Assembly (NCBI RefSeq): GCF_021631985.1 | Contig: NZ_CP070225.1 | Span: 8,184,001-8,248,000, forward strand | Origin: Sandaracinus amylolyticus | Lineage (GTDB): Bacteria; Myxococcota_A; Polyangia; Polyangiales; Sandaracinaceae | Reading direction: 5' to 3' | DNA: 64,000 nucleotides | Shown here: positions 1-64,000 of the stretch, in pieces | How positions within the stretch are numbered: the first letter of the stretch is position 1 | How the letters are laid out: each line of letters opens with the position of its first letter | Notes under the pieces: model-generated | What the model was told of the DNA's origin: nothing | The model's database searches: none | Seen by the model: only the letters and a program-made list of their open reading frames with translations | Program-made: the position numbers and the translations under genes

Positions 1-852
1 TATCGCGCGCGGAGCGAGCCGCTGCCGCCCGAGGCGAGCCCGTGGCGCGCGTTCGAGCGCGTGTTCGGCGATGCGTCGGTCGACCCCGACGCGGCGCGTC
101 GTCGCCTCGCGCTGCGGCAGAGCGTGCTCGATCACAACGTCGCGGAGTACGAGCGCTTGAGCGCGCGCCTCGCGACGCCGGATCGCCAGCGTCTCGAGCT
201 GCACCTCGAGACGATCCGCGACATCGAGCGCCGGATCGGCGCGCCGGGCGCGCTCGGCGCGGAGTGCCGCATCCCCGAGATCGGCGCCGCGATCGATCAC
301 CGGAGCGCCGAGAACTTCCCGGAGATCGTGCGCCTGCAGAGCGACATCATGTGCATGGCGTTCGCGTGCGGGCTCACGAACGTGGGCTCGATCCAGTGGA
401 CGAATTCGGTCGGCAACATCCCGTTCCCGCACCTCGGGGTGACCGAGAACCATCACGATCTCTCGCACGAGGGCGACAGCAACACCGACGCGGTGGAGAA
501 GCTCGTCCGGATCAACACCTGGTACGCCGAGCAGTACGCGTACTTGCTCGAGCGCCTCGCGAGCACGCCCGAGGGCGAGGGCTCGATGCTCGACAACACC
601 GTCGTGCTCTGGGTGAACGAGCTCGGGAAGGGCAACAGCCACACGCTGCGCGACATCCCGTTCGTGCTCGCGGGCAACGTCGCGAACGACGACGGGACGC
701 CGCACTTCCGGACCGGGCGCTACCTGCAGCTCGATGGCGACGAGACCCCGCACAACGATCTCCTGGTGTCGCTGTGCCAGGCGTTCGGCATCGAGACCGA
801 CGTGTTCGGCGATCGCGACTTCTGCAACGGACCGCTGCCCGGGCTGACGTGA
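1..852 (+). CDS. DUF1552 family protein, 3' part
   Basis: The gene enters from the left edge already in frame, and 283 codons are visible up to TGA 850-852. The sequence resembles the C-terminal two thirds of DUF1552 proteins, which are exported proteins of unknown function common in myxobacteria and planctomycetes. Supporting stretches are the ENFPEIVRLQSDIM segment, the NHHDLSHEGD segment, and a late VLWVNELGKGNSHTL segment. The N-terminus, including any signal peptide, lies outside the window. A palindromic repeat starts 4 bases after the stop. The function is unknown and the family call is made from memory of the family. Confidence 0.75.
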   Translation, partial: YRARSEPLPPEASPWRAFERVFGDASVDPDAARRRLALRQSVLDHNVAEYERLSARLATPDRQRLELHLETIRDIERRIGAPGALGAECRIPEIGAAIDHRSAENFPEIVRLQSDIMCMAFACGLTNVGSIQWTNSVGNIPFPHLGVTENHHDLSHEGDSNTDAVEKLVRINTWYAEQYAYLLERLASTPEGEGSMLDNTVVLWVNELGKGNSHTLRDIPFVLAGNVANDDGTPHFRTGRYLQLDGDETPHNDLLVSLCQAFGIETDVFGDRDFCNGPLPGLT

Positions 853-856
853 GGGA

Positions 857-950
857 GTGTCCAAAATCGGCTCGCCGGCGGAGACCCTCCCGTCCGCGTG
901 CGCCGCACGCTCCCGTGCGGGCCCTCCGCCAGCGAGCACTCCAGCTCGAC
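857..950 (+). repeat. Stop-adjacent palindromic repeat, copy 1
   Basis: This 94-bp element begins with GTGTCCAAAATCGGCTCG just after the DUF1552 stop codon. Its outer arms pair (GCTCGCCGGCGGAG with CTCCGCCAGCGAGC). Inside is a second hairpin, GCGTGC-GCC-GCACGC. The 3' end reads GCACTCCAGCTCGAC. Related copies lie at 3524-3604 (completed at 5351), 19028, 27746 and 46706. The position and structure suggest an RNA 3'-end element or terminator, which is an inference. Confidence 0.85.
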
Positions 951-1044
951 TGAGGACTGCCGACCTCAGCGTGGTCTGGCACGACGCGCGCTAACCGGAC
1001 CGGGCGGCAGCACGCGCCGTTCGCGCGTGGTCAGGGGAACGTAC

Positions 1045-1725
1045 GTGGGGAGCTGGGGAGCACGGCGCACACGAGTGCGCGTTTCGGCGGTCGTCGTCGC
1101 GGTCGCGATCGGCGGGTGCGGGCGCATCGGGTTCGACCCGATCCAGCCCGACGCGCCCATCATGCTCGCGGATGCGGGGAGCGCGGAGGATGCGTCGATC
1201 GAGATCGATGCGGCGAGTCAGGAGGACGACGCAGGCGCGATCGAAGAGGTCGATGCGGGCAGCGACGCGAGCGTGCCGGTGATCGACGGCGGGAGCTGCA
1301 CGGTCGTGATGCTGCGCGCGAGCGAGTGCACCGATCCGCCGCGCACCAGCGTCGCCAGCCACGCGTTCTCGCCGGCGCGCTCGGTGACGATCCCGCTGTG
1401 GCTCGACGTGAGCGACGGGAACGCGGGCGATCACTGGACCCGGCTCGAGCTCGAGCGCGTGGATGGGACGTGGATCTCGTGCTGCTACCAGGGCGGCTCG
1501 AGCGAGCCCGATCCCCAGAGCACGGTCGAGATCGCGCGCGGGCAGCGCTACGTGTTCGAGCGATGCGTCGAGGGCGAGCGTGCGTCGTGCCCGTCGACGC
1601 GGTCGCGGCTCGCGATCGTGCCGACCTCGAGCATCGAGGTCACGAGCGCGCGGCTCCGGGTGATCGACGGCGCGCCTTCGTTCGGGGTGACCGAGGTGGA
1701 GTGGCCGCTCGAGGCGTGCCCCTGA
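1045..1725 (+). CDS. Putative lipoprotein with Asp/Ala-rich linker
   Basis: This 226-residue protein has an arginine-containing n-region, a short hydrophobic core and a lipobox ending at Cys25 (AIGGC). An acidic linker of repeated Asp-Ala units follows to about residue 85, then a Cys-containing globular domain. The GTG at 1045 was chosen because AGGGGA lies 7-8 bases upstream; GTG 1075 is an alternative that still keeps the lipobox. The frame is open back to 898, but that extension is translated repeat sequence. No family is recognised. The protein is probably anchored in a membrane and faces the periplasm or cell surface. Confidence 0.65.
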   Translation: MGSWGARRTRVRVSAVVVAVAIGGCGRIGFDPIQPDAPIMLADAGSAEDASIEIDAASQEDDAGAIEEVDAGSDASVPVIDGGSCTVVMLRASECTDPPRTSVASHAFSPARSVTIPLWLDVSDGNAGDHWTRLELERVDGTWISCCYQGGSSEPDPQSTVEIARGQRYVFERCVEGERASCPSTRSRLAIVPTSSIEVTSARLRVIDGAPSFGVTEVEWPLEACP

Positions 1726-1770
1726 GCGCCGACTGGCCCGCGGACGCGGGGCGTCGTATCAGCGGCGCCC

Positions 1771-3519
1771 ATGCGGAACCTCCTCGTCTTCCTCTCGATC
1801 GCGCTCGCCGGGTGTGGCGGCGCGATGCACGTCGCGTCCTCGGGCTCGCTGGGCGCCGAGCGCTCGCAACCAGCGGCTCAGTTCCCGTCGCGCGATCAGC
1901 TCGATCACATCGTGGCCTCGACGCCGGCCTCCACGCGCCCAGCCGCGCCGACCGCGTTGTGGCCCGACGCCTGGACGCTCGCCGGCCCCTTCCCCGACGA
2001 CGATCCGCGCGCGCCGTTCGCGCCCGCGACGCCGCTCGAGGCGATCGGGCCCGAGGTCGCCGCGCGCATGTCGGGCGCGCCCACGATCTCGCGCGCGGTG
2101 ACGTGTGGTGCGCGCGAGGTCGCGCGTCATCTCGCGGCGCACCCGGGCGCGGTGGACACCCGGCTCGCGCACTTCGCGCTCACGCGCTGCGGCTCGACCG
2201 CGATCCGATTCTTCGTCGAGTCGAGCCAGGTGACCGTGCCCGCGAGCACGACCGACGCGGCGCTCCTCGCGACCTACGCCGAGCCGCTCCGCACGATGGC
2301 GCGCGAGCGCTTCACGACGCTCACCCAGCAGGGCGCGACCCACGTCGGCATGCACGTCGAGCGCGCGCCGAGCGGGCTCGTGGTCGCAGCGTTCGTCGGT
2401 GCGATCGAAGACCTCGACCTCACGACGCGCGCGCCGCTGGTGCAGGGCGACGGCGTGGTGCTGCGCGGGCGCATGCGCAGCGCGGCGCAGCACGTCGAGG
2501 CGTTCGTCACGTTCGGCCCCGCCGACTTCGCGCACTGCGCGATCGCGCCCGACGTCGCGCTGCCCGAGATCGCGATCCGCTGCCCGATGCACCTCGACGA
2601 TCGCATGGCGCGCGTCGAGATCATGGCGTTCCCGCCGGGCCGTCTGCTCGGGCATGCGGTCGGTCGCGTGCTGCTGCGCCGCGACGAGGCGACGACGATG
2701 CCGGCGCTCGAGGTCGACCCCGCGCTCGCGACCGCGGGCGAGCCCGGCGCGCTCGTCGAGGCGCTGATGGCGCGCGCGAACGCGCTGCGCGCGCAGACCG
2801 GTCGTGCGCCGCTCGCGCTCGAGCTCGCGCAGAGCGCGACGTTGCAGGGCCTCGTGCCGAGCTGGATCGCTGCGCACGCCGGAGATCAGTCGGACGTCGC
2901 CGACGTGATCGGGCTCGGAGTGATGGCGGGATGGAACGTCTCGGGTGGCACCATCCGCGACGCGCGCCTCGGTTCGGCGGCGGTGGTCGCGACGCGCCAC
3001 GCGGGCGAGTGGCTCGCGCTGCTGGTCGAAGATCCGTGGACGCGCGCGGTGCTGCTCGATCCCGAGATGCGCGGCGCGGCGATCGGGGTGCGCTGGGACG
3101 CGGAGCAGCAGGCGTTCGTGGGGCTGCTCGCGACGTACGCGTTCTTCGAGGGCACCGAGCTCGAGCGGGCGCGCGAGCAGGTGATGCGCTCGCTCGTCGC
3201 GGCGCGCGCCGCGCGTGGTCTCGCGGCGCCGTCGTTCGTCGGGAACATCCCGGGCATGCAGCAGGCGAGCGCCGCGGTGCAGCGCGGGACGCGCTCCCCG
3301 GGCCAGGCCCTCGAGGCGGTGATGAACGAGACCGCGTCGCGGGCGCCGGGACGACGGGTGCAGGCGCTCTTGATGGAAGGCCTCGCGCCCGATCAGCTCG
3401 CGTGGCCCGACGAGCTCGTCGCGCGCCCCTCGCTCCGGCTCGGCGTGGGCCTCGCGTGGCATCGCGTGCCCGGCGCGGCGTGGGGCCAGTACGCGGTGAT
3501 GGTGATCGTGCTCGATTGA
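1771..3519 (+). CDS. Lipoprotein with CAP/SCP-like domain
   Basis: The 582-residue product starts with a signal peptide and a lipobox at Cys15 (ALAGC). The second half looks like a CAP (SCP/YkwD) fold: a helix with NALRAQTGRAPL, then WTRAVLLDPEMRGAAIGV, then a strand with FVGLLATY, which matches the usual CAP order of helix, SPxHRxNLL-type segment and final strand. The canonical CAP histidines are not clearly present, so activity is doubtful. The N-terminal half has no recognised domain. The gene stands alone, followed 4 bases later by repeat copy 2. The CAP call is moderate. Confidence 0.6.
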   Translation: MRNLLVFLSIALAGCGGAMHVASSGSLGAERSQPAAQFPSRDQLDHIVASTPASTRPAAPTALWPDAWTLAGPFPDDDPRAPFAPATPLEAIGPEVAARMSGAPTISRAVTCGAREVARHLAAHPGAVDTRLAHFALTRCGSTAIRFFVESSQVTVPASTTDAALLATYAEPLRTMARERFTTLTQQGATHVGMHVERAPSGLVVAAFVGAIEDLDLTTRAPLVQGDGVVLRGRMRSAAQHVEAFVTFGPADFAHCAIAPDVALPEIAIRCPMHLDDRMARVEIMAFPPGRLLGHAVGRVLLRRDEATTMPALEVDPALATAGEPGALVEALMARANALRAQTGRAPLALELAQSATLQGLVPSWIAAHAGDQSDVADVIGLGVMAGWNVSGGTIRDARLGSAAVVATRHAGEWLALLVEDPWTRAVLLDPEMRGAAIGVRWDAEQQAFVGLLATYAFFEGTELERAREQVMRSLVAARAARGLAAPSFVGNIPGMQQASAAVQRGTRSPGQALEAVMNETASRAPGRRVQALLMEGLAPDQLAWPDELVARPSLRLGVGLAWHRVPGAAWGQYAVMVIVLD

Positions 3520-3523
3520 GAGA

Positions 3524-3604
3524 GTGTCCAAAATCGGCTCGCTGGCGGAGGGCCCTCCCGTCCGCGTGCGCCGCACGCTCCCGTGCGGGTCCCCCGCCAG
3601 CGAG
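3524..3604 (+). repeat. Stop-adjacent palindromic repeat, copy 2 (left part)
   Basis: This copy starts GTGTCCAAAATCGGCTCG, 4 bases after the stop of the preceding lipoprotein gene, and matches copy 1 closely up to GCCAGCGAG at 3604. There the match stops. The missing tail (CACTCC...) resumes at 5351, so the copy is interrupted by the IS110-type element. Confidence 0.85.
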
Positions 3605-3671
3605 TCGGCTGTAGGAGAGTTGGGGACGCCTCGAATAGACAGTCGAAACTGCCGTGCAGGAGGTCGTCCCC

Positions 3672-4990
3672 GTGGGCAAGCGTACCTATCGAACCGTCGA
3701 GATCCAACACGTCGACGCGAGCAAGCTCGCCAGTGCGCTCGGAGCGAGCTGCATCGTCGCGATCGACCTCGCGAAGACGAAGATGTTCGCTGGCTTCGCG
3801 AGCGCAGCGGGTCGCTGCGTCGAGATCGTGCGCTTCGAGCACCCGAAGCAGACGCGACTGTTCCTCGAGCTGCTCTGCCGTCTCCGCGAGCTCGGCGTCG
3901 CGCTCGAGGTCGCGATGGAGCCGACGGGCGTCTACGGCGACGCGCTGCGCTACCAGCTCACGCTGCGCGAGATTCCCGTGTTCCGCGTGGACGCCAAGAA
4001 GGTCCACGATGCGGCCGAGCTGCTCGACGGAGTGCCGAGCCTGCACGACGCCAAGGCGTGCACGCTGCTCGCGCATCTCCACGCGCAAGGCATCTCGAAG
4101 CGCTGGAAAGAGCGGAGCGCAGTCCAGAGGGCGATGCGCAGTCTGATCGACGAGCGCGACCTCTACGCTCGACCTTTCGAGACCGCATACGGACGGCTCG
4201 AAGCGCTCGTCGCGCGTCACTGGCCCGAGCTCTCCCAGCACCTCGACATGGATGCCGCATGGCACCTGCACTTGCTCTGCGAGATGCCCGGGCCTGCCGA
4301 AGTCCGCGCCAGACGCGGCGATGCGGTCGAGTTGCTCCGACGCGTCTCGCGCGCGGCGCTCTCCTTCGAGCGCATCGAGCAGATCGTCGGCTGCGCCGTC
4401 GGCTCGCTCGGCGAGTCGATGCACGATCAGGAGCGCTCGTTCCTTCGCTCGCTCGCGCGTCACATGCTCTCGTTGCGCGAGCACATCCGCGATGTCGACA
4501 AGCGCATCGAAGCCGAGCTCGCCAATCATCGCGAGCTCCACTCGATGCGCGCCGCGTTCGGTGCCGTCACGACCGCTGCGCTCGTCGCCGACCTCGGCAA
4601 TCCCGCCGACTACGAATCGTCCGCGTCCTTCGAGAAGGCGATGGGCCTCAACCTCAGGGTCCAGAGCAGCGGCAACAACGCCGGGCAGCACACGATCCAC
4701 ATCACGAAACGCGGCCCCGGACGCGCGCGCCGGTATCTCTTCCTCGCGCGCTGCGCTTCGTGCAGAGCGACCCCGTCGCGCGTGAGTGGTACCGAGCGCG
4801 AAAAGGCTACCGCGCCGAGATCAAGCTCAAGGCCGTCGTCGCGCTGATGCGGAAGCTCGCGCGCGCGATGGTCCACGTCGCGCGAGGAGCGCCCTTCGAT
4901 GCGACCAAGCTTTTCGACACACGATCGATGACCGCTGTGAGCGCGTCGCCTTCACGCGACGCAACCCAATCTTCGCTCGCCGGCTCCTGA
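3672..4990 (+). pseudogene. IS110-family transposase (DEDD), one-base frameshift
   Basis: Start GTG 3672 has AGGAGG 8 bases upstream. The N-terminal DEDD catalytic domain shows Asp32 (IVAIDLAKTK), Glu83 (AMEPTGVYG) and Asp126 (LHDAKACTLLA). The C-terminal transposase_20 region shows AAFGAVTTAALVADLG and the KAMGLNLRVQSSGNN segment. At about 4747 the frame shifts by one base: frame 3 ends as junk at 4847, while frame 2 continues with LRFVQSDPVAREWYRARKGY and on to TGA 4988. The expected Leu-Ala-Ala-Leu would read ctcgcggcgctg, but the sequence is ctcgcgcgctg, so one G appears lost. The gene may be inactive, may frameshift, or may carry a sequencing error. Confidence 0.88.
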
Positions 4991-5350
4991 CGGCGCGCTT
5001 CGCGCTCTCTTCTCTTCGCTTCCGCTCCAAGGCGCGAAGATCGAGCGGGTGACGCTCACCTGGGTGCTGAGCCCCGAGAGGCTGCACCGCGAGTCCCAGC
5101 GCACCCTCGAGATCGACGCGGCGGGCGAAATGCCCAACGAGGCCGACCCGACGCCGCTCACGCGGACGTCCGACAAGACAGTTCGGGCCTATCCGTCCCG
5201 TCGCTCTCCGATCCGACCGCCTGAAGCCACCGCACACCAAGCCTCCATCGCGGCGAGTCACCTCGCGCAAGAAGGGCCCGGTGTGCGGATCAGCGGGTGC
5301 GAGAAGCGCCCGATCCGTCGATCACGCGCGTCCGCACTTGACTACGACAG
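4991..5350 (+). other. Non-coding right end of the IS110-type element
   Basis: About 360 bp follow the transposase stop without a plausible gene. The stretch ends with the right subterminal inverted repeat (5328-5336), 14 bases before the junction with the split host repeat. By analogy with IS1111-type elements it is the likely place for a bridge RNA. I could not verify a fold or target/donor guide loops by eye. Confidence 0.45.
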
Positions 5351-5363
5351 CACTCCAGGTGGA
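5351..5363 (+). repeat. Stop-adjacent palindromic repeat, copy 2 (right remnant)
   Basis: CACTCCAGGTGGA at 5351-5363 matches the tail seen in copies 1, 4 and 5 (GCACTCC(A/G)GCTGGAC on the element's own strand) and continues the part that stops at 3604. It supports insertion of the IS element into a pre-existing repeat. Confidence 0.7.
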
Positions 5364-5367
5364 TTGA

Positions 5368-6417
5368 TCACTCGAGCGCGGGGAGCAGCCCGTCGATCGC
5401 CGTGCGCGCCGCGTCGTCGAGCGCGGCGCGCGCGCGGGTGATCGACGAGGCCACGTAGCGCATGCGCACCACGCGCACGTACTGCCGCTCGGCCTCGGGA
5501 TCGCTCGCGCGCACCAGCACCCCCACGAGGCGCCCGTCGCGATCGAACGCGCCGCCGCCGCTCATGCCGGCGACCGCGTGGCCCTCGACGATCGCCTCGA
5601 CCTCGGGCTCGTACGCGATGTCGCCTTCCTCGTCGCCCTGATCGGCGAGCCACTCGATCGCGGCGCGCGCATCGTCGTCGTCGAGCACACGTCCGATCGA
5701 GAACGCGCCGCCCTCGGGGCCGGCCTGCGGGTACCCGATCAACATCACGAGCGAGCCCGGGGTCGCGTCGACGAACGAGCGCTCGTCATCGGCGAGCCCG
5801 CCTGGGTCGTGGATCGCGAGCGCGCTGCGCTCCGCGAACGTCGGCGGCATCGGCGCCAGGAGATCGTCCTGGGCGCGATGGCCGTCGACGAGCCCGACGA
5901 ACAGGTCGTGGCGCGGGAGGATCGTCGTGACGTCCTGGTGCTGCGCGGCCGGGATCGCCGGGCGGTACGTGATCCACTGGGGCGACACGAAGGTGCGATC
6001 GATCGCGCCGCTCGCAGTGCGCACCCGGACGCGCATGATCCCGAGCTCGTCGTCGCTCGGTGCCGCGAGGCGCTCGGCCACGTCGGTGCCGGGCTCACCA
6101 CCGAACCATCCGGGACCGAGCACGTGCACCGCGCCCACCATCACGCCGAGCGGTGGCTCGCTGGTCGTGCGCGTCGACCAGATCACCGCGCTCGCGAAGC
6201 CGTTCACGAGCACACGGCCCCGCACCGCGTCGGCCCAGCCGCGGCACGTCGCGTGACCGGTCGCGATCTGGGCCTCGAGGTCGAGCAGCGCGGTCGGCGT
6301 GTCACAGCCCGACGCGCTCGCGTCGAGCGGCACCGCCGCGTCGATCGGTCGATCGTCGGCGCGGCTGCACGCGGCGAGCGAGAGCGCGATCCCGAGGAGC
6401 CACCCTGTCCTGGTCAT
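5368..6417 (-). CDS. Lipoprotein with trypsin-like serine protease motif
   Basis: The 349-residue product has a signal peptide with lipobox Cys17 (SLAAC), followed by a short acidic linker. Near the C-terminus GMSGGGAFDRDGRLVGVLV matches the active-site serine block of chymotrypsin-fold proteases (GxSGG followed by a G-V-L-V strand). A clear catalytic histidine (TAAHC-like) block is not obvious; VMVGAVHVLG is the best candidate for that region, so activity is uncertain. ATG 6423 (two codons upstream) is an equally good start. The stop lies 4 bases right of the split repeat remnant. Confidence 0.6.
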   Translation of the reverse strand: MTRTGWLLGIALSLAACSRADDRPIDAAVPLDASASGCDTPTALLDLEAQIATGHATCRGWADAVRGRVLVNGFASAVIWSTRTTSEPPLGVMVGAVHVLGPGWFGGEPGTDVAERLAAPSDDELGIMRVRVRTASGAIDRTFVSPQWITYRPAIPAAQHQDVTTILPRHDLFVGLVDGHRAQDDLLAPMPPTFAERSALAIHDPGGLADDERSFVDATPGSLVMLIGYPQAGPEGGAFSIGRVLDDDDARAAIEWLADQGDEEGDIAYEPEVEAIVEGHAVAGMSGGGAFDRDGRLVGVLVRASDPEAERQYVRVVRMRYVASSITRARAALDDAARTAIDGLLPALE

Positions 6418-6480
6418 GCCCATGGAGTGGCCACGTGACCCGCATTTCGTCTCGGGTTTCTCGCGCCTACGTTCCCTCTC

Positions 6481-8868
6481 GTGATCGAGCGCGACGTGTT
6501 CGAGATCGCGCCCTGGGAGATCGCCGAGCGATCGCTGCACCTCGATCTGCTCGGGGCGACGGAGTCGGTGTTCGCGTTGTCGAACGGCCACATCGGCCTG
6601 CGCGGCAACCTCGACGAGGGCGAGCCCCATCGCGAGCCCGGCTCTTACCTCAACGGCTTCTTCGAGGCGCTCCCCCTGCCCTATGCCGAGCCCGGGTACG
6701 GCTATCCCGAGGAGGGCCAGTCGCTGCTCAACGTGAGCAACGGCAAGCTCGTGCGGCTGCTCGTCGACGACGAGCCCTTCGACGTGCGCTACGGGACGCT
6801 CCATCGTCACGAGCGCGTGCTCGATCTGCGCGCGGGCCTGCTGCGGCGCGACGTGGAGTGGACCTCGCCCGCCGGGCAGACGGTGCGGGTCCGCTCGACG
6901 CGCATCGTCTCGTTCGTGCACCGCGCGATCGTGGCGGTCTGCTACGAGGTCGAGGCGGTCGGCGCGCCCGCGCGCATCGTCGTGCAGTCGGGGATCGTCG
7001 CGAACGAGCCGACCATCGTGCACGGCGAGGACGATCCTCGTGCCGCGCAGGCGCTGCGCGGCGCGCTCGCGAGCGAGTACCACACCCACCACGATTGCGA
7101 GGTCGCGCTGGGACATCGAGCGCGGCTGAGCGGCCTGCGCATGGCTGCGGCGCTCGATCACGTGGTCGAGGGCCCCGAGGGAACGGTGTCGGGCGCGGAG
7201 AGCGAGCCCGATCTCGCGCGCGTCACCGTGAGCACCGAGCTCGAGCCCGGTCAGACGCTGCGCGTCGTGAAGCTGCTCGCGTACGGCTGGTCCGCCGAGC
7301 GCTCCATGCCGGCGCTGCGCGATCAGGTCGACGCCGCGCTCTCGGCGGCGCGGCGCACCGGCTGGCAGGGCTTGCTCGACGGGCAGCGTGCGTACCTCGA
7401 CACGGTGTGGGCCCGCGCCGACGTCGAGATCGACGGGGATCCCGAGCTCCAGCAGGCGATGCGGTTCGCGATCTTCCAGGTGGTGCAGGCCGCGGCGCGG
7501 GCGGAGAACCGCGCGATCCCCGCGAAGGGCCTCACGGGCCGCGGCTACGACGGGCACACCTTCTGGGACATGGACACGTACACGCTGCCGGTGCTCACGT
7601 ACACGACGCCCGACGCCGCGCGCGACGCGCTGCGGTGGCGGCACTCGACGCTGCCGCTCGCGCGGGCTCGCGCGGCCCAGCTGCACCTGCGCGGCGCGAG
7701 CTTCCCGTGGCGCACGATCCGCGGCGAGGAGTGCTCCGGCTACTGGCCCGCGGGCACCGCCGCGTTCCACGTGAACGCCGACATCGCCGACGCGGTGCGC
7801 CGCTACGTGAGCGCGACCGGAGACACCGCGTTCGAGCGCGACGAGGGCGTCGAGCTGCTGGTCGAGACCGCGCGCCTCTGGGCCTCGCTCGGGCACCACG
7901 ACGCCGAAGGCGGCTTCCGCATCGACGGCGTCACCGGGCCCGACGAGTACACCGCGCTCTGCGACAACAACACGTTCACGAACCTCATGGCGGCGCGCAA
8001 CTTGCGCACCGCCGCGGATGCCGCGGAGCGACATCCCGATCGCGCGACCGAGCTCGGCGTCGACGCGGACGAGATCGCGCGGTGGCGCGACGCCGCGACC
8101 GCGATCGTCGTGCCGTTCGACACCGAGCTCGGCGTGACCGCGCAGTGCGACGGCTTCACCCGCTTCCGTCGCTGGAGCTTCGAGGACACGCCGCCCGACG
8201 CGTACCCGCTCCTGCTCCACTTCCCGTACTACATTCTCTACTCGAGCCAGGTCGTGAAGCAGGCGGACCTCGTCCTCGCGCTCTTCCTGTGCGGCGAGGA
8301 CATGACGCTCGAGCAGAAGCGGCGCGACTTCGAGCACTACGAGGCGATCACGGTGCGCGACTCCACGCTCTCCGCGTCGATCCAGGGCGTCGTCGCCGCG
8401 GAGGTCGGGCACCTCGAGCTCGCGTACGAGTACTTCCGAGAGACGGCGCTCGTCGATCTGCGCGACATCGCGGGCAACTGCGCGGACGGCCTGCACCTCG
8501 CCGCGCTCTCGGGCGCGTGGCTCGTGGCGATCGCGGGGTTCGGCGGGATGCGCGATCACGGAGACGTGATCGCGTTCGCGCCGCGCCTCGTGGCGCCGAT
8601 CACGCGCCTCGCGTTCCACCTCGTGCTGCGGGGGCGCTGCGTCCGCGTGGAGATCGATCACGGCCACGCGCGCTACCAGCTGATCAGCGGCGATCCGATC
8701 GAGCTCGAGCACCACGGCGCGCGCTTCACGCTCGCGCACGAGGCGACGCGCGTGATGCCGTGCCCGCTGCGCGAGCAGGTGGCGACCGTCGCGCCGCCGC
8801 GGGGACGCGAGCCGCTGCATCGTGGCGCGGGCGCCGACGCGCACCGGCGGCGCGTCACCCAGCGATGA
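6481..8868 (+). CDS. Glycoside hydrolase family 65 phosphorylase
   Basis: The 795-residue product covers the whole GH65 fold: an N-terminal beta-sandwich (SNGHIGLRGN), an (alpha/alpha)6 barrel with GYDGHTFWDMDTY and RGEECSGYWPAGTAAFH, and the catalytic acid Glu489 in GPDEYTALCDNN. The phosphate-site region KQADLVLAL is present. The family splits disaccharides such as trehalose, maltose or kojibiose with phosphate, giving beta-glucose-1-phosphate; the exact substrate cannot be read from sequence. The protein is cytoplasmic, with no signal peptide. Start GTG 6481. It is the first gene of a three-gene operon, its TGA overlapping the next ATG. The beta-phosphoglucomutase two genes on would use its product. 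Confidence 0.9.
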   Translation: MIERDVFEIAPWEIAERSLHLDLLGATESVFALSNGHIGLRGNLDEGEPHREPGSYLNGFFEALPLPYAEPGYGYPEEGQSLLNVSNGKLVRLLVDDEPFDVRYGTLHRHERVLDLRAGLLRRDVEWTSPAGQTVRVRSTRIVSFVHRAIVAVCYEVEAVGAPARIVVQSGIVANEPTIVHGEDDPRAAQALRGALASEYHTHHDCEVALGHRARLSGLRMAAALDHVVEGPEGTVSGAESEPDLARVTVSTELEPGQTLRVVKLLAYGWSAERSMPALRDQVDAALSAARRTGWQGLLDGQRAYLDTVWARADVEIDGDPELQQAMRFAIFQVVQAAARAENRAIPAKGLTGRGYDGHTFWDMDTYTLPVLTYTTPDAARDALRWRHSTLPLARARAAQLHLRGASFPWRTIRGEECSGYWPAGTAAFHVNADIADAVRRYVSATGDTAFERDEGVELLVETARLWASLGHHDAEGGFRIDGVTGPDEYTALCDNNTFTNLMAARNLRTAADAAERHPDRATELGVDADEIARWRDAATAIVVPFDTELGVTAQCDGFTRFRRWSFEDTPPDAYPLLLHFPYYILYSSQVVKQADLVLALFLCGEDMTLEQKRRDFEHYEAITVRDSTLSASIQGVVAAEVGHLELAYEYFRETALVDLRDIAGNCADGLHLAALSGAWLVAIAGFGGMRDHGDVIAFAPRLVAPITRLAFHLVLRGRCVRVEIDHGHARYQLISGDPIELEHHGARFTLAHEATRVMPCPLREQVATVAPPRGREPLHRGAGADAHRRRVTQR

Positions 8869-11648
8869 GCCCCGCACCGCGCACCGATCCGTCGCTCCGC
8901 GACGCCGGCGAGATCGCGCGCGAGCTCGGCGCCGATCTCGAGCGCGGGCTCTCCTCGCAGGAGGCCGCGCGACGCCTCGAGACCGAGGGCCCGAACGAGC
9001 TGCGCGCCGCGCCGCCGGTGCCGAAGTGGAAGAAGCTCCTCGCACAGCTCCGCGATCCGCTCGTGTACTTGTTGCTGGTCGCGGTCGTGGTCTCGCTCGC
9101 GGTGTGGGCGCTGCGCGGCGCCGACGAGCCGCCGGTCGACGCGATCGTGATCGCGGTGATCGTCGTCGCGAACGCGGTGCTCGGGTACGTGCAGGGCGCG
9201 CGCGCGGAGCAGGCGGTCGCGGCGCTCAAGCGCATGACCGCCGCGACGTCCGCGGTGGTGCGCGACGGAGAGCTGCGGCGCGTGCCCAGCGCGGAGCTGG
9301 TGCGCGGCGATCTCCTCGTGCTCGGCGAAGGCGATGCGGTCGGCGCCGATGCGCGCCTGGTGCAGGCCGCCGCGCTGCGGGTGCAGGAGGCCTCGCTCAC
9401 CGGAGAGAGCGAGGCGGTGCTCAAGGACCCCGCGACGCTGCGCGAGCACGTCGCGCTGGGCGATCGCACCGCGATGGTGTGGAAGGGCACCGCGGTCACC
9501 CAGGGCACCGGGCGCGCGATCGTCACCGCGACCGGCATGAGCACCCAGATGGGCGCGATCGCGACGATGCTCGAGCGCGCGAAGGCCGAGGAGACCCCGC
9601 TCCAGCGCGAGATCGCGCACGTCGGGAGGATGCTCGGCCTCGCGGTGATCGTGATCGCCGCGATCGTCGTGGGCACCGTGTTCGCGACCAGCGACGTCGA
9701 GTCGCTCGCCGACGCGGTGCAGGTGCTGCTGCTCGGGGTCTCGCTCGCGGTCGCCGCGGTGCCCGAGGGTCTGCCCGCGATCCTCTCGGTCGTGCTCGCG
9801 CTCGGCGTGCAGCGCATGGCGAAGCACCGCGCGATCGTGAAGGAGCTCTCGTCGGTCGAGACGCTCGGCTCGGCGTCGGTGATCTGCTCCGACAAGACCG
9901 GCACCCTCACCCGCGCCGAGATGACGATCGAGCGCGTCACCACCGCGTCGGGCAGCGCGCGTGTGACCGGCATCGGCTACACGCCGAAGGGGCGCGTCGA
10001 GGACGAGAACAGCGAGCTCGTCGGCGGTCCGCTGCACGCCGAGGACATCGTCGTGCTGAGCGGCGGTGCGCTCGCGAGCGATGCCGAGCTCCACGAGCGC
10101 GACGGCGAATGGACGATCGAGGGCGATCCCACCGAGGCCGCGTTCCTCGTCGCCGAGCACAAGCTCGGTGCCCACGAGCGCCGCAAGAAGCGCTTCGCCC
10201 GCGTCGCGGTCGTGCCCTTCACCTCCGAGCGCAAGCGCATGTCGACGATCGAGCGCGATCACGAGCACGGAGACGAGCTCGTGCTGATCACCAAGGGCGC
10301 GCCCGACGTGCTCCTCGAGCGCTGCACCCGGGTGCGCGTCGGGATGGACGCGGTCGCCCTCGATGAGGCGTGGCGCACGCGCATCGTCGCCGACGTCGAC
10401 GCGCTCACCGACGACGCGCTGCGCACGCTCTCGGTCGCGTACCGCCCGCTCGCGACCGACGAATCGGCGCGGGCCGACGAGTCGCTGGAGCACGATCTCA
10501 TCTTCGTCGGCACCGTCGGGATCATCGACCCCCCGCGCGCCGAGGCGGGCGTCGCGGTGCACGAGGCACGACGCGCCGGGATCCGCGTGCTGATGATCAC
10601 CGGCGATCATCCGCGCACCGCGTTGCGGATCGCGACCGACCTCGGGATCGCCGAGCCCGGCGCGCGCGCCCTCACCGGCAACCAGCTCGAGTCGCTCGAC
10701 GAGGCCGCGCTCCGCGGCGCGGTGCACGCGACGTCGGTCTACGCGCGCGTCGCGCCCGAGCACAAGCTGCGCATCGTCGACGCGCTGCAGGCCGAGGGGA
10801 ACGTCGTCGCGATGACGGGCGACGGAGTGAACGACGCACCCGCGCTGAAGTCGGCGGACATCGGCATCGCGATGGGCGTGACCGGCACCGAGGTCACCAA
10901 GGAAGCCGCGAAGATGATCCTCGCCGACGACAACTTCGCGACGATCGTCCGCGCGGTGCGCGAGGGCCGCGGGATCTTCGACAACATCCGCAAGTTCCTG
11001 CGCTACCTGCTCTCGTCGAACATGGGCGAGGTGCTCACGGTCTTCTTCGGCGTGGTGCTCGCCGACGTGATCGGCCTGCGCGGCGCGGGCGACGGCGTGG
11101 TGGTGCCGCTGCTCGCGACGCAGATCCTGTGGATCAACCTGGTGACCGACTCGGGCCCCGCGCTCGCGATGGGCGTCGACCCCGAGACCGACGACGTGAT
11201 GGCGCGCCCGCCGCGGCCGCTGCACGAGCGGGTGATCGATCGGCGCATGTGGGCCGGCGTGCTGCTCGTCGGCGCGGTGATGGCGTTCGCGACGCTGCTC
11301 GCGATCGATCTCCACCTGCCGGGCGGGCTCTTCGACGGAGCGCACGCGCTCGAGCGCGCACGCACCGCGGGCTTCACCACGCTGGTGCTCGCCCAGCTCT
11401 TCAACTGCTTCAACGCGCGCTCCGAGGACACCAGCGCGTTCCGGCACCTCTTCGTGAACCCGTGGCTGTGGGGCGCGGTCGTGCTCGGCGTCGTGCTGCA
11501 GATCGCGGTCGTCGAGCTGCCCTTCCTCCAGCACGCGTTCGGCACCGAGCCGCTCACGCTCGTGCAGTGGCTCCTGTGCGCGGGGCTCGCGAGCCTCGTG
11601 CTCTGGGTGAGCGAGCTGCGGAAGCTGCTCGCGAGGAGATCGCGATGA
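8865..11648 (+). CDS. P-type cation-transporting ATPase (P2, Ca2+/SERCA-like)
   Basis: The 927-residue membrane pump has all the family marks: TGES at 179-182 (actuator), PEGLP from residue 300 in TM4, the phosphorylated Asp343 in DKTGTLT, and TGDGVND at 651-657. An N-terminal cation-ATPase domain and a C-terminal bundle of hydrophobic segments are present. The TM4 PEGLP and TM6 NLVTDSGPALAMG segments fit P2-type pumps (Ca2+, Mn2+ or Na+); specificity is not certain. ATG 8865 overlaps the GH65 stop by 4 bases (ATGA), and its own stop overlaps the next gene in the same way, so translation is probably coupled. An ion pump between two sugar-phosphate enzymes is unusual. Confidence 0.93.
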   Translation: MSPAPRTDPSLRDAGEIARELGADLERGLSSQEAARRLETEGPNELRAAPPVPKWKKLLAQLRDPLVYLLLVAVVVSLAVWALRGADEPPVDAIVIAVIVVANAVLGYVQGARAEQAVAALKRMTAATSAVVRDGELRRVPSAELVRGDLLVLGEGDAVGADARLVQAAALRVQEASLTGESEAVLKDPATLREHVALGDRTAMVWKGTAVTQGTGRAIVTATGMSTQMGAIATMLERAKAEETPLQREIAHVGRMLGLAVIVIAAIVVGTVFATSDVESLADAVQVLLLGVSLAVAAVPEGLPAILSVVLALGVQRMAKHRAIVKELSSVETLGSASVICSDKTGTLTRAEMTIERVTTASGSARVTGIGYTPKGRVEDENSELVGGPLHAEDIVVLSGGALASDAELHERDGEWTIEGDPTEAAFLVAEHKLGAHERRKKRFARVAVVPFTSERKRMSTIERDHEHGDELVLITKGAPDVLLERCTRVRVGMDAVALDEAWRTRIVADVDALTDDALRTLSVAYRPLATDESARADESLEHDLIFVGTVGIIDPPRAEAGVAVHEARRAGIRVLMITGDHPRTALRIATDLGIAEPGARALTGNQLESLDEAALRGAVHATSVYARVAPEHKLRIVDALQAEGNVVAMTGDGVNDAPALKSADIGIAMGVTGTEVTKEAAKMILADDNFATIVRAVREGRGIFDNIRKFLRYLLSSNMGEVLTVFFGVVLADVIGLRGAGDGVVVPLLATQILWINLVTDSGPALAMGVDPETDDVMARPPRPLHERVIDRRMWAGVLLVGAVMAFATLLAIDLHLPGGLFDGAHALERARTAGFTTLVLAQLFNCFNARSEDTSAFRHLFVNPWLWGAVVLGVVLQIAVVELPFLQHAFGTEPLTLVQWLLCAGLASLVLWVSELRKLLARRSR

Positions 11649-12379
11649 CGCTCGCCGCAGTCGTGTTCGATCTCGATGGCGTGCTCACGCACACCGCGCG
11701 GCTCCACGCCGCGGCGTGGAAGTCGCTGTTCGACGGGTTCCTGCGCGATCGCGACGGCGAGCCGTTCGACATCGAGCGCGACTACCTCGCATACGTCGAC
11801 GGCCGCGCGCGGCGCGACGGAGTGCGCAACTTCCTCGCGTCGCGCGGCATCGTGCTGCCCGAGGGCGACCCGTCGGATCCCGAGGGCGCGCCGACGGTCG
11901 AGGGCCTCGCGCGCCAGAAGGATCACTGGTTCCGCGACGCGATCGATCGCGACGGAGTGGAGGTCGACGAGGACGCGGTGCGTCTGGTGCGCGCGCTGCG
12001 CGATCGCGGCATCGCGCGCGGTGTCGCCTCGTCGAGCCGCAACTGCATCCCGGTGCTCGAGCGCGCGGGGATCCTCGATCTCTTCGATGCGATCGTCGAC
12101 GGCAACGAGCTCGATCGACTGCACCTCGCGAGCAAGCCCGCGCCCGACATGTTCCTCGAGTGCCTGCGTCGTCTGGGCTCGATGTCGCCCGCGGACGCGG
12201 TGGTCGTCGAGGACGCGACCGCAGGGGTCGCGGCGGGTCGCGCCGGCGGGTTCGGCGTGGTGATCGGCGTCGATCGTGGCGGCAACCGCGACGCGCTTCG
12301 CGCCCACGGCGCCCACTGCGTCGTGAGCTCGATGGCCGAGCTCACCCTCGAGCGCCTCGAGTCGAAGCTGCGCGAATGA
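11645..12379 (+). CDS. Beta-phosphoglucomutase-like HAD hydrolase
   Basis: The 244-residue HAD protein has motif I FDLDGVLT near the N-terminus (nucleophile Asp9 and acid Asp11), a cap domain, motif II ASSSRNC, a Lys in HLASKPAPDMF and motif IV VVVEDATAG. These are the marks of beta-phosphoglucomutase, which turns beta-glucose-1-phosphate into glucose-6-phosphate. This is the step that follows a GH65 phosphorylase. ATG 11645 overlaps the ATPase stop (ATGA). A strong hairpin follows right after its stop. Confidence 0.9.
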   Translation: MTLAAVVFDLDGVLTHTARLHAAAWKSLFDGFLRDRDGEPFDIERDYLAYVDGRARRDGVRNFLASRGIVLPEGDPSDPEGAPTVEGLARQKDHWFRDAIDRDGVEVDEDAVRLVRALRDRGIARGVASSSRNCIPVLERAGILDLFDAIVDGNELDRLHLASKPAPDMFLECLRRLGSMSPADAVVVEDATAGVAAGRAGGFGVVIGVDRGGNRDALRAHGAHCVVSSMAELTLERLESKLRE

Positions 12380-12380
12380 C

Positions 12381-12414
12381 GGAGAGCCCGGGCACGTTCG
12401 TGCCCGGGCTCTCC
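12381..12414 (+). terminator. Perfect 15-bp hairpin after the GH65 operon
   Basis: GGAGAGCCCGGGCAC pairs perfectly with GTGCCCGGGCTCTCC across the loop GTTC. It starts 1 base after the TGA of the phosphoglucomutase gene. No T-run follows, so it is either a non-canonical terminator or an mRNA 3'-end protector. Confidence 0.7.
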
Positions 12415-12520
12415 GGTGTGTCCGTCTCGCACGCTGCGCCCCCGAGCACGAGCAAGCGGGGCTGGGGCCCCGCGCGCAGCGTTTGGGGAGGGGGGCCCCG
12501 ATCCGGCTTTGCCGGTCGGG

Positions 12521-12546
12521 GGGAGGGGTCTTCCAAGACCCCTCCC
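12521..12546 (-). terminator. Hairpin after the SPFH gene
   Basis: GGGAGGGGTCTT and AAGACCCCTCCC form a perfect 12-bp stem with a CC turn, about 11 bases past the stop of the leftward SPFH gene. A second, imperfect hairpin lies beside it at about 12497-12520. Together with 12381-12414 it separates two convergent units. Confidence 0.6.
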
Positions 12547-12557
12547 GCAAGCTCAGC

Positions 12558-13646
12558 TCAGCGCTGCGCGCCCGGCAGCGCGAGGCGGCTCATCAGCTCG
12601 TTGGGCGCGGCGACGATCGTCACCTGGCCCACTCGCTCCGCGATCTCCTTCCACGCCTCGAGCTCCTTCAGGCGCAGCAGGGTCGGGTTCTGCTCGAGGA
12701 GCTTCGCGGTGTTCGCGAGGCTGCGCGTCGCGGCCGTCTCCTCACGGCGGAGGACGACGTTCGCGGCCGCGCGCTTCTCGGCCTCGATCACCTGGTTCAG
12801 GATGCTCTTCATCTCGCCCGGAAGGACCACGTCCTTCAGGTCGAGCTCGAGCACCTCGACACCCCAGGTGCGCGCGCGCTCGCCGAGCGCATCGCGCATC
12901 GCGCGGCGCGCGTCGTCACGACGCTCGAGGAGCTGATCCACGGTGTGGCCCGCGACGAAGCGACGCGCCGCGAGCTGCGCCTCGGTGTACACCGCGGCGT
13001 TGAGATCCACCGTCGCCGCGCACGCGAGCTGCGCGTCGACCACCTTCGTCTTCGCGACGAGGTTGATGCGGATCGTCACCTTGTCGGCGGTCATGACCTC
13101 CTGACCGATGACCTGGGTCTCGCGCTCGCGCAGATCGATCGGCAGCGCCTGCACGATGCGGCCCTCGCTCCACACGAGGTGGCGGCCCGGCTCGAGCAGA
13201 CGCACCGCCGCACCGTCGATCACGAGCAGCGCGCGCTCCCACGGCTGCACGAGGATCGTGCGGAGCAGCGACGTGGGCACGAGCGGCACGAATGCCTCGG
13301 GCACGCCCGTCGCGAACGTCGGCACGGTGCTCACGATCTCCGCGGTGACCTGCGCGCGCTGCTGCCAGAGCAGGTAGCGGCCCGGCGCCAGCACCTTCGC
13401 CGGCAGACCGTCGGCACGCACGAGCGCGATCGCGCGCTCGGGCACGACGATCGACTCCGCGACGCCGTCGGGCACGACGCGCGCGCGCTCGGGCGTCCAC
13501 AGCTCCGCGAGGCGGGTGAGGTCGAGCACGCGAACGTCGGTCGTCGCGCGCCACAGGGTGTGCTGGCCGGGCTCGAGCCAGCCGGCGACGCGGCCGGCGC
13601 GGACGAGCAGACCACGCTGGGTGTCGGTGAGCATGATGGTGCGCAT
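12558..13646 (-). CDS. SPFH/band 7 domain protein (slipin-like)
   Basis: The 362-residue protein has a central SPFH/prohibitin-like domain (PIDLRERETQVIGQEVMTADKVTIRIN split over residues around 170-200) followed by a region rich in charged helix (RRDDARRAMRDALGERARTWGVEVLELDLKDV in parts), typical of slipin/stomatin proteins. The usual N-terminal membrane anchor is missing; the N-terminus is a repeated barrel-like GRVAGWLEPGQHTLW / GRYLLWQQ / GRHLVWSEG module found in slipin-like proteins. ATG 13646 has AGGAGG 9 bases upstream. The protein probably forms membrane-associated oligomers. The gene is transcribed alone. Confidence 0.82.
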   Translation of the reverse strand: MRTIMLTDTQRGLLVRAGRVAGWLEPGQHTLWRATTDVRVLDLTRLAELWTPERARVVPDGVAESIVVPERAIALVRADGLPAKVLAPGRYLLWQQRAQVTAEIVSTVPTFATGVPEAFVPLVPTSLLRTILVQPWERALLVIDGAAVRLLEPGRHLVWSEGRIVQALPIDLRERETQVIGQEVMTADKVTIRINLVAKTKVVDAQLACAATVDLNAAVYTEAQLAARRFVAGHTVDQLLERRDDARRAMRDALGERARTWGVEVLELDLKDVVLPGEMKSILNQVIEAEKRAAANVVLRREETAATRSLANTAKLLEQNPTLLRLKELEAWKEIAERVGQVTIVAAPNELMSRLALPGAQR

Positions 13647-14255
13647 GGGAACGGCCCTCCTGTTCGGAAGACGAACGCGAAGAGAGAGATCGCGACGCGC
13701 GATCTCGGAGAGTGCGCCGCCCGCGGGCGCGCCTCGCGCGCGCAGCGGGAGCTGCCACCAGCCACCCGCGCGTCACGAGGACGCGCGGGCGCGGGCACGA
13801 CGTGGAGATCACGCGGCAGCTCGCAGGGCCACGCGTGCCGCGCCGTGATCGACGAGCGATCACGACTCGACGCGCCGGCGGAACGGCTATGGGGTTGTTG
13901 CCTTTGGACGGCTTCCGTTTGCGAGACGGATGTCTGTTGCTGATTTTCAGTCAGCCCTGCTCACCAGAGCGCACCCCCGTAGGGTGGGGGCGGCGGGAGT
14001 CGAACCCGCGAGGAGTGGAGCGACCTCGACGACCCTCGAGAAGCGGAACACGCACCACCGATTCGTGTGGGCCCGTGCGCGCCGCAAGGTTCGTCGACGT
14101 TGCGACGCGGCCCTGAGCAGCGCGCGTGCCGTCGCGTGATCGCGTGAAACCGCCACGAATCGCGCGCTTCCCGTCTATCCCCGTGGATAAGCGGCTATCC
14201 GCCCGCGATGTATGCTGTCACGGACCGCGGAGGACACGTTTGCTAGGCTGCCGCG
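13647..14255. other. 609-bp intergenic region with structured-RNA-like core
   Basis: This gap between divergent genes holds the upstream region of the SPFH gene, the hairpin cluster at 13914-14009 described separately, and the upstream region of the CHAD-CYTH gene. A DnaA-box-like TTATCCACG lies on the minus strand at about 14184-14192, isolated. Apparent open frames over the hairpin cluster do not look like proteins. Confidence 0.5.
13914..14009 (-). ncRNA. Putative structured RNA of tRNA-arm-like hairpins
   Basis: Five hairpins fill 96 bases. In minus-strand order: GCGGG-TTCGACT-CCCGC (14009-13993), identical in form to a tRNA T-arm; CGCCCCC-ACCCTAC-GGGGGTG (13992-13972), seven pairs; GCTC-TGGT-GAGC (13970-13959); GCTGA-CTGAAAA-TCAGC (13955-13939), the form of an anticodon arm with GAA; and TCCGT-CTCGCAA-ACGGA (13930-13914). 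Three have the 5-7-5 geometry of tRNA arms. No ordinary cloverleaf can be closed because the 7-bp acceptor-like strands are adjacent, as in a permuted tRNA. It lacks G3-U70 and a recognisable tag, so tmRNA is not supported. Strand and function are uncertain. Confidence 0.35.
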
Positions 14256-15734
14256 ATGTCGCCCCGCGCCGGCGTGCTCCCGTTGCTCGAGTGCATTCCC
14301 GAAGAGGGGGCACGGCGGCTCGCGCTGCGGTGGATCGACGAGGCGTGCACCGCGGGCGAGCGCGTGATCGCGGCGCACCACGAGGACGCCGAGGCGCTCC
14401 ACGATCTGCGGGTCGCGCTGCGCAAGCTGCGCACCGTGCTGCGGACCTACGACGAGCCGCTGGGCGGCGCGCTCGCGAAGAAGCGGCGCAAGAAGCTGAA
14501 GGAGCTCGTCGCCGAGACCGGCACCGCGCGCGACGCCGAGGTGCAGATCGCGTGGCTCGAGCAGGTGCGCGGCGAGCTCGACGGCGGCGCGCATCGCGGC
14601 GTCGCGTGGCTCGCGGAGCGGCTGGTCGCCAAGCGCGACGACGCGTACCAGTCGCTGCGCGACGAGACCGTGCCCGCGCTGCTCGTGCTGCTGCCGAAGC
14701 TGCGCCGCGATCTCTCGCGCTACGACATCGAGCACGTCGTCGGTGAAGCGCGCGGCGCGGGACGGTTCGCCGACGCGACCGCCGCGCTGCTGCGCGAGCA
14801 GGTCGAAGATCTGCGCGACAAGCTGCGCGCGGTGCACACCGTCGAGGACGAGGCGCTCGCGCACGAGGCGCGCAAGGACGGCAAGCGTCTTCGTTATCTG
14901 CTCGAGCCGCTGAAGGAAGAGTCGATCGAGGACGCGAAGGAGATCGTGCGGCGCCTCAAGGGCCTGCAGGATCTGCTCGGCGAGCTCAACGACGTCGCGG
15001 TGCGCGCGACGCTGCTGCGCGAGGAGATCGCCCAGGCCGCGCTCGAGCGCGCCGAGCGTCTCGCCGATCAGGCCGAGGGCCACGCGAGCGAAGGCGTGAC
15101 CGCGACGAGCGAAGGCGACGAGCAGCTCGGTCTGCTCGCGCTCGTGCGTCGCACCCACGATCGACGCGAGGAGCTCTTCGAGCAGCTCCAGCGCGAGTGG
15201 ATCGCGCGCGACGGATCGCTCGACGTGCTGGTGGGATCGATCGAGTCGCTCGCCGACGGGCTCGGACCGAAGGAGCTCCCGCGCGAGATCGAGCGCAAGT
15301 ACCTGCTCTCCTCGATGCCCGCGCACGCGCGCGAGCACCCGTGCACCCAGCTCGATCAGGGATACGTCCCGGGCACCGAGCTCCACGAACGGCTGCGTCG
15401 CACGAAGAAGGACGGCGAGGAGCACTTCTTCCGCACCGTGAAGCTCGGTCGTGGCCTCTCGCGCGTCGAGGTCGAGGAAGAGACCACGCGCGAGATCTTC
15501 GCGAAGATGTGGCCGCTCACGAAGGGCAAGCGGGTGCGCAAGCGTCGCTTCGCGGTGCCCGACGGCGAGCGCACGTGGGAGATCGACGAGTTCCTCGATC
15601 GCGAGCTGGTGCTCGCGGAGATCGAGCTGCCCGACGAGCACACCGAGGTGACGCTGCCCGAGTGGCTCGCGCCGCACGTGGTGCGCGAGGTGACCGAAGA
15701 GCCCGAATTCGTGAACCTGCGGCTCGCGAAGTGA
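14256..15734 (+). CDS. CHAD-CYTH domain protein
   Basis: The 492-residue protein has an N-terminal CHAD domain (about 1-310) with conserved histidines and Arg/Lys-rich helices (HDLRVALRKLRTVLR, and HEARKDGKRLRYLLEPL), then a C-terminal CYTH domain starting at EIERKYLL (about residue 345) with the strand-rich EEHFFRTVKLGRG and EIDEFLDRELVLAEIEL segments. CHAD domains bind polyphosphate; CYTH domains hydrolyse triphosphates, including inorganic triphosphate. The usual fused order is CYTH then CHAD, so this is the reverse. ATG 14256 starts after a non-coding region. A role in polyphosphate metabolism is likely. Confidence 0.88.
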   Translation: MSPRAGVLPLLECIPEEGARRLALRWIDEACTAGERVIAAHHEDAEALHDLRVALRKLRTVLRTYDEPLGGALAKKRRKKLKELVAETGTARDAEVQIAWLEQVRGELDGGAHRGVAWLAERLVAKRDDAYQSLRDETVPALLVLLPKLRRDLSRYDIEHVVGEARGAGRFADATAALLREQVEDLRDKLRAVHTVEDEALAHEARKDGKRLRYLLEPLKEESIEDAKEIVRRLKGLQDLLGELNDVAVRATLLREEIAQAALERAERLADQAEGHASEGVTATSEGDEQLGLLALVRRTHDRREELFEQLQREWIARDGSLDVLVGSIESLADGLGPKELPREIERKYLLSSMPAHAREHPCTQLDQGYVPGTELHERLRRTKKDGEEHFFRTVKLGRGLSRVEVEEETTREIFAKMWPLTKGKRVRKRRFAVPDGERTWEIDEFLDRELVLAEIELPDEHTEVTLPEWLAPHVVREVTEEPEFVNLRLAK

Positions 15735-15751
15735 TCGGACATGATTGGCCC

Positions 15752-16855
15752 ATGCGGGGCCAGCAGTTCGCAGCGAGGGTCGGGGTCGCGCTCGCGTTCG
15801 CGTGGTGGAGCGCGCACCCAACAGGAGCACACGCGCAGCTGCTGCAGCGCAGCTCGGACGCGGTGCGCGGGCGCGAGGACGCGAGCGTTGTGGTGCCGGG
15901 CGGCTCGGGTGGAGGCGGCGGGGGTCGCCCACCACCGGATCGCGGCGGCGGATCGAGCGGCGGCGGAGGCGGCGTGAGCGCGCGACCGCCGATGGGATCG
16001 GGAGGTTACGACCGGCCCGACGTGCACGAGCCGCCCCCCCGCGACACGCCGCCGCCGGCGCAGACGCGTGAGCGGCCACCGGCGCGCGCGTGGCGACCGT
16101 GGGGCGGCGCGGCGTGGACCCCGCCCGGCGCGACGACCGCGACCACGACGACCGTGATCGTGCAGCGGCCGCGCGAGCTCGAGATCGAGGCTCCGCGCGA
16201 TCCGATGTACGGCGGATCGGCGGGCGTGCGTCTGGTGTCACCGATCGGTCCGCCGCCGCGCGAAGCGCCGGACGAGCCCGGCCCCGCGGGCACGCCGCAA
16301 GGCACCCTGGTGGCGATCGAAGAGGAGCCGGTCGTCGCGCGCCCCGAGGTGCAGGGCGTGATCTCGGCGGACGCGGGCTACGTGTTCGACGACGTCGCGC
16401 GCGTCACGGTCGCGGGGCGGGTGTCGCTCCCGTACCGGATCGACGTGCTCCTCGGGTACTCGGGGTATCTCGAGCCGCGCGATGGGGGCTTCGATGCGAT
16501 CGCGATCGGACGGCTCGGGATCGGCGCGCGCCTGATCGACGAGGAGGTCGCGCAGCTGCGCATCGCGGTCGCGCTGCGTCACTTCCAGGACTGGATCGGA
16601 CCGCAGTTCGGCGTGGACGCGATCCTCGGGGTCGACGTCGACGTGTACGAGTCGGTGGTGCTCGGGCTCGAGGGCTCGTTCGGGACGATCGGCGAGACCT
16701 TCGCGGCGCAGGCGCGCGCATCGCTGGGCGTGCGCATCGACTCGGTGGAGATCTTCGCGGGGTACGATCACCTCGTGCTCCAGCCGTTCGACTCGTCGCA
16801 GCGCGCGGTGGAGCTCGGCGGGCCGATGATCGGCGTGTTGGTGGTGGTCGAGTGA
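15752..16855 (+). CDS. Secreted protein with Gly/Pro-rich linker and beta-barrel-like C-terminus
   Basis: The 367-residue protein has a signal peptide ending at about residue 28 (GAHA-Q), then a low-complexity stretch rich in Gly, Pro and Ser to about residue 150. After it comes a C-terminal half with alternating hydrophobic strands (VQGVISADAGYVFDD, IGRLGIGARLI, GPMIGVLVVV), typical of small outer-membrane barrels. ATG 15752 lies 15 bases after the CHAD-CYTH stop, so the two may share a transcript. No named family is recognised. Confidence 0.6.
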   Translation: MRGQQFAARVGVALAFAWWSAHPTGAHAQLLQRSSDAVRGREDASVVVPGGSGGGGGGRPPPDRGGGSSGGGGGVSARPPMGSGGYDRPDVHEPPPRDTPPPAQTRERPPARAWRPWGGAAWTPPGATTATTTTVIVQRPRELEIEAPRDPMYGGSAGVRLVSPIGPPPREAPDEPGPAGTPQGTLVAIEEEPVVARPEVQGVISADAGYVFDDVARVTVAGRVSLPYRIDVLLGYSGYLEPRDGGFDAIAIGRLGIGARLIDEEVAQLRIAVALRHFQDWIGPQFGVDAILGVDVDVYESVVLGLEGSFGTIGETFAAQARASLGVRIDSVEIFAGYDHLVLQPFDSSQRAVELGGPMIGVLVVVE

Positions 16856-17961
16856 GCCCTCACCGGGGTGCGAGCCGACTTCTCGACACCTCGAGGCGGG
16901 TCGCGCTCGGCGCGCTGCTGGTCGTGGGGTGCGGCGCGAAGAGCACTCCGATCGACGCGGGGACGAGCCACGACGCGGGGACGATCGACGAGGCGCGGAT
17001 CGATGCGGGCCGCATCGACGGCGGGACGATCGATGCATCGATCGACGATCCGCTCGACGTCTGCGAGGACGGAGCGCGCGTGTGGCTCGAGATCGAGCGC
17101 ATCGATCCGATCGCGCGCGACACCGACGCGTATCGCCCGCCGAGCGCTGCGGCGCGCGATGCCATCGCGGCCGCGATCACGGCGATCGCGGAAGAGCGCT
17201 TCGAGGACGCGCTGAGCTCGGCGAGCGCGGCGAGCTACGTGTTGTGCCGCGGTGAGGGCGACGACGCGACGCTCGTCGTGCTCCGGCCGAGCGCGCCCTC
17301 GAGCGGCCACGCGACGCTGGTGATCGACACGAGCGACGACGCGCGCGCGCTGATCCTCGAAGCGCCCCACCCGCTCTGGGATGCCGACACCGAAGCGGAG
17401 AGCGCCGCGATCTTCGCGCGGACCGGCGCTCGCGCGGTGCTGATCGCGGGCACCCATCGATGCGGCAGCGATCGCGACTCGGGGTGCGACGGGACCGCCG
17501 ATGCGTGTGGCGCCGGCGCGGCGGTGCGCGAGTCGGACATGGCGCACGCGACCGACTCGATCTTCCACGCCGCGCACCTCGCGCTCGCGTCGGCGTACGC
17601 CGGCGCGCTCGTCGTCGGTGTGCACGGAATGAGCGAGAGCGGGATCAGCGTCTCCGACGGAACCTCGGGCGACACCACCGCGACCAGCACGGTCGCGCGC
17701 TTCGCGCGGGCGCTGCACACGCGCTTCCCGACCGAGTCGATCACCACGTGCAACGACTTCGGCGATCCCGACGTGCCGCACGACGCTCGCCTCTGCGGGA
17801 CCACCGACGTGCAGGGTCGTCATCTCAACGGCGCGCCCGACGCGTGTGTCGATGCGGCCTCCGCAGCGAGCGGACGCTTCCTTCACGTCGAGCAGAACGG
17901 ACGGTTCCGACCCGAGGAGTCGGACGCGATCGCCGACGCGCTGCTCGAAGCCATCGAATGA
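16852..17961 (+). CDS. Putative lipoprotein, unknown function
   Basis: The 369-residue product has a signal peptide with lipobox Cys27 (LLVVGC) and an Asp-Ala-Gly/Ile-Asp-Gly linker to about residue 60. The globular part has a RAVLIAGTHRCGSD segment, SDMAHATDSIFHAAH and VEQNGRFR. These conserved-looking His/Asp/Glu blocks suggest a metal-dependent hydrolase, but I do not recognise the family. Start GTG 16852 overlaps the previous stop (GTGA), so translation is probably coupled to the barrel-like gene. Confidence 0.6.
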   Translation: MSPHRGASRLLDTSRRVALGALLVVGCGAKSTPIDAGTSHDAGTIDEARIDAGRIDGGTIDASIDDPLDVCEDGARVWLEIERIDPIARDTDAYRPPSAAARDAIAAAITAIAEERFEDALSSASAASYVLCRGEGDDATLVVLRPSAPSSGHATLVIDTSDDARALILEAPHPLWDADTEAESAAIFARTGARAVLIAGTHRCGSDRDSGCDGTADACGAGAAVRESDMAHATDSIFHAAHLALASAYAGALVVGVHGMSESGISVSDGTSGDTTATSTVARFARALHTRFPTESITTCNDFGDPDVPHDARLCGTTDVQGRHLNGAPDACVDAASAASGRFLHVEQNGRFRPEESDAIADALLEAIE

Positions 17962-17964
17962 TCG

Positions 17965-17983
17965 CGTCGCGCTGAACGCGACG
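17965..17983 (+). terminator. Possible hairpin terminator
   Basis: CGTCGCG and CGCGACG pair around CTGAA, 3 bases after the lipoprotein stop. No T-run follows. Confidence 0.35.
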
Positions 17984-18049
17984 ATCACGCGATCTCCCAA
18001 GGGAATGCGCGCGCGCGAGGTCTCGGTTCGCAACCCGAGATCATCACGC

Positions 18050-19024
18050 ATGCATCGCTTCCACTCCTGCCTCGCGCTTCTCTTCTCCATCCTCGTCACC
18101 GCCTGCATCGGCGATCCCAACTGCCCCGAGGGATCGTCGTGGAGCGCCGGCGCGAACGAGTGCGTCTGCGACGAAGGGCGGGCGCGACATCGGCTGAGCT
18201 TTCGCTGCCTCCCGCTCGGCGACTGGGTCGATGGTGGGCTCCACGTCGACGATGCCGGACCGCCCGAGGGCGGGACGAGCGATCTCGACGGCGGCGCGGA
18301 CGACGGCGGGGGCGGGAGCGACGGCGGCACCGTCGATGGAGGGACGGACGCCACGATCGATCGCTGCACCGCGTGCGACGCACCTCCCGCGCACGGCGAA
18401 GCGAGCTGCGACGAGGGCGCGTGCGGCGTGTCGTGCGAGCCGGGCTTCGAAGCGGTCGCGGTGGGCGACACGTTGCGGTGCAGCGCGTTCGGTGGCGCCT
18501 ACGTGCGCCGCGGCGACGGGACCTGCGCCGACGAGAACCCGCTGACCGGCGACTGCACCTGCGGTGGCTTCACCGCGCGCGAGATCCGCTGGCGCATCGA
18601 TCGTCTCGATCCGCACGTGCACGCGATGCTCGGGCTCTGCGAGGCCAGCACCACGCCCGAGAGCGGCTCCTACGGCGGCGCGTACGTCATCGAGGAAGAG
18701 CCGAGCCGGCGCTGCCTCGAGCCCAACGGCGACACCGGCGAGTGCACGTGCCCCGAGCGCTTCGCGCCGAGCCGTAGCTGGCTCGGGCGCAACGACATCG
18801 ATCGCCGCACCCGCATCGTGTTCTGCCTCGCCGCGACGCCCGAGCCCGGCGCGACGATCGCCTCGGCGTACACCGAGGTGCGCTGCGAAGGCGCGACCTC
18901 GTGCGCGACCGGCGAGGACTGCACGTGCCCCACCGGGACGCGCGCGGTCGAGGTCGCGTCGGGCGTGCAGCGCGCCGGCGACGGCGAGTGCGCGACCCGC
19001 AGCGTCATCTGCGTCGCGGACTGA
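18050..19024 (+). CDS. Cys-rich lipoprotein with internal repeats
   Basis: The 324-residue product has lipobox Cys19 (LVTAC), a Cys-containing head, then a Gly/Asp linker (about 62-105). The C-terminal part contains a repeated module: GGAYV, then about 7 residues and Cys, then TG(D/E)CxC, then an aromatic and Arg-rich strand (IRWRIDRLD / RIVFCLAA), then Leu-Cys. It is present about two and a half times (residues about 147, 207 and 275). Even spacing of cysteines suggests disulphide-stabilised surface modules. The start is ATG 18050. Repeat copy 3 starts 3 bases after the stop. The family is not recognised. Confidence 0.65.
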   Translation: MHRFHSCLALLFSILVTACIGDPNCPEGSSWSAGANECVCDEGRARHRLSFRCLPLGDWVDGGLHVDDAGPPEGGTSDLDGGADDGGGGSDGGTVDGGTDATIDRCTACDAPPAHGEASCDEGACGVSCEPGFEAVAVGDTLRCSAFGGAYVRRGDGTCADENPLTGDCTCGGFTAREIRWRIDRLDPHVHAMLGLCEASTTPESGSYGGAYVIEEEPSRRCLEPNGDTGECTCPERFAPSRSWLGRNDIDRRTRIVFCLAATPEPGATIASAYTEVRCEGATSCATGEDCTCPTGTRAVEVASGVQRAGDGECATRSVICVAD

Positions 19025-19027
19025 AGC

Positions 19028-19120
19028 GTGCCCAAGAACATCGGCTCGCCGGCGGAGGGCCCTCCCGTCCGCGTGCTCCGCACGCTCCCGTGCAGGCCGA
19101 CCGCCAGCGAGCACTCACGC
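19028..19120 (+). repeat. Stop-adjacent palindromic repeat, copy 3
   Basis: GTGCCCAAGAACATCGGCTCG opens this copy, 3 bases after the Cys-rich lipoprotein stop. It has the same paired arms (GCTCGCCGGCGGAGG with CGCCAGCGAGC, less perfect) and GCGTGCTCCGCACGC in the middle. It ends 1 base before the stop codon of the leftward PLP enzyme, so it fills the whole gap between two convergent genes, as expected for a bidirectional terminator. Confidence 0.82.
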
Positions 19121-19121
19121 C

Positions 19122-20612
19122 TCACTGGGTGCGGCGCTTCTTCGTGAGGCGGAAGCGATCACGCACGTCGTTGAGGCGATCGAGCACGCCGAGCGCGCGA
19201 TCGCCGTAGCTCTTCACGAGCTTCATCACGACGCCCTCGTCCTCGCCGCCGCCGAGCATGTCGAGATCGGGCCGCGCCGCATCCGGCCCGTACATCTTCT
19301 CCATCACCTCGAGCACGCTCTTCTTCACCATCCCGCGGAACGGCACCTTCGCCATCATCCCGTACATCGCGGCGTTGCCGCGCGACTGCAGCTCGGGGTG
19401 CGACTTCACGAACTGCACGCCCTCGCGCAGATCGCGCAGGTACTCCTCGACCACGCCCTCGTGGTTCGACGTCACGGTGCAGTGGATGCACGGCGGGTTC
19501 TGCTGGCGATCGATGTTCCAGTCGCGGTCCTCGAGGCGATCGGCGAGCGTGTACACGTCGAGCCCCGAGCTCTTGCGAGTGCGCCACGCGACGATCGTCG
19601 CGTCGGGGCGTCCCATCACCTCGAGCTCGGGGATCTGCTCGATGCCCGCGATCAGCGCGCGCGTCGCGTTCATCGCGCGCCGCGTGTGATCGAGGAACCC
19701 GCTCTCGCCCATCGCGACCAGCGAGGCCCACGCCGCGGCGATCGCGCCGCCCGAGCGCGTGCCCGGGATCGACGGAGACGCGTAGATCCCGCCGGGCCAG
19801 TCCGTCGACACGAAGAACTGGTGCCGCAGGAGCTCCATGTCGCGATAGAGGATCGTGCTCGCGCCCTTCGACGCGAACCCGTACTTGTGCACGTCGGCGC
19901 TGATCGAGGTCACGCCGGGCACCCGGAAGTCCCAGGGCGGGATCGGATATCCGAGGCGCTCGACCCAGGGCAGCAGGAACCCGCCGACGCACGCGTCGAC
20001 GTGGAACGCGATCTTCTTCCGCTCGGCGAGCGCGCCGATCTCCTCGATCGGATCGACCACGCCGTGCGGGTACTGCGGCGCGCTCGCCGCGATCAGCACC
20101 GTGCTCGCGTCGACGAGGCTCGCCATGTCCTTCACGTCGGCGCGCAGATCGCCGTCGAGGCGCGCGTAGCGCATCTCGAGCCCGAAGTACTGCGCGGCTT
20201 TGTCGAACGCGACGTGGATCGTCTCCGGCGCGACGATGTTGGGCTTCACGATCTTGGGCTTGAGCGCGCGCGCGCGATCACGCGCGGTCTTCACCGAGAG
20301 CAGGATCGACTCGGTGCCGCCGCTCGTCATGGTGCCGACGACCTTGCGATCGCCGTGCAGCATGTCCGCGGTCATGCGCACGACCTCGGCCTCCATGCGG
20401 CGCAGCGACGAGAACGCCATCGGGTTCAGCGCGTTCGTCGCGGCGAACTTGGTGTAGGCCTTCTCGATGAGCCGTTGGTGCTCGGGGCCCGCGTAGTAGA
20501 CGAGGCTGAACGTGCGGCCCTGCTCGTAGTCGGCGTCGTCGCGCTTGAGCTCGTCGAGCGCGCGGAGCACTTCGTTCTCGCCGAGGCCACGCGAGGGGAT
20601 CGTGAGCGGCAT
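19122..20612 (-). CDS. PLP-dependent decarboxylase/lyase (sphingosine-1-phosphate lyase-like)
   Basis: The 496-residue protein is a fold-type I PLP enzyme. Markers are the TSGGTESILLSVKTARD block, FHVDACVGGFLLPW and the Schiff-base Lys243 in SADVHKYGF followed by KGAS. This pattern (VHKYG, WPGGIYASPSIPGTRSG) fits group II decarboxylases of the sphingosine-1-phosphate lyase type, which cleave long-chain base phosphates. Many bacterial relatives have unknown substrates. Sphingolipids are known from myxobacteria, so a role in sphingolipid turnover is plausible. ATG 20612 faces the M81 peptidase gene across 40 bp. Confidence 0.85.
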   Translation of the reverse strand: MPLTIPSRGLGENEVLRALDELKRDDADYEQGRTFSLVYYAGPEHQRLIEKAYTKFAATNALNPMAFSSLRRMEAEVVRMTADMLHGDRKVVGTMTSGGTESILLSVKTARDRARALKPKIVKPNIVAPETIHVAFDKAAQYFGLEMRYARLDGDLRADVKDMASLVDASTVLIAASAPQYPHGVVDPIEEIGALAERKKIAFHVDACVGGFLLPWVERLGYPIPPWDFRVPGVTSISADVHKYGFASKGASTILYRDMELLRHQFFVSTDWPGGIYASPSIPGTRSGGAIAAAWASLVAMGESGFLDHTRRAMNATRALIAGIEQIPELEVMGRPDATIVAWRTRKSSGLDVYTLADRLEDRDWNIDRQQNPPCIHCTVTSNHEGVVEEYLRDLREGVQFVKSHPELQSRGNAAMYGMMAKVPFRGMVKKSVLEVMEKMYGPDAARPDLDMLGGGEDEGVVMKLVKSYGDRALGVLDRLNDVRDRFRLTKKRRTQ

Positions 20613-20652
20613 CGGCGCGCAATCTACACGATGCGATACGCTGCCGCGCGAC

Positions 20653-22205
20653 GTGCCCACGAAGAAGCCACTCCGCATCGCCATCGCGCGCATCGCGCAG
20701 GAGACGAACGCGCTCTCGCCGCTGCGCACCACCATCGACGACTTCCGCGCCCAGCACTTCCTCGAAGGCGAGGATCTGCTCGCGCGCTGCGGCGTGCTCG
20801 GCAACGAGGCGCCGGGCTTCCTGCCGTGGGCCGAGCTGAGCGGCGCGGTGCGCGCGATGCGCAAGGCGGGCGACGTCGAGCCGGTGCCGCTCTTCAGCGC
20901 ATGGGCGGTGCCCGGCGGACCGCTGACCAAGGCGTGCTTCGAGGAGCTCGCGGGGCGGCTCGACGACGGGCTGCGGCGCGCGGGGGACGTCGACGGAGTC
21001 GTGCTCGTGCTGCACGGCGCGATGGGCGTCGACGGAGTCGATGCGCCCGATGCGCGGCTCACCCAGCTCGCGAAGGACGCGAGCGGCGGGCGCGTCGCGG
21101 TCACGCTCGATCTGCACGCGAACCTCTCGCGCACGATGGCCGAGGCGAGCGAGATCATCGTGCCCTACGCGACGAACCCCCATCGCGATCACGGGCGCAC
21201 CGGTGGGCTCGCCGCGTCGATCCTGATCCGCGCGCTGCGCGGCGAGGTCGATCCTCGGCTGGCGTGGCGCTCGCTGCCGATGCTGCTCGGTGGGGGCGCA
21301 GAGATCGATTTCGCCGCGCCGATGCGCGCGATCTTCGCGCGGGCGCGCGCGATGGAGAAGCAGCGCGGCGTGCTCTCCGCGAGCGTGATGATGTGCCATC
21401 CGTGGAACGACGCGCGCGATCTCGGGTGGAGCACCCTCGCGATCTCCGATGGCATCCCGCGCTCGCCGAGTCGCTCGCCGACGAGCTCGCGGAGGCGTGC
21501 TGGGCGGTGCGCGACGTGCGCGCGCCCGACTTCGCGACCCCCGAGCAAGCGATCGACGAGGCGAAGCGCGCGACCTGGGCGCGCAAGCTCGGCGTGGTCG
21601 TGCTCGCGGAGGCGTCGGACGTCGTGAGCGCGGGCTCGACCGGCGACTCGACGCACTTGATCCGCGCGCTGATGGAGCGCGGCGAGGGTCTGGTCTGCTA
21701 CGCGGCGGTGCGCGATCCCGAGCTCGCGCGCGCGATCGACGGCAAGAACGTCGGCGACGAGGTCTCGGTGCGCTTCGGTGGCGCGCTCGATCCCGCACGC
21801 GCCGGCGAGCCCATCACGTGCGACGCGGTGGTGCGCAGCAAGCGCGTCGATCCCGGGTTCGGCCGGCGTGTCGCGCTCGATCTCGACGCGCCCGCGCACG
21901 TCTCGCGCAAGGACGCGGGCAAGGTGCGGCTCGTGGTGACCGAGGGACCGACCCTCGCGATCCGTCCTTCGTTCTACGAGTCGATGGGGCTCTCGATGCG
22001 CGAGGCCGACGTCGTCGTCGTGAAGAACTTCTTCCCGTTCCGCCTCTTCTTCCTGCCCTGGGCGCGCAAGACGATCTACGTGCGCACGCGCGGGCTCACC
22101 GATCTGGATGCGGCGTTCGTGCTCGAGTTCGACGGACCGATGCATCCGCGCGATCACGTCGACGAGTGGCGCTCGCGCGATCGGAAGCGCCGGCTGGGCT
22201 TGTGA
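20653..22205 (+). pseudogene. M81 family metallopeptidase (MlrC-like), one-base frameshift
   Basis: From GTG 20653, frame 1 encodes the N-terminal half: RIAIARIAQETNALSP, VLHGAMGVDGVDAPD, TLDLHANLS and NPHRDHGRTGG, the pattern of the microcystinase C/MlrC metallopeptidase family. At about 21452 this frame turns to nonsense, while frame 3 continues with HPALAESLADELAEACW and the rest of the family (AGSTGDSTHLIRAL, KNFFPFRLFF) to the stop at 22203. The expected Gly-His-Pro codons would be ggccatccc, but the sequence reads ggcatccc, so one C is missing. The rest is intact, so the change is recent or an assembly error. The substrate is unknown. Confidence 0.85.
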
Positions 22206-22235
22206 TCGCGCCGCGGCGCGAGCACGTCACTGCGT

Positions 22236-23102
22236 GTGAGCGTTCGTCGGGCGTGGTGGTTGTGCGCGGCGCTGGCGCTCGCGGCGTGCGAGGAGAGCGC
22301 GGTCGACGAGCTCGATGGCGGCATGATCGCGCCGCTCGATGCGCGCGTGGTGGCGCCCGACGCGTCGGACCCACCTTCGTGCGGCACCTGGATCGGGCGT
22401 GATCCCATCCGCGCGCTCTTCGTGGGCAACAGCCAGATCGCGTTCTGGGATCTGCCGCGTCTCGTCTCGTCGCTGAGCGAGAGCGCGCCCGATGCGTGCC
22501 CGCGGATCGAGGGCGAAGGCTACGAGCTCGGCGGCGCGAACCTGCGTGATCTCTGGGAGCAGCCGCTGCTCGACGGACGCCGACTGCCCGAGACGATCAC
22601 CGACGGCGACTACGACGTGATCGTGATCACCGAGTCGATCGATCTCGCGGAGTCGCTGCCCGGCTTCCCCGGGCTCTTCGAGGACTACGCGACGCGCATC
22701 GTCGAGCTCTCGCGCGAGGTGGGCGCGACGCCGATCCTCTACGCAACGCCCTACGTGGAGCGCCCGGATCGCTCGGGATTCCACGCCCAGGCCGACCCCC
22801 AGATCGCGCTCGGCGACGGGCTCGACGTCCGGGTCGCCGCGGGTGGGCTCGCATGGCTGCGGGTCTGGGAGGAGCTGCCGGAGATCGATCTCTACTTCGA
22901 GGATCGCCAGCACCCCGGCTTCCGCGGCAGCTACGTCTCCGGCCTCGTGCTCTACGCCGCGATCACCGGAGCGAGCCCGATCGGACTGACCCGCGACCCG
23001 ATGACCCGCTGCGAGACCGTGTGCGACGACATCGATGAGTCCGAGGCCGACGTGTTCCAGCGCGCGGCGTGGGCCCAGCACCTCGACACGATCGGCCCGT
23101 GA
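22236..23102 (+). CDS. SGNH-hydrolase-like lipoprotein
   Basis: The 288-residue product has lipobox Cys18 (ALAAC) and an Asp-rich linker. The domain has the SGNH plan: block I ALFVGNSQIAF with nucleophile candidate Ser66, a later YDVIVITES strand and, near the C-terminus, a DRQHPGFRGSY segment supplying Asp and His. The GNS variant of block I is seen in a subset of bacterial SGNH-like proteins. A lipid- or surface-linked esterase is plausible, but the substrate is unknown. The start is GTG 22236, 30 bases after the M81 gene. Confidence 0.65.
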   Translation: MSVRRAWWLCAALALAACEESAVDELDGGMIAPLDARVVAPDASDPPSCGTWIGRDPIRALFVGNSQIAFWDLPRLVSSLSESAPDACPRIEGEGYELGGANLRDLWEQPLLDGRRLPETITDGDYDVIVITESIDLAESLPGFPGLFEDYATRIVELSREVGATPILYATPYVERPDRSGFHAQADPQIALGDGLDVRVAAGGLAWLRVWEELPEIDLYFEDRQHPGFRGSYVSGLVLYAAITGASPIGLTRDPMTRCETVCDDIDESEADVFQRAAWAQHLDTIGP

Positions 23103-23474
23103 TCATCCGAGCCACGCCCGCGCCCGCTCGAGATCGACGAACGCACGGGTCGGCACCCGCGGCCGCGCGGCCGCGATCATCAGGCCGAGCACCCGCGCCG
23201 CGATCACGTTCGGCACCACGATCGCGCGCCGGGTGATCACGCCCGCTTCGCACACCCGGGCGTCGATCTCGCGCGCTCGCTTGATTGCACCGGCCTCGAG
23301 CGGCCCCGCACGACGCACGTCGACCAGCACCGACACTGGCGCGCCCTCTCGCGCGCGCAGCCGCGCGATCACCTCGTCGCCGAACCGCGCGAGCTCGGCC
23401 GCGCCCACCCGGCGCGCCGGCCACGTCACCACCACACACGAGGGATCGCGATCGTCGATCGCGATCTCGTTCAC
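23103..23474 (-). CDS. STAS/SpoIIAA-like small protein
   Basis: The 123-residue cytoplasmic protein alternates strands and helices in the SpoIIAA-like pattern: CVVVTWPARRV, helix AELARFGDEVIARL, strand VSVLVDVRRAG, helix AIKRAREI, strand RAIVVPNVIAARVLG and FVDLERARAWL. Such proteins often bind partners or lipids. Start GTG 23474 overlaps the stop of the upstream secreted protein (GTGA), which implies coupled translation. The role is unknown. Confidence 0.6.
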   Translation of the reverse strand: MNEIAIDDRDPSCVVVTWPARRVGAAELARFGDEVIARLRAREGAPVSVLVDVRRAGPLEAGAIKRAREIDARVCEAGVITRRAIVVPNVIAARVLGLMIAAARPRVPTRAFVDLERARAWLG

Positions 23475-25261
23475 CCGTCGATCCAGCGCGCCAGCGCGAC
23501 GATCGGGCTCAGCAACGTGCGCACCACCGAGCGCGCGTCCTCGTCCTCGCGGATCGCGTCGGCGAGCGTCGGACCGACCGCCTCGTACGCCGAGACCAGC
23601 GCGCGACCGATCGTGTTGGTGCGCAGGTGACGATCCCGGAACCGACGCAGCGCGCCGATCTCCTCGGCGAGCGGCGATCCGTACGCCGCGGTCGCGACGA
23701 AGCACGGCGAGACGGTCGTGAACTGCACCTGCGGCGTCGTGTACTCCGCGACCACCATCGGGCCCGCGACGTTGCACGCGTCGACCGCGCGCATCGCGAC
23801 CCAGTAGTGGGTCTCCGGCGCGAGCCCGCCGAAGTCGACCTCGACGATCTCGCCCGGCGCGCGGTTGGTCGGGACCATCAGGGCCACGCTGTCGAGGCTC
23901 GCCGCGTTCGCGGGGAGCGCGCGCTGGAAGTCCTCCACGCTCTCGATCGGGTGCGTCGCCACGCGCACCTGGTACTCGGCGATCCCGAGATCGTCGTCAG
24001 GCACCTCGAACGCGAGCTGCGCGTAGCGATGCGCGTCGCGACGCTCCTCGTACTGCGTGATCTCGAGCGACGCGATCTCCTCGGGCGCGACGTTCTCCTC
24101 GCACACCTCGGGACCGGTCACCGTGACGCGCAGGCGCCACGTGCCCTCCTGCAGCCGCAGACGATCCGCGCCGCTGCCCGGCGCCTCCTCGGGGTCGTTG
24201 CTGATCGACCCGTCCATCGTGTGCATCTCGCCCGCGTCGTCGCCGATCCCGCTGAGCGAGCCGTAGCCCTCGGGCTCCGCGGTCTGCTGGCGATCCGCGC
24301 CCCCGCCGACCTGGAACGAGACCGCGTACACGACCGAGGGCTGACCGCGGTACGGGAAGCCGTTGTTCTCCGCCCACCAGTCCCAGTACTCGTCGCCGAA
24401 GGGCTGGTTGTCGGGGCCGAGGGGCGTCGGGTACTCGTCGGGGCCCCACTCGTCGTTGTAGTCGAGCTCGGTGTTCACCTCGACGAAGAGCCGGTACTCG
24501 CCGTCGGGCAGCTCGGTCGGCCACGTCACCATCATCCGCTGCGGCGTCTCGCCGGGCGGCGTGGCCATCGTCACCGCGTCGATCTCCGGCATCACGCGGC
24601 GCGCGTCGTCGACGAACATCGCGACGTCGGGGTGGTCGTAGCAACCGGCCGACGTGCAGCGCAGCGCGTCGCGGCGCGGCGGATAGAGCGACCACAGGTC
24701 GAGCTCGCGCTCGATGGTGTTGCTCGGCGCGAGCTCGTAGGGCTCGAAGTAGCCCCTCGTGACGTCCTGCTCGGTGACGAAGCGGCCCTTGTCGCTGTTG
24801 AACGTGCTCGCGCACGAGACCGCGTCGATGCTCTCGTCGCCGCTGCGGAACGAGAGACAGTAGTAGCTGTCCTCCGAGTAGTCCGCGGAGCTGCGCGACG
24901 CATCGCCCTCGCTGCGACGGTTCTGGAAGATGACGCGATGGAAGCGCTCGGCGTCCGGCGCCGCGGCGCGACGATGCGCCCACACCGGGAGCACGCCCTC
25001 GCGGCGCCCGTAGGGCCAGCGGAAGCCGCTGTTCATCTGCGACGCGCCAGGACGATTGCCGATGCCGCGATACGCCGTCGCCTGGGTGAGCGCGAGGGTG
25101 CGGAGGAACGTGCCGTCCGCGTCCTCGACCCACATCGCGATCTGCGCGCGCTGCACCGGCACGTACTGGATCTCGACGACCCGCGGCGGCTGCGCTTCGA
25201 CCGCGCTCGGCGCGAGCGACGCGAGACAGGCGAGCGAAGCGAGCAAGATGCGGCGCATCAC
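23471..25261 (-). CDS. Secreted protein with CFI-box C-terminal domain
   Basis: The 596-residue protein has a signal peptide (cleavage near VEAQ, about residue 24). The long middle part is rich in Asp, Tyr and Trp and has strand-like repeats, including a fibronectin-like segment near 480 (FGGLAPETHYWVAMRAVD). The C-terminus carries CFVATAAYGSPLAEEI followed by LRRFRDRHL, the pattern of the CFI-box C-terminal domain found at the end of many myxobacterial exported proteins. The function is unknown; a surface or secreted role is likely. The start ATG follows GGAGCTCC. The stop overlaps the SpoIIAA-like gene. Confidence 0.75.
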   Translation of the reverse strand: MMRRILLASLACLASLAPSAVEAQPPRVVEIQYVPVQRAQIAMWVEDADGTFLRTLALTQATAYRGIGNRPGASQMNSGFRWPYGRREGVLPVWAHRRAAAPDAERFHRVIFQNRRSEGDASRSSADYSEDSYYCLSFRSGDESIDAVSCASTFNSDKGRFVTEQDVTRGYFEPYELAPSNTIERELDLWSLYPPRRDALRCTSAGCYDHPDVAMFVDDARRVMPEIDAVTMATPPGETPQRMMVTWPTELPDGEYRLFVEVNTELDYNDEWGPDEYPTPLGPDNQPFGDEYWDWWAENNGFPYRGQPSVVYAVSFQVGGGADRQQTAEPEGYGSLSGIGDDAGEMHTMDGSISNDPEEAPGSGADRLRLQEGTWRLRVTVTGPEVCEENVAPEEIASLEITQYEERRDAHRYAQLAFEVPDDDLGIAEYQVRVATHPIESVEDFQRALPANAASLDSVALMVPTNRAPGEIVEVDFGGLAPETHYWVAMRAVDACNVAGPMVVAEYTTPQVQFTTVSPCFVATAAYGSPLAEEIGALRRFRDRHLRTNTIGRALVSAYEAVGPTLADAIREDEDARSVVRTLLSPIVALARWIDG

Positions 25262-25392
25262 GGAGCTCCTCGGGACGTGGTGCGACGTGCGACCAGCCCT
25301 GGACTCTAGCAGCCCGCCGAACGATGCCGCGATCGGAGCGGAGTCGACATCGAAAGATGCTGAATTCCGTGGAGACCAGCTTCGCTCGAGGA

Positions 25393-26712
25393 TCAGCGGA
25401 ACGGATGGGGGGAGCCGTTCCAGCGATCGACGGGGAGCCCGCTGGGCACCGACTCCGGGAGGGCGTCCTCCTGATGGCGGGTCAGCTCGGCGGGGTTTGA
25501 GAGCGAGCGCAGGAACGTCACGATCGCGGCGATCTCGTCGTCGCGCAGGACCCGCAGCGGCGTGGTCGCGGGGTCGACGTTCGCCGCGATCGCATCGAGG
25601 GTCGCGGCGTCGTCGCGCAGCGTCTCGCGGAGCGTCGGGGCCAGATGGGCGCCGGTGTAGGCCCGGAGCGACCCCACCGGATCGAGGTGATGGCGGATCG
25701 CGTCCTCCAGCGTCTGGTACGCGCCGTTGTGCATGTAGGGCGGCGTGAGCGCGACGTTGCGCAGCGGCGGGGTCCGGAACGCGAAGCGGTCGGCGGCGGC
25801 GCGCGTCACCTCGAAGCGTCCGAGGTCGAGCTCCTCCGCGACCCCCGGGCCGAGCTGCGGCACCGCGATGTCGTGGAAGCGCTGATCGGTGAAGAGGTCA
25901 CCCGAGTGGCAGCGCGCGCACCCGGCGTCGCCCTCGAAGAGCGCGCGGCCGCGCGCCACCTCGGCCTCGAGCGCGGGATCGAAGAGCTCGCCGCGCGGTC
26001 CCCAGAGCACCTCCTGGAAGTGCGCGAGGGCGATCGCGAAGTGCCCGATGTTCATCTCCGACACCGGCAGCCCGAACGCGCGGAGGAAGAGCGGCTCGTA
26101 GCCCGGATGCTGTCGCACCCGCGCGACGATCGCGGCCCAGATCGCCTCGGAGTCCTCGTCGGCGATCGTCGCGAGCTCGTTGGGACGACCATCGCTCGCC
26201 ATCTCGCCGGGCTGTCCGCGCATCTCGTCGCGATCGAGCAGCGGCACGATCGACGCCAGCTCGAGCGCACGGGTGATCCCCGGCGGGGTCGGCACCGGAC
26301 CGACGACCTCTCCGCTCGGCAGGCGCTGCACGCGCCCGTCCCAGAAGAGGACGTCCATCTCGTTGCGATGGAAGAGGTCGAGCGCGTGGCGGCGGATCAC
26401 CGCGCTGCCGCTGCGGGTGCGGAACGGGCCGAGCTCGGTCGCGCCCTCGCCGAGCGAGAGCGGGATGCCCTCCGCGGTGGTGAGGAACGGGACGTGGCAC
26501 GAGCCGCACGAGATGTTGCGGTTGCCGCTGAGCTCGGGGTCGAAGAACAGCGCCTGACCGAACGCGAGCATCGGGTCGGGCCGGCTCGCGGGGAACCCGG
26601 CGTCGGGCTGGAACGGCCCTGGACCGCGGGTGTCGAGGCTGCGCGTCTCCTCGCTGCATCCGACCAGGAGCGCGACGGCGAGCAGGAGCGCCGAGCACGT
26701 GCGATGTCCCAT
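25393..26712 (-). CDS. Di-haem cytochrome c peroxidase family lipoprotein
   Basis: The 439-residue product has lipobox Cys19 (LLVGC), then two haem-binding motifs, CGSCH (Cys69, Cys72, His73) and CARCH in the second half. The family pattern is present: FGQALFFDPELSGN before haem 1, PPYMHNGAYQTLEDAI after haem 2 and a final DEIAAIVTFLRSL helix. It belongs to the CcpA/MauG family, which reduces hydrogen peroxide or carries out related oxidations in the periplasm. ATG 26712 is 38 bases from the upstream gene in the same direction. Confidence 0.9.
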   Translation of the reverse strand: MGHRTCSALLLAVALLVGCSEETRSLDTRGPGPFQPDAGFPASRPDPMLAFGQALFFDPELSGNRNISCGSCHVPFLTTAEGIPLSLGEGATELGPFRTRSGSAVIRRHALDLFHRNEMDVLFWDGRVQRLPSGEVVGPVPTPPGITRALELASIVPLLDRDEMRGQPGEMASDGRPNELATIADEDSEAIWAAIVARVRQHPGYEPLFLRAFGLPVSEMNIGHFAIALAHFQEVLWGPRGELFDPALEAEVARGRALFEGDAGCARCHSGDLFTDQRFHDIAVPQLGPGVAEELDLGRFEVTRAAADRFAFRTPPLRNVALTPPYMHNGAYQTLEDAIRHHLDPVGSLRAYTGAHLAPTLRETLRDDAATLDAIAANVDPATTPLRVLRDDEIAAIVTFLRSLSNPAELTRHQEDALPESVPSGLPVDRWNGSPHPFR

Positions 26713-26750
26713 GCGCGTACGGACCGCGACGCCCGCCGAAGCTCTCACGA

Positions 26751-27863
26751 TCACAGCGGCCATCCGATCGCGAGCCCGGCCCCGGCGAACACACCCGAGA
26801 GGCCCGCGGTGCCGAACGAGTTCCGCTCGACGATGCCGCGTTGGTAGCCGGCGTCGACCGTGACGCCGAGCTCGATCGGACCGACCGGCCACACGATCTC
26901 GAGCTGGGTGCTCGCGGAGAGCACCCACGCGAACGTGGTCGTCTCGATCACTTCGGCGACGCCGCCGCCATCACCCGCGGCGAGCGCGGCGCCCGCGTCC
27001 CCGCGCACGTCCCAGCCGATGCGCACGCCGTCGTGGTGCTCGAGGATGCGCGCGCCGACGCCCGCGGTGAGCTGGGCGAGGCGCACCGTGCCGATCGGGA
27101 CGTCGAGCTGGGTGCCGGCGCCCGAGATCGCGATCAGGAGGCGATCGAAGCGCAGCGAGACGTCGGCGAGCGCGGCGAGGGTGAGCGGCTCGACGAAGAG
27201 CCGCGCACCGAGGGTCGCGCCGAGCCGCCACGGCGACGGGCGCGGTGGCGCGGGCTCGAAGGGATCGTCGAGCTCCTCGGGCCCCAGGATCGTCGCGGGA
27301 CCGGGCGCGGTGAGCGCGTGCGCCGCGCTGGGTGCAGGAGGCGGAGCCGGCGGGGGCGGCGGCTCGGGCGGCGGCGTCGCGACGATCACGTCGGGCGTCG
27401 GCGCGATCTCGTCCTCGACCTGCACCCGGGTGCGCAGCAGCTCCGCGATCACCAGCGCGACCAGGCGCGTCCGAGCGCGCGCGCTGACGCGCCCGAGGCG
27501 CAGCGTCAGCGTCGTCGGGGCCTCGCCCGGCGCGCTGAGCACGATGCGCGGCTGCTCGCTCGCGCACTCCTCGAAGCGCACCACCGTGTCGTCGATCGAC
27601 GCGTCCCAGTGATCGGCGAGCTCGACCTGCAGGATCGCCTGCACGTGATCGACGTCGAGCCACGGCGCGTCGCAGGGCTCGACCTGCTGCGCCGCGGCGC
27701 GCCCGGGCCACGTCACGAGCGCGACGAAGAGCAGCCACCCGATGAGTCCAGCCGGAGTGCTCGCTGGTGCAGCGCCCGCACGGGAGCGTGCGGCGCACGC
27801 GGACGGGAGGGCTCTGCGCCGGCGAGCCGAGTTGGGACACCCGATCAGAGCTCGCTCTGCCAT
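26751..27863 (-). CDS. Outer-membrane beta-barrel protein with repeat-derived N-terminus
   Basis: The 370-residue product has a hydrophobic signal segment (GLIGWLLFVALVTW) at about residues 39-52 ending at RAAAQQ, a Pro-rich linker near 165-180 and a strand-rich C-terminal half (WRLGATLGARLF, LSGVFAGAGLAIGW) typical of an outer-membrane barrel. The only standard in-frame start upstream of the signal segment is ATG 27863, which lies inside the end of the fecR-like gene. The first 39 residues are therefore translated from palindromic repeat copy 4. A non-standard start nearer the signal peptide is possible. It is the likely third gene of the sigma/FecR cassette. Confidence 0.65.
   Translation of the reverse strand: MAERALIGCPNSARRRRALPSACAARSRAGAAPASTPAGLIGWLLFVALVTWPGRAAAQQVEPCDAPWLDVDHVQAILQVELADHWDASIDDTVVRFEECASEQPRIVLSAPGEAPTTLTLRLGRVSARARTRLVALVIAELLRTRVQVEDEIAPTPDVIVATPPPEPPPPPAPPPAPSAAHALTAPGPATILGPEELDDPFEPAPPRPSPWRLGATLGARLFVEPLTLAALADVSLRFDRLLIAISGAGTQLDVPIGTVRLAQLTAGVGARILEHHDGVRIGWDVRGDAGAALAAGDGGGVAEVIETTTFAWVLSASTQLEIVWPVGPIELGVTVDAGYQRGIVERNSFGTAGLSGVFAGAGLAIGWPL
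27746..27841 (-). repeat. Stop-adjacent palindromic repeat, copy 4
   Basis: On the minus strand this 96-bp copy begins GTGTCCCAACTCGGCTCG, 3 bases after the fecR-like stop, and carries the same centre (CCCGTCCGCGTGCGCCGCAC) and tail (GCACTCCGGCTGGAC). It lies between two genes of the same direction and is read through by the outer-membrane protein frame. Confidence 0.85.
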
Positions 27864-28933
27864 CGGAGCACCTCGCCGCGATAGCGCCCCTCGGGATAGG
27901 CCTCGAGGTACTCCGACAGCGCCTCCGCGGCGCGCGCATCACCGGCCCGCGCGAGCGCGATCGCGCGCCCCGCACGCGCGCCCTCGGCGAGCTGATCCGG
28001 CAGCCCGAGCTCGAGCGCACGCGCGAAGTCGCGCGCCGCGGCGCGGGGATCGCCGGTCCGATCGAGGCGCATCCGCGCGAGGCTGTACGCCGCGAGCGCC
28101 GCGCGCTGATCGTCCGCGTGCTCGCGCACCACCACCTCGTACGAGCGCGCCGCTTCGGCGTGATCGCCGCGGCGCCGCGCCGAGTCGGCCCTCGCGAGCA
28201 GCGACGCGATCGGGTCCTCGTCGTCCTCGCGCGCCGGCGTGGGACGCCGCTCGATCGCCGGGGCCGACGGCTCCTCGGCCGCGACGTCGATCGTCTCGTG
28301 GGCCACCACGACCGGCGCATCTTCGCGCTGCGGCGCCGCGGTCTCGAGCGGGCCGATCTCGATCGACTCGCCCGCATCGAGGCGCTGCACGTGGTCGGGC
28401 ACCTCGTCGCCGCGCACCAGCACCGAGCCGCGCTCGACCGACACCCTCACCCGCGCGCCGCTGCGCTCGACCGTGAACACCGTGCCGACGACCTCGACCG
28501 TCACGCCGCCGCTCTCGATGCGCCACGCCCGCGGTCCGCCCGGCGTCACCTCGAAGCGCGCGCGCCCCTCGCGCAGCGCGAGCGCCACCGTGCGCGCCGA
28601 GCTCTCGAGCACGTCGACCCGCGCGTCGTCGTCGACCTCGATGCGCGACGCGTCCGAGAGCCGCACCACGCTGCCCGACGCCAGCGATCCCGCGAGCGGC
28701 GTCGTGTCGGCGATGGTCAGCGGCACCGGCTCGATCTCGTGATCGCGCGGGACCATCACCACCAGCGCGAGCGCCGCCGCGGCCGCGATCACGCCGCCGC
28801 CCACCCAGGTCGCGGTGCGGCGCGGGCGCGGCTCGGTCCTCCGCGCGGCGTCGATGCGATCCCACATCCGCTTCACGCGGACTTCGTTCTGGCGCTCCCG
28901 GAGCGCGTCTCGGACCCGCTCGTGGTCAGGCAT
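27845..28933 (-). CDS. FecR-like anti-sigma factor with TPR-like tail
   Basis: The 362-residue protein has a cytoplasmic N-terminus, one transmembrane helix at about 44-62 (WVGGGVIAAAAALALVVMV), a FecR-type periplasmic beta domain (GSVVRLSDASRIEVDDDARV, GGVTVEVVGTVFTVERSG, DAGESIEIG) and a C-terminal helical repeat region (about 260-360) with TPR-like AAYSLARMRLDRTGDPRAA. It overlaps the sigma gene by 8 bp and most likely holds the sigma factor until a signal arrives. Repeat copy 4 follows the stop. Confidence 0.85.
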   Translation of the reverse strand: MPDHERVRDALRERQNEVRVKRMWDRIDAARRTEPRPRRTATWVGGGVIAAAAALALVVMVPRDHEIEPVPLTIADTTPLAGSLASGSVVRLSDASRIEVDDDARVDVLESSARTVALALREGRARFEVTPGGPRAWRIESGGVTVEVVGTVFTVERSGARVRVSVERGSVLVRGDEVPDHVQRLDAGESIEIGPLETAAPQREDAPVVVAHETIDVAAEEPSAPAIERRPTPAREDDEDPIASLLARADSARRRGDHAEAARSYEVVVREHADDQRAALAAYSLARMRLDRTGDPRAAARDFARALELGLPDQLAEGARAGRAIALARAGDARAAEALSEYLEAYPEGRYRGEVLRWQSEL

Positions 28934-29519
28934 CGCGGTCGCTCCGGAAGCAGGCGTCGACGCGCTCCTGAGCGCGTGCGAGGCGTCGGTGCACGGTGGC
29001 GAGGGAGCACTGCGTGAGCTCCGCGACCTCCGTCACCTGGTAACCGAGCAGGTGGCGTAGCACCCACGCCATCCGGTCGTCGTCGGCGAGCCGATCGAGC
29101 ACGCGGTCGATCATCGCGAGCTCCGCGCGCATCTCGGGGGTCACGTCGTCGCGCGCCTGATCGGCCAGCGTCTCGTCGTGCACGCTGCGATCGAGCCCCA
29201 GGAGGCGCTGGAGCTTCCGGCGCCGGAAGATCTTGTGCACCCGATGCACCGTGCTCGCCGCGAGCCAGCTCCCGAGGCGCTCGGGGGTGCGCAGCGACGC
29301 GAGATCCCGGAACGCGGTGAGGAAGACGTCCTGCACCACGTCCTCGACGTCGGCGCGGCAGCGCAGCAGGCGCGCCGCGACGGTCGTCACCCGGTGCACG
29401 TGGCGCCGGTAGATCGCCTCCTCGGCCCACCGGTCGCCCGAGAGCGCGCGCTCGACGAGCTGCACGTCGCTCGGCTCGTCGGGGTGGGGCAGCGCGTGGA
29501 TCCGAAGTGGTGCGGTCAT
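28926..29519 (-). CDS. ECF-type RNA polymerase sigma factor
   Basis: The 197-residue protein has sigma region 2 (YRRHVHRVTTVAARLL, then DVEDVVQDVFLTAFRDL) and region 4 (DDRMAWVLRHLLGYQVTEVAEL then CSLATVHRRLARAQERV). Its gene overlaps the FecR-like gene by 8 bp, the usual sigma/anti-sigma pairing. ATG 29519 fits the family length; an upstream in-frame extension is unlikely to be translated. The probable targets include the outer-membrane protein gene in the same cassette. Confidence 0.92.
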   Translation of the reverse strand: MTAPLRIHALPHPDEPSDVQLVERALSGDRWAEEAIYRRHVHRVTTVAARLLRCRADVEDVVQDVFLTAFRDLASLRTPERLGSWLAASTVHRVHKIFRRRKLQRLLGLDRSVHDETLADQARDDVTPEMRAELAMIDRVLDRLADDDRMAWVLRHLLGYQVTEVAELTQCSLATVHRRLARAQERVDACFRSDRDA

Positions 29520-29658
29520 GGCGTCGCGCAGGGCCACGGGGCCGCGCCGTCGAGGGTGGGAGCTCGACGGCGCGGCCCGAGGCGATGGGAATGGAGGAGG
29601 GGAACGATCGCGATCGAGAGCCTTGGTGGGCGCACCTCGGCTCATCCGTCGGTGGGTG

Positions 29659-29979
29659 TCACTCGAGGTCCGGCGCCGGATCGGCGCATCCGGCGTCGAC
29701 GGGCTGGGGCTCGGGCACTGGATGGCCGCCGTCGACGGGCGAGCCGCCGCCGTAGGGATCGTCGGGGATGCTCGCGTCGGGCGGCGCAGGCGTGCACACG
29801 ACGCGGCACTCCGACGGGTCGTACGAGGCGCAGATGGTCTCGCAGCCGTCGGGTAGCGGCGCGGCGCCGCCGTCGGGGACCTGTCCCTCGACCGAGAGCC
29901 CTTCGGAGCCTGGCTCGCCCTCGCGCGCGCATCCCAGCGCGCACCCGAGGACGAGGAAGAGGAGCAATATCCTTCGCAC
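29659..29979 (-). CDS. Small Cys-containing lipoprotein
   Basis: This 106-residue product starts at GTG 29979 with AAGGAGG 5 bases upstream. Lipobox Cys17 (CALGC) is followed by a Gly/Asp/Pro-rich chain with four further cysteines (CETICASYDPSECRVVC) and a second Pro/Asp-rich stretch. It has no recognised domain. It sits in front of the sigma gene, 139 bases away, in the same direction. Confidence 0.65.
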   Translation of the reverse strand: MRRILLLFLVLGCALGCAREGEPGSEGLSVEGQVPDGGAAPLPDGCETICASYDPSECRVVCTPAPPDASIPDDPYGGGSPVDGGHPVPEPQPVDAGCADPAPDLE

Positions 29980-30090
29980 GGGAGCCTCCTTGCTGCCGAG
30001 GAGGACCCCGAGGGCGCGAAAGTCTCTCACGCGGTCCCGGGGAGCCGGCGCCCACCCCCGAAAGCGCGGTCCAGCGCGATCGCGGAGCGC

Positions 30091-30335
30091 GTTCGTACGC
30101 TTCGAAGGCGCTCCCGGGACGTCACCGGAGCCCATTCGGACGCTTCGAACGCCCTCCCCGAGCGTCACCGGAGCCCGTTCGTACGCTTCGAACGCCCTCC
30201 GCGGACGTCACCGGAGCCCTTTCGGACGCTTCGAACGCCCTCCCCGAGCGTCACCGGAGCCCGTTCGTACGCTTCGAAGGCGCTCCGCGGACGTCACCGG
30301 AGCCCTTTCGTACGCTTCGAACGCCCTCCGCGACG
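30091..30335 (-). repeat. Tandem array of 43-bp stem-loop units (array 1)
   Basis: Units start at 30091, 30134, 30177, 30220, 30263 and 30306 (the last partial). Each has GTTCG-TACGCTT-CGAAC (5-bp stem, 7-base loop; some units extend the stem) and CTCCG...CGGAG as a second, looser palindrome, ending GTCACCGGAGCCC. The array lies directly past the stop of the leftward rhodanese gene. The units differ at a few paired positions. It is not CRISPR because there are no unique spacers. Confidence 0.88.
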
Positions 30336-30339
30336 GGGC

Positions 30340-31194
30340 TCAGCCCCGCTGGTCGCCCTTGGCGACGGGACGTCCGCTGCGCGTCCACTCGCTGAACGAG
30401 CCGACGTAGAGCTTCGCGCCCGGAAGCCCCGCGTGCTCCATCGCGAGCAGCGTGTGGCACGCGGTGACGCCCGACCCGCACGACACGATCACGTCGCCCG
30501 GCTCGCGATCGCCGATCAGCGCGCGGTACTTCGCGGCGAGCTCGTCGCGCGAGAGGAAGCGCCCGCCGGCGTCGAGGTTCGACGCGAAGGGCACGTTCAC
30601 CGCGCCCGGGATGTGCCCGGGGTCGGGATCGAAGGGATCGGTCTCGCCGCGATATCGCGCGGGGTCGCGCACGTCGAGCACGAGGCGTCCGGCGTCGCGC
30701 GTCGCGCGCGCGACCTCGTCGATGTCGGCGAGCGGCGAGGCCCATCCGCCGATCGGCGCGGTGGTCTGATCGCTGTGCTCGGAGGGACCGCGCACCACCG
30801 GGATCCCCGCCGCGACCGCGGCGTCGTAGCCGCCGTCGATCACCTGCACGCGCGGATGACCGGTCGCGCGCAGCATCCACCAGAAGCGCGCCGCCGCGTT
30901 GGCGCCGCCCTTGTCGTCGTAGATCACGATGCGCTTCTGCGAGCTCACGCCGAGCCACGCGAGCACGCGCGCGAACATCTGGGGATCGGGCAGCGGATGG
31001 CGCCCGCCGTGCGCGGGGTTCGACACGTGCGCGGTGAGCCCGCGATCGAGATCGACGTGGCGCGCGCCCTCGAGATGACCGGCCTCGAAGCGCTCGCGCG
31101 AATCCTTGCCACTGCGCGCGTCGACGAGAACGAGATTCGCGCGCTCCTGCCGCGCCACCAGCGTGCGTGGATCGACGATCGGGTCGAGGCTCAT
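30340..31194 (-). CDS. Rhodanese-type sulfurtransferase
   Basis: The 284-residue protein has two rhodanese domains. The first (about 1-140) has LVLVDARSGKDS and the conserved GHLEGARHVDLD; the second has LVLDVRDPARYRGE and GHIPGAVNVPF. The catalytic Cys239 lies in VSCGSGVTA. The CGSG(V/T)T loop fits 3-mercaptopyruvate or thiosulfate sulfurtransferases; the choice is not certain. The protein is cytoplasmic. It is divergent from the M1 peptidase across 56 bp. Confidence 0.92.
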   Translation of the reverse strand: MSLDPIVDPRTLVARQERANLVLVDARSGKDSRERFEAGHLEGARHVDLDRGLTAHVSNPAHGGRHPLPDPQMFARVLAWLGVSSQKRIVIYDDKGGANAAARFWWMLRATGHPRVQVIDGGYDAAVAAGIPVVRGPSEHSDQTTAPIGGWASPLADIDEVARATRDAGRLVLDVRDPARYRGETDPFDPDPGHIPGAVNVPFASNLDAGGRFLSRDELAAKYRALIGDREPGDVIVSCGSGVTACHTLLAMEHAGLPGAKLYVGSFSEWTRSGRPVAKGDQRG

Positions 31195-31250
31195 CGCGCC
31201 GAAGGATGCCCGAAATGCTCGTGCGAACGCGAGGGGTTACCCTGACGTCC

Positions 31251-33134
31251 ATGTTCTCGCGCACGATCGGAATCGCGCTGGTGATCGGCCTCGTCTCGAG
31301 CCTCGCTCGCGCCCAGTCGTACGACGCGACGCCGATGCTCGAGCACATCCGCGAGTCACAGCGCGCCGGGCTCCCAGAGCGGGTCGGCGTCGCGCGGCTC
31401 GAGGACCTCGAGCACTACGATCTGCACGTCGCGGTGGAGGACGAGCTGCGCGCGTTCGGGCTGCGCGAGATCGTGCACGTGACGAACGACGAGCGCGCGC
31501 CGTGGCGCGAGGTCGTGCTGCGCATCTTCGCGAACGTGATCGCGATGCCGGGCGAGGCCCCGCCGGTCTCGATGATCGCGGGCGAGTGCCTCGACGGAGT
31601 GAGCTGCACGATCGAGCAGACCGCGCCCTCGGTCCTCGTGGTGCGGCCGACGACGCCGCTCGCGCCGGGCGCTCGGCTGCGGGTGCAGCTCGATCTGCAG
31701 GGGCGCCTCCGCGAGATCGACGCGTCGCGCACCACGATGATGGCGCAGAGCCAGGAAGGCCTCGCCGGCATGATGGGCGAGACCGGCGGTGACTACGGGC
31801 TGCTGGCGCGGGGCGAGGGCATCGCGAGCTTCGCGAGCTTCTTCGCGGTGCTCGCGCGCCGCGATCACGGTCGGTGGCAGACCGACGATCACGGCACGCT
31901 CGGCGATCTCGGCACCGATCGGATGAGCCACGTGCGGGCGCGCATCGTGGTGCCCCGGGGCGCGCAGCTCGTCGCGACGGGGGTCGAGAGCGGATCGCTG
32001 CCGGTGCGCGATGCGCCGGGCCGGGCGCGCCGCCGCGAGATCACGGTGCAGGCGGCCCTGGTGCGCGACTTCTCGTTCCTCGTGGGGAACGCGCTCGAGA
32101 GCAGCGCCCGCGACGTGAACGGCGTGAACGTGCGCTCGTGGTACCTGGGGCGCGATCGCGAGGCGGGACGGCGGGTGCTCGAGACCGCGGCGAGCGCGCT
32201 CGAGGTGTTCGAGCGGCGCTTCGGTCCCTATCCCTACCGCGAGCTCGACGTGGTCGAGGCCGCGCTGGTCGGCGGTGCGGGCGGCGTCGAGTTCAGCGGG
32301 CTCGTGACCGTCGCGAGCATGTTCTATCGCCCCGCCGGGCTCGGGGGCCTCGGCGCGATGCTGGGCGGCACCGGCGCCAGCGCGGTGGGCGACATGCAGA
32401 ACGCGATGCTCGAGTTCGTCACCGCGCACGAGGTCGCGCACCAGTGGTGGCACGGCGTGGTGGGCAGCGACTCGCGCGCCCATCCCTGGGTCGACGAGTC
32501 GCTCGCGCAGTGGAGCGCGATGCTCTGGGTCGAGGAGCGCTACGGCGCGGAGCGGGCGCGCCAGGAAGGCGAGCGCCAGGTCGCGATGGGCTACCGCACG
32601 ATGCGCATGATGGGCGTCGCCGACGGCGCGGTGGATCGCGCGACGAGCGAGTTCGGTCCCGCGGTCGCGTACGCCGGGCTGGTCTACGGCAAGGGCCCGT
32701 ACCTCTATCCCGCGCTGCGCGCCGAGCTCGGCGACGAGGCGTTCTTCGCGGGGCTGCGGGCGTACGTCGAGCGCTACGGATTCCGGAGCGCGCCCGCGCG
32801 CGGCCCGATCGACACGCTCGCGACCGGACGCCACGCAGCGCGAGTGCGCGCGCTCGCGCGACACTGGCTCGACGAGCGCCACGGCGACGACGACCTCGGG
32901 GGCGGCGACGCGAGCGCGATGCTCGGCGCGATGCTCCCGCCCGAGCTGCGCGGCGCGATGGACGACCCCGCGATGCGAGGAATGATGGAGCAGGTGCTGC
33001 GCGGCCTGATGCAGGGCCAGGCGCAGGGCGGCGGCGCGACCCCGGGCGCGGGTGACTCGCCCGAGGACGCCGCGCGCATGATGCGCCAGCTCGAGCAGAT
33101 GCTCGGCAACCTCCCCGACGCGCCGTCGCCCTGA
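31251..33134 (+). CDS. Secreted M1-like (gluzincin) metallopeptidase
   Basis: The 627-residue product has a signal peptide (to about ARAQ, residue 22) and a gluzincin active site HEVAHQWWH: His393, Glu394, His397, and Glu416 in WVDESLAQW, the exact HExxH-18-E spacing of M1 aminopeptidases. The N-terminal part is a beta-rich domain, and a helical domain follows the active site. The GGVEFSG segment (about residue 344) takes the place of the GAMEN exopeptidase loop, so aminopeptidase activity is possible but not certain. The last 60 residues are Met/Gly/Gln-rich. ATG 31251 was chosen to place the signal peptide at the N-terminus. Confidence 0.88.
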   Translation: MFSRTIGIALVIGLVSSLARAQSYDATPMLEHIRESQRAGLPERVGVARLEDLEHYDLHVAVEDELRAFGLREIVHVTNDERAPWREVVLRIFANVIAMPGEAPPVSMIAGECLDGVSCTIEQTAPSVLVVRPTTPLAPGARLRVQLDLQGRLREIDASRTTMMAQSQEGLAGMMGETGGDYGLLARGEGIASFASFFAVLARRDHGRWQTDDHGTLGDLGTDRMSHVRARIVVPRGAQLVATGVESGSLPVRDAPGRARRREITVQAALVRDFSFLVGNALESSARDVNGVNVRSWYLGRDREAGRRVLETAASALEVFERRFGPYPYRELDVVEAALVGGAGGVEFSGLVTVASMFYRPAGLGGLGAMLGGTGASAVGDMQNAMLEFVTAHEVAHQWWHGVVGSDSRAHPWVDESLAQWSAMLWVEERYGAERARQEGERQVAMGYRTMRMMGVADGAVDRATSEFGPAVAYAGLVYGKGPYLYPALRAELGDEAFFAGLRAYVERYGFRSAPARGPIDTLATGRHAARVRALARHWLDERHGDDDLGGGDASAMLGAMLPPELRGAMDDPAMRGMMEQVLRGLMQGQAQGGGATPGAGDSPEDAARMMRQLEQMLGNLPDAPSP

Positions 33135-33137
33135 CGA

Positions 33138-33566
33138 TCAGAACGTGATCTGCACCGACGTCGCGGAGCGCTGCGCCGGGCCGTGGTGCACGACCTCGAT
33201 GTTGTTGCCGTCGGGGTCGAGCACGAACGCCGCGTAGTAGCCGGGGTGATAGGGCCGCTCGCCGGGCGCGCCGTTGGCGGTGCCGCCGGCCTCGACCGCC
33301 ATGCGGTGGAAGCGGTCGACCGCCGCGCGGTCGGGTGCCTGGAAGGCGAGGTGCACCCGTCCCGTGACCTGGCCCGCGGCGGCGGGGCTCTCCGGCGTCG
33401 AGACGAAGAGCTCGTCCGCCCAGAAGAACCCCGGTCCCTCCCCGCCGAGCGGCAGCCCGATCGCGTCGAGCACGGCTTGGTAGAAGCGCTTGCTCCGCGC
33501 GAGGTCGCGCGTGACGAGCTGGAGATGATCGATCAGGCGTCCACGATGGAGCTCGTTCGTGTTCAT
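33138..33566 (-). CDS. VOC family (glyoxalase-like) protein
   Basis: The 142-residue protein has one VOC domain: IDHLQLVTRDLARSKRFYQAVL at the N-terminus, a central GRVHLAFQAPDRAAVDRFH and the C-terminal AFVLDPDGNNIEVVHHG. The usual metal ligands His (in IDHLQL), His (in VHLAF) and Glu (in NNIEVV) are present. The family includes glyoxalases, dioxygenases and antibiotic-binding proteins; the role here is not known. It is convergent with the M1 gene, with 3 bases between the two stops. Confidence 0.85.
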   Translation of the reverse strand: MNTNELHRGRLIDHLQLVTRDLARSKRFYQAVLDAIGLPLGGEGPGFFWADELFVSTPESPAAAGQVTGRVHLAFQAPDRAAVDRFHRMAVEAGGTANGAPGERPYHPGYYAAFVLDPDGNNIEVVHHGPAQRSATSVQITF

Positions 33567-33630
33567 GCGCGCGAGCGTAGTCCCAGCAGACGTCTTTTCG
33601 AGGGCGCACGCGCCTGGTACAGACCCGAGC

Positions 33631-34071
33631 ATGGCGCTCAAGCAGACGATCGAGGCGGATCTCAAGAAGGCGATGCTCGCGAAGGACGAGGTCGCGAAGG
33701 ACGCGCTGCGGCTCGCGAAGGCCGAGCTGCTCAACCGCGAGGTCGAGCTCGGTCGCGATCTCACCGACGAAGAGGCGATCGCGGTGCTGCAGAAAGGCGT
33801 GAAGGCGCGGCGCGACGCGATCGATCAGTTCCGCGCGGGCGGGCGGCTGGACGCGGTCGCGGAAGAGGAGAGCCAGCTCGCGGTGCTCGAGCGTTATCTC
33901 CCCAAGGCGATGTCCGAGGACGAGACGCGCGCCGCGATCACCTCGCTCACCGGCAAGCTCGGTCTCTCGACCAAGAAGGACATGGGCCGCCTGATGAAGG
34001 AGCTCAAAGCACGCTTCCCGAACGTCGACGGACGCATCGCCTCGAAGGTCGCCGGAGAAGTGCTGAAGTAG
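33631..34071 (+). CDS. yqeY: GatB/YqeY domain protein
   Basis: The 146-residue protein matches the stand-alone YqeY family over its length: KQTIEADLKKAMLAKD, LLNREVELGRDLTDEEAIAVL, QLAVLERYLPKAMSEDE and DMGRLMKELKARFP. The family resembles the tail domain of GatB and may touch tRNA or amidotransferases. ATG 33631 fits the family length. A canonical terminator follows. Confidence 0.9.
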   Translation: MALKQTIEADLKKAMLAKDEVAKDALRLAKAELLNREVELGRDLTDEEAIAVLQKGVKARRDAIDQFRAGGRLDAVAEEESQLAVLERYLPKAMSEDETRAAITSLTGKLGLSTKKDMGRLMKELKARFPNVDGRIASKVAGEVLK

Positions 34072-34095
34072 TCGACTGGCACGCTCGAAAAGAAG

Positions 34096-34129
34096 AAGGC
34101 CGACTCCGATGCATCGGAGTCGGCCTTTT
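34096..34129. terminator. Bidirectional intrinsic terminator
   Basis: AAGGCCGACTCCGA and TCGGAGTCGGCCTT form a perfect 14-bp stem around TGCA, followed by TTTT and a T-rich run to 34137, with an A-rich run on the other side. It serves the rightward yqeY and the leftward lipoprotein gene, whose stop is at 34148. Confidence 0.9.
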
Positions 34130-34147
34130 CGATTTCTTCGGAGAGTG

Positions 34148-34894
34148 TCAGTCGCACGCCATGGCGCGACACTGCGCTCGTTGCGACAGGCCTTCTGCCG
34201 CGGTGCGCTCCATCGCGAGACGTTCGGTCGTCGTCGATTCCATCTGCTCGTGTTGCGCGACCGCGCGAGTCAGCCGCTCGAGCTCCAGGTCGCCCATCAC
34301 GAGCTGCGCGTGCTGCTGCTGCAGCGCCTCACGCCGGCGCGCCGAGAGGCCCGGACGTTCGAGCGCCGCGCTCAGCTGGGCGCGCGTCGCCTCGCGCTGC
34401 TGCGCGGTCCCGTGCTCGCCCTCGAACGCCGCGAGCTCGCGACGCGCGTCCGCGAGCTGCTGCTGCGTCGACGTCAGCGCCTCCGCGAGGAACGCGATCG
34501 CGCTCACCGATTGCTCGCGTCGCATCGTGATGGCCGTGTGCAGCGCGGACTCGCACGCTGCGCTCGCGTCGTGCGCGTCGATCGACATCTCGCGCCCGTC
34601 GCTCGAGAGCGCGAGACGCACTTCGCTCGACGCCTCGTCGCGCACCCGCGCGAGGAAGGGCTCGCGCGCCGTGCCCAGCACGATGCCGTAGCGCGCGAGC
34701 TCGCGATCCGACTCGGTGTCGTCGTTGCTCGACGGCTCGGACAGACCGAGCGCGTCCGCGTCGATCGCGTCGAGCACGAGCACCGCACAGCGGCGTGATG
34801 GAGCGCTCGAAACGGGCGCGGGCTGCACCGGCACCGAGTGGCCAGCGCAGCCCGCGAGGAGCCCGATCACGAGCGCGAGGACTCGCGCTCTCAT
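34148..34894 (-). CDS. Lipoprotein with coiled-coil C-terminus
   Basis: The 248-residue product has lipobox Cys16 (LLAGC). A small domain follows, then from about residue 120 a heptad-rich helix with many Glu, Gln, Arg and Leu (QQQLADARRELAAFEGEHG, RREALQQQHAQLV), consistent with a coiled coil, and a terminal Cys pair (QCRAMACD). The start ATG is at 34894, 4 bases past the stop of gdhA in the same direction, so it may be co-transcribed with it. The function is unknown. Confidence 0.65.
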   Translation of the reverse strand: MRARVLALVIGLLAGCAGHSVPVQPAPVSSAPSRRCAVLVLDAIDADALGLSEPSSNDDTESDRELARYGIVLGTAREPFLARVRDEASSEVRLALSSDGREMSIDAHDASAACESALHTAITMRREQSVSAIAFLAEALTSTQQQLADARRELAAFEGEHGTAQQREATRAQLSAALERPGLSARRREALQQQHAQLVMGDLELERLTRAVAQHEQMESTTTERLAMERTAAEGLSQRAQCRAMACD

Positions 34895-34898
34895 CCGA

Positions 34899-36164
34899 TC
34901 ACGGGAAGATGCCGCGCTCTTCGTACGCCGCCTTCAGGTTCTCCAGCGCCAGGCAGTACGCCGCGACACGCGGGAGCACGCGGTGGTTGCGCGCGAAGTC
35001 CATGACCTTCTGATACTGGCGCACCATGCGGCGCTCGAGCTTCTCGTCGACCTCTTCGGCGTCCCAGAACTCGCTGCGCTTGTTCTGCACCCACTCGTAG
35101 TACGAGACGGTCACGCCGCCCGCGTTCGCGAGGATGTCGGGGATGACGGTGATGCCCTTGTCGGCGAGCACCTTCTCGCCCTCGGGGTTCGTCGGGCCGT
35201 TCGCGCCCTCGACGACGACCTTGCACGAGAGCGAGCGCGCCTCGTCGGCGCCGATCTGGTTCTCGAGCGCGGCGGGGATGAAGATGTCCGCCTTGATCTT
35301 GAAGAAGTCCTCGCGCTCGATCGGCTGACCGCTGGGATAGCCCGCGATCGATCCGTTCTGCTTCACGTACTGCGAGAGCTTCGCCGCGTTGAAGCCCTCG
35401 GGGTTGTAGAGGTACCCCGAGTGATCGCCGACCGCGATCGTGCTCACGCCGAGCTTGTTGAGGATCTGCGAGCTGTGCGAGCCGACGTTGCCGAAGCCCT
35501 GCACGATCGCGGTCTTGCCCTCGAGGTGGAAGTCGTTGTCCTTCGCCCACTCGAGGAGGCAGTAGATCGCGCCCTGCGCGGTCGCCTTCTCGCGGCCCTG
35601 CGAGCCGCCGGCGCTGATCGACTTGCCGGTGACGACGTGGCGCTGCGCGTTCTTCTCCATGTCGCCGACACGGTTCATGTACGTGTCCATCATCCACACC
35701 ATCGTCTGCGCGTTGGTGCCGACGTCGGGCGCGGGGATGTCGTACTCGGGACCGATGTTGCTGCCGAGCGCGTGCGTGAACCGACGCGTGATGCGCATCA
35801 GCTCGTCCTTGCTGTGCTTGGACCCGTTGACCTTCACGCCGCCCTTCGCGCCGCCGAACGGGATGTCCATCAGCGCGCACTTCCACGTCATCATCGACGC
35901 GAGCGCCTTCACGTCGTCGAGCGTGACCGACTCGTGATAGCGAATGCCGCCCTTGTACGGACCACGGATGTTGTTGTGCTGGATGCGATAGCCCTTGAAG
36001 AGCTGCATCTCGCCGTTGTCCATCCGCACCGGGAAGTGAACGATGATCTCGTTCTTCGGCTGCGAGAGGATGTCGGCAACGTGGCGCGGCAGATGAATGA
36101 CGTCGGCAGCTTCTTCGAGGTACCCCTGGACGACCTTGAAGAACTCGTAGTGATTGGCAGACAT
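34899..36164 (-). CDS. Glu/Leu/Phe/Val-type glutamate dehydrogenase
   Basis: The 421-residue enzyme has the ELFV dehydrogenase order: substrate domain with FKGYRIQHN, GGIRYH and the catalytic PFGGAKGGVKVN, then a Rossmann domain with VQGFGNVGSHSS (nucleotide binding), ending with PDILANAGGVTVSYYEW. It converts glutamate to 2-oxoglutarate and ammonia or the reverse, linking amino acids to the TCA cycle. ATG 36164 has GGAGGA immediately upstream. The gene reads leftward. A choice between NAD and NADP use is not made. Confidence 0.93.
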   Translation of the reverse strand: MSANHYEFFKVVQGYLEEAADVIHLPRHVADILSQPKNEIIVHFPVRMDNGEMQLFKGYRIQHNNIRGPYKGGIRYHESVTLDDVKALASMMTWKCALMDIPFGGAKGGVKVNGSKHSKDELMRITRRFTHALGSNIGPEYDIPAPDVGTNAQTMVWMMDTYMNRVGDMEKNAQRHVVTGKSISAGGSQGREKATAQGAIYCLLEWAKDNDFHLEGKTAIVQGFGNVGSHSSQILNKLGVSTIAVGDHSGYLYNPEGFNAAKLSQYVKQNGSIAGYPSGQPIEREDFFKIKADIFIPAALENQIGADEARSLSCKVVVEGANGPTNPEGEKVLADKGITVIPDILANAGGVTVSYYEWVQNKRSEFWDAEEVDEKLERRMVRQYQKVMDFARNHRVLPRVAAYCLALENLKAAYEERGIFP

Positions 36165-36375
36165 GGTCCTCCGGACTCCATCCCCCTGGGAGCCGGCATT
36201 CACGCCTTGGGCTCGAGGGTATCGCCCGGCCTATGCACCCCCCGTCCATGTGGCGCAACGACGCGCCGCGTCGTGCGGACGAGGCAGAAATGCCCGCCGG
36301 AGCAGCGGATTTCGTCGCGAGCACGTGAATGCGCGAGAGTGCGACGGATCACGAGCGCGTCAATCGCGGCGTGAT

Positions 36376-37260
36376 TTATCGCAGAGGCAGGATCCAGCTC
36401 GCGTAGATCAGGCACGCGAGCGCGGTGAACATCAGCGCATCGACGCGGTCGAGCAGACCGCCGTGCCCGGGCAGGATCGAGCCGCTGTCCTTCACGCCGG
36501 TGCTGCGCTTCACGAGCGACTCGACGAGGTCGCCCATCTGACCGAGCGCGCCGCCGATCAGCGCGAGCAAGATGGCGTCGACGAGCGGCAGCTCGGGGAG
36601 GAACCCGAAGTGCGCGGCGAGCCCACCGGTGAGCGAGCCGAGCAGACCGCCGATCGAGCCCTGCACCGTCTTCGACGGCGACACCGCGGGATAGAGCTTC
36701 GTCTTGCCGAAGTAGCGGCCCGCGAAGTACGCGCCGGTGTCGCTCGCCCAGGCGAGCCACATCGCGAGCAGCACCCACGCGCCGCCCTTGTCGAGCGTGT
36801 GGAGCACCGCGACGGTGCCGAGCAGACCGCCGACGTAGAGCGGGCCACCGATGAGCCACGCGACGCGGGCGCCCGCGCGATCGTAGGGCAGCGGCGCGAG
36901 CAGACCGCCGAGCGCCCCGACCGCGCCGAGCCCGAGGACGAGCCCGAGCAGCGCGTCCGCGTTGTCGCGCAGGAACACGAGCACCGCGGTCGTCGCGAGC
37001 GACATCACGACGCCGAGCGCGTGCATCGACTTCGCGTCGTGGTGCGTGATGCGGAAGAGCTCGTGCGAGGCGCGCGCGATCGCGCCCGCGACGAGGATCT
37101 GGAAGCCCCACCACGGCGCCCAGAACATCAGGTAGAGGAGGATCGGGATGCCGATGAGGGCGGTCCCGAGGCGCGCGAGCGTGTTGCGCAGGAAGGCGGC
37201 GTCGGCCGCCTTCTTCTTGTCCACGTCGGGCTCGGAGGAGGGGGCGCTGGTCTCAGGCAT
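36376..37260 (-). CDS. cdsA: Phosphatidate cytidylyltransferase
   Basis: The 294-residue membrane protein has 7-8 hydrophobic segments and the C-terminal CDP-alcohol signature: AVSPSKTVQGSIGGLLGS, then GALGQMGDLVESLVKRSTGVKDSGS, ending LPGHGGLLDRVDALMF. It makes CDP-diacylglycerol from CTP and phosphatidate, the precursor of phospholipids. Its ATG overlaps the uppS stop by 8 bp, so the pair forms one operon, a usual arrangement for envelope lipid genes. Confidence 0.95.
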   Translation of the reverse strand: MPETSAPSSEPDVDKKKAADAAFLRNTLARLGTALIGIPILLYLMFWAPWWGFQILVAGAIARASHELFRITHHDAKSMHALGVVMSLATTAVLVFLRDNADALLGLVLGLGAVGALGGLLAPLPYDRAGARVAWLIGGPLYVGGLLGTVAVLHTLDKGGAWVLLAMWLAWASDTGAYFAGRYFGKTKLYPAVSPSKTVQGSIGGLLGSLTGGLAAHFGFLPELPLVDAILLALIGGALGQMGDLVESLVKRSTGVKDSGSILPGHGGLLDRVDALMFTALACLIYASWILPLR

Positions 37261-38053
37261 GCGCGCGCGTGGCCGCGTCGGGTGCGAGGTCATCCATCGT
37301 AGCCACCTGGGCGTCGGAGGATACTCGACCGAACCGACGGTCGCGCGTCTGGAACGACTCGATCGCGCCGTAGAGATCGACCTCGGTCCAGTCGGGCCAG
37401 AGGCGATCGGAGAAGTAGAGCTCGGCGTAGGCCGCGCCCCAGAGCAGGAAGTTCGAGATGCGCTGCTCGCCCCCGGTGCGGATGAGCAGGTCGACCGCGC
37501 CGACCTCCATCGACGGAAGGACCGCGTCGATCAGCGACTCGTCGATGCGATGGGGGTCGAGCTCGCCCTTGGCGGCCTGCATCGCGAGGGCGCGCGCGGC
37601 ATCGGCGATCTCCTCGCGACCGCCGTAGGAGAGCGCGAGGGTCAGCGTCATCTCGTGGAAGTCGGCGGTCTCGGCCTCGATGCGGTCGAGCACCTCGCGC
37701 ACCCGGGCCGGGAGGCGGTCGCGGCGGCCGACCATGCGGAGGCGGATCTGGTTCGCGATGAGCTCCTCGCGCTCGCTGAGCAGGAACTCGCGGAGCAGCT
37801 CCATGAGCGCCTCGACCTCGAAGGGCGGGCGGTGCCAGTTCTGCTCGCTGAACGCGTAGAGCGTGAGCGCGCGGACGCCGAGGCGGCGACACGAGCGGAC
37901 GGTGCGACGCACCGACTCGCTGCCCTCGCGATGGCCGATGGGGCGGGGCATGCCGCGGTCCTGCGCCCAGCGGCCGTTGCCGTCCATGATGATGGCGACG
38001 TGCGCGGGCAGTCGCGTGAGGTCGACGAGCGGCACGACGTTCCCGGCTACCAC
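37253..38053 (-). CDS. uppS: Undecaprenyl diphosphate synthase
   Basis: The 266-residue cis-prenyltransferase has HVAIIMDGNGRWAQ (catalytic Asp), GHREG, LYAFSEQNW and, near the C-terminus, DLLIRTGGEQRISNFLLW and FSDRLWPDW. It makes undecaprenyl diphosphate, the carrier for peptidoglycan and other envelope polymers. The start is GTG 38053; the leftward cdsA follows with an 8-bp overlap. Confidence 0.95.
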   Translation of the reverse strand: MVAGNVVPLVDLTRLPAHVAIIMDGNGRWAQDRGMPRPIGHREGSESVRRTVRSCRRLGVRALTLYAFSEQNWHRPPFEVEALMELLREFLLSEREELIANQIRLRMVGRRDRLPARVREVLDRIEAETADFHEMTLTLALSYGGREEIADAARALAMQAAKGELDPHRIDESLIDAVLPSMEVGAVDLLIRTGGEQRISNFLLWGAAYAELYFSDRLWPDWTEVDLYGAIESFQTRDRRFGRVSSDAQVATMDDLAPDAATRAHA

Positions 38054-38139
38054 GCAGATTCCGAGTGTTCAAGCACGGTTGGACGAGCGGTACGGGGGCC
38101 GGCGCGAGCGGGCGAGAGGCTGGGTCGAAAAGGGCTGAA

Positions 38140-40338
38140 TCAATGGTGATTCTCGAACCGCGCGCGGCGGATGTGGTCGCCCGGTTGGATGCGGTCGACG
38201 GCGTCCATGCCCGAGGTGACGCGGCCGAACGCGGTGTATCGCGCGTCGAGGTGAGGCTGCGGAGAGTGCGTGATGAAGAGCTGGCTGCCGCCGGTGTCGC
38301 GCCCGGCGAGCGCCATCCCGACCACGCCGCGCTCGTAGGGCGCGCGATGATCCTCGCAGCGCTGGGACCACCCGGGCCCGCCGTAGCCGTCACCACGTGG
38401 ATCACCGCCCTGCACCACGAACGCGGGGACGACGCGGTGGAAGGTGAGGCCGTCGTAGAAGCCGGACCGGACGAGCTCGACGAACCGCGTGACCGTCGTG
38501 GGGGCGCGCTCGGTCCAGAGCTCGATCACGACCTCGCCGCGGTCGGTCTCGAGCACGACGCGCCCGCGGGGCGCGGCGGCGATGGAGGCGGCGTCGAGGG
38601 GGCGAGGGGGCGCGGCTGGCCCGCCGTCGGGACGAGCGACCCCGGCGTCGGAGAGCAGGTCGAGCGCAGCACGGCGGACGGCGAGGTTGGCGTGGAGCGC
38701 GAGCGGGCCGGCGGCCGAGGCGAGCTCGCGCACGGCGAGCTCACGCGCGGTGGCGAGCCACGTCACGAGCCCCTCGAGATCGTCGGCGGCGCGGACGCGC
38801 GCGAGGGCGGTGCGGAGGGCGGCGACCACGTCGGCGGCGGGCCAGCCGTCGTCGCCGGTGGTGCCCGCGAGGACCATCGCGGCGAGGCGGCTCGCGCGGC
38901 GGGAGCCGGCGCCTCGGAGCGCCTCGAGCGCGGCGTTGGTCACGCCGGCGTCGTCGTCGTCGCGCAGCGTCGCGAGGAGCGCCGCGATGGACTCGCGGGT
39001 GTCGAGCCCGCCCATCGCGGTCACGGCGGCTTGGCGGACCCGCGAATCGTCGTCGCGGAGCAGACGCTGGAGGTAGACCCCGCGCTGGGCGTTCGAGCCT
39101 TCGACCACGGCGAGCACCTCGGCCGCGAGGACCCGGCGCTCGGGATCGGCGAGCTGCTCGAGCCCGCAGGTGTCGACGCGGGCGGGCCAGCCGCGCCCGA
39201 GATCGACCAGCCGCGCGACGGCGCAGTGCGCGAGGCCGCGGTCGCGGGTCGCGGGCACATCGGGGGGAACGGTGGCGAGGCGCGCGAGCGCGTCGTTCGC
39301 GACGGTGTGGACGGCGGCGTGCCGAGCCATCGGCGCGGCGGCGTCGAGCGCGGTGAGGAAGACGTGGAGGGGCGGTCCGGGCGCGACGTCACCGGTGGCG
39401 AGGAGCCGGTCGAGCAGGGCGCGGAGCTGGGCGGCGTAGGCAGGCTCGGCGTGCTCGCCGAGGGCGCGGCGCGCGAGGGCGCGCACGGCGTGGACCGAGA
39501 CCGTCCAGTCGGGATCCTCGGTCGCGGCGGTCAGGCGCGCGAGGGTCGAGCCGGGATGGCGTGAGAGCGCGCGTGCGGCCATCGCGCGGACGTCGCCGTC
39601 GGCGTCGTCGAGCCCGCGGGCGACCTCGTCGGCGATGGCGGTCGCGTCGGCGGGATCGGCGGGAGGCGCCGAGCGGGCGAGGGCATGCGCGCAGGCGAGG
39701 CGGACGCGGGGCGCGGCATCGTCGGGGATGCGGGTGGCGGCGCGGCGCAGGAGAGAGGCATCGGGGGAGCGGCCGCGCAGCGCGGCGTTCGCGAGGGCGA
39801 GGCACGCGGCTTCGCGCTCGGGCGCGTGCTCGGACGCGAGCGCGGCGGGCAGCGCGGCGAGGGCTTCGTCGGTGGCGAGCCGCCCGGCATCGAAGAGGAG
39901 GTGAGCGCGAACCGCGGGGTCGGTCTCGCTCGCGAGCGCGCCGAGCAGGGCGGCGGATGCGGTGTCGGGAGCAGCGTCTTCGAGGGCGCCGATCCCGAGC
40001 GAGGCCGCGTCGCGGACGTCGGGCGCGGGATCGCGGAGGGCGCGAGCGAGCAGCGGGTACGCGGCGGCGTCGTGGAGACGAGCGAGGGCGAGCGCAGCGG
40101 AGGCGCGGGTCTCGGCCGAGGGCGTCGCGAGCGCGGCAGAGAGAGAAGGTGAGAGGCGACGGAAGTCGGCCTCGGCGAGAAGAGAGGCGTGGGAGGGAAG
40201 CGAGTCCGACGAGGATGCGGGCGCCGACGCCGTGGGGGCCGGCGGGGGCGCGGCGGGGGCGGGCGAGCCACAGGCGCCGAGCGCAATGAGGGCGCTGAGC
40301 GCGAGCGTGGCGGCGAGTGACGTGGGTCGGAGTTTCAC
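38140..40338 (-). CDS. HEAT-repeat lipoprotein with C-terminal cyclophilin domain
   Basis: The 732-residue product has lipobox Cys23 (ALGAC), a Pro/Ala linker, about ten HEAT-like helix pairs (ASAALALARLHDAAAYPLLARAL, PEREAACLALANAALRG), and a C-terminal cyclophilin-type peptidyl-prolyl isomerase domain (about 565-732) with FYDGLTFHRVVPAFVVQGGDP and GSQLFITHSPQPHLD. It probably folds or scaffolds exported proteins. The proposed start GTG 40338 lies inside an imperfect parS site, with no clear ribosome site, so the true start is uncertain. Similar HEAT-cyclophilin proteins are known in myxobacteria. Confidence 0.85.
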   Translation of the reverse strand: MKLRPTSLAATLALSALIALGACGSPAPAAPPPAPTASAPASSSDSLPSHASLLAEADFRRLSPSLSAALATPSAETRASAALALARLHDAAAYPLLARALRDPAPDVRDAASLGIGALEDAAPDTASAALLGALASETDPAVRAHLLFDAGRLATDEALAALPAALASEHAPEREAACLALANAALRGRSPDASLLRRAATRIPDDAAPRVRLACAHALARSAPPADPADATAIADEVARGLDDADGDVRAMAARALSRHPGSTLARLTAATEDPDWTVSVHAVRALARRALGEHAEPAYAAQLRALLDRLLATGDVAPGPPLHVFLTALDAAAPMARHAAVHTVANDALARLATVPPDVPATRDRGLAHCAVARLVDLGRGWPARVDTCGLEQLADPERRVLAAEVLAVVEGSNAQRGVYLQRLLRDDDSRVRQAAVTAMGGLDTRESIAALLATLRDDDDAGVTNAALEALRGAGSRRASRLAAMVLAGTTGDDGWPAADVVAALRTALARVRAADDLEGLVTWLATARELAVRELASAAGPLALHANLAVRRAALDLLSDAGVARPDGGPAAPPRPLDAASIAAAPRGRVVLETDRGEVVIELWTERAPTTVTRFVELVRSGFYDGLTFHRVVPAFVVQGGDPRGDGYGGPGWSQRCEDHRAPYERGVVGMALAGRDTGGSQLFITHSPQPHLDARYTAFGRVTSGMDAVDRIQPGDHIRRARFENHH

Positions 40339-40345
40339 GTGAAGC
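40332..40345. promoter_or_regulatory. parS-like ParB site, imperfect
   Basis: GTTTCACGTGAAGC differs from the 14-bp parS core by one base (G for A at position 13). It covers the start codon of the HEAT-cyclophilin gene and is the left-most of six sites. Confidence 0.7.
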
Positions 40346-41224
40346 GCGGTGCTCGAGTGGGCGAGGAGGGTCGCACAGAGCGAGCGCGGGCGCGATTGGG
40401 GCGAGGGTGTGAGGCGGGCCGTGCCCGTACGGGGGGTGCCGGCCTTGGCGCGACTGGGCGAGGGGAGTGGCGGCCGTGAGTCGCACGGGGGGTGCCGGGC
40501 TCGGCGCGACCGGTTGGCTCGGGGCGCCTCATCGCTTCCGGCTGCTGGTCCACGGGGGCGCGCGGCGGATGCCGGGGTGCGTGCGGTCCGTGCGCTCTCG
40601 TCCCGCCGTCCTCCGCCCATGCTTCGCCGGCTGCTGCTGACGCTCGTCTGCGTCGACCGCGGCCGCAGGCGCGGGCCCCGTCCCTTCCGCCGAGCGCGAG
40701 TTGGGTCGTGGGGCCCCTTCCAACGAACCCGCCCGTCGCCGCGCACGGCGGCGGGCGCCCGCTCTCTGGCCCTCGAAGCAGAAGGGGGGCGCTTCGGCCG
40801 GCCGCTCTCCGGTCCCTCACTCCTCGACGCGGGAGCGCCCGCACTGGCCCTCGCAGCGTCAGTGGCCCTGCTCTCATCGCCAGGCGACCCTTGTACGCCT
40901 GGGGGAACGCGGCCCCCGCACGGCGCGCCGGCACAAGCTGCCTGCTTCGTAGCGCCCCCTGCCCCTCCGGTCGCCCACCGGGCGCATGCCGGGCGATGCG
41001 GCTGACCGTCCGGCACACTCGCGGACCCGCAGAGACTGGCCGCCGTCCAGCACCACTCTCCAGGCCGCCGGCGCGCGCTGCTCCAAGGTCGAGGGGTCGC
41101 GCGAGTGCGACCCTCGTGATGCCGACCCCATGCGCTCCTCGTAACCGCGGCCGGCGTGCAGACGTCCGCAGCGGGCGCGCGGGAGCGCCTGTTCTGCCGC
41201 CTGGCGGACTGGCTTCGCGCGGGC

Positions 41225-41238
41225 GTTTCACGTGAAAC
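41225..41238. promoter_or_regulatory. parS ParB site
   Basis: Perfect GTTTCACGTGAAAC palindrome, one of a pair 95 bp apart. Confidence 0.93.
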
Positions 41239-41333
41239 GGCCCGGGGAGCTCGCCTCCTCCTGTCGCTCGTCGCGGCCCCGGGGCGAGCTCTGGAAGACT
41301 GTCCCTGCCGCATCGCGCAGCCGCTCCGGCTCT

Positions 41334-41347
41334 GTTTCACGTGAAAC
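41334..41347. promoter_or_regulatory. parS ParB site
   Basis: Perfect GTTTCACGTGAAAC, preceded by T as in the 16-bp consensus (TGTTTCAC...). Confidence 0.93.
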
Positions 41348-42002
41348 TCGGGCGCCCACCTACACCGCCGGACGGCAGGCAATGACTCCGGGTCCCAGCC
41401 GCTCCTCGCCCCGCAGGTCGGGGCCGATGGCCGCGCCAGAGGGCCCCGGGCGCGCGCGGAAGCGCGCCGTCGAGGCTCCTCCCCCAACATCGGCATGTCG
41501 CGGCGTCCGGAGTCCACGCGCTCGGCTTGATCGCAGGAGGCCCGTTCTCCCGTCCCGAGGAACGCCCTCAGCCCCGGAGGCGAAGCGGCGGTCCCATGCC
41601 TCGCGCGCCGCGTCCGCGTCTCCAACTCGGTCGCGAGCGGGAGCGCGACGTTGCGCACCTCCTCCCCGAGCGGTCGCTCGAACTCGCGCACCGTCGGCTT
41701 CGGCCGCCCCTCCCGCTCCGCGCGCGCGTCCAGCAGCGGAGCCCGGGGCGGAGCCACACCGCCCCAAGCCCTCTCCGGCGCGCGACCTGGCATCCGGTCG
41801 CGACGGTCCGACGACGCTCGGACGAGCACTTCGGAGTCCGGCCCCGTGCGCGCCGTAGTTGGGGTGACCCGCGCGCCACCACCTCGCAGCGTGCCGCGAG
41901 CCTGGTCGCCTGCCTCGCCTTCTATCGACGGGGGCCCTGTCTCCAACCGGTCGGCGATCCCCGTCCAATCGGTCCAGCGCCCCGCGAACGGTCGCATCCG
42001 GA

Positions 42003-42016
42003 GTTTCACGTGAAAC
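42003..42016. promoter_or_regulatory. parS ParB site
   Basis: Perfect GTTTCACGTGAAAC, followed by A as in the 16-bp consensus. Confidence 0.93.
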
Positions 42017-42351
42017 AGAGGCCCGCCACGGGGCGCGGGTCCCATTCGGCGTCCGATCCCGCCCCACAAAGCCGGTCCCCCGCGGTCCCCAGGGCGCCCA
42101 TCGCGGCGAAGCCCTGGGGCCGCGACAGCGCGGAGTCAGCCCTCGCCGCTCGCCCGCGCTCGACGACGACGCGCGGAGCCCCGAAGCCGAGCCCCTCGCG
42201 GACCTCTGGACCCTTCACACCGGCCCCGAGGAGCTCCCCCGAGCCCCTCGGCCTCAACACCCCTCGTCCTCTTCGGCTCCTCGGCCGGACGAACCGCATC
42301 CCCCTCTGTCGTGCGCACCTCGACGCGCCCCCGCCCGGTCTGTCGCCCTCC

Positions 42352-42365
42352 GTTTCACGTGAAAC
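42352..42365. promoter_or_regulatory. parS ParB site
   Basis: Perfect GTTTCACGTGAAAC, 71 bp before the next site. Confidence 0.93.
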
Positions 42366-42436
42366 GCCCCCGACCACCCCACCGGCTCCCGAGCGCTCCC
42401 ACCTCCCGCCCAGAACCCGCCCTCGCCCCACACCCC

Positions 42437-42450
42437 GTTTCACGTGAAAC
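42437..42450. promoter_or_regulatory. parS ParB site
   Basis: Perfect GTTTCACGTGAAAC. Its GTGAAACTC end would also serve as an in-frame GTG start (42444) for bioF, mirrored by the imperfect site at the HEAT-cyclophilin start. Confidence 0.93.
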
Positions 42451-42554
42451 TCTCCCAACCCGTCCCACCACCGCCGCCGCCCCCCGTCCCGACCCGGCCC
42501 CCGCCCCCGCCCCCGACCTGCCACCCTCCCCTCCCCCTGCTAACCTCGCCCGCC

Positions 42555-43724
42555 GTGCGCTTCGCCGAACACGTCCGGGCCCGCCTCGCTGACATCGAAC
42601 ACGCCGGGCTGCTCAGGACCCCGCGTCGCGTCACCTCGCCTCAAGGCCCGACCGCCGTCGTCGACGGACGCGAAGTCGTCCTTCTCTGCTCGAACGACTA
42701 CCTCGGCCATGCGGCCCACCCCGACCTCGCGGCCGCCCAGCGCGACGCCCTCGCCCGCTGGGGCTCCGGCGCCGCCGCGTCCCGCCTGATCAGCGGCACG
42801 ATGAGCCCCCATCGCGAAGCCGAGCTCGCCCTCGCCCGCTTCGCCGGGCAGGAGTCGTCACTCCTCTTCTCCAGCGGCTACGCCGCCAACGTCGGCGCCA
42901 TCTCCGCGCTGGTCGGCCCAGGCGACCTCGTCCTCAGCGACACCCTCAACCACGCGTCGCTCATCGACGGCTGCCGGCTCTCCCGGGCCCGCGTCCTCGT
43001 CTACCGCCACGCCGACGTCGAGCACGCGGCCGAGCTCCTCACCGCCCACCGTCACGAGGCCCGCACCGCGCTCCTCGTCACCGACTCCATCTTCTCGATG
43101 GACGGCGACCTCGCGCCCCTCGCCGCGCTCCGCGACCTCGCGGACCGCTTCGACGCCGGGCTCTACGTCGACGAGGCCCACGCCCTCGGCGTGCGCGGCC
43201 CCGGGGGGCGCGGCCTCTGCGCAGAGCTCGACCTCGACCCCGACGTGATCCTCGGCACGCTCGGCAAGTCGCTCGGCCTCGGCGGCGCGTTCGTCACCGC
43301 GAGCTCCGACGTCATCCGCCTCGTCGAGAACCGCGCCCGCAGCTTCGTCTTCTCCACCGGGACGCCCCCTGCCCTCGCCGCCGCGGTTCCGACCGCGCTC
43401 CATCTCCTCGAGCGCGCCGACGAGGGCCGCGCCCGCCTCGCCGCGCACACCGCGCGCCTCCGCCGCGAGCTCCCCGCGCTCGGCTTCGACGTCCCCGCCG
43501 GCGAGACCCCGATCATCCCGGTGCTGCTCGGCGAGCCCGCTGCGGCGATGCGCGTCTCCGCCGCCCTGCTCGAGCGTGGTGTGTTCGCCCACGGGATCCG
43601 CCCCCCGACCGTCCCCCAGGGCACGTCGCGTCTTCGCCTCGTCCCGACCGCCGCCCACACCGACGAGCACCTCGACCGCGTGCTCCACGCCTTCGCGGCG
43701 GTCGCTGCGGACCGCCGTCGATGA
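42555..43724 (+). CDS. bioF: 8-amino-7-oxononanoate synthase
   Basis: The 389-residue PLP enzyme of the alpha-oxoamine synthase family has LCSNDYLG, the SGYAANVGAI block, DEAHALGVRGPGGRG and the PLP lysine Lys238 in GTLGKSLG. Overlap with bioD identifies it as BioF, which condenses pimeloyl thioester and alanine in biotin synthesis. GTG 42555 starts the conserved part; an earlier GTG at 42444 inside a parS site would add a 37-residue Pro-rich tail that looks like translated pyrimidine tract, so it is not favoured. Confidence 0.9.
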   Translation: MRFAEHVRARLADIEHAGLLRTPRRVTSPQGPTAVVDGREVVLLCSNDYLGHAAHPDLAAAQRDALARWGSGAAASRLISGTMSPHREAELALARFAGQESSLLFSSGYAANVGAISALVGPGDLVLSDTLNHASLIDGCRLSRARVLVYRHADVEHAAELLTAHRHEARTALLVTDSIFSMDGDLAPLAALRDLADRFDAGLYVDEAHALGVRGPGGRGLCAELDLDPDVILGTLGKSLGLGGAFVTASSDVIRLVENRARSFVFSTGTPPALAAAVPTALHLLERADEGRARLAAHTARLRRELPALGFDVPAGETPIIPVLLGEPAAAMRVSAALLERGVFAHGIRPPTVPQGTSRLRLVPTAAHTDEHLDRVLHAFAAVAADRRR

Positions 43725-44365
43725 AGGGCGTGTTCGTCACCGCGACCGGCACCGGCGCCGGCAAGACGACCGTCGCCGCGGCGCTCGCCCGCGCGCTCCG
43801 CGCCGACTCGGTCCCCGTCGCCGCGCTCAAGCCGATCGAGACCGGCGTCGACCCCGACGCCGCCGACGCGCGCGCCCTCGCCGAGGCCTGCGGCGACCCG
43901 ACCCTCGCCGACGATCCCCGGTGGTACCGCGCCGCCGCGCCCCTCAGCCCGTACGCCGCGCAGCTCGACGGTGGACCTCCGCTCCATCTCGACCAGCTCC
44001 TCGCCACGCTCTGCGAGTACGCCCGGTCCCGCTTCCTCCTCGTCGAAGGCGCGGGCGGTCTCCTCGTCCCGCTCGACCGCGATCACACCATCGCCGACCT
44101 CGCGGTCGCGCTGCACCTCCCGCTCATCGTCGTCGCGCCCGACCGCCTCGGCGTGCTCTCCGACACCCTCGCCACGTGCGAAGCCGCGGCACGCCGCGGG
44201 CTCACCGTCGGCGCGCTGGTCCTCAACCGCACCACCCCCGAGCCCGACGTGAGCACCCGGTCCAACGCCCGGATCCTCTCCGAGCGCCTGCCGTGGATCC
44301 CAATCGTTCTGCACGGATACGGCGCGACCGACGTGGATCCCGCGCTCCGCGCCCTCGCGCGCTAG
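43721..44365 (+). CDS. bioD: Dethiobiotin synthetase
   Basis: The 214-residue ATPase has the P-loop GTGAGKT at residues 9-15, ALKPIETG and VEGAGGLLVPL, the marks of BioD, which closes the ureido ring of dethiobiotin using CO2 and ATP. ATG 43721 overlaps the bioF stop (ATGA). Its TAG overlaps the TAG of the next, leftward gene by 4 bases (CTAG). Confidence 0.95.
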   Translation: MKGVFVTATGTGAGKTTVAAALARALRADSVPVAALKPIETGVDPDAADARALAEACGDPTLADDPRWYRAAAPLSPYAAQLDGGPPLHLDQLLATLCEYARSRFLLVEGAGGLLVPLDRDHTIADLAVALHLPLIVVAPDRLGVLSDTLATCEAAARRGLTVGALVLNRTTPEPDVSTRSNARILSERLPWIPIVLHGYGATDVDPALRALAR

Positions 44366-44664
44366 CGCAGCAGCGCCACCGCGATCGCGACCGCCGCAAT
44401 CAGCCGCAGCGCGAGCGCGAACGCCAACGCGCGCACCAGCGCGACCGGCGCATCCTCTCGCCGCGCCCGCCGAATCACGTCCCACGAAGGAACGTTCAGC
44501 CCCGCGACCGCGCCGAGCATCAGCGCGATGGTGATCGCCTTCGCCGCGCCATCGAGCTGCGCCGGACCGAGCACCAACATCAGCGCCGCCACCAGCACCG
44601 GCCACGTCAGCCGGGCCATGAGCCGCACCTTGCGCGCGTGTGCCTTCTCGGCCGCGTCGTCCAT
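44362..44664 (-). CDS. Small membrane protein
   Basis: The 100-residue protein has about three hydrophobic helices (WPVLVAALMLVLG, AITIALMLGAVAGL, ALAFALALRLIAAVAIAVALL) and basic loops. No family is recognised. ATG 44664 was chosen because codons before it do not look coding. Its stop shares the CTAG of the bioD stop, and it is divergent from the DUF4397 gene across about 100 bp. Confidence 0.6.
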   Translation of the reverse strand: MDDAAEKAHARKVRLMARLTWPVLVAALMLVLGPAQLDGAAKAITIALMLGAVAGLNVPSWDVIRRARREDAPVALVRALAFALALRLIAAVAIAVALLR

Positions 44665-44765
44665 CGACGCGCGCGAACATGCGCCATCCGCGCCCCCGCC
44701 GCATCCCCGCCCCTTGACTCGTGCACCCGGTCGGGGGCAAAGCCGGCTGGCTCCAAGGAGGAACG

Positions 44766-45611
44766 ATGCGCTCACGTGCCTGGTCGACGCTCTTCATCTC
44801 GCTCGCGCTCGCCGCATGCGGCGGCTCCGCTGCCGAGCCAGAGCCCGAGCCCACGACCGCAGGCGCCGAAGCCGAGCCGCCGCCTCCTCCGCCTCCTCCG
44901 CCGCCGGCGCGAATCCGCGCGATCCACGCGACCAGCGAGCCCGCGGTCTCGAGCGTCTCGTTCGCGTTCGCCGAGGGCGCCGATCCGCTGATCACCAACC
45001 TCGCGTATCGGACCGCGACCGCGTACCTCGAGGTCCCGCCCGGCGCGCACCACGTGCGGCTGCTCGGCGTGCCGTCGGTCGAGACCGGCGAGGCGCCCGA
45101 GCTCCTCGCGACCGACACCGAGCTCGCGTCCGAGAGCAACACCACGCTGCTGCTGGTCGGCGTGGCCGCCGGCGATCCGCCGCTCGCCGTCGTGGTCGCG
45201 CCCGACCGCACCGAGCCGCCGGGCGAGGGGCTCGCCGCGCTGCGCCTCTATCACGCGATCGCGGGCCAGGGCCCGGTCGACGTCTGCGTCGCGGGCGCCG
45301 CGCCGCGCGACCCCGCGCTGCCGGTGTTCACCGCGGTGGAGCCCAACGGCTTCGCACGGGGCGATGCCGGCGAGTGGGCCGACGTGCTGCCCTCGGGCGA
45401 GATCGCGCTGCAGCTCCGCGCGCCCAACCCCACGCCGTGCCGCGGGCGCGTGCTCGGCGTCGCGCGCTTCACCCCGACCGCGGGATCGCTCCACACCCTC
45501 GTCGCGATCGGTCGCGCGTCGGGGCGGCCGCGCGTCGATCGCGAGCTCGTCGTCTGCAACGACCCGCCGGGCGACGGTGCTTGCACCGTCGTTCCGATCG
45601 CGGCGCGCTGA
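44766..45611 (+). CDS. DUF4397 domain lipoprotein
   Basis: The 281-residue product has AAGGAGG before ATG 44766, lipobox Cys18 (ALAAC), an acidic and then poly-Pro linker (residues about 24-46) and DUF4397-like repeats: IRAIHATSEPAVSSVSFAF, YLEVPPGAHHVRLLG, LLLVGVAAG, then LRLYHAIAGQGPVDVCV. DUF4397 domains are exported beta-sandwich domains of unknown function. A canonical terminator follows. Confidence 0.8.
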   Translation: MRSRAWSTLFISLALAACGGSAAEPEPEPTTAGAEAEPPPPPPPPPPARIRAIHATSEPAVSSVSFAFAEGADPLITNLAYRTATAYLEVPPGAHHVRLLGVPSVETGEAPELLATDTELASESNTTLLLVGVAAGDPPLAVVVAPDRTEPPGEGLAALRLYHAIAGQGPVDVCVAGAAPRDPALPVFTAVEPNGFARGDAGEWADVLPSGEIALQLRAPNPTPCRGRVLGVARFTPTAGSLHTLVAIGRASGRPRVDRELVVCNDPPGDGACTVVPIAAR

Positions 45612-45634
45612 GCCTCCGGTCGTTCCTCCTCGAG

Positions 45635-45665
45635 AGCGACGGGCCTCCAAGCCCGTCGCTTTCTT
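45635..45665 (+). terminator. Intrinsic terminator after the DUF4397 gene
   Basis: AGCGACGGGC and GCCCGTCGCT pair around CTCCAA and are followed by TTCTT. It starts 24 bases after the stop. Confidence 0.8.
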
Positions 45666-45699
45666 GCGTTCTGCGCGAGTCGCAGGTGAGGGTCCGACC

Positions 45700-46701
45700 A
45701 TGCGCGCCCGTGCTGCCCTCGGCGTCGCGCTCGTGATCGTCGCGCTCGCGCTCGCTCCGCTCGGTGCACGCGCCGACCTCGAGCCGATCGCGTACACCGT
45801 CCTCCGCGGCGACACCGCGATGCGCATCGCGTCGCGCCACGGGCTCACGCTCGCGCAGCTCGGCGCGCTCAACGAGGGACAGAACCTCGACCGACTGCGC
45901 GCCGGACAGTCGCTCGTCGTCGGGCACGGGCACGCGATCCGTCATCGGGTGCGAGCGCGCGAGACCGTCGCGATGATCTGCGAGCGCTACGGGATCTCGC
46001 GCGTCGAGCTCGCACGGTGGAACGAGGGTCTCGACGAGGACCACCTGCCCGTCGATCGCGAGCTCCGCCTCTGGGCGCGCCGCGACGATCCCCCGAGCCA
46101 GTCGGTGGGGCGCCCCGATCGCGGCGAGCTCGTCCACGGCGTCACGATCCCCTCGCATCCCGCGTACGTCGTGCGCGATCCCGAGCGCGCCTGGGTCGCC
46201 CGCCACGTGGCCGAGCACCTCGCGCGCGGCTTCGACGCGGTGCTCGCCATCGATGCGAACGCCCCGCGCGTGCAGATCCGCGACGCCAGCCTTCCCTCGG
46301 GCGGGCGGCTGCGTCGTCACCGCAGCCATCAGAGCGGCCGCGACGTCGACCTCGCGTACTACCAGCGTCGCTGTCCCAGCGGGCTCTGCAGCCGGCGCTG
46401 GATGCGCCCCGACGCGCTCGACGCGCGCCTGCAGTGGGCGCTGATCGAGCCGTGGCTGCGCGCCGACGTCGTCGAGTACGTGTTCGTCGATCACGAGCTC
46501 CAGGAGCCGCTGTGGCAGGCCGCGCGCGACGCCGGCGCGACCCGCGAGGAGCTCTCGCGATGGTTCCAGTGGCCACGCGCCGCCCACGTCCGCACCGGCG
46601 TGATCCGACACGTGCCGCGACACGCCGAGCACCTGCACGTGCGGTTCGCGTGCGCGTCGAGCGACGAGACCTGCGTGCCGAGCGTGCGCGACAGCGACTG
46701 A
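45700..46701 (+). CDS. LysM-MepA type murein endopeptidase
   Basis: The 333-residue exported protein has a signal peptide (to about ARAD), two LysM domains for peptidoglycan binding (YTVLRGDTAMRIASRHGLTL and HRVRARETVAMICERYGIS), then a MepA-like LAS metallopeptidase domain with HRSHQSGRDVDLAYY (zinc His and Asp) and HAEHLHVRFAC (zinc His). It likely cleaves cross-links in peptidoglycan in the periplasm. The start is ATG 45700. The gene is convergent with a lipoprotein gene, and repeat copy 5 fills the gap. Confidence 0.9.
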   Translation: MRARAALGVALVIVALALAPLGARADLEPIAYTVLRGDTAMRIASRHGLTLAQLGALNEGQNLDRLRAGQSLVVGHGHAIRHRVRARETVAMICERYGISRVELARWNEGLDEDHLPVDRELRLWARRDDPPSQSVGRPDRGELVHGVTIPSHPAYVVRDPERAWVARHVAEHLARGFDAVLAIDANAPRVQIRDASLPSGGRLRRHRSHQSGRDVDLAYYQRRCPSGLCSRRWMRPDALDARLQWALIEPWLRADVVEYVFVDHELQEPLWQAARDAGATREELSRWFQWPRAAHVRTGVIRHVPRHAEHLHVRFACASSDETCVPSVRDSD

Positions 46702-46705
46702 CTCG

Positions 46706-46779
46706 GTCCAGCTGGAGTGCTCGCTCGCGCAGGGCCCGCACCGGAGCCCCGAGCGGGCGAGCCGATGTTCGACGCGCTC
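46706..46779 (-). repeat. Stop-adjacent palindromic repeat, copy 5 (short)
   Basis: On the minus strand it reads ACATCGGCTCGCCCGCTCGG, then GGTGCGGGCCCTGCGCGAGC and GCACTCCAGCTGGAC. The central GCGTGC-GCACGC hairpin is missing, so this copy is about 20 bp shorter. It starts a few bases past the leftward lipoprotein stop (46782-46784) and ends 4 bases from the rightward MepA stop. Confidence 0.7.
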
Positions 46780-46781
46780 GC

Positions 46782-47357
46782 TCAGAGGTACGGGCCGCAG
46801 CGCTGCCGGTGCATGTGGCAGGTGTACTGGTCGCGGTTCGGACAGGCGTCGGCCTCGGTGCACGAGCACTCGTCGATCGCGACGCACGGGCCCCAGCACT
46901 GCGCGACGACCGACGCGACCTGCCCTTCGGGGCACGTCGGCTCGACCGCACGGCAGCGCACGTCGCGGCGATCGCAGCTCGTCGCTCCGCACTCGCCGGT
47001 GCGCGCGATCGACGCGCCGGCCGCATGGGCCTCGCACTCGTTGCCATAGGTCGTGCCGTCGCAGCCGCACACCGGCGCGCGCACGTCGGGGCAGACGCCG
47101 GGGCGCGCCACGCACTCCCCACCGCCGTCGGCCGCGCCGCACTCGCCGGGCGGGAAGATGCAGACCTCGCCGTCGTCGCACGACGCGCCGCCGCGGGTGC
47201 CGCACGCCAGGCCGCTGGCCGCGTCGTTCGAGCTCGACGCGGCGTCGTCGCCGCCGGTCTGCGCGTCGTGGACGACCTGGCCGTCGGGCACCGTCTCCCG
47301 CGACTCCGAGCAGCCGACCACGAGCACCAGGAACGCGAGGCACGCCGTCTTCCTCAT
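46782..47357 (-). CDS. Cys-rich lipoprotein with Kazal-like motif
   Basis: The 191-residue product has lipobox Cys16 (LVVGC), an Asp/Ser/Ala linker and at least 20 cysteines. CGCDGTTYGNECEAHAAG matches the core of Kazal-type protease inhibitor domains, and the flanking cysteines suggest two further small Cys-rich modules. A surface-exposed inhibitor or binding protein is plausible. ATG 47357 is divergent from the polyprenyl synthase gene. Confidence 0.72.
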   Translation of the reverse strand: MRKTACLAFLVLVVGCSESRETVPDGQVVHDAQTGGDDAASSSNDAASGLACGTRGGASCDDGEVCIFPPGECGAADGGGECVARPGVCPDVRAPVCGCDGTTYGNECEAHAAGASIARTGECGATSCDRRDVRCRAVEPTCPEGQVASVVAQCWGPCVAIDECSCTEADACPNRDQYTCHMHRQRCGPYL

Positions 47358-47405
47358 CTCGACTCTCCGCAAGCGAAATCGGTGTGAGCGTACCAGCCCT
47401 TCCGC

Positions 47406-47435
47406 TTGACCGATCCAGGCCACCCGACCTACACC
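47406..47435 (+). promoter_or_regulatory. Putative sigma-70 promoter for the quinone operon
   Basis: TTGACC (47406-47411), an 18-base spacer, then TACACC (47430-47435), ahead of the polyprenyl synthase gene. A perfect 8-bp inverted repeat GGTTTCAA-AGTTTC-TTGAAACC lies just after, at 47449-47470, and could be an operator or 5'-leader hairpin. Confidence 0.4.
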
Positions 47436-47537
47436 TCTTGCGTTCCGAGGTTTCAAAGTTTCTTGAAACCTGTGCGAGCACCCCAGGACGGGGCGCCCCG
47501 AACGCCGAGCGCAGACCCGTCCAGAAGGAGAGAGCCC

Positions 47538-48614
47538 ATGCCGACTGCCGTCGCGGCTCGAATGGACGGGACGGAGACCGGTCGCGCCGAGGTGCTGCGC
47601 CGACTCGAGGCCATCTGCGGGGATCGCGACCTCGCGTCGCTGGGGCGTCGCCTCGAGGACCTCGCGAGCCTGGTGCACGCGGACATGGCCTCGCTCGAGC
47701 GCGACCTCGCGGTGCCCTCGGGGCCGCGTGCGATCCACGCCGGGGCTTCGCACCTGCTCGCGCTCGGGGGCAAGCGGCTCCGGCCGATGTGCGTCGCGCT
47801 CGCGTCGCGGGTCGGCACCGGGTTCGACGCGCGCGGGCGTGCGCTCGCGGTCGCGGTCGAGCTCGTGCACAACGCGACGCTGCTCCACGACGACGTGGTC
47901 GACCTCGGCGACACCCGTCGCGGCGCCCCGACGACCCGCGCGGTGTGGGGCAACGCGGTGAGCATCTTCGCGGGCGACTGGCTGCTCGTGGACGCGCTGC
48001 GCCGGGTGCGCGCGGTCAACGTGCCGGGGACGCTCGAGCGGCTGCTCGACGTGATCGACGAGATGATCCAGGCCGAGTCGCTGCAGCTCGAGCGACGCGG
48101 TCGTCTCGAGACCGGACGCGAGACCTGGGAGCGCGTGGTCGAGGGCAAGACCGCAGCGCTGTTCCGCTGGGCGATGTTCGCGGGCGCGCGCGCCGGCGGG
48201 CTCGACGAGCGCGGCGTGAGCGCGCTCGAGGAGTACGGCCTGCACCTCGGCGTCGCGTTCCAGGCGATCGACGACCTGCTCGATCTCAGCGGCGATCAGC
48301 GCGCGACCGGCAAGGCGCTCTTCACCGATCTGCGCGAGGGCAAGATGACCTACCCGCTCATCCTCGCGATGGAGCGCGATCGCGCGGCCGAGCCGCTGCT
48401 GCGCGCGGTGATCGCCGACGAGGGCGGCGACGAGCAGGCGCGCTTCGACGAGATCGTCGCGGTGCTCGAGCGCACCGGCGCGCTCCACGACTGTCGCACG
48501 CTCGCCGAGACCCACGCGCAGCGCGCGATCGACGCGCTCGCGGTGCTCCCCCAGGGCAAGCCCACCGAGGCGCTCGTGACGGTCGCGGAAGCGACGGTCG
48601 CGCGGCGCTCGTGA
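47538..48614 (+). CDS. Polyprenyl diphosphate synthase
   Basis: The 358-residue trans-prenyltransferase has GGKRLRP, the first Asp-rich motif LLHDDVVD (Asp118, Asp119, Asp122), and the second AIDDLLDLSGD, with KT and Gln residues between. It makes the long isoprenoid tail, here most likely for menaquinone because menG and the rest of the pathway follow. AAGGAG precedes ATG 47538. The next gene starts 13 bases after its stop. Confidence 0.92.
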   Translation: MPTAVAARMDGTETGRAEVLRRLEAICGDRDLASLGRRLEDLASLVHADMASLERDLAVPSGPRAIHAGASHLLALGGKRLRPMCVALASRVGTGFDARGRALAVAVELVHNATLLHDDVVDLGDTRRGAPTTRAVWGNAVSIFAGDWLLVDALRRVRAVNVPGTLERLLDVIDEMIQAESLQLERRGRLETGRETWERVVEGKTAALFRWAMFAGARAGGLDERGVSALEEYGLHLGVAFQAIDDLLDLSGDQRATGKALFTDLREGKMTYPLILAMERDRAAEPLLRAVIADEGGDEQARFDEIVAVLERTGALHDCRTLAETHAQRAIDALAVLPQGKPTEALVTVAEATVARRS

Positions 48615-48627
48615 GGAGGACGTCGTC

Positions 48628-49353
48628 ATGGGACAAGAAGCCCTCACGACCGTGCGCCCGGGATCGGGCGAGTTCTTCGACGCGATCGCGAAGCGCTACG
48701 ACCTGCTGAACCGGATCATCTCGCTCGGGATCGATCAGGGCTGGCGCATCAAGACGGTGCGCTCGCTCGGGCTGGCGCCGGGGATGCGCGTGCTCGATCT
48801 CGCGACCGGCACCGGGGACCTCGCGATCATGACCGCACGCCGCAGCCCCGGGGTCGACGTGGTCGGCATCGATCCGTCGCGCGAGATGCTCGCGATCGGT
48901 CGGACGAAGGTGAGCAAGGGCGGGCTCGACACGCGCGTGACCCTGCTCGAGGGCGACGCCCAGCAGATCGCCCAGCCCGACGATTGCTTCGACGCGATCA
49001 CGATCGCGTTCGGCATCCGCAACGTGCCCGATCGCGATCGCGCGCTGCGCGAGATGGTGCGCGTCGGAAAGCCGGGCGCGCGCGTGGCGATCCTCGAGCT
49101 CGGCGAGCCGCGCAGCGGGATCCTCGGGCCCCTCGCGCGCTTCCACGTGCACGTGGTGGTGCCGACGATCGGCGCGCTGCTCTCGGGCGCGAAGGAGTAC
49201 CGGTACCTCCAGACGTCGATCGCGGCGTTCCCCGAGCCCGAGCGGTTCGCGCAGCAGATGCGCGACGCGGGCATGGCCGACGTGAAGGTGCATCCGCTGA
49301 CGTTCGGCGTCTGTCACCTCTACACGGGTCGTGTGCCGGAGGGCGCGCGGTGA
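48628..49353 (+). CDS. menG: Demethylmenaquinone methyltransferase
   Basis: The 241-residue UbiE/MenG-family SAM methyltransferase has FFDAIAKRYDLLNRI at the N-terminus, SAM motif I VLDLATGTGD (55-64) and the family-typical AFGIRNVPDRDRALREM. It methylates demethylmenaquinone, the last step of menaquinone synthesis. The men-gene context supports MenG over UbiE. Its stop overlaps menF (GTGA). Confidence 0.93.
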   Translation: MGQEALTTVRPGSGEFFDAIAKRYDLLNRIISLGIDQGWRIKTVRSLGLAPGMRVLDLATGTGDLAIMTARRSPGVDVVGIDPSREMLAIGRTKVSKGGLDTRVTLLEGDAQQIAQPDDCFDAITIAFGIRNVPDRDRALREMVRVGKPGARVAILELGEPRSGILGPLARFHVHVVVPTIGALLSGAKEYRYLQTSIAAFPEPERFAQQMRDAGMADVKVHPLTFGVCHLYTGRVPEGAR

Positions 49354-50771
49354 GCGCCCCGGCGCACGCGCTCCGCAACGACGAGGGATCGTCGTACGCG
49401 GAGACGCGCGCACCGCGCGTGGCGTCGATCGAGTCGGCGCGCGCGTTCCTGCGCGCGACGTTGCTCGAGGTGCCGCACGAAGGCGTGCTCGCGATCACGG
49501 TGCCCGCACCGGTCGCGCCGGTCGAGGCCCCGCTGCGCGCGCTGCGCAAGGGCACGACCTGGGTGTTCGCGCCGAGCGAAGGCGTGAGCGTCGCGGCGAT
49601 CGGTGTGGCGCGCGAGGCGCGGGCGAGCGGTGAGACGCGGTTCGTCGAGGCGCGTGCGGCGTGCGAGGCGATGCTCGGTCACGTCGTGCATCGCGTCGAT
49701 GCGGGCGCGCTCACGATCCCGGTGCGCGCGTTCGTCGGCTTCGCGTTCGCGGCCGGCACCGCGTGCGCGACCCCGTGGGAAGCGTTCGGCGATGCGCTGG
49801 TGACGTTGCCGCGCTGGACGTACGCGAGCGACGGGACGCGCGCGTCGTTGACGCTCGTGATCGACATCGCGCGCGGCATCGACGAGCGGCTCGCGATCGC
49901 CGAGCTCGAAGCGGCGTACGGCGCGATCGAGACCGCGCGGCGCGAGCCCAGCGCTGCGGCGACCATCGTGCGCGCCGATCACCTCGACGCGGCGCGCTGG
50001 GCGCGCTCGATCGAGGCGATCCGCAGCGCGATCGAGCGCGGTGATGCGCGCAAGATCGTCGCGGCGCGCCGCAGCGTGATCACCACGAACAACGACATCG
50101 AGCCGCTCGACGTGCTGACGCGGCTCGGCGAGACCCGCGGTCCGACCACGCGCTTCATGGCGCGGGTGGGCAGCGCGACGTTCCTCGGCGCCACGCCCGA
50201 GCATCTCTTCGTGCAGCGCGGCACCCGCATCGCGACCGAGGCCCTCGCGGGATCGATCGCGGCGGACGCCGAGCGCGGCAGTGAGCGGCTCGTCGCGAGC
50301 GCGAAGGATCGCGAGGAGCACGCGTACGTCGTGCGCCACATCGTCGAGCGCCTCGCGCCGCTGTGCGCGCGCGTGGCCCATCCCGATGCGCCTCAGGTGC
50401 GTCGGCTCCCGACGGTCATGCACCTGCGCACGCCGATCGAGGCCGAGCTCGCGAAGCCGACCCATCCGATCGACGTGATCGCGGCGCTGCATCCCACGCC
50501 CGCGGTCGGCGGCACGCCGGTCGAGCACGCGGTGCCGTGGATCGTGCAGCACGAGACCGAGCGCGGCTGGTACGGCGCGCCCTTCGGATGGATCGATGCG
50601 CGTGGTGACGCGGAGTTCGTGGTCGCGCTGCGCTGTGGCGTGATCCAGGGCGCACGCGCGTGGCTCTGGGCGGGCGGCGGCATCGTCGAGGGCTCGGATG
50701 CGCAAGCCGAGTGGGACGAGACCGCGCTCAAGATGCGCCCGATGCTGCGGGCGTTGGGAGCCGTGAGGTGA
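49350..50771 (+). CDS. menF: Isochorismate synthase
   Basis: The 473-residue enzyme has the chorismate-binding C-terminal domain: ARWARSIEAIRSAIERGDARKIVAARR, FLGATPEHLF, EALAGSIAADAE, and late LHPTPAVGGTP and YGAPFGWID. It turns chorismate into isochorismate, the first committed step of menaquinone synthesis. Start GTG 49350 overlaps the menG stop, and its own stop overlaps menD (GTGA). Confidence 0.92.
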   Translation: MSAPAHALRNDEGSSYAETRAPRVASIESARAFLRATLLEVPHEGVLAITVPAPVAPVEAPLRALRKGTTWVFAPSEGVSVAAIGVAREARASGETRFVEARAACEAMLGHVVHRVDAGALTIPVRAFVGFAFAAGTACATPWEAFGDALVTLPRWTYASDGTRASLTLVIDIARGIDERLAIAELEAAYGAIETARREPSAAATIVRADHLDAARWARSIEAIRSAIERGDARKIVAARRSVITTNNDIEPLDVLTRLGETRGPTTRFMARVGSATFLGATPEHLFVQRGTRIATEALAGSIAADAERGSERLVASAKDREEHAYVVRHIVERLAPLCARVAHPDAPQVRRLPTVMHLRTPIEAELAKPTHPIDVIAALHPTPAVGGTPVEHAVPWIVQHETERGWYGAPFGWIDARGDAEFVVALRCGVIQGARAWLWAGGGIVEGSDAQAEWDETALKMRPMLRALGAVR

Positions 50772-52531
50772 ACGACCTCGGCGCCCCCGCCACGCTGCTC
50801 GGCGAGTGGGCGCGCATCGTCGCGAGCTCGCTCGTCGAGAGCGGCGTGCGCGAGGTCGTGATCTCGCCGGGGTCGCGATCGACGCCCTTCGTGATCGCGA
50901 TCTCGGCGCGCGAAGAGGTGCGCATCGTCGACGTGCTCGACGAGCGCAGCGCGGCGTTCGTCGCGCTCGGGATGGCGCGCGCCAGCGCGCGTCCGGTCGC
51001 GCTCTTGTGCACGTCGGGCACCGCACCGGCGCACTGGTACCCCGCGATCATCGAGGCGTCGCTGAGCGACATCCCGCTCGTGTGCCTGAGCGCCGATCGT
51101 CCGTTCGAGCACGCGCACTGCGGTGCCGCGCAGACGATCGATCAGATCGCGCTCTTCGGATCGCACGTGCGCTTCTTCGCGGAGGTCGGCGCGCCCGACC
51201 CGACCGAGAGCGCGCTCTTCGGGCTGCGTCGCACGGTGGCCCAGGCGGTCGCGAGGTCGCGCGACCCGCGCCCCGGTCCGGTGCACCTGAACCTGCGCGC
51301 CCGCAAGCCCCTCGAGCCCCGGGCGCCCGAGACCTCGAGCGAGCTCGCGTTGCGGGCTCGCGTCGATCGAGTGCTCGCGACGCCGCTCACCCGCGCCGCG
51401 TCGTGCGACGTCGTGCCCGCGATCGACGAGGCCGTCGCGCTGCTCGCGCGTGCACGCCGGCCCTGGATCGTCGCCGGTCCGATGCCGGCCCACGATCGTG
51501 CCGCGCGCGACGCGACGCTCGCGATCGCGCGCACCACCGGCGCGCCGCTCTTCGCGGAGTCGACCAGCCAGCTGCGCTTCACTGCGCGTGATCGTGTGGT
51601 CGCGCTCGACGCGCTCGATCTCGCGCTGCGGGTCGGCGGCGACGACGATCTGCCCGACGTGATCCTGCAGCTCGGCGCGACGCCGACCTCGGGCGCCTAC
51701 GAGCGCTTCGTCGCACGTCATCCCGAGATCGCGCGCATCGTCGCGGGCGCGAGCGACTGGACCGATCCCCACGGCAGCGCGCGCGTGATGTTGCTCGGCG
51801 ATCGCGGCGCGACGCTGCGCGCGTTGTCCTCGGCGCTCCCGGTGCTCGAGCTCGACACCGCGTGGAAGGAGCGCTGGGCGATGCGCGATCGACGCGCGTG
51901 GCACGCGATCGAGGCCCATGTCGAGCAGAGCGCGGTGCTCGGCGAGGGCACGGTTGCGCGCGCAACCGTGCGCGCCCTCCCCCGCGGCGCGTATCTCTCG
52001 ATCGGCAACTCGCTGCCCATCCGCACGATCGATCGCTACGTGCGGGGCGGCGAGAACGACCTCGCGGTGCTCTGTCAGCGCGGCGCGAACGGCATCGACG
52101 GCCTGGTCTCGGGCGCGATCGGCGCGTCGATCGCGACCGGCACGCCGGGTGCGCTGATGCTCGGTGATCTCTCGCTGCTCCACGATCTCGGTGGGCTCGC
52201 GAGCGCGCGGCTGGTGTCGGCGCCGCTCGCGATCGTCGTCGTGCAGAACGCCGGTGGGCGCATCTTCGAGCAGCTGCCGGTCGCGAGCGTCGCGCCGTGG
52301 GCGATGACCCACTTCACCCACGAAGATCAGGGTCGTCCCGATCTCGCGCACGCGGCCGCGCTCTTCGGTCTCGGCTTCGCACGTGTGAGCGACGCACCTT
52401 CGCTGCACGCGGCGCTCGAGCGCGCGCTGGTGCACGAGGGCGTGACGATCATCGAAGCGATCGTGCCGCCCCACGGAGCTCGCGAGGCCGACGCCGACGT
52501 CGAGCGGCGCTTGCGCGAGCTCGAAGCATGA
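50768..52531 (+). CDS. menD: 2-succinyl-5-enolpyruvyl-6-hydroxy-3-cyclohexene-1-carboxylate synthase
   Basis: The 587-residue ThDP enzyme has [15 protein letters not shown] near the N-terminus, [22 protein letters not shown], and the ThDP-binding [12 protein letters not shown] followed by [14 protein letters not shown]. It joins isochorismate and 2-oxoglutarate. Start GTG 50768 overlaps the menF stop, and its stop overlaps menH (ATGA). Confidence 0.95.
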
Positions 52532-53259
52532 CCGCGCGCTTCGTCTTCCTTCACGGGTTCACCGGCTCGCCTGCGAGCTGGGAGCCGGTGCTCGCGCACC
52601 TGCCCGACCAGCTCGCCGTCGCGCTCCCGATCCTCGGTCACGCCGGATCGACGAGCGCTGCGCGCACCTGGGACGAGGAGATCGATCGGCTCGCGGGGTC
52701 GATCACGGCGCCGGTGCACCTCGTCGGGTACTCGCTCGGTGGTCGCATCGCGCTCGCGATCGCGCTCCGTCGTCGCGAGATGATCGCGCGGCTCACGCTG
52801 ATCGGCGCGAGCCCGGGCATCGAGGACGACCGCGAGCGCGCAGCTCGACGCGATGCCGACGACACGCGCGCCTCGATGCTCGAGCGCGACGGAATCGAAG
52901 CGTTCGTCGATGCCTGGGAGCGCGAGCCGATCTTCGCGACCCAACACGCGCTCCCCGACCGAGTGCGCGCCCAGCATCGCCGCATCCGCCTCGCCCAGCG
53001 CGCCGCCGATCTCGCGACGAGCCTGCGCGTGCTCGGCCAGGGCGCGATGCCGAACCTCTGGCCCGCGCTGGGCGCGCTCGACGTGCCCACCCGGCTCGTC
53101 GTCGGCAGCGAGGACACCAAGCTCCGCGCGATCGCGACGCGCATGCTCGAGCGCCTTCCGCGCGCGACGTTGCACGTGGTCGGTGGCGCCGGTCACGACG
53201 TCGGCCTCGAGCGCCCCGATGCGCTCGCCGCGATCCTGCTCCAGGAGTCCGAGACATGA
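52528..53259 (+). CDS. menH: MenH-type alpha/beta hydrolase (SHCHC synthase)
   Basis: The 243-residue protein has [12 protein letters not shown] at the N-terminus, the nucleophile Ser in [12 protein letters not shown] and the catalytic His in [10 protein letters not shown], with a helical lid between. Its place between menD and menA makes it MenH, which removes pyruvate from the MenD product. ATG 52528 overlaps menD; the stop overlaps menA. Confidence 0.9.
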
Positions 53260-54170
53260 CGACCACCACCGCGTCCGCTCCGAACGTGCAGCCGGGATCG
53301 ATGCGCGCTTGGCTGCTCGCGTCGCGCCCCGCGACGCTCACCGCCGCGTTCGTGCCGGTCGCGGTGGGCACCGCGTGCGCCGCCGCGATGAACGGCCTGC
53401 GCTGGGACACCGCGCTCGCCGCGCTGCTCGGCGCGTTCGGGATCCAGATCGGGACCAACTTCGCGAACGACGTGTTCGACGCCGAGAAGGGCGCCGACAC
53501 CGAAGAGCGGCTCGGGCCCACGCGCGCCGTGCAGGCCGGGCTCATCGACGCGCGTGCGATGCGGCGCGGGATGATCCTCGCGTTCCTGTTCTCGACCGCG
53601 TGCGGCGTGTACCTCGTGGCGCAGGTCGGCTGGCCGATCGTCGCGATCGGCATCGCGTCGATCCTGAGCGGCATCGCGTACACCGGCGGGCCCTACCCGC
53701 TCGGCTACAACGGGCTCGGCGACGTCTTCGTGATGATCTTCTTCGGGTTCGTCGCGGTGTGCGGCACGGCCTTCGTGCAGACCGGCGACGTGCCCGCGAT
53801 CGCGTGGTGGGCGAGCGTCCCCGTCGGTGCGATCGCGACCGCGATCCTCGTCGTGAACAACCTCCGGGATCGCGTCACCGACGTGAAGGCCGGCAAGCGC
53901 ACGCTCGCGGTGCGCTTCGGGCGCACGGGCGCGGAGATCGAGTACGGGCTCCTGATCCTCGCCGCCTACGCGACGCCGATCGCGATGTGGCTCGAGGGAC
54001 TCTCGTCGCCGTGGGTGATGCTCCCGGTCGTGACGTTCCCGCTCGCGATGCGCCTGTTCGGCGAGGTGCGCGCGCGAGAGGGCGGGCCGCTCAACGCGAC
54101 GCTCGCGGGCACCGCGCGCCTGCTCCTGATCTACGGCGTGCTCTTCGCGGTCGGCATCGCGCTGGGCTGA
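53256..54170 (+). CDS. menA: 1,4-dihydroxy-2-naphthoate polyprenyltransferase
   Basis: The 304-residue UbiA-family membrane enzyme has about eight hydrophobic helices, the first Asp-rich motif [14 protein letters not shown] and the second [20 protein letters not shown]. It attaches the isoprenoid tail to dihydroxynaphthoate at the membrane. ATG 53256 overlaps the menH stop (ATGA). The 105-bp gap after it, the longest in the operon, may hold a second start point. Confidence 0.93.
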
Positions 54171-54275
54171 CGGAACCCTTGTAGGCTCGCTGCCACGAGC
54201 CCATCTCGCGGGACGACGCATGCGCCACGGCGCCCGAGCACACTCTCGCACCTGCCCGACGACGGGAGCCCCGTG

Positions 54276-55340
54276 ATGCTCCACGCGTCGCTCGTGCGCA
54301 TGCGCGCCAAGCTGCCGCGCGCCGCGGGCGACGCGACGCGACGCTGGCTCGATCGCGAGGCGATCGCGATCGCGGTGAGCGACGGCACCCACGTCGGCCG
54401 TGCCGAGGCCGCGCCGCTGCCCCAGATGAGCGGCGAGACCCTCGAGCTCGTGGAGCGATCGCTGCGCGCGATCCCGTGGACGGACATCGATCCCGAGATC
54501 GACGATCCGCTCACGCTCGCGGCGATGCTCGTGCCCGACGACGTGCCCTCGGCGCGCTTCGCGGTCGAAGCGGCGCTGCTCGATCTCGTCGGGCGTGCTC
54601 GCGGGCTCTCGGTCGCCGCGATGCTCGCCGAGCGCGACCCCGCGGGCGCGGTGTCGACCGCCGCGCTGCTCGACGATCTCGACACCGCGGTGGTGCGCGC
54701 GACGGTCGCGCTCTCGGCGGGCGCCGGCGCGCTGAAGGTGAAGATCGGGCGTCCCGATCGCGTGGACGAGGAGTGCGCGGTCCTGCGCGCGCTGCGCAAG
54801 GAGCTCGGGCCGACGGTGCGCATCCGCGCCGACGCGAACGGCACGCTCGAGGACGAGCGCGATCGCCGCATCGGCATGCTCGCGGAGATCTCCTGCGAGC
54901 TGCTCGAAGAGCCCTTCCCGGTCGAGCGCCTGCTCGCGATGGACCATCGACTGCCGCTGAGCGTGGGCCTCGACGAGAGCCTCGCGCGCGACCCGGTGCG
55001 CGCACTGCGCGCGCTCGATCTCGGACGCGCCCAGGCGGTCGTGCTCAAGCCCGCGCTGCTCGGCGGGATCGGTCGCGCCCTCGCGCTCGCCGAGAGCGCC
55101 AAGGCGCGAGGAGCGCGGGCGATCGTCAGCCATCTCTACGACGGACCGCGAGCGTTCGCGGCATGCGCCCACCTCGCTCTCGCGCTCGCGGGGGCGCCCG
55201 GCGGCGAGAGCGAGGTCCACGGGCTCGCGCGCTACGCGGGGCTCGATCAGTGGGTGGACGAGCACGGCAGCGCGATCCCGGTGCCGCGTGCGATCGGCGC
55301 GTTCCGCATCGAGCGCCCCGACGGAGGAGGACTCGGTTGA
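54276..55340 (+). CDS. menC: o-Succinylbenzoate synthase
   Basis: The 354-residue enolase-superfamily enzyme has a capping domain, then LKVKIG with the catalytic Lys, metal ligands in RIRADANG (Asp), ELLEEPF (Glu) and VGLDES (Asp), and the second Lys in VVLKPALLGG. It dehydrates the MenH product. Start ATG 54276 has GGGAG upstream; GTG 54273 is an alternative. The stop overlaps menE (TTGA). Confidence 0.9.
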   Translation: MLHASLVRMRAKLPRAAGDATRRWLDREAIAIAVSDGTHVGRAEAAPLPQMSGETLELVERSLRAIPWTDIDPEIDDPLTLAAMLVPDDVPSARFAVEAALLDLVGRARGLSVAAMLAERDPAGAVSTAALLDDLDTAVVRATVALSAGAGALKVKIGRPDRVDEECAVLRALRKELGPTVRIRADANGTLEDERDRRIGMLAEISCELLEEPFPVERLLAMDHRLPLSVGLDESLARDPVRALRALDLGRAQAVVLKPALLGGIGRALALAESAKARGARAIVSHLYDGPRAFAACAHLALALAGAPGGESEVHGLARYAGLDQWVDEHGSAIPVPRAIGAFRIERPDGGGLG

Positions 55341-56743
55341 GCGAGCCGCTCTCGGTGCGCGCCGCAGCGCGCGAACGTGGGGACGCCGACGCGCTGATCG
55401 ACGAGGACGGCGACGCGATCTCGTGGCGCACGCTCGCCGCGGAGGTCGACGCGCAGATCGCGATGCTCGCGGCGCACGGCGTGGATGGTCGCGATCCCGC
55501 GGCGCGCGTCGCGGTCGTGGGCTCGCCGACGCGCGTGCACATCGTCGACGTGCTCGCCGCGATCGAGATCGGCGCGCCGCTGGTGATGCTGCATCCCCGG
55601 TGGACCGACGCCGAGCGCGACGTCGTGATCGACGAGAGCGCGCCGCGCGTCGTGCTGCCGACGCAGACCGAGGTGCACGTCGGGCACGAGCCGCCGCGAA
55701 CGCGCGAGGACACGATCGATCCCGCGCGCACCCTCGCGGTGCTCTACACGTCGGGCACCACCGGCAAGGCCAAGGGCGCCCTGCTCTCGCGCCGCGCGTT
55801 CCTCGCGTCGGCGCGCGCGAGCGCGGTGAACCTCCCGCTGACGCCGAGCGATCGATGGCTGCTCTGCATGCCGATCGCGCACGTCGGTGGCCTCTCGATC
55901 GTCGTGCGCTCGCTGATCGCACGCTCGACGATCGTGCTCGCAGGACCCTTCGACGAGGCGCGCGCCCGCGACACGATCGGGGCCCGGAGCATCACGTTGG
56001 TGTCGCTGGTGCCGACGATGCTCGCGCGACTGCTCGACGCCGGCTTCGCGCGCCCGCCCGCGCTGCGCACCATCCTGCTCGGGGGCGCGGCGTGCCCCGA
56101 GCGCGTCCTGATGCGCGCGATCGCGGCGAACCTCCCGCTGCGCACGACCTACGGGCTCACCGAGGCGTGCTCGCAGGTGAGCACCGCGCGCGACGACGTG
56201 CGCTCGCTCGACGAAGGCGCGGGACATCCGCTGCCCGGCACCGGCGTGCGCATCGGCGCGCGCGGCACGATCGAGGTGCGCGGCCCGACGATGTTCGACG
56301 GATGGCTCGGCCAGGTCGCATCGCCCTTCGACGCCGACGGCTGGTACGACACCGGTGATCTCGGCGAGCTCGACGCGCGCGGTCACCTCCACGTGCTCGC
56401 GCGGCGCACCGACCTCATCGTGAGCGGCGGCGAGAACGTCTATCCCGCCGAGGTCGAGGCCGCGCTCGAGCGCGTCGAGGGCGTGCGCGCCGCTTGCGTG
56501 TTCGGCGTGCCCGACGATCGCTGGGGACAGATCGTGGCGGCCGCGATCGTGGTGGACGATCGCGCGCCCGACGATGCGACGATCACGCGCGCGCTCTCGG
56601 GCGTGCTCGCTCGGTTCAAGCGACCGCGCCGCATCGCGCGCCTACCCGCGCTGGTCGTCGCGGGCAGCGGCAAGCTCGATCGCCGCGCCACCGCCGACGC
56701 CGCGACGCCGCTGCTCCGCGCGCTCGAGGTGCACGATGGCTGA
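55337..56743 (+). CDS. menE: o-Succinylbenzoate-CoA ligase
   Basis: The 468-residue adenylate-forming enzyme has the P-loop-like LYTSGTTGKAKGALLS, TTYGLTEACSQ, GWYDTGDLGELD and, near the end, SGKLDRR. In this setting it is MenE, which activates o-succinylbenzoate with CoA. Start TTG 55337 overlaps the menC stop; no other start fits the family N-terminus as well. Confidence 0.92.
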   Translation: MSEPLSVRAAARERGDADALIDEDGDAISWRTLAAEVDAQIAMLAAHGVDGRDPAARVAVVGSPTRVHIVDVLAAIEIGAPLVMLHPRWTDAERDVVIDESAPRVVLPTQTEVHVGHEPPRTREDTIDPARTLAVLYTSGTTGKAKGALLSRRAFLASARASAVNLPLTPSDRWLLCMPIAHVGGLSIVVRSLIARSTIVLAGPFDEARARDTIGARSITLVSLVPTMLARLLDAGFARPPALRTILLGGAACPERVLMRAIAANLPLRTTYGLTEACSQVSTARDDVRSLDEGAGHPLPGTGVRIGARGTIEVRGPTMFDGWLGQVASPFDADGWYDTGDLGELDARGHLHVLARRTDLIVSGGENVYPAEVEAALERVEGVRAACVFGVPDDRWGQIVAAAIVVDDRAPDDATITRALSGVLARFKRPRRIARLPALVVAGSGKLDRRATADAATPLLRALEVHDG

Positions 56744-57083
56744 GGAGGCCGAGGGCGATCCGCTCCTCGCGAGCCTCGTCGCGAGCGCCGAGGACGGCGC
56801 GATCGGGCTCTGGCTGATCGTCGCGGTCGTGAAGAACGTGCGCGCGCAGATCGCCGAGGGCGCGGAGCAGGAAGCGCGCGACGCGGTGCTCGCGCTCATC
56901 CGCGAGGCGCTGCGCCAACGCGTGCTCGTCGTGGGCACGCACGAGGACGGATTCGACGCCTGGCACGTCTCACCCGACGACGCGGTGAAGCGCATCGACC
57001 GCGAGTGGTCCGAGCTCGGCCGCGACCCGATCCCCGGCGAGATCGCGACCTTCGTGACGCCCGGTCGGCTCGGGTACGCCTAG
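56736..57083 (+). CDS. Small conserved-looking protein at the end of the men operon
   Basis: The 115-residue cytoplasmic protein overlaps menE by 8 bp. It is mostly helical and acidic at the N-terminus (LLASLVASAEDGAIGLWLIV, helix VRAQIAEGAEQEARDAVLALI), then VVGTHEDGFDAWHVSPDDAVKRIDREW. It has no recognised domain. Tight linkage suggests a role with the quinone genes or simple read-through. Confidence 0.7.
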   Translation: MAEEAEGDPLLASLVASAEDGAIGLWLIVAVVKNVRAQIAEGAEQEARDAVLALIREALRQRVLVVGTHEDGFDAWHVSPDDAVKRIDREWSELGRDPIPGEIATFVTPGRLGYA

Positions 57084-57085
57084 CG

Positions 57086-58870
57086 CTACTCGCCGCCGAG
57101 CGCGAGCTCGCGGCGGTACGCGTCGGCGTTCGATCCCCGCGAGAACCGCCGCAGGTAGCGCTGCATCACCGAGCGCGCATCGCCGGTGCGCCCCTGCATC
57201 CGGTACACGTCGACGAGCAGCGACATCTCCGCCGCGCTCTGCCCGCCCTGGAGAAGCTGCACCGCGCAGCGCGTGTCGCCCCGCTGCAGGCACGCCTGGG
57301 CCTCGGCGAGCGCGCTCTCGCTGCCCTCGGTCGGTCCGCTCGACGCCCGCCGATGCCGCGTGGTGCTGCGCACCGGCTCCGGCGCGGCCTCCACGACGGC
57401 CGGGGCGGCCTCCGGGGCCTCGACGGCGGCCTCCACCGGCGCGGCAGGCGCTTCCGGGGGCCTCGGGGCCGTCTCGGCGGCCGGAGGCGCTGCGGGCTCC
57501 TGGGGCGCCGGGATGGTCACCGTCGCCTCACCGGTCGCCGCCGGGGCGACGGCGGGCCGCGCCTCGGGGAGCTGGGTCGCGACGATCCCCGCGTCGTCAC
57601 GCTGCGAGAGCGCCCACCCGATCACCCCGAGCAGCCCCAGCGCGCCCGCGCCCACCGCCACCCACGCGCCGGAGCGCGCGGCCTTGCTCCGCGTCTTCGC
57701 GGGACGCCCCGCGGGATCGGTCGGCTCGAGCCCCGCGCGCGCCGCCAGCGCATCGAGCGCCCCGGCCTGCTGGGGCGGCGACGAGAGCAGCGCGTGCTCG
57801 TCGAGGTCGAGCCCGCCGTTCCCCGCGGCTTCGTCGCCCTCGAGCGCGTCCTCCTCGGACTCGATGTGCGAGCGCAGCACCGGGTTCTGCGGGCGCTGCT
57901 CGTCGAGCGTCGTGCGGGTCGTCAGCGTGCGCAGCGCGGCCCCGAGCTCGCCCGCGTGGCGCGGCCGGCGCGCCGGGTCCTTCTCGAGGCACCGCTCGAC
58001 GATCTTCGCGAGCTCCTCGGGCACGTGCGGCGCGACCTCGGCGAGGCGCGGGTGCGGCTCCTTGATCGCGTTCGCCATCACCGCGTTCGCCGTCTCGCCG
58101 GTGAACGGGTGCCGCCCCGCGAGCAGCTCGTAGAGCATCACGCCGACCGACCACACGTCGGCGCCGACGTCGGCCTTCTTCGCGCTCATCGCCTGCTCGG
58201 GCGCCATGTACTCGGGCGTCCCGAACGTGATCCCGCTCTGCGTCGGGCCGCGCCGCGTGACCTCGCGGACGAGCCCGAAGTCGAGCAGCTTCACGGTCTC
58301 GACGCCGGTGTGATCCCGGGCGATGAAGATGTTGTCGGGCTTCAGGTCGCGATGGACGAAGCCCTTCTCGTGAGCGCGCGCGAGCGGCGCGCACATCCCG
58401 ATGATCAGCTCGACCGCGGTGCGCGTGCCCGGCCACTCGCGACGGGTGCGCGCGCCGAGGCTCTCGCCGTCGAGCAGCTCCATCGCCATGTAGAACGAGC
58501 CGTCGTTGTCCACGCCCGCGTCGAACACCTGGACGATGCCCGGATGATCGATCTCCGCGGCCGCGCTCACCTCACGACGGAAGCGCTCCACCGCCTGGCG
58601 CCCGTGGCACAGGTGCGGATGCAGGATCTTGATCGCGAGCTTCTTGCGCGAGAGGACGTGCTCGGCCTTGTAGACCACGCCCATGCCGCCCTCGGCGATG
58701 CGCGAGAGCAGCTTGTAGCGCCCCGCGACCATGCCGAGCTCGGGCTCGCCGCTCGCGGCGCGGCGTCGTGTCTCCGACGTCCGCTCTTCCGCAGACGGCT
58801 CCGCGCCCCTGTCGTCGACGGGCGTGGGGATCCGCGAGCGCGGATCCGAGGCGGCGGGCGAGCTGCTCAC
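57086..58870 (-). CDS. Pkn-type Ser/Thr protein kinase
   Basis: The 594-residue protein has a kinase domain at about 45-310: Gly-rich loop IAEGGMGVVYKAE, ATP Lys in LAIKIL, catalytic loop VHRDLKPDN (Asp175), DFG in LLDFGL and APE-like GTPEYMAPEQA. A transmembrane helix follows (GAWVAVGAGALGLLGVIGW, about 400-420), then a Pro/Ala-rich region and a short TPR-like tail (ALAEAQACLQRGDTRCAVQLL). The tail is outside the cytoplasm and may sense a signal. The start GTG 58870 is uncertain because an internal ATG just before the domain would also work. It is convergent with the men operon, 2 bases between stops. Confidence 0.9.
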   Translation of the reverse strand: MSSSPAASDPRSRIPTPVDDRGAEPSAEERTSETRRRAASGEPELGMVAGRYKLLSRIAEGGMGVVYKAEHVLSRKKLAIKILHPHLCHGRQAVERFRREVSAAAEIDHPGIVQVFDAGVDNDGSFYMAMELLDGESLGARTRREWPGTRTAVELIIGMCAPLARAHEKGFVHRDLKPDNIFIARDHTGVETVKLLDFGLVREVTRRGPTQSGITFGTPEYMAPEQAMSAKKADVGADVWSVGVMLYELLAGRHPFTGETANAVMANAIKEPHPRLAEVAPHVPEELAKIVERCLEKDPARRPRHAGELGAALRTLTTRTTLDEQRPQNPVLRSHIESEEDALEGDEAAGNGGLDLDEHALLSSPPQQAGALDALAARAGLEPTDPAGRPAKTRSKAARSGAWVAVGAGALGLLGVIGWALSQRDDAGIVATQLPEARPAVAPAATGEATVTIPAPQEPAAPPAAETAPRPPEAPAAPVEAAVEAPEAAPAVVEAAPEPVRSTTRHRRASSGPTEGSESALAEAQACLQRGDTRCAVQLLQGGQSAAEMSLLVDVYRMQGRTGDARSVMQRYLRRFSRGSNADAYRRELALGGE

Positions 58871-58939
58871 GGGTCGCAATGGTAGCTGCGGCACTGGGGC
58901 CGTGACCAGGAGACAGGTGGACCCTACTCTTGGGGCCTG

Positions 58940-59977
58940 ATGCCTACATTCCCGGTCCGCCTCGATGGCTCCCTGGTGCTGCTCGGACGCGACCCTGCAG
59001 AGGTCGCGGGGCAGCCCACGTCGCCCCTCGAGCCCGACTGGGTCCAGGCCGACCCGCGCCGCATCCGGGCATCGCTGGCGCGCGCGAGCGCGAAGCCGAG
59101 CGGCGGCTGGGCCGTGCTGGACGCGACGCGCGCGGTGCGCGAGGCGAACGCGCCGCGTCGCTACGTGGTCGCGGGGCGCGAGCTGGCCGCGTGGTGGGAC
59201 GGCGAGCGGGTGAAGGTGGCGCCCGACGCGTGCCCCCACATGGGCGCGTCGCTGTCGTGCGGGCACGTGAACGAGAGCGGCGAGGTCGTGTGCCCGTGGC
59301 ACGGGCTCGCGCTCGGGAACACGGCGCACGGCGGCTGGGCCCCACTGCGCGCCCACGACGACGGAGTGCTCACGTGGGTCCGCCTGAGCGCGTTGCGTGC
59401 GCCCGGTGAGGCCGCGACCGACGTGCCCGTCCTGCCGGCGCGCCCGCCTCGCTTCCTCGACGCGGTGGTGCGCACCGAGGCGCGCTGCGCGCCCGAGGAC
59501 GTCATCGCGAACCGGCTCGATCCCTGGCACGGCGCGCACTTCCATCCGCACTCGTTCGCGCGGCTGCGGGTGATCGGCGAGGACGCGGAGTCGATCACGG
59601 TGCGCGTCGTCTATCGCATCGCGGGACGCGTCGGCATGGAGGTCGACGCGCGCTTCCACTGCCCCGATCCGCGCAGCATCGTGATGACGATCGTCGCGGG
59701 CGAAGGTGTGGGCTCGGTGGTCGAGACCCACGCGACGCCGATCGAGCCGGGGCGCACCGCGGTCGTCGAAGCGACGCTCGCGTACTCGGAGCGCCCGCAG
59801 ATGGCGTGGCTGCCGCGGGCCGGCGCGCTGATGCGCAAGCTGGTGCAGGCGCGCGCAGCGCGGCTCTGGGACGACGACGCCCGCTACTGCGAGCGCACGT
59901 ACCAGCTGCGCACGAAGAAGACCGCGCTCACCGTGCTCGACGACGCGGAGATCCCCGCGCCCGCCGAAGCCGAGTAG
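58940..59977 (+). CDS. Rieske [2Fe-2S] protein, likely oxygenase (DUF5914-like)
   Basis: The 345-residue protein has a Rieske cluster site: Cys98 and His100 (ACPHMG), Cys118 and His121 (CPWHG). A C-terminal domain carries NRLDPWHGAHFHPHSF, whose histidines and Asp could bind non-haem iron. This layout recalls Rieske proteins with a DUF5914-type tail that occur next to carotenoid genes; the CrtU-like gene and methyltransferase 2-4 kb away fit that picture. It is convergent with a small membrane gene, 3 bases between stops. Confidence 0.82.
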   Translation: MPTFPVRLDGSLVLLGRDPAEVAGQPTSPLEPDWVQADPRRIRASLARASAKPSGGWAVLDATRAVREANAPRRYVVAGRELAAWWDGERVKVAPDACPHMGASLSCGHVNESGEVVCPWHGLALGNTAHGGWAPLRAHDDGVLTWVRLSALRAPGEAATDVPVLPARPPRFLDAVVRTEARCAPEDVIANRLDPWHGAHFHPHSFARLRVIGEDAESITVRVVYRIAGRVGMEVDARFHCPDPRSIVMTIVAGEGVGSVVETHATPIEPGRTAVVEATLAYSERPQMAWLPRAGALMRKLVQARAARLWDDDARYCERTYQLRTKKTALTVLDDAEIPAPAEAE

Positions 59978-59980
59978 CGC

Positions 59981-60433
59981 TCACCACGGCGAGTACGGGA
60001 AGCCGAGCCCGACGTGGACCGCGCGCCATGCGGGCCGGAAGAAGTCGGCTTTATCGAAGTCCGCGCAGCTGCGCCCCGACGCGACCGCGAGGGCCGCCAG
60101 CGGCAGCGCCGTCACCGTGAACGCGATCGTCGCGAGCACGAGGACGCCACGGCTCGGCGCGCGCTGCAGTCGCCGCCGAAGCACGACGAGCACGACCAGC
60201 GCGACGAGCACGTGCACCACGAGGTCGAACGTCAGCGCGAACGGCTCGATGCACCACTCGAGCGAGCTCGCCATCGACCACCGATGCCACGGCAGCGGGA
60301 ACCCGTAGGCGTAGAGCGAACCGGGCCAGTCGCCGTCGATCGCGACGAGCGCGGTCTTCATCGTGACGAACGACATCACCGACGCACTGGCCATCAGCGC
60401 GACGACGAACCACCACCGGTGAATCCCGAGCAC
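59981..60433 (-). CDS. Small polytopic membrane protein
   Basis: The 150-residue protein has about four hydrophobic segments (WFVVALMASASVMSFVTM, LTFDLVVHVLVALVVLVVL, VLATIAFTVTALPLAALAV) and no recognised domain. GTG 60433 places the start just before the first helix; the frame stays open to the left of it only because it runs through a repeat array. Its stop is 3 bases from the Rieske gene's stop. Confidence 0.6.
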   Translation of the reverse strand: MLGIHRWWFVVALMASASVMSFVTMKTALVAIDGDWPGSLYAYGFPLPWHRWSMASSLEWCIEPFALTFDLVVHVLVALVVLVVLRRRLQRAPSRGVLVLATIAFTVTALPLAALAVASGRSCADFDKADFFRPAWRAVHVGLGFPYSPW

Positions 60434-60890
60434 GCTCCGAGCGTGCGCGGGGGACGTGGCGAAATCGGGGCGAAGCGGCGGAGAACCTCGGCGAGCCTTC
60501 CCCGCAGCCGTCGACGACCGTTCTCCAGCCGAGAGAACCGCTCTCGAGGGCTTCCCCTGCCGTTCTCCAGGCGAGAGAACGGCCGTCGAGATCCTCGCGA
60601 GGCGTGCTCCAGGCGAGAGAACGGCTGTCGAGATCCTCGCGAGGCGTGCTCCAGGCGAGAGAACGGCTGTCGAGATCCTCGCGAGGCGTTCTCCAGGCGA
60701 GAGAACGGCTCTCGCCATCCCGGAATCGCCTTTCTCCAGACGAGAAAACGCCTCCCGAGATCCTCGAGAGGCGTTCTCCAGACGGGACAACGGCCGTCGG
60801 GGGTCTTCGGGAGCGCCGCTCCCGGCGAGACGACGGTCCCCGAAGCCATCGAGGGGCCCCGGCGCGGCGGGCGCGGGGAGCCCGACGACG
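60434..60890. other. 457-bp intergenic region holding array 2
   Basis: Between the leftward frameshifted gene and the leftward small membrane gene. Apart from the 42-bp array, I see no gene or clear promoter in it. Confidence 0.6.
60519..60835 (-). repeat. Tandem array of 42-bp stem-loop units (array 2)
   Basis: Unit starts are at 60519, 60561, 60603, 60645, 60687, 60730 and 60772, with a decayed eighth at about 60815. Each has CGTTCTC-CAGGCGA-GAGAACG (7-bp stem, 7-base loop), then a spacer with CCTCGCGAGG (a second palindrome). Three central units are nearly identical. It lies just past the stop of the leftward gene at 60891, the same placement as array 1. A 42-bp unit keeps the frame open, which makes long false proteins. 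Confidence 0.88.
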
Positions 60891-61561
60891 TCAGCTCGCA
60901 GGGGGCGTGACGGGATCGCCCTCGTTGTCGTCGTTCGCGGGCGGGGTCGCGGTGGGGCGGAAGAAGTCGTCCGCCTCGCCCTTGCTGCGGGTGAGGTCAC
61001 CAGCTGGCCGTGGAGCTCCACCCGGGTGCGGTCGAGCTCGAGCTTGAACTGCTCGACGCGCGACCGAGCGAGCGCCAGCGCGGTGTCGGCCTCGTCGCTC
61101 GCGGCCTTCGCGGTGACCAGTGCGTCGAGCGCGCCGCGGAGCGAGGTCTCGTAGGCCGCGCGCTCGGGGTGATCGGCGGGCAGCCGCGCCAGCTCGCCGA
61201 CGATGCGCCGCACCTGCTCGATCTCGTCGTCGAGCCCGAGCTTCGCGACGCGCGACGGGCTCAGCGACTTGAAGAACACCGCGTAGAGCGTCGGATCGAT
61301 CGCCCGCACGTGCCCGCCGAAGCCGATCACCTGCTTGTCGAGCACCGCGTCACGCCGAGCCTTGCGGGCGCGCAACACCACCGCCGCGTCCTCGGCGAGC
61401 TCGAACGCGTCGCGCTCGGAGCGGAGCTCCGCGAGCTTCGCCGCGACGCGCGGCGCGAGCGCGTTCACCGCTGGGCGATCATCGGCGAGCAAGCTCGCGT
61501 GCAGGAACACGAGGTCGTATCGGAACGTCGCGAGCGAAGAGCTGGAGCCGAGCATCCGCAT
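60891..61561 (-). CDS. Hypothetical helical protein with apparent C-terminal frameshift
   Basis: ATG 61561 has GGAGGT 7 bases upstream. The first 187 codons are mainly helical and rich in Leu, Ala, Arg and Glu (AKLAELRSERDAFELAEDAA, RVAKLGLDDEIEQVRRIVGEL), with coiled-coil character near the end (ALARSRVEQFKLELDRTRVEL). At about 60999 this frame becomes Arg/Pro nonsense. The next frame continues as a typical acidic tail (DLTRSKGEADDFFRPTATPP) to TGA 60893-60891. A one-base deletion is the simplest reading. No family is recognised; total length would be about 222 residues. Confidence 0.6.
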
Positions 61562-61636
61562 CGTGGCACCTCCACGCCGCGAGCCTATCGGCGGTGCACA
61601 CGAACCGACGAGTCTACGAACGCGGCTAAAGAGCGC

Positions 61637-63214
61637 TCAGGTCGCACCGGGCGATCCCGCGAAGCGCATCGACGCGATGAAGCCGCGCGGCGGGATCGAC
61701 CACACCGGCTCGCCGCGTACGTCCCAGCGGTCGAGGAGCTGGTTCGCCGCGAGCAGACCGCTCGCCGCCGCGCGCTCCATCAGCGCGGTGGGGAACGGCA
61801 GCTTCACGTAGTCGCCCGCGAGCACGAGGTTGCCGTAGGGCGTGACCACGCGCGGGCGCGTCGCGTGGCTGCCCGGCGCGAACCCCGGCTGGTCCTGCCG
61901 CACCATCATCACTTCGTGGAGGACGTTCGCGTCCGAGAGCTCCGCGTACACCGCGCGCAGCGTCGAGACCATCTCGTTGCGCACCGCGCGCTCCTCGCGG
62001 CCCTCGGCGAGTGCGACCGCTTGCAGCTGGATCACGGTGCCGCCGTGACGGCGGGCCCAGCGGCGGCTCTCGCCCTCGAAGCGGTCGTAGATCGTGATCT
62101 GGTCGAGCGCGCCGAGCCCCGCGACGTTCACGTGGGGAAGACGATCCGGGCTCGCCGGACGATCGAGGAAGAGCCGCAGCACCGCGAACGGCGCGCTCGT
62201 CGTGAGCGAGTCGATCGAGCTCGCGAACTCCGCGCTCTCGTGCAGGTCGGGCGAATGCGCCACGAGCTCGCGCAGCGCGGGCACGCACGTCGCGAGCACC
62301 GCGCCGTCGCACGCGATGATCGAGCCGTCCTCGAGGTGCACGCGCGTCGCGCCGATCTTGTCGCGCTCGAGCTTCGTCGCGCTCGCGCCCATCCGCAGCT
62401 CGACGCCGTGGCGCGCGAGGTAGCGCTCCATCGGCTTCCACAGCACGTCGCTCGTCGGCTCCTCGAGCACGTCGAAGCGAAGCCCTTCGGGGTTGCCGAG
62501 GAAGTAGAAGTGCAGGCGCGAGATCATCTCGGCCGCGCTGATCGCTTCTTCGCGGTTGAACACCGAGCGCGAGAAGACGCGGAACAGCATCTCCCTCGCC
62601 CGCGGCGGCAGCGCGAGGCGATCGAGCCAGTCGCGCGCGCTGCGATCGTCGAGCTCGCCGTAGCTGCGGATCGGATCGAAGGTCAGCATCGCGCGGAACG
62701 ACTCGCCATCGATGCGGCGCAGGTCGTTCAGCGTGAGCCACGGCGTGCGCCGGAAGAGCGAGATCAGGTTGAGCGGCGCGGTCGTCGGCAGGCCGGCGAA
62801 CGAGTCGGTCGAGCCATCGGGCCCGAGGATCGGATAGTCGGGCAGCGCCTCGAGCGACGCGAGCTCGGGATCGACGCGCCGCAGGATCGCGCGGAGGTTG
62901 TAGTAGTGGCGATGGAACGCGGGGAACGCGCGCTCCATCATGAAGTGCTGCCCGTCGGGCAGGCGCTCGCTCCACGCCGCGAGCCGTCCTCCGAGGAACG
63001 GCTGCTTCTCGACGAGCACCACCTCGACGCCGCGCTCGGCGAGCACGCATGCCGCGCTCGTGCCCGCGATGCCGCCGCCGATCACCACCACGCGGGTGCC
63101 GGGCTCCGCGCGCTCGCGCGTCCCGCGGAACGCACCGCGCACCTCGCGGCGACCGAGCCCCAGTCGCTCCGCGAGCGAGGGACGCGGCGCGAGCGCGAGG
63201 CGGTCCCCGGTCAC
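61637..63214 (-). CDS. CrtU-like FAD-dependent carotene oxidoreductase
   Basis: The 525-residue enzyme has an FAD-binding VVVIGGGIAGTSAACVLAE (GxGxxG at 46-51), LVEKQPFLGGRLAAW and, later, the family-typical HFMMERAFPAFHRHYYNLRA and SRLHFYFLGNPEGLRFDVL. A C-terminal VLAGDYVKLPFPTALMERA closes the FAD site. These features fit carotene desaturase/methylase-type CrtU proteins that make aromatic end rings; substrate assignment is by resemblance. Start GTG 63214 overlaps the stop of the methyltransferase gene (GTGA), so translation is coupled. Confidence 0.82.
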   Translation of the reverse strand: MTGDRLALAPRPSLAERLGLGRREVRGAFRGTRERAEPGTRVVVIGGGIAGTSAACVLAERGVEVVLVEKQPFLGGRLAAWSERLPDGQHFMMERAFPAFHRHYYNLRAILRRVDPELASLEALPDYPILGPDGSTDSFAGLPTTAPLNLISLFRRTPWLTLNDLRRIDGESFRAMLTFDPIRSYGELDDRSARDWLDRLALPPRAREMLFRVFSRSVFNREEAISAAEMISRLHFYFLGNPEGLRFDVLEEPTSDVLWKPMERYLARHGVELRMGASATKLERDKIGATRVHLEDGSIIACDGAVLATCVPALRELVAHSPDLHESAEFASSIDSLTTSAPFAVLRLFLDRPASPDRLPHVNVAGLGALDQITIYDRFEGESRRWARRHGGTVIQLQAVALAEGREERAVRNEMVSTLRAVYAELSDANVLHEVMMVRQDQPGFAPGSHATRPRVVTPYGNLVLAGDYVKLPFPTALMERAAASGLLAANQLLDRWDVRGEPVWSIPPRGFIASMRFAGSPGAT

Positions 63215-63948
63215 TCTCGCTCCACCTTCGACGGCGCGTGCGCGACGAAGCTGTGCAGCACGTTGCGCTGCCATCCGTCCATCGGCTCGGTGCGCACGCG
63301 CTCGAACCCGGCGCGCGCGAGGCGCGCCTCGAACGCGCGCACTCCGTCGAACGACACGACGCTCTGGCGCAGGTAGCGATAGATGCGCGCATCGCCCGCG
63401 GTCACGAGCCCGCCGGGGATGATGATCCCGTAACAGACCGCGTCCCATACCGCGCGCGCCGTGAGCGACTCGGCGACCGAGTACTCGTGGAACACGATCG
63501 GTGCGCCCGGCGCGAGCAACGCGCGCAGGTTGCGCAGGCAGCGATCGGGGTCGGCGATGTTGCGGATCCCGTACGCCATCAGGATTCCGTCGAACGTGCC
63601 CTCGATGCCCGCGGCGCGAGGATCGGTGGCGTCGCCGTGCACGAAGTCGACGCCCGCGAGCACCTCCTTGCGGCGCGCGACCGCGAGCATGCCCTCCGAC
63701 GCGTCGAGCCCGACGATGTCGGCGTCGGGGTACGTGACGCGCAGCGCCTCCGTCGAGAGACCGGTGCCGCAGCACAGGTCGAGCACGCGCGCGCCGCGCC
63801 GGAGCCCGAGACGCTCCGCGCTGAGCCGCAGGTGGCGGTGGTATCCGGGGTTCAGCCCGGTGAGGAAGTCGTAGGTGTCCGCGACGTCATCGAAGTCGCG
63901 CGGGACTTCGCGCTTGCGCTCTGCGTTCGGAGAGGAGGCGTTCGGCAA
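63211..63948 (-). CDS. Class I SAM methyltransferase (UbiE/CrtT-like)
   Basis: The 245-residue methyltransferase has SAM motif I VLDLCCGTG (55-63), LDASEGML and the UbiE-like AYGIRNIADPDRCLRNL. Its immediate coupling to the CrtU-like gene suggests a carotenoid or quinone-like substrate instead of menaquinone, for which menG already exists in the window. TTG 63948 with GGAG 7 bases upstream gives the family length; a start further right is possible. Confidence 0.85.
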   Translation of the reverse strand: MPNASSPNAERKREVPRDFDDVADTYDFLTGLNPGYHRHLRLSAERLGLRRGARVLDLCCGTGLSTEALRVTYPDADIVGLDASEGMLAVARRKEVLAGVDFVHGDATDPRAAGIEGTFDGILMAYGIRNIADPDRCLRNLRALLAPGAPIVFHEYSVAESLTARAVWDAVCYGIIIPGGLVTAGDARIYRYLRQSVVSFDGVRAFEARLARAGFERVRTEPMDGWQRNVLHSFVAHAPSKVERE

Positions 63949-63972
63949 CGAGGGCTCCGTGTCGCAACGGGT

Positions 63973-64000
63973 TCAAGCAGCGGCGGCGTCGACCAGGAAG
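63973..64000 (-). CDS. 3' end of a further leftward gene
   Basis: The minus strand from the window edge reads Phe-Leu-Val-Asp-Ala-Ala-Ala-Ala then TGA at 63975-63973. It is a plausible C-terminus of a gene upstream of the methyltransferase; too little is visible to name it. Confidence 0.3.

What the first reader, a model, noticed from the sequence alone, without database searches (positions are those of the whole stretch)
13914..14009. Five back-to-back tRNA-arm-like hairpins in permuted order
Within 96 bases there are three 5-7-5 hairpins, one 7-7-7 hairpin and one 4-4-4 hairpin, almost without gaps. The first (minus strand) is a textbook T-arm with TTCGACT; the 7-bp strands CGCCCCC and GGGGGTG would make an acceptor stem if the T-arm/acceptor half were moved after the anticodon-like arm (loop CTGAAAA, GAA). 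That is the layout of a circularly permuted tRNA or tRNA-like RNA, which is not known as a normal tRNA form in bacteria. It could also be a new structured RNA or a decayed tRNA site.
Basis: partly seen in the sequence, partly recalled or inferred. Interest (0 to 1): 0.65.

Follow-up and report, generated by a model that had tools for sequence, protein, structure and literature searches.

The report
Slipin-linked permuted tRNA-mimic RNA
Just upstream of a membrane-scaffold (slipin) gene in a myxobacterium lies a small RNA that copies the arms of a tRNA in rotated order; relatives of this gene in many bacteria carry similar RNAs, often beside RNA-repair genes, so it is probably a tRNA mimic used when the cell's tRNAs are being cut, not a working tRNA.

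Summary
The five hairpins are real and read on the minus strand: T-arm, closed acceptor stem, short D-arm, then two anticodon-like arms. Folding energy is not exceptional (z about -1.2), but comparison is decisive. The RNA lies between a sigma-54-type promoter and a Band_7/slipin gene. In Myxococcota, 22 of 27 slipin genes have a tRNA T-arm within 1 kb upstream (shuffles: mean 0.5, maximum 3). A covariance model built only from other genera finds this site as the window's best hit (41.9 bits, E 2.8e-8). T, acceptor and anticodon stems covary strongly. Elsewhere the RNA or a tRNA stands between slipin and RtcA, RtcB or RtcR genes. The genome has its own RtcR, RtcB copies, and Rsr/TROVE with a YrlA-like RNA of the same permuted layout, under a similar promoter. 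So this is a tRNA-mimic RNA of the RNA-repair (Rtc) network, slipin-linked rather than Rsr-linked. It is not a usable permuted tRNA, a permuted tmRNA or a decayed tRNA. From memory, Burroughs & Aravind (2016) already proposed that Band-7 repair modules have a cognate tRNA-like RNA; I could not open that paper. Mechanism (decoy or scaffold) is inferred.

The parts
14115..14131 (-). sigma-54-type promoter CGGCACGCGCGCTGCTC (-24 GG, -12 GC); start of transcription inferred near 14105
   Evidence: Matches GGCACG-N4-YTGCTNA; 25 such sites in 11 Mb against 2 for the reversed pattern. Also present upstream of the RNA in L040, L102, L104, L106.
14043..14065 (-). conserved 5' motif CGAATCGGTGGTGCGTGTTCCGC, role unknown
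   Evidence: Similar sequence between promoter and T-arm in L040, L102, L104, L106, L108
13993..14009 (-). T-arm-like hairpin GCGGG TTCGACT CCCGC
   Evidence: Sequence; covarying helix 1 in relatives; R1 match
13972..13992 (-). closed acceptor-like hairpin CGCCCCC-A-CCCTAC-GGGGGTG (3' strand, discriminator-like A, loop, 5' strand)
   Evidence: Sequence; own-versus-cross pairing 0/2000 permutations as good; 5 of 7 pairs change on both sides; shorter compensated hairpin in L040
13959..13970 (-). D-arm-like hairpin GCTC TGGT GAGC with shortened loop
   Evidence: Sequence; D-arm position of R1 and of Rfam YrlA
13939..13955 (-). anticodon-arm-like hairpin 1, GCTGA CTGAAAA TCAGC
   Evidence: Sequence; helix 4 covaries in relatives
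13914..13930 (-). anticodon-arm-like hairpin 2, TCCGT CTCGCAA ACGGA
   Evidence: Same place in 9 relatives with a 7-nt loop and changed stems
13844..13864 (-). terminal hairpin CGTGATCGCTCGTCGATCACG, no T-run after it
   Evidence: Stem kept and loop changed in L040
12558..13646 (-). slipin, SPFH/Band_7 protein, 362 aa, downstream of the RNA on the same strand
   Evidence: Pfam Band_7 102.7 bits; ORF

Best explanation
The region encodes a small noncoding RNA (from about 14105 to at least 13914, minus strand) transcribed from a sigma-54-type promoter as a separate RNA or as the leader of a slipin (SPFH/Band_7) gene. It imitates a tRNA in circularly permuted order: T-arm, acceptor stem closed by a loop, D-arm, then one or two anticodon-like arms. 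It belongs to a family of slipin-linked tRNA-mimic RNAs in the Rtc RNA-repair network and is built like YrlA-type Y RNAs, but linked to slipin instead of Rsr/Ro60. Shown here: anatomy, conservation, covariation, promoter match, and linkage to slipin and Rtc genes. Inferred: it is made when tRNAs are being cut, it cannot be aminoacylated because the acceptor is closed, and its elbow and anticodon-like arms bind tRNA-acting proteins, either as a decoy for anticodon nucleases or as a guide that brings tRNA-repair or tRNA-handling enzymes to a slipin assembly. Identity about 0.9; decoy or scaffold mechanism about 0.4.
For: R1, built without Sandaracinus, gives the window site 41.9 bits, E 2.8e-8; next best in the window 14.3 bits. 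Covariation: 97.4% of cells paired, 12 of 20 pairs changed on both sides, score 0.561 against at most 0.112 for slid controls. Acceptor strands pair with their own partner better than with others' (0/2000 permutations). T-arm upstream of slipin in 22/27 Myxococcota, 0 antisense, 1 downstream, shuffles mean 0.48. Rtc gene next to the RNA/tRNA-slipin unit in 9 of 26 loci examined: RtcB (L103, L107), RtcR (L110), RtcA (L111, L112, L113, L114, L120, L135). Slipin co-occurs with RtcR (17/27 versus 43/165, p 2.6e-4) and TROVE (p 0.002). R1 matches 21 of 28 TROVE loci, 0 of 30 RtcR loci, 0 of 6 RtcB loci. Literature: SPFH gene inside the P. aeruginosa rtc locus (PMC13086221); slipin, rtcB and a tRNA operon under TrcR in Anabaena (PMC10272220); RtcR binds 5' tRNA halves (PMC7790460).
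Against: No expression data. R1 also matches junctions of ordinary tandem tRNAs (L019, 41.8 bits), so its score alone does not separate permuted RNA from a tRNA pair. The two Sandaracinus sequences are close to each other, have a 4-nt D-loop and lack the outer stem found in other families. No Rtc gene lies next to this copy; RtcR is 110 kb away. Many relatives lack an obvious sigma-54 site. No protein binding has been shown. The co-occurrence tests ignore shared ancestry.
Confidence: 0.62

Rival explanations
1. It is a stray YrlA Y RNA that works in trans with Rsr/Ro60, encoded 2.1 Mb away, and its neighbourhood to slipin is secondary.
For: Same permuted order as Rfam YrlA (weak hit 14.6 bits; 23.1 bits in G001). 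The genome has Rsr/TROVE with a YrlA-like RNA behind it; in G001 the TROVE promoter is almost identical to this one.
Against: Slipin linkage is far stronger than chance. G003, G156, G173, G189 and G203 have slipin but no TROVE hit, and their loci (L184, L168, L165, L166, L167) carry the RNA. No Ro-binding outer stem recognised here.
Confidence: 0.2
2. It is a cis-acting leader: the tRNA-like fold senses tRNA damage or a tRNA-binding protein and controls slipin expression.
For: Always upstream of and on the same strand as slipin, about 270 nt from the start codon here; stable terminal hairpin before the gene.
Against: No terminator or ribosome-site sequestering switch seen; distance to slipin varies from about 340 to 1100 nt; in other phyla the same place holds whole tRNA genes, and in TROVE loci similar RNAs lie in arrays away from slipin.
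Confidence: 0.15
3. A true circularly permuted tRNA gene: the precursor is circularised (perhaps by RtcB) and opened at the acceptor to give a working tRNA-Phe.
For: Acceptor strands pair 7 bp with an A at the discriminator place; order fits permuted tRNA genes; first anticodon-like loop carries GAA.
Against: No CCA, 4-nt D-loop, two anticodon arms, no bulge-helix-bulge motif noticed; in relatives the loop at the anticodon place changes freely and is often 8-9 nt; the genome has an ordinary tRNA-Phe(GAA).
Confidence: 0.03
4. A decayed tandem tRNA pair or an integration scar made from tRNA ends.
For: R1 also matches ordinary tandem tRNA junctions; Phycisphaerae slipin loci carry tandem tRNA-like genes in the same place.
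Against: Stems are kept by compensatory change across families and between the two Sandaracinus species.
Confidence: 0.03
5. A permuted (two-piece) tmRNA.
For: Rfam tmRNA_permuted and beta_tmRNA match the T-arm plus acceptor hairpin at 24 bits, below threshold.
Against: The genome has a one-piece tmRNA at C1:3780743 (141 bits); the match ends at the acceptor and D position.
Confidence: 0.01

Closest known systems
Band-7/SPFH-associated tRNA-like RNA of RNA-repair systems (Burroughs & Aravind 2016, NAR 44:8525; content recalled from memory, paper not held)
   Same: tRNA-like noncoding RNA linked to an SPFH/Band-7 gene in Rtc-type repair systems
   Different: Could not check whether permuted topology, covariation, anticodon-arm pairs or Myxococcota copies were described there
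YrlA, bacterial Y RNA (Rfam RF02553)
   Same: Order T-arm, closed acceptor hairpin, D-arm; sits in an RNA-repair network; Rfam model aligns in register
   Different: Score far below gathering; no Rsr gene next to it; short D-loop; extra anticodon-like arms; no recognised Ro-binding stem
Circularly permuted tRNA genes of red algae and archaea
   Same: 3' half precedes 5' half with complementary acceptor strands
   Different: No sign of splicing or CCA; extra arms; tRNA-Phe already present
Permuted tmRNA (RF04321, RF01849-RF01851)
   Same: T-arm followed by closed acceptor stem
   Different: No tmRNA 5' domain or tag; one-piece tmRNA elsewhere in the genome
rsr-yrlBA-rtcBA operon of Salmonella
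   Same: sigma-54 promoter, RtcR, tRNA-like RNA
   Different: Slipin instead of Rsr; genes dispersed in this genome

Membership tests
YrlA (Y RNA) | Rfam RF02553 score at or above gathering (69 bits) | tested here: not met
   14.6 bits, E 4.6; G001 homolog 23.1 bits
YrlA (Y RNA) | tRNA-like module in the order T-arm, closed acceptor hairpin, D-arm | tested here: met
   Alignment; R1 matches both slipin-linked and Rsr-linked RNAs
YrlA (Y RNA) | Encoded next to Rsr/Ro60 (TROVE) | tested here: not met
   TROVE is at C1:6091299, the window element at C1:8.198 Mb
YrlA (Y RNA) | Binds Rsr through the outer stem | not testable with these tools
   Needs binding assay; no outer stem recognised here
Slipin-linked tRNA-mimic RNA of Rtc systems | Upstream of slipin on the same strand | tested here: met
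Slipin-linked tRNA-mimic RNA of Rtc systems | Covarying T, acceptor and anticodon stems shared with relatives | tested here: met
Slipin-linked tRNA-mimic RNA of Rtc systems | Genome carries an Rtc repair system | tested here: met
   RtcR and four RtcB loci, though not adjacent
Slipin-linked tRNA-mimic RNA of Rtc systems | RNA binds slipin or repair proteins | not testable with these tools
   No binding data
Circularly permuted tRNA gene | Rotated halves that rebuild a cloverleaf with 7-bp acceptor | tested here: met
Circularly permuted tRNA gene | Single anticodon arm with conserved anticodon and standard D-loop | tested here: not met
   4-nt D-loop, two anticodon-like arms, loops vary between relatives
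Circularly permuted tRNA gene | Circular intermediate and mature aminoacylated tRNA | not testable with these tools
   Needs RNA sequencing
tmRNA (permuted) | Matches full tmRNA model; sole tmRNA of the genome | tested here: not met
   Partial 24-bit match; complete tmRNA elsewhere

The most novel reading that the evidence does not exclude
The RNA is a built-in fuse for tRNA damage: anticodon nucleases cut its exposed anticodon-like arms, and the resulting 5'-half-like piece ending in cyclic phosphate helps switch on RtcR and the repair network, while slipin anchors the response at the membrane.
Probability: 0.08. Interest if true: 0.8.

Novelty: new variant of a known kind. Interest (0 to 1): 0.52.

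Why it matters
RNA repair by RtcA and RtcB is widespread in bacteria but its partners are poorly understood. This RNA ties slipin to tRNA mimicry and to the same kind of tRNA-like module used by Y RNAs, suggesting that Rsr and slipin are alternative platforms for one type of tRNA-mimic RNA. It gives named loci, stems and a promoter to test, and it is not in Rfam as a family.

Tried and rejected
ARAGORN and Rfam on the window: nothing at threshold. Permuted tmRNA: rejected, one-piece tmRNA present. Folding energy as evidence: uninformative. Most BLAST-like hits to the T-arm plus CCGCC in relatives are 3' ends of ordinary tmRNA and say nothing about this RNA. The sigma-54 pattern is not specific to repair genes: most of the 25 genome sites precede unrelated genes. 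RtcB copies and RtcR of this genome show no such promoter in the stretches looked at. The permutation test for anticodon-like arm 2 is weak because many relatives share the same stem letters. No plasmid match. PADLOC: slipin matches no defence family. Key papers on Y RNAs and on Band-7 repair modules are not held.

Full report
What is there. Read on the minus strand, 14009-13914 holds a T-arm, a closed 7-bp acceptor-like stem with an A at the discriminator place, a small D-arm and two anticodon-like arms with 7-nt loops that begin CT. ARAGORN and Rfam at gathering score find nothing. With permissive thresholds the T-arm plus acceptor hairpin matches permuted tmRNA models at 24 bits, and Rfam YrlA aligns T-arm, acceptor hairpin and D-arm in register at 14.6 bits. 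Folding energy is unremarkable.

Surroundings. The RNA is followed on the same strand by a 362-aa SPFH/Band_7 protein, a slipin. About 106 nt before the T-arm is a sigma-54-type promoter, CGGCACGCGCGCTGCTC. The strict pattern occurs 25 times in the 11-Mb genome against 2 for the reversed pattern. The divergent neighbour is a CHAD-domain gene.

Same genus. The other Sandaracinus-like genome (G001) keeps promoter, 5' motif, T-arm, D-arm and both anticodon-like arms. Its acceptor hairpin is shorter but compensated (CGCCCC-CTCC-GGGGCG), and the loop of arm 2 changes while its stem is kept. That the organism is Sandaracinus is from memory (genome size); no tool named it.

Relatives. Slipin homologs were collected from public genomes and from 192 genomes of the class. 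In 22 of 27 class genomes a 5-7-5 T-arm with TTCRA lies within 1 kb upstream, against a shuffle mean of 0.48 and maximum of 3; none are antisense and one is downstream. The region after it shows acceptor hairpin, D-arm with GG and anticodon-like arm. The 7 nt after the T-arm pair with their own downstream partner better than with those of other loci (0 of 2000 permutations). In 14 aligned sequences without Sandaracinus, 97.4% of cells pair and 12 of 20 pairs change on both sides; slid controls fall to 35-49% paired. A covariance model from them, R1, finds the window site first at 41.9 bits, E 2.8e-8. In one family the sequences flanking this core also pair (own 4.5, permuted mean 3.7, 1 of 5000), which would place the ends of the permuted RNA in the variable arm. 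I do not see that stem in Sandaracinus.

Link to RNA repair. In slipin loci of other phyla the gene before the RNA or tRNA is RtcB (L103, L107), RtcR followed by a sigma-54-like site (L110) or RtcA (L111, L112, L113, L114, L120, L135). Many of these slipins are preceded by tRNA genes, some lacking a full acceptor stem, or lie in large tRNA arrays. Slipin co-occurs with RtcR and TROVE in the class (not corrected for ancestry). The window's genome has RtcR, RtcB copies and TROVE with a YrlA-like RNA directly behind it. The G001 TROVE promoter reads GGCACGCGCGCTGCT, as here; the G000 TROVE has the weaker GGCATGCGCCCTGCT. R1 matches 21 of 28 TROVE loci, but none of 30 RtcR and 6 RtcB loci and only 1 of 20 other sigma-54 sites, marginally. 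So one kind of permuted tRNA mimic marks both Rsr and slipin loci.

Published context. An SPFH gene lies in the P. aeruginosa rtc locus (PMC13086221). Anabaena TrcR represses rtcB, a 26-gene tRNA operon and a slipin gene (PMC10272220). RtcR is switched on by 5' tRNA halves with cyclic phosphate ends, and YrlA was suggested as a possible inhibitor of an anticodon nuclease (PMC7790460). I recall that Burroughs & Aravind 2016 proposed SPFH/Band-7 modules with a novel tRNA-like RNA as repair scaffolds; the citation exists but the text is not held.

How it probably works. Shown: structure by covariation, promoter match, linkage. Inferred: the closed acceptor prevents charging; the conserved T-arm and D-arm make a tRNA elbow that tRNA-acting proteins recognise; the anticodon-like arms change sequence freely between relatives while keeping shape, which suits a decoy for nucleases or a docking surface more than decoding. 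Slipin would supply an oligomeric membrane platform, as Rsr supplies a ring.

Limits. R1 also scores ordinary tandem tRNA junctions at up to 41.8 bits (L019). The distinction rests on the covarying closed acceptor, the absence of any complete tRNA here and conservation. There is no expression or binding evidence.

Verdict. The permuted-tRNA reading is partly right in shape, but the likely function is tRNA mimicry in RNA repair. It is a variant of a kind already known or proposed.

Noticed in passing
window 14043-14065 (-), L040, L102, L104, L106, L108: Conserved motif roughly GAATCGGTGGTGCGTGTNCCGC between promoter and T-arm, conserved across families; role unknown.
   Followed up: partly
G000 C1:6092986-6093094 (L069 3180-3290): A second YrlA-like RNA directly behind the TROVE/Rsr gene; the sequence before its T-arm resembles a tRNA-Glu anticodon arm.
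   Followed up: partly
L111, L112, L113, L115, L117, L118, L120 upstream of slipin: tRNA-like genes whose acceptor stem is cut to 3-5 bp, some in tandem so that neighbours can also pair in permuted fashion.
   Followed up: partly
L232, L074, L090, L083: Long arrays of permuted tRNA-like or YrlA-like RNAs, with many R1 matches in one locus.
   Followed up: no
window 13844-13864 (-): Conserved strong hairpin with a changed loop in G001 and no T-run; possible processing or stability element.
   Followed up: no
window 13930-14139 (+) and 13712-14116 (+): ORFs antisense to the RNA (with GVEPARS-like residues typical of translation across a tRNA antisense strand) are probably spurious.
   Followed up: no
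window 45804-45889 (-): Weak R1 match, 14.3 bits, probably chance.
   Followed up: no
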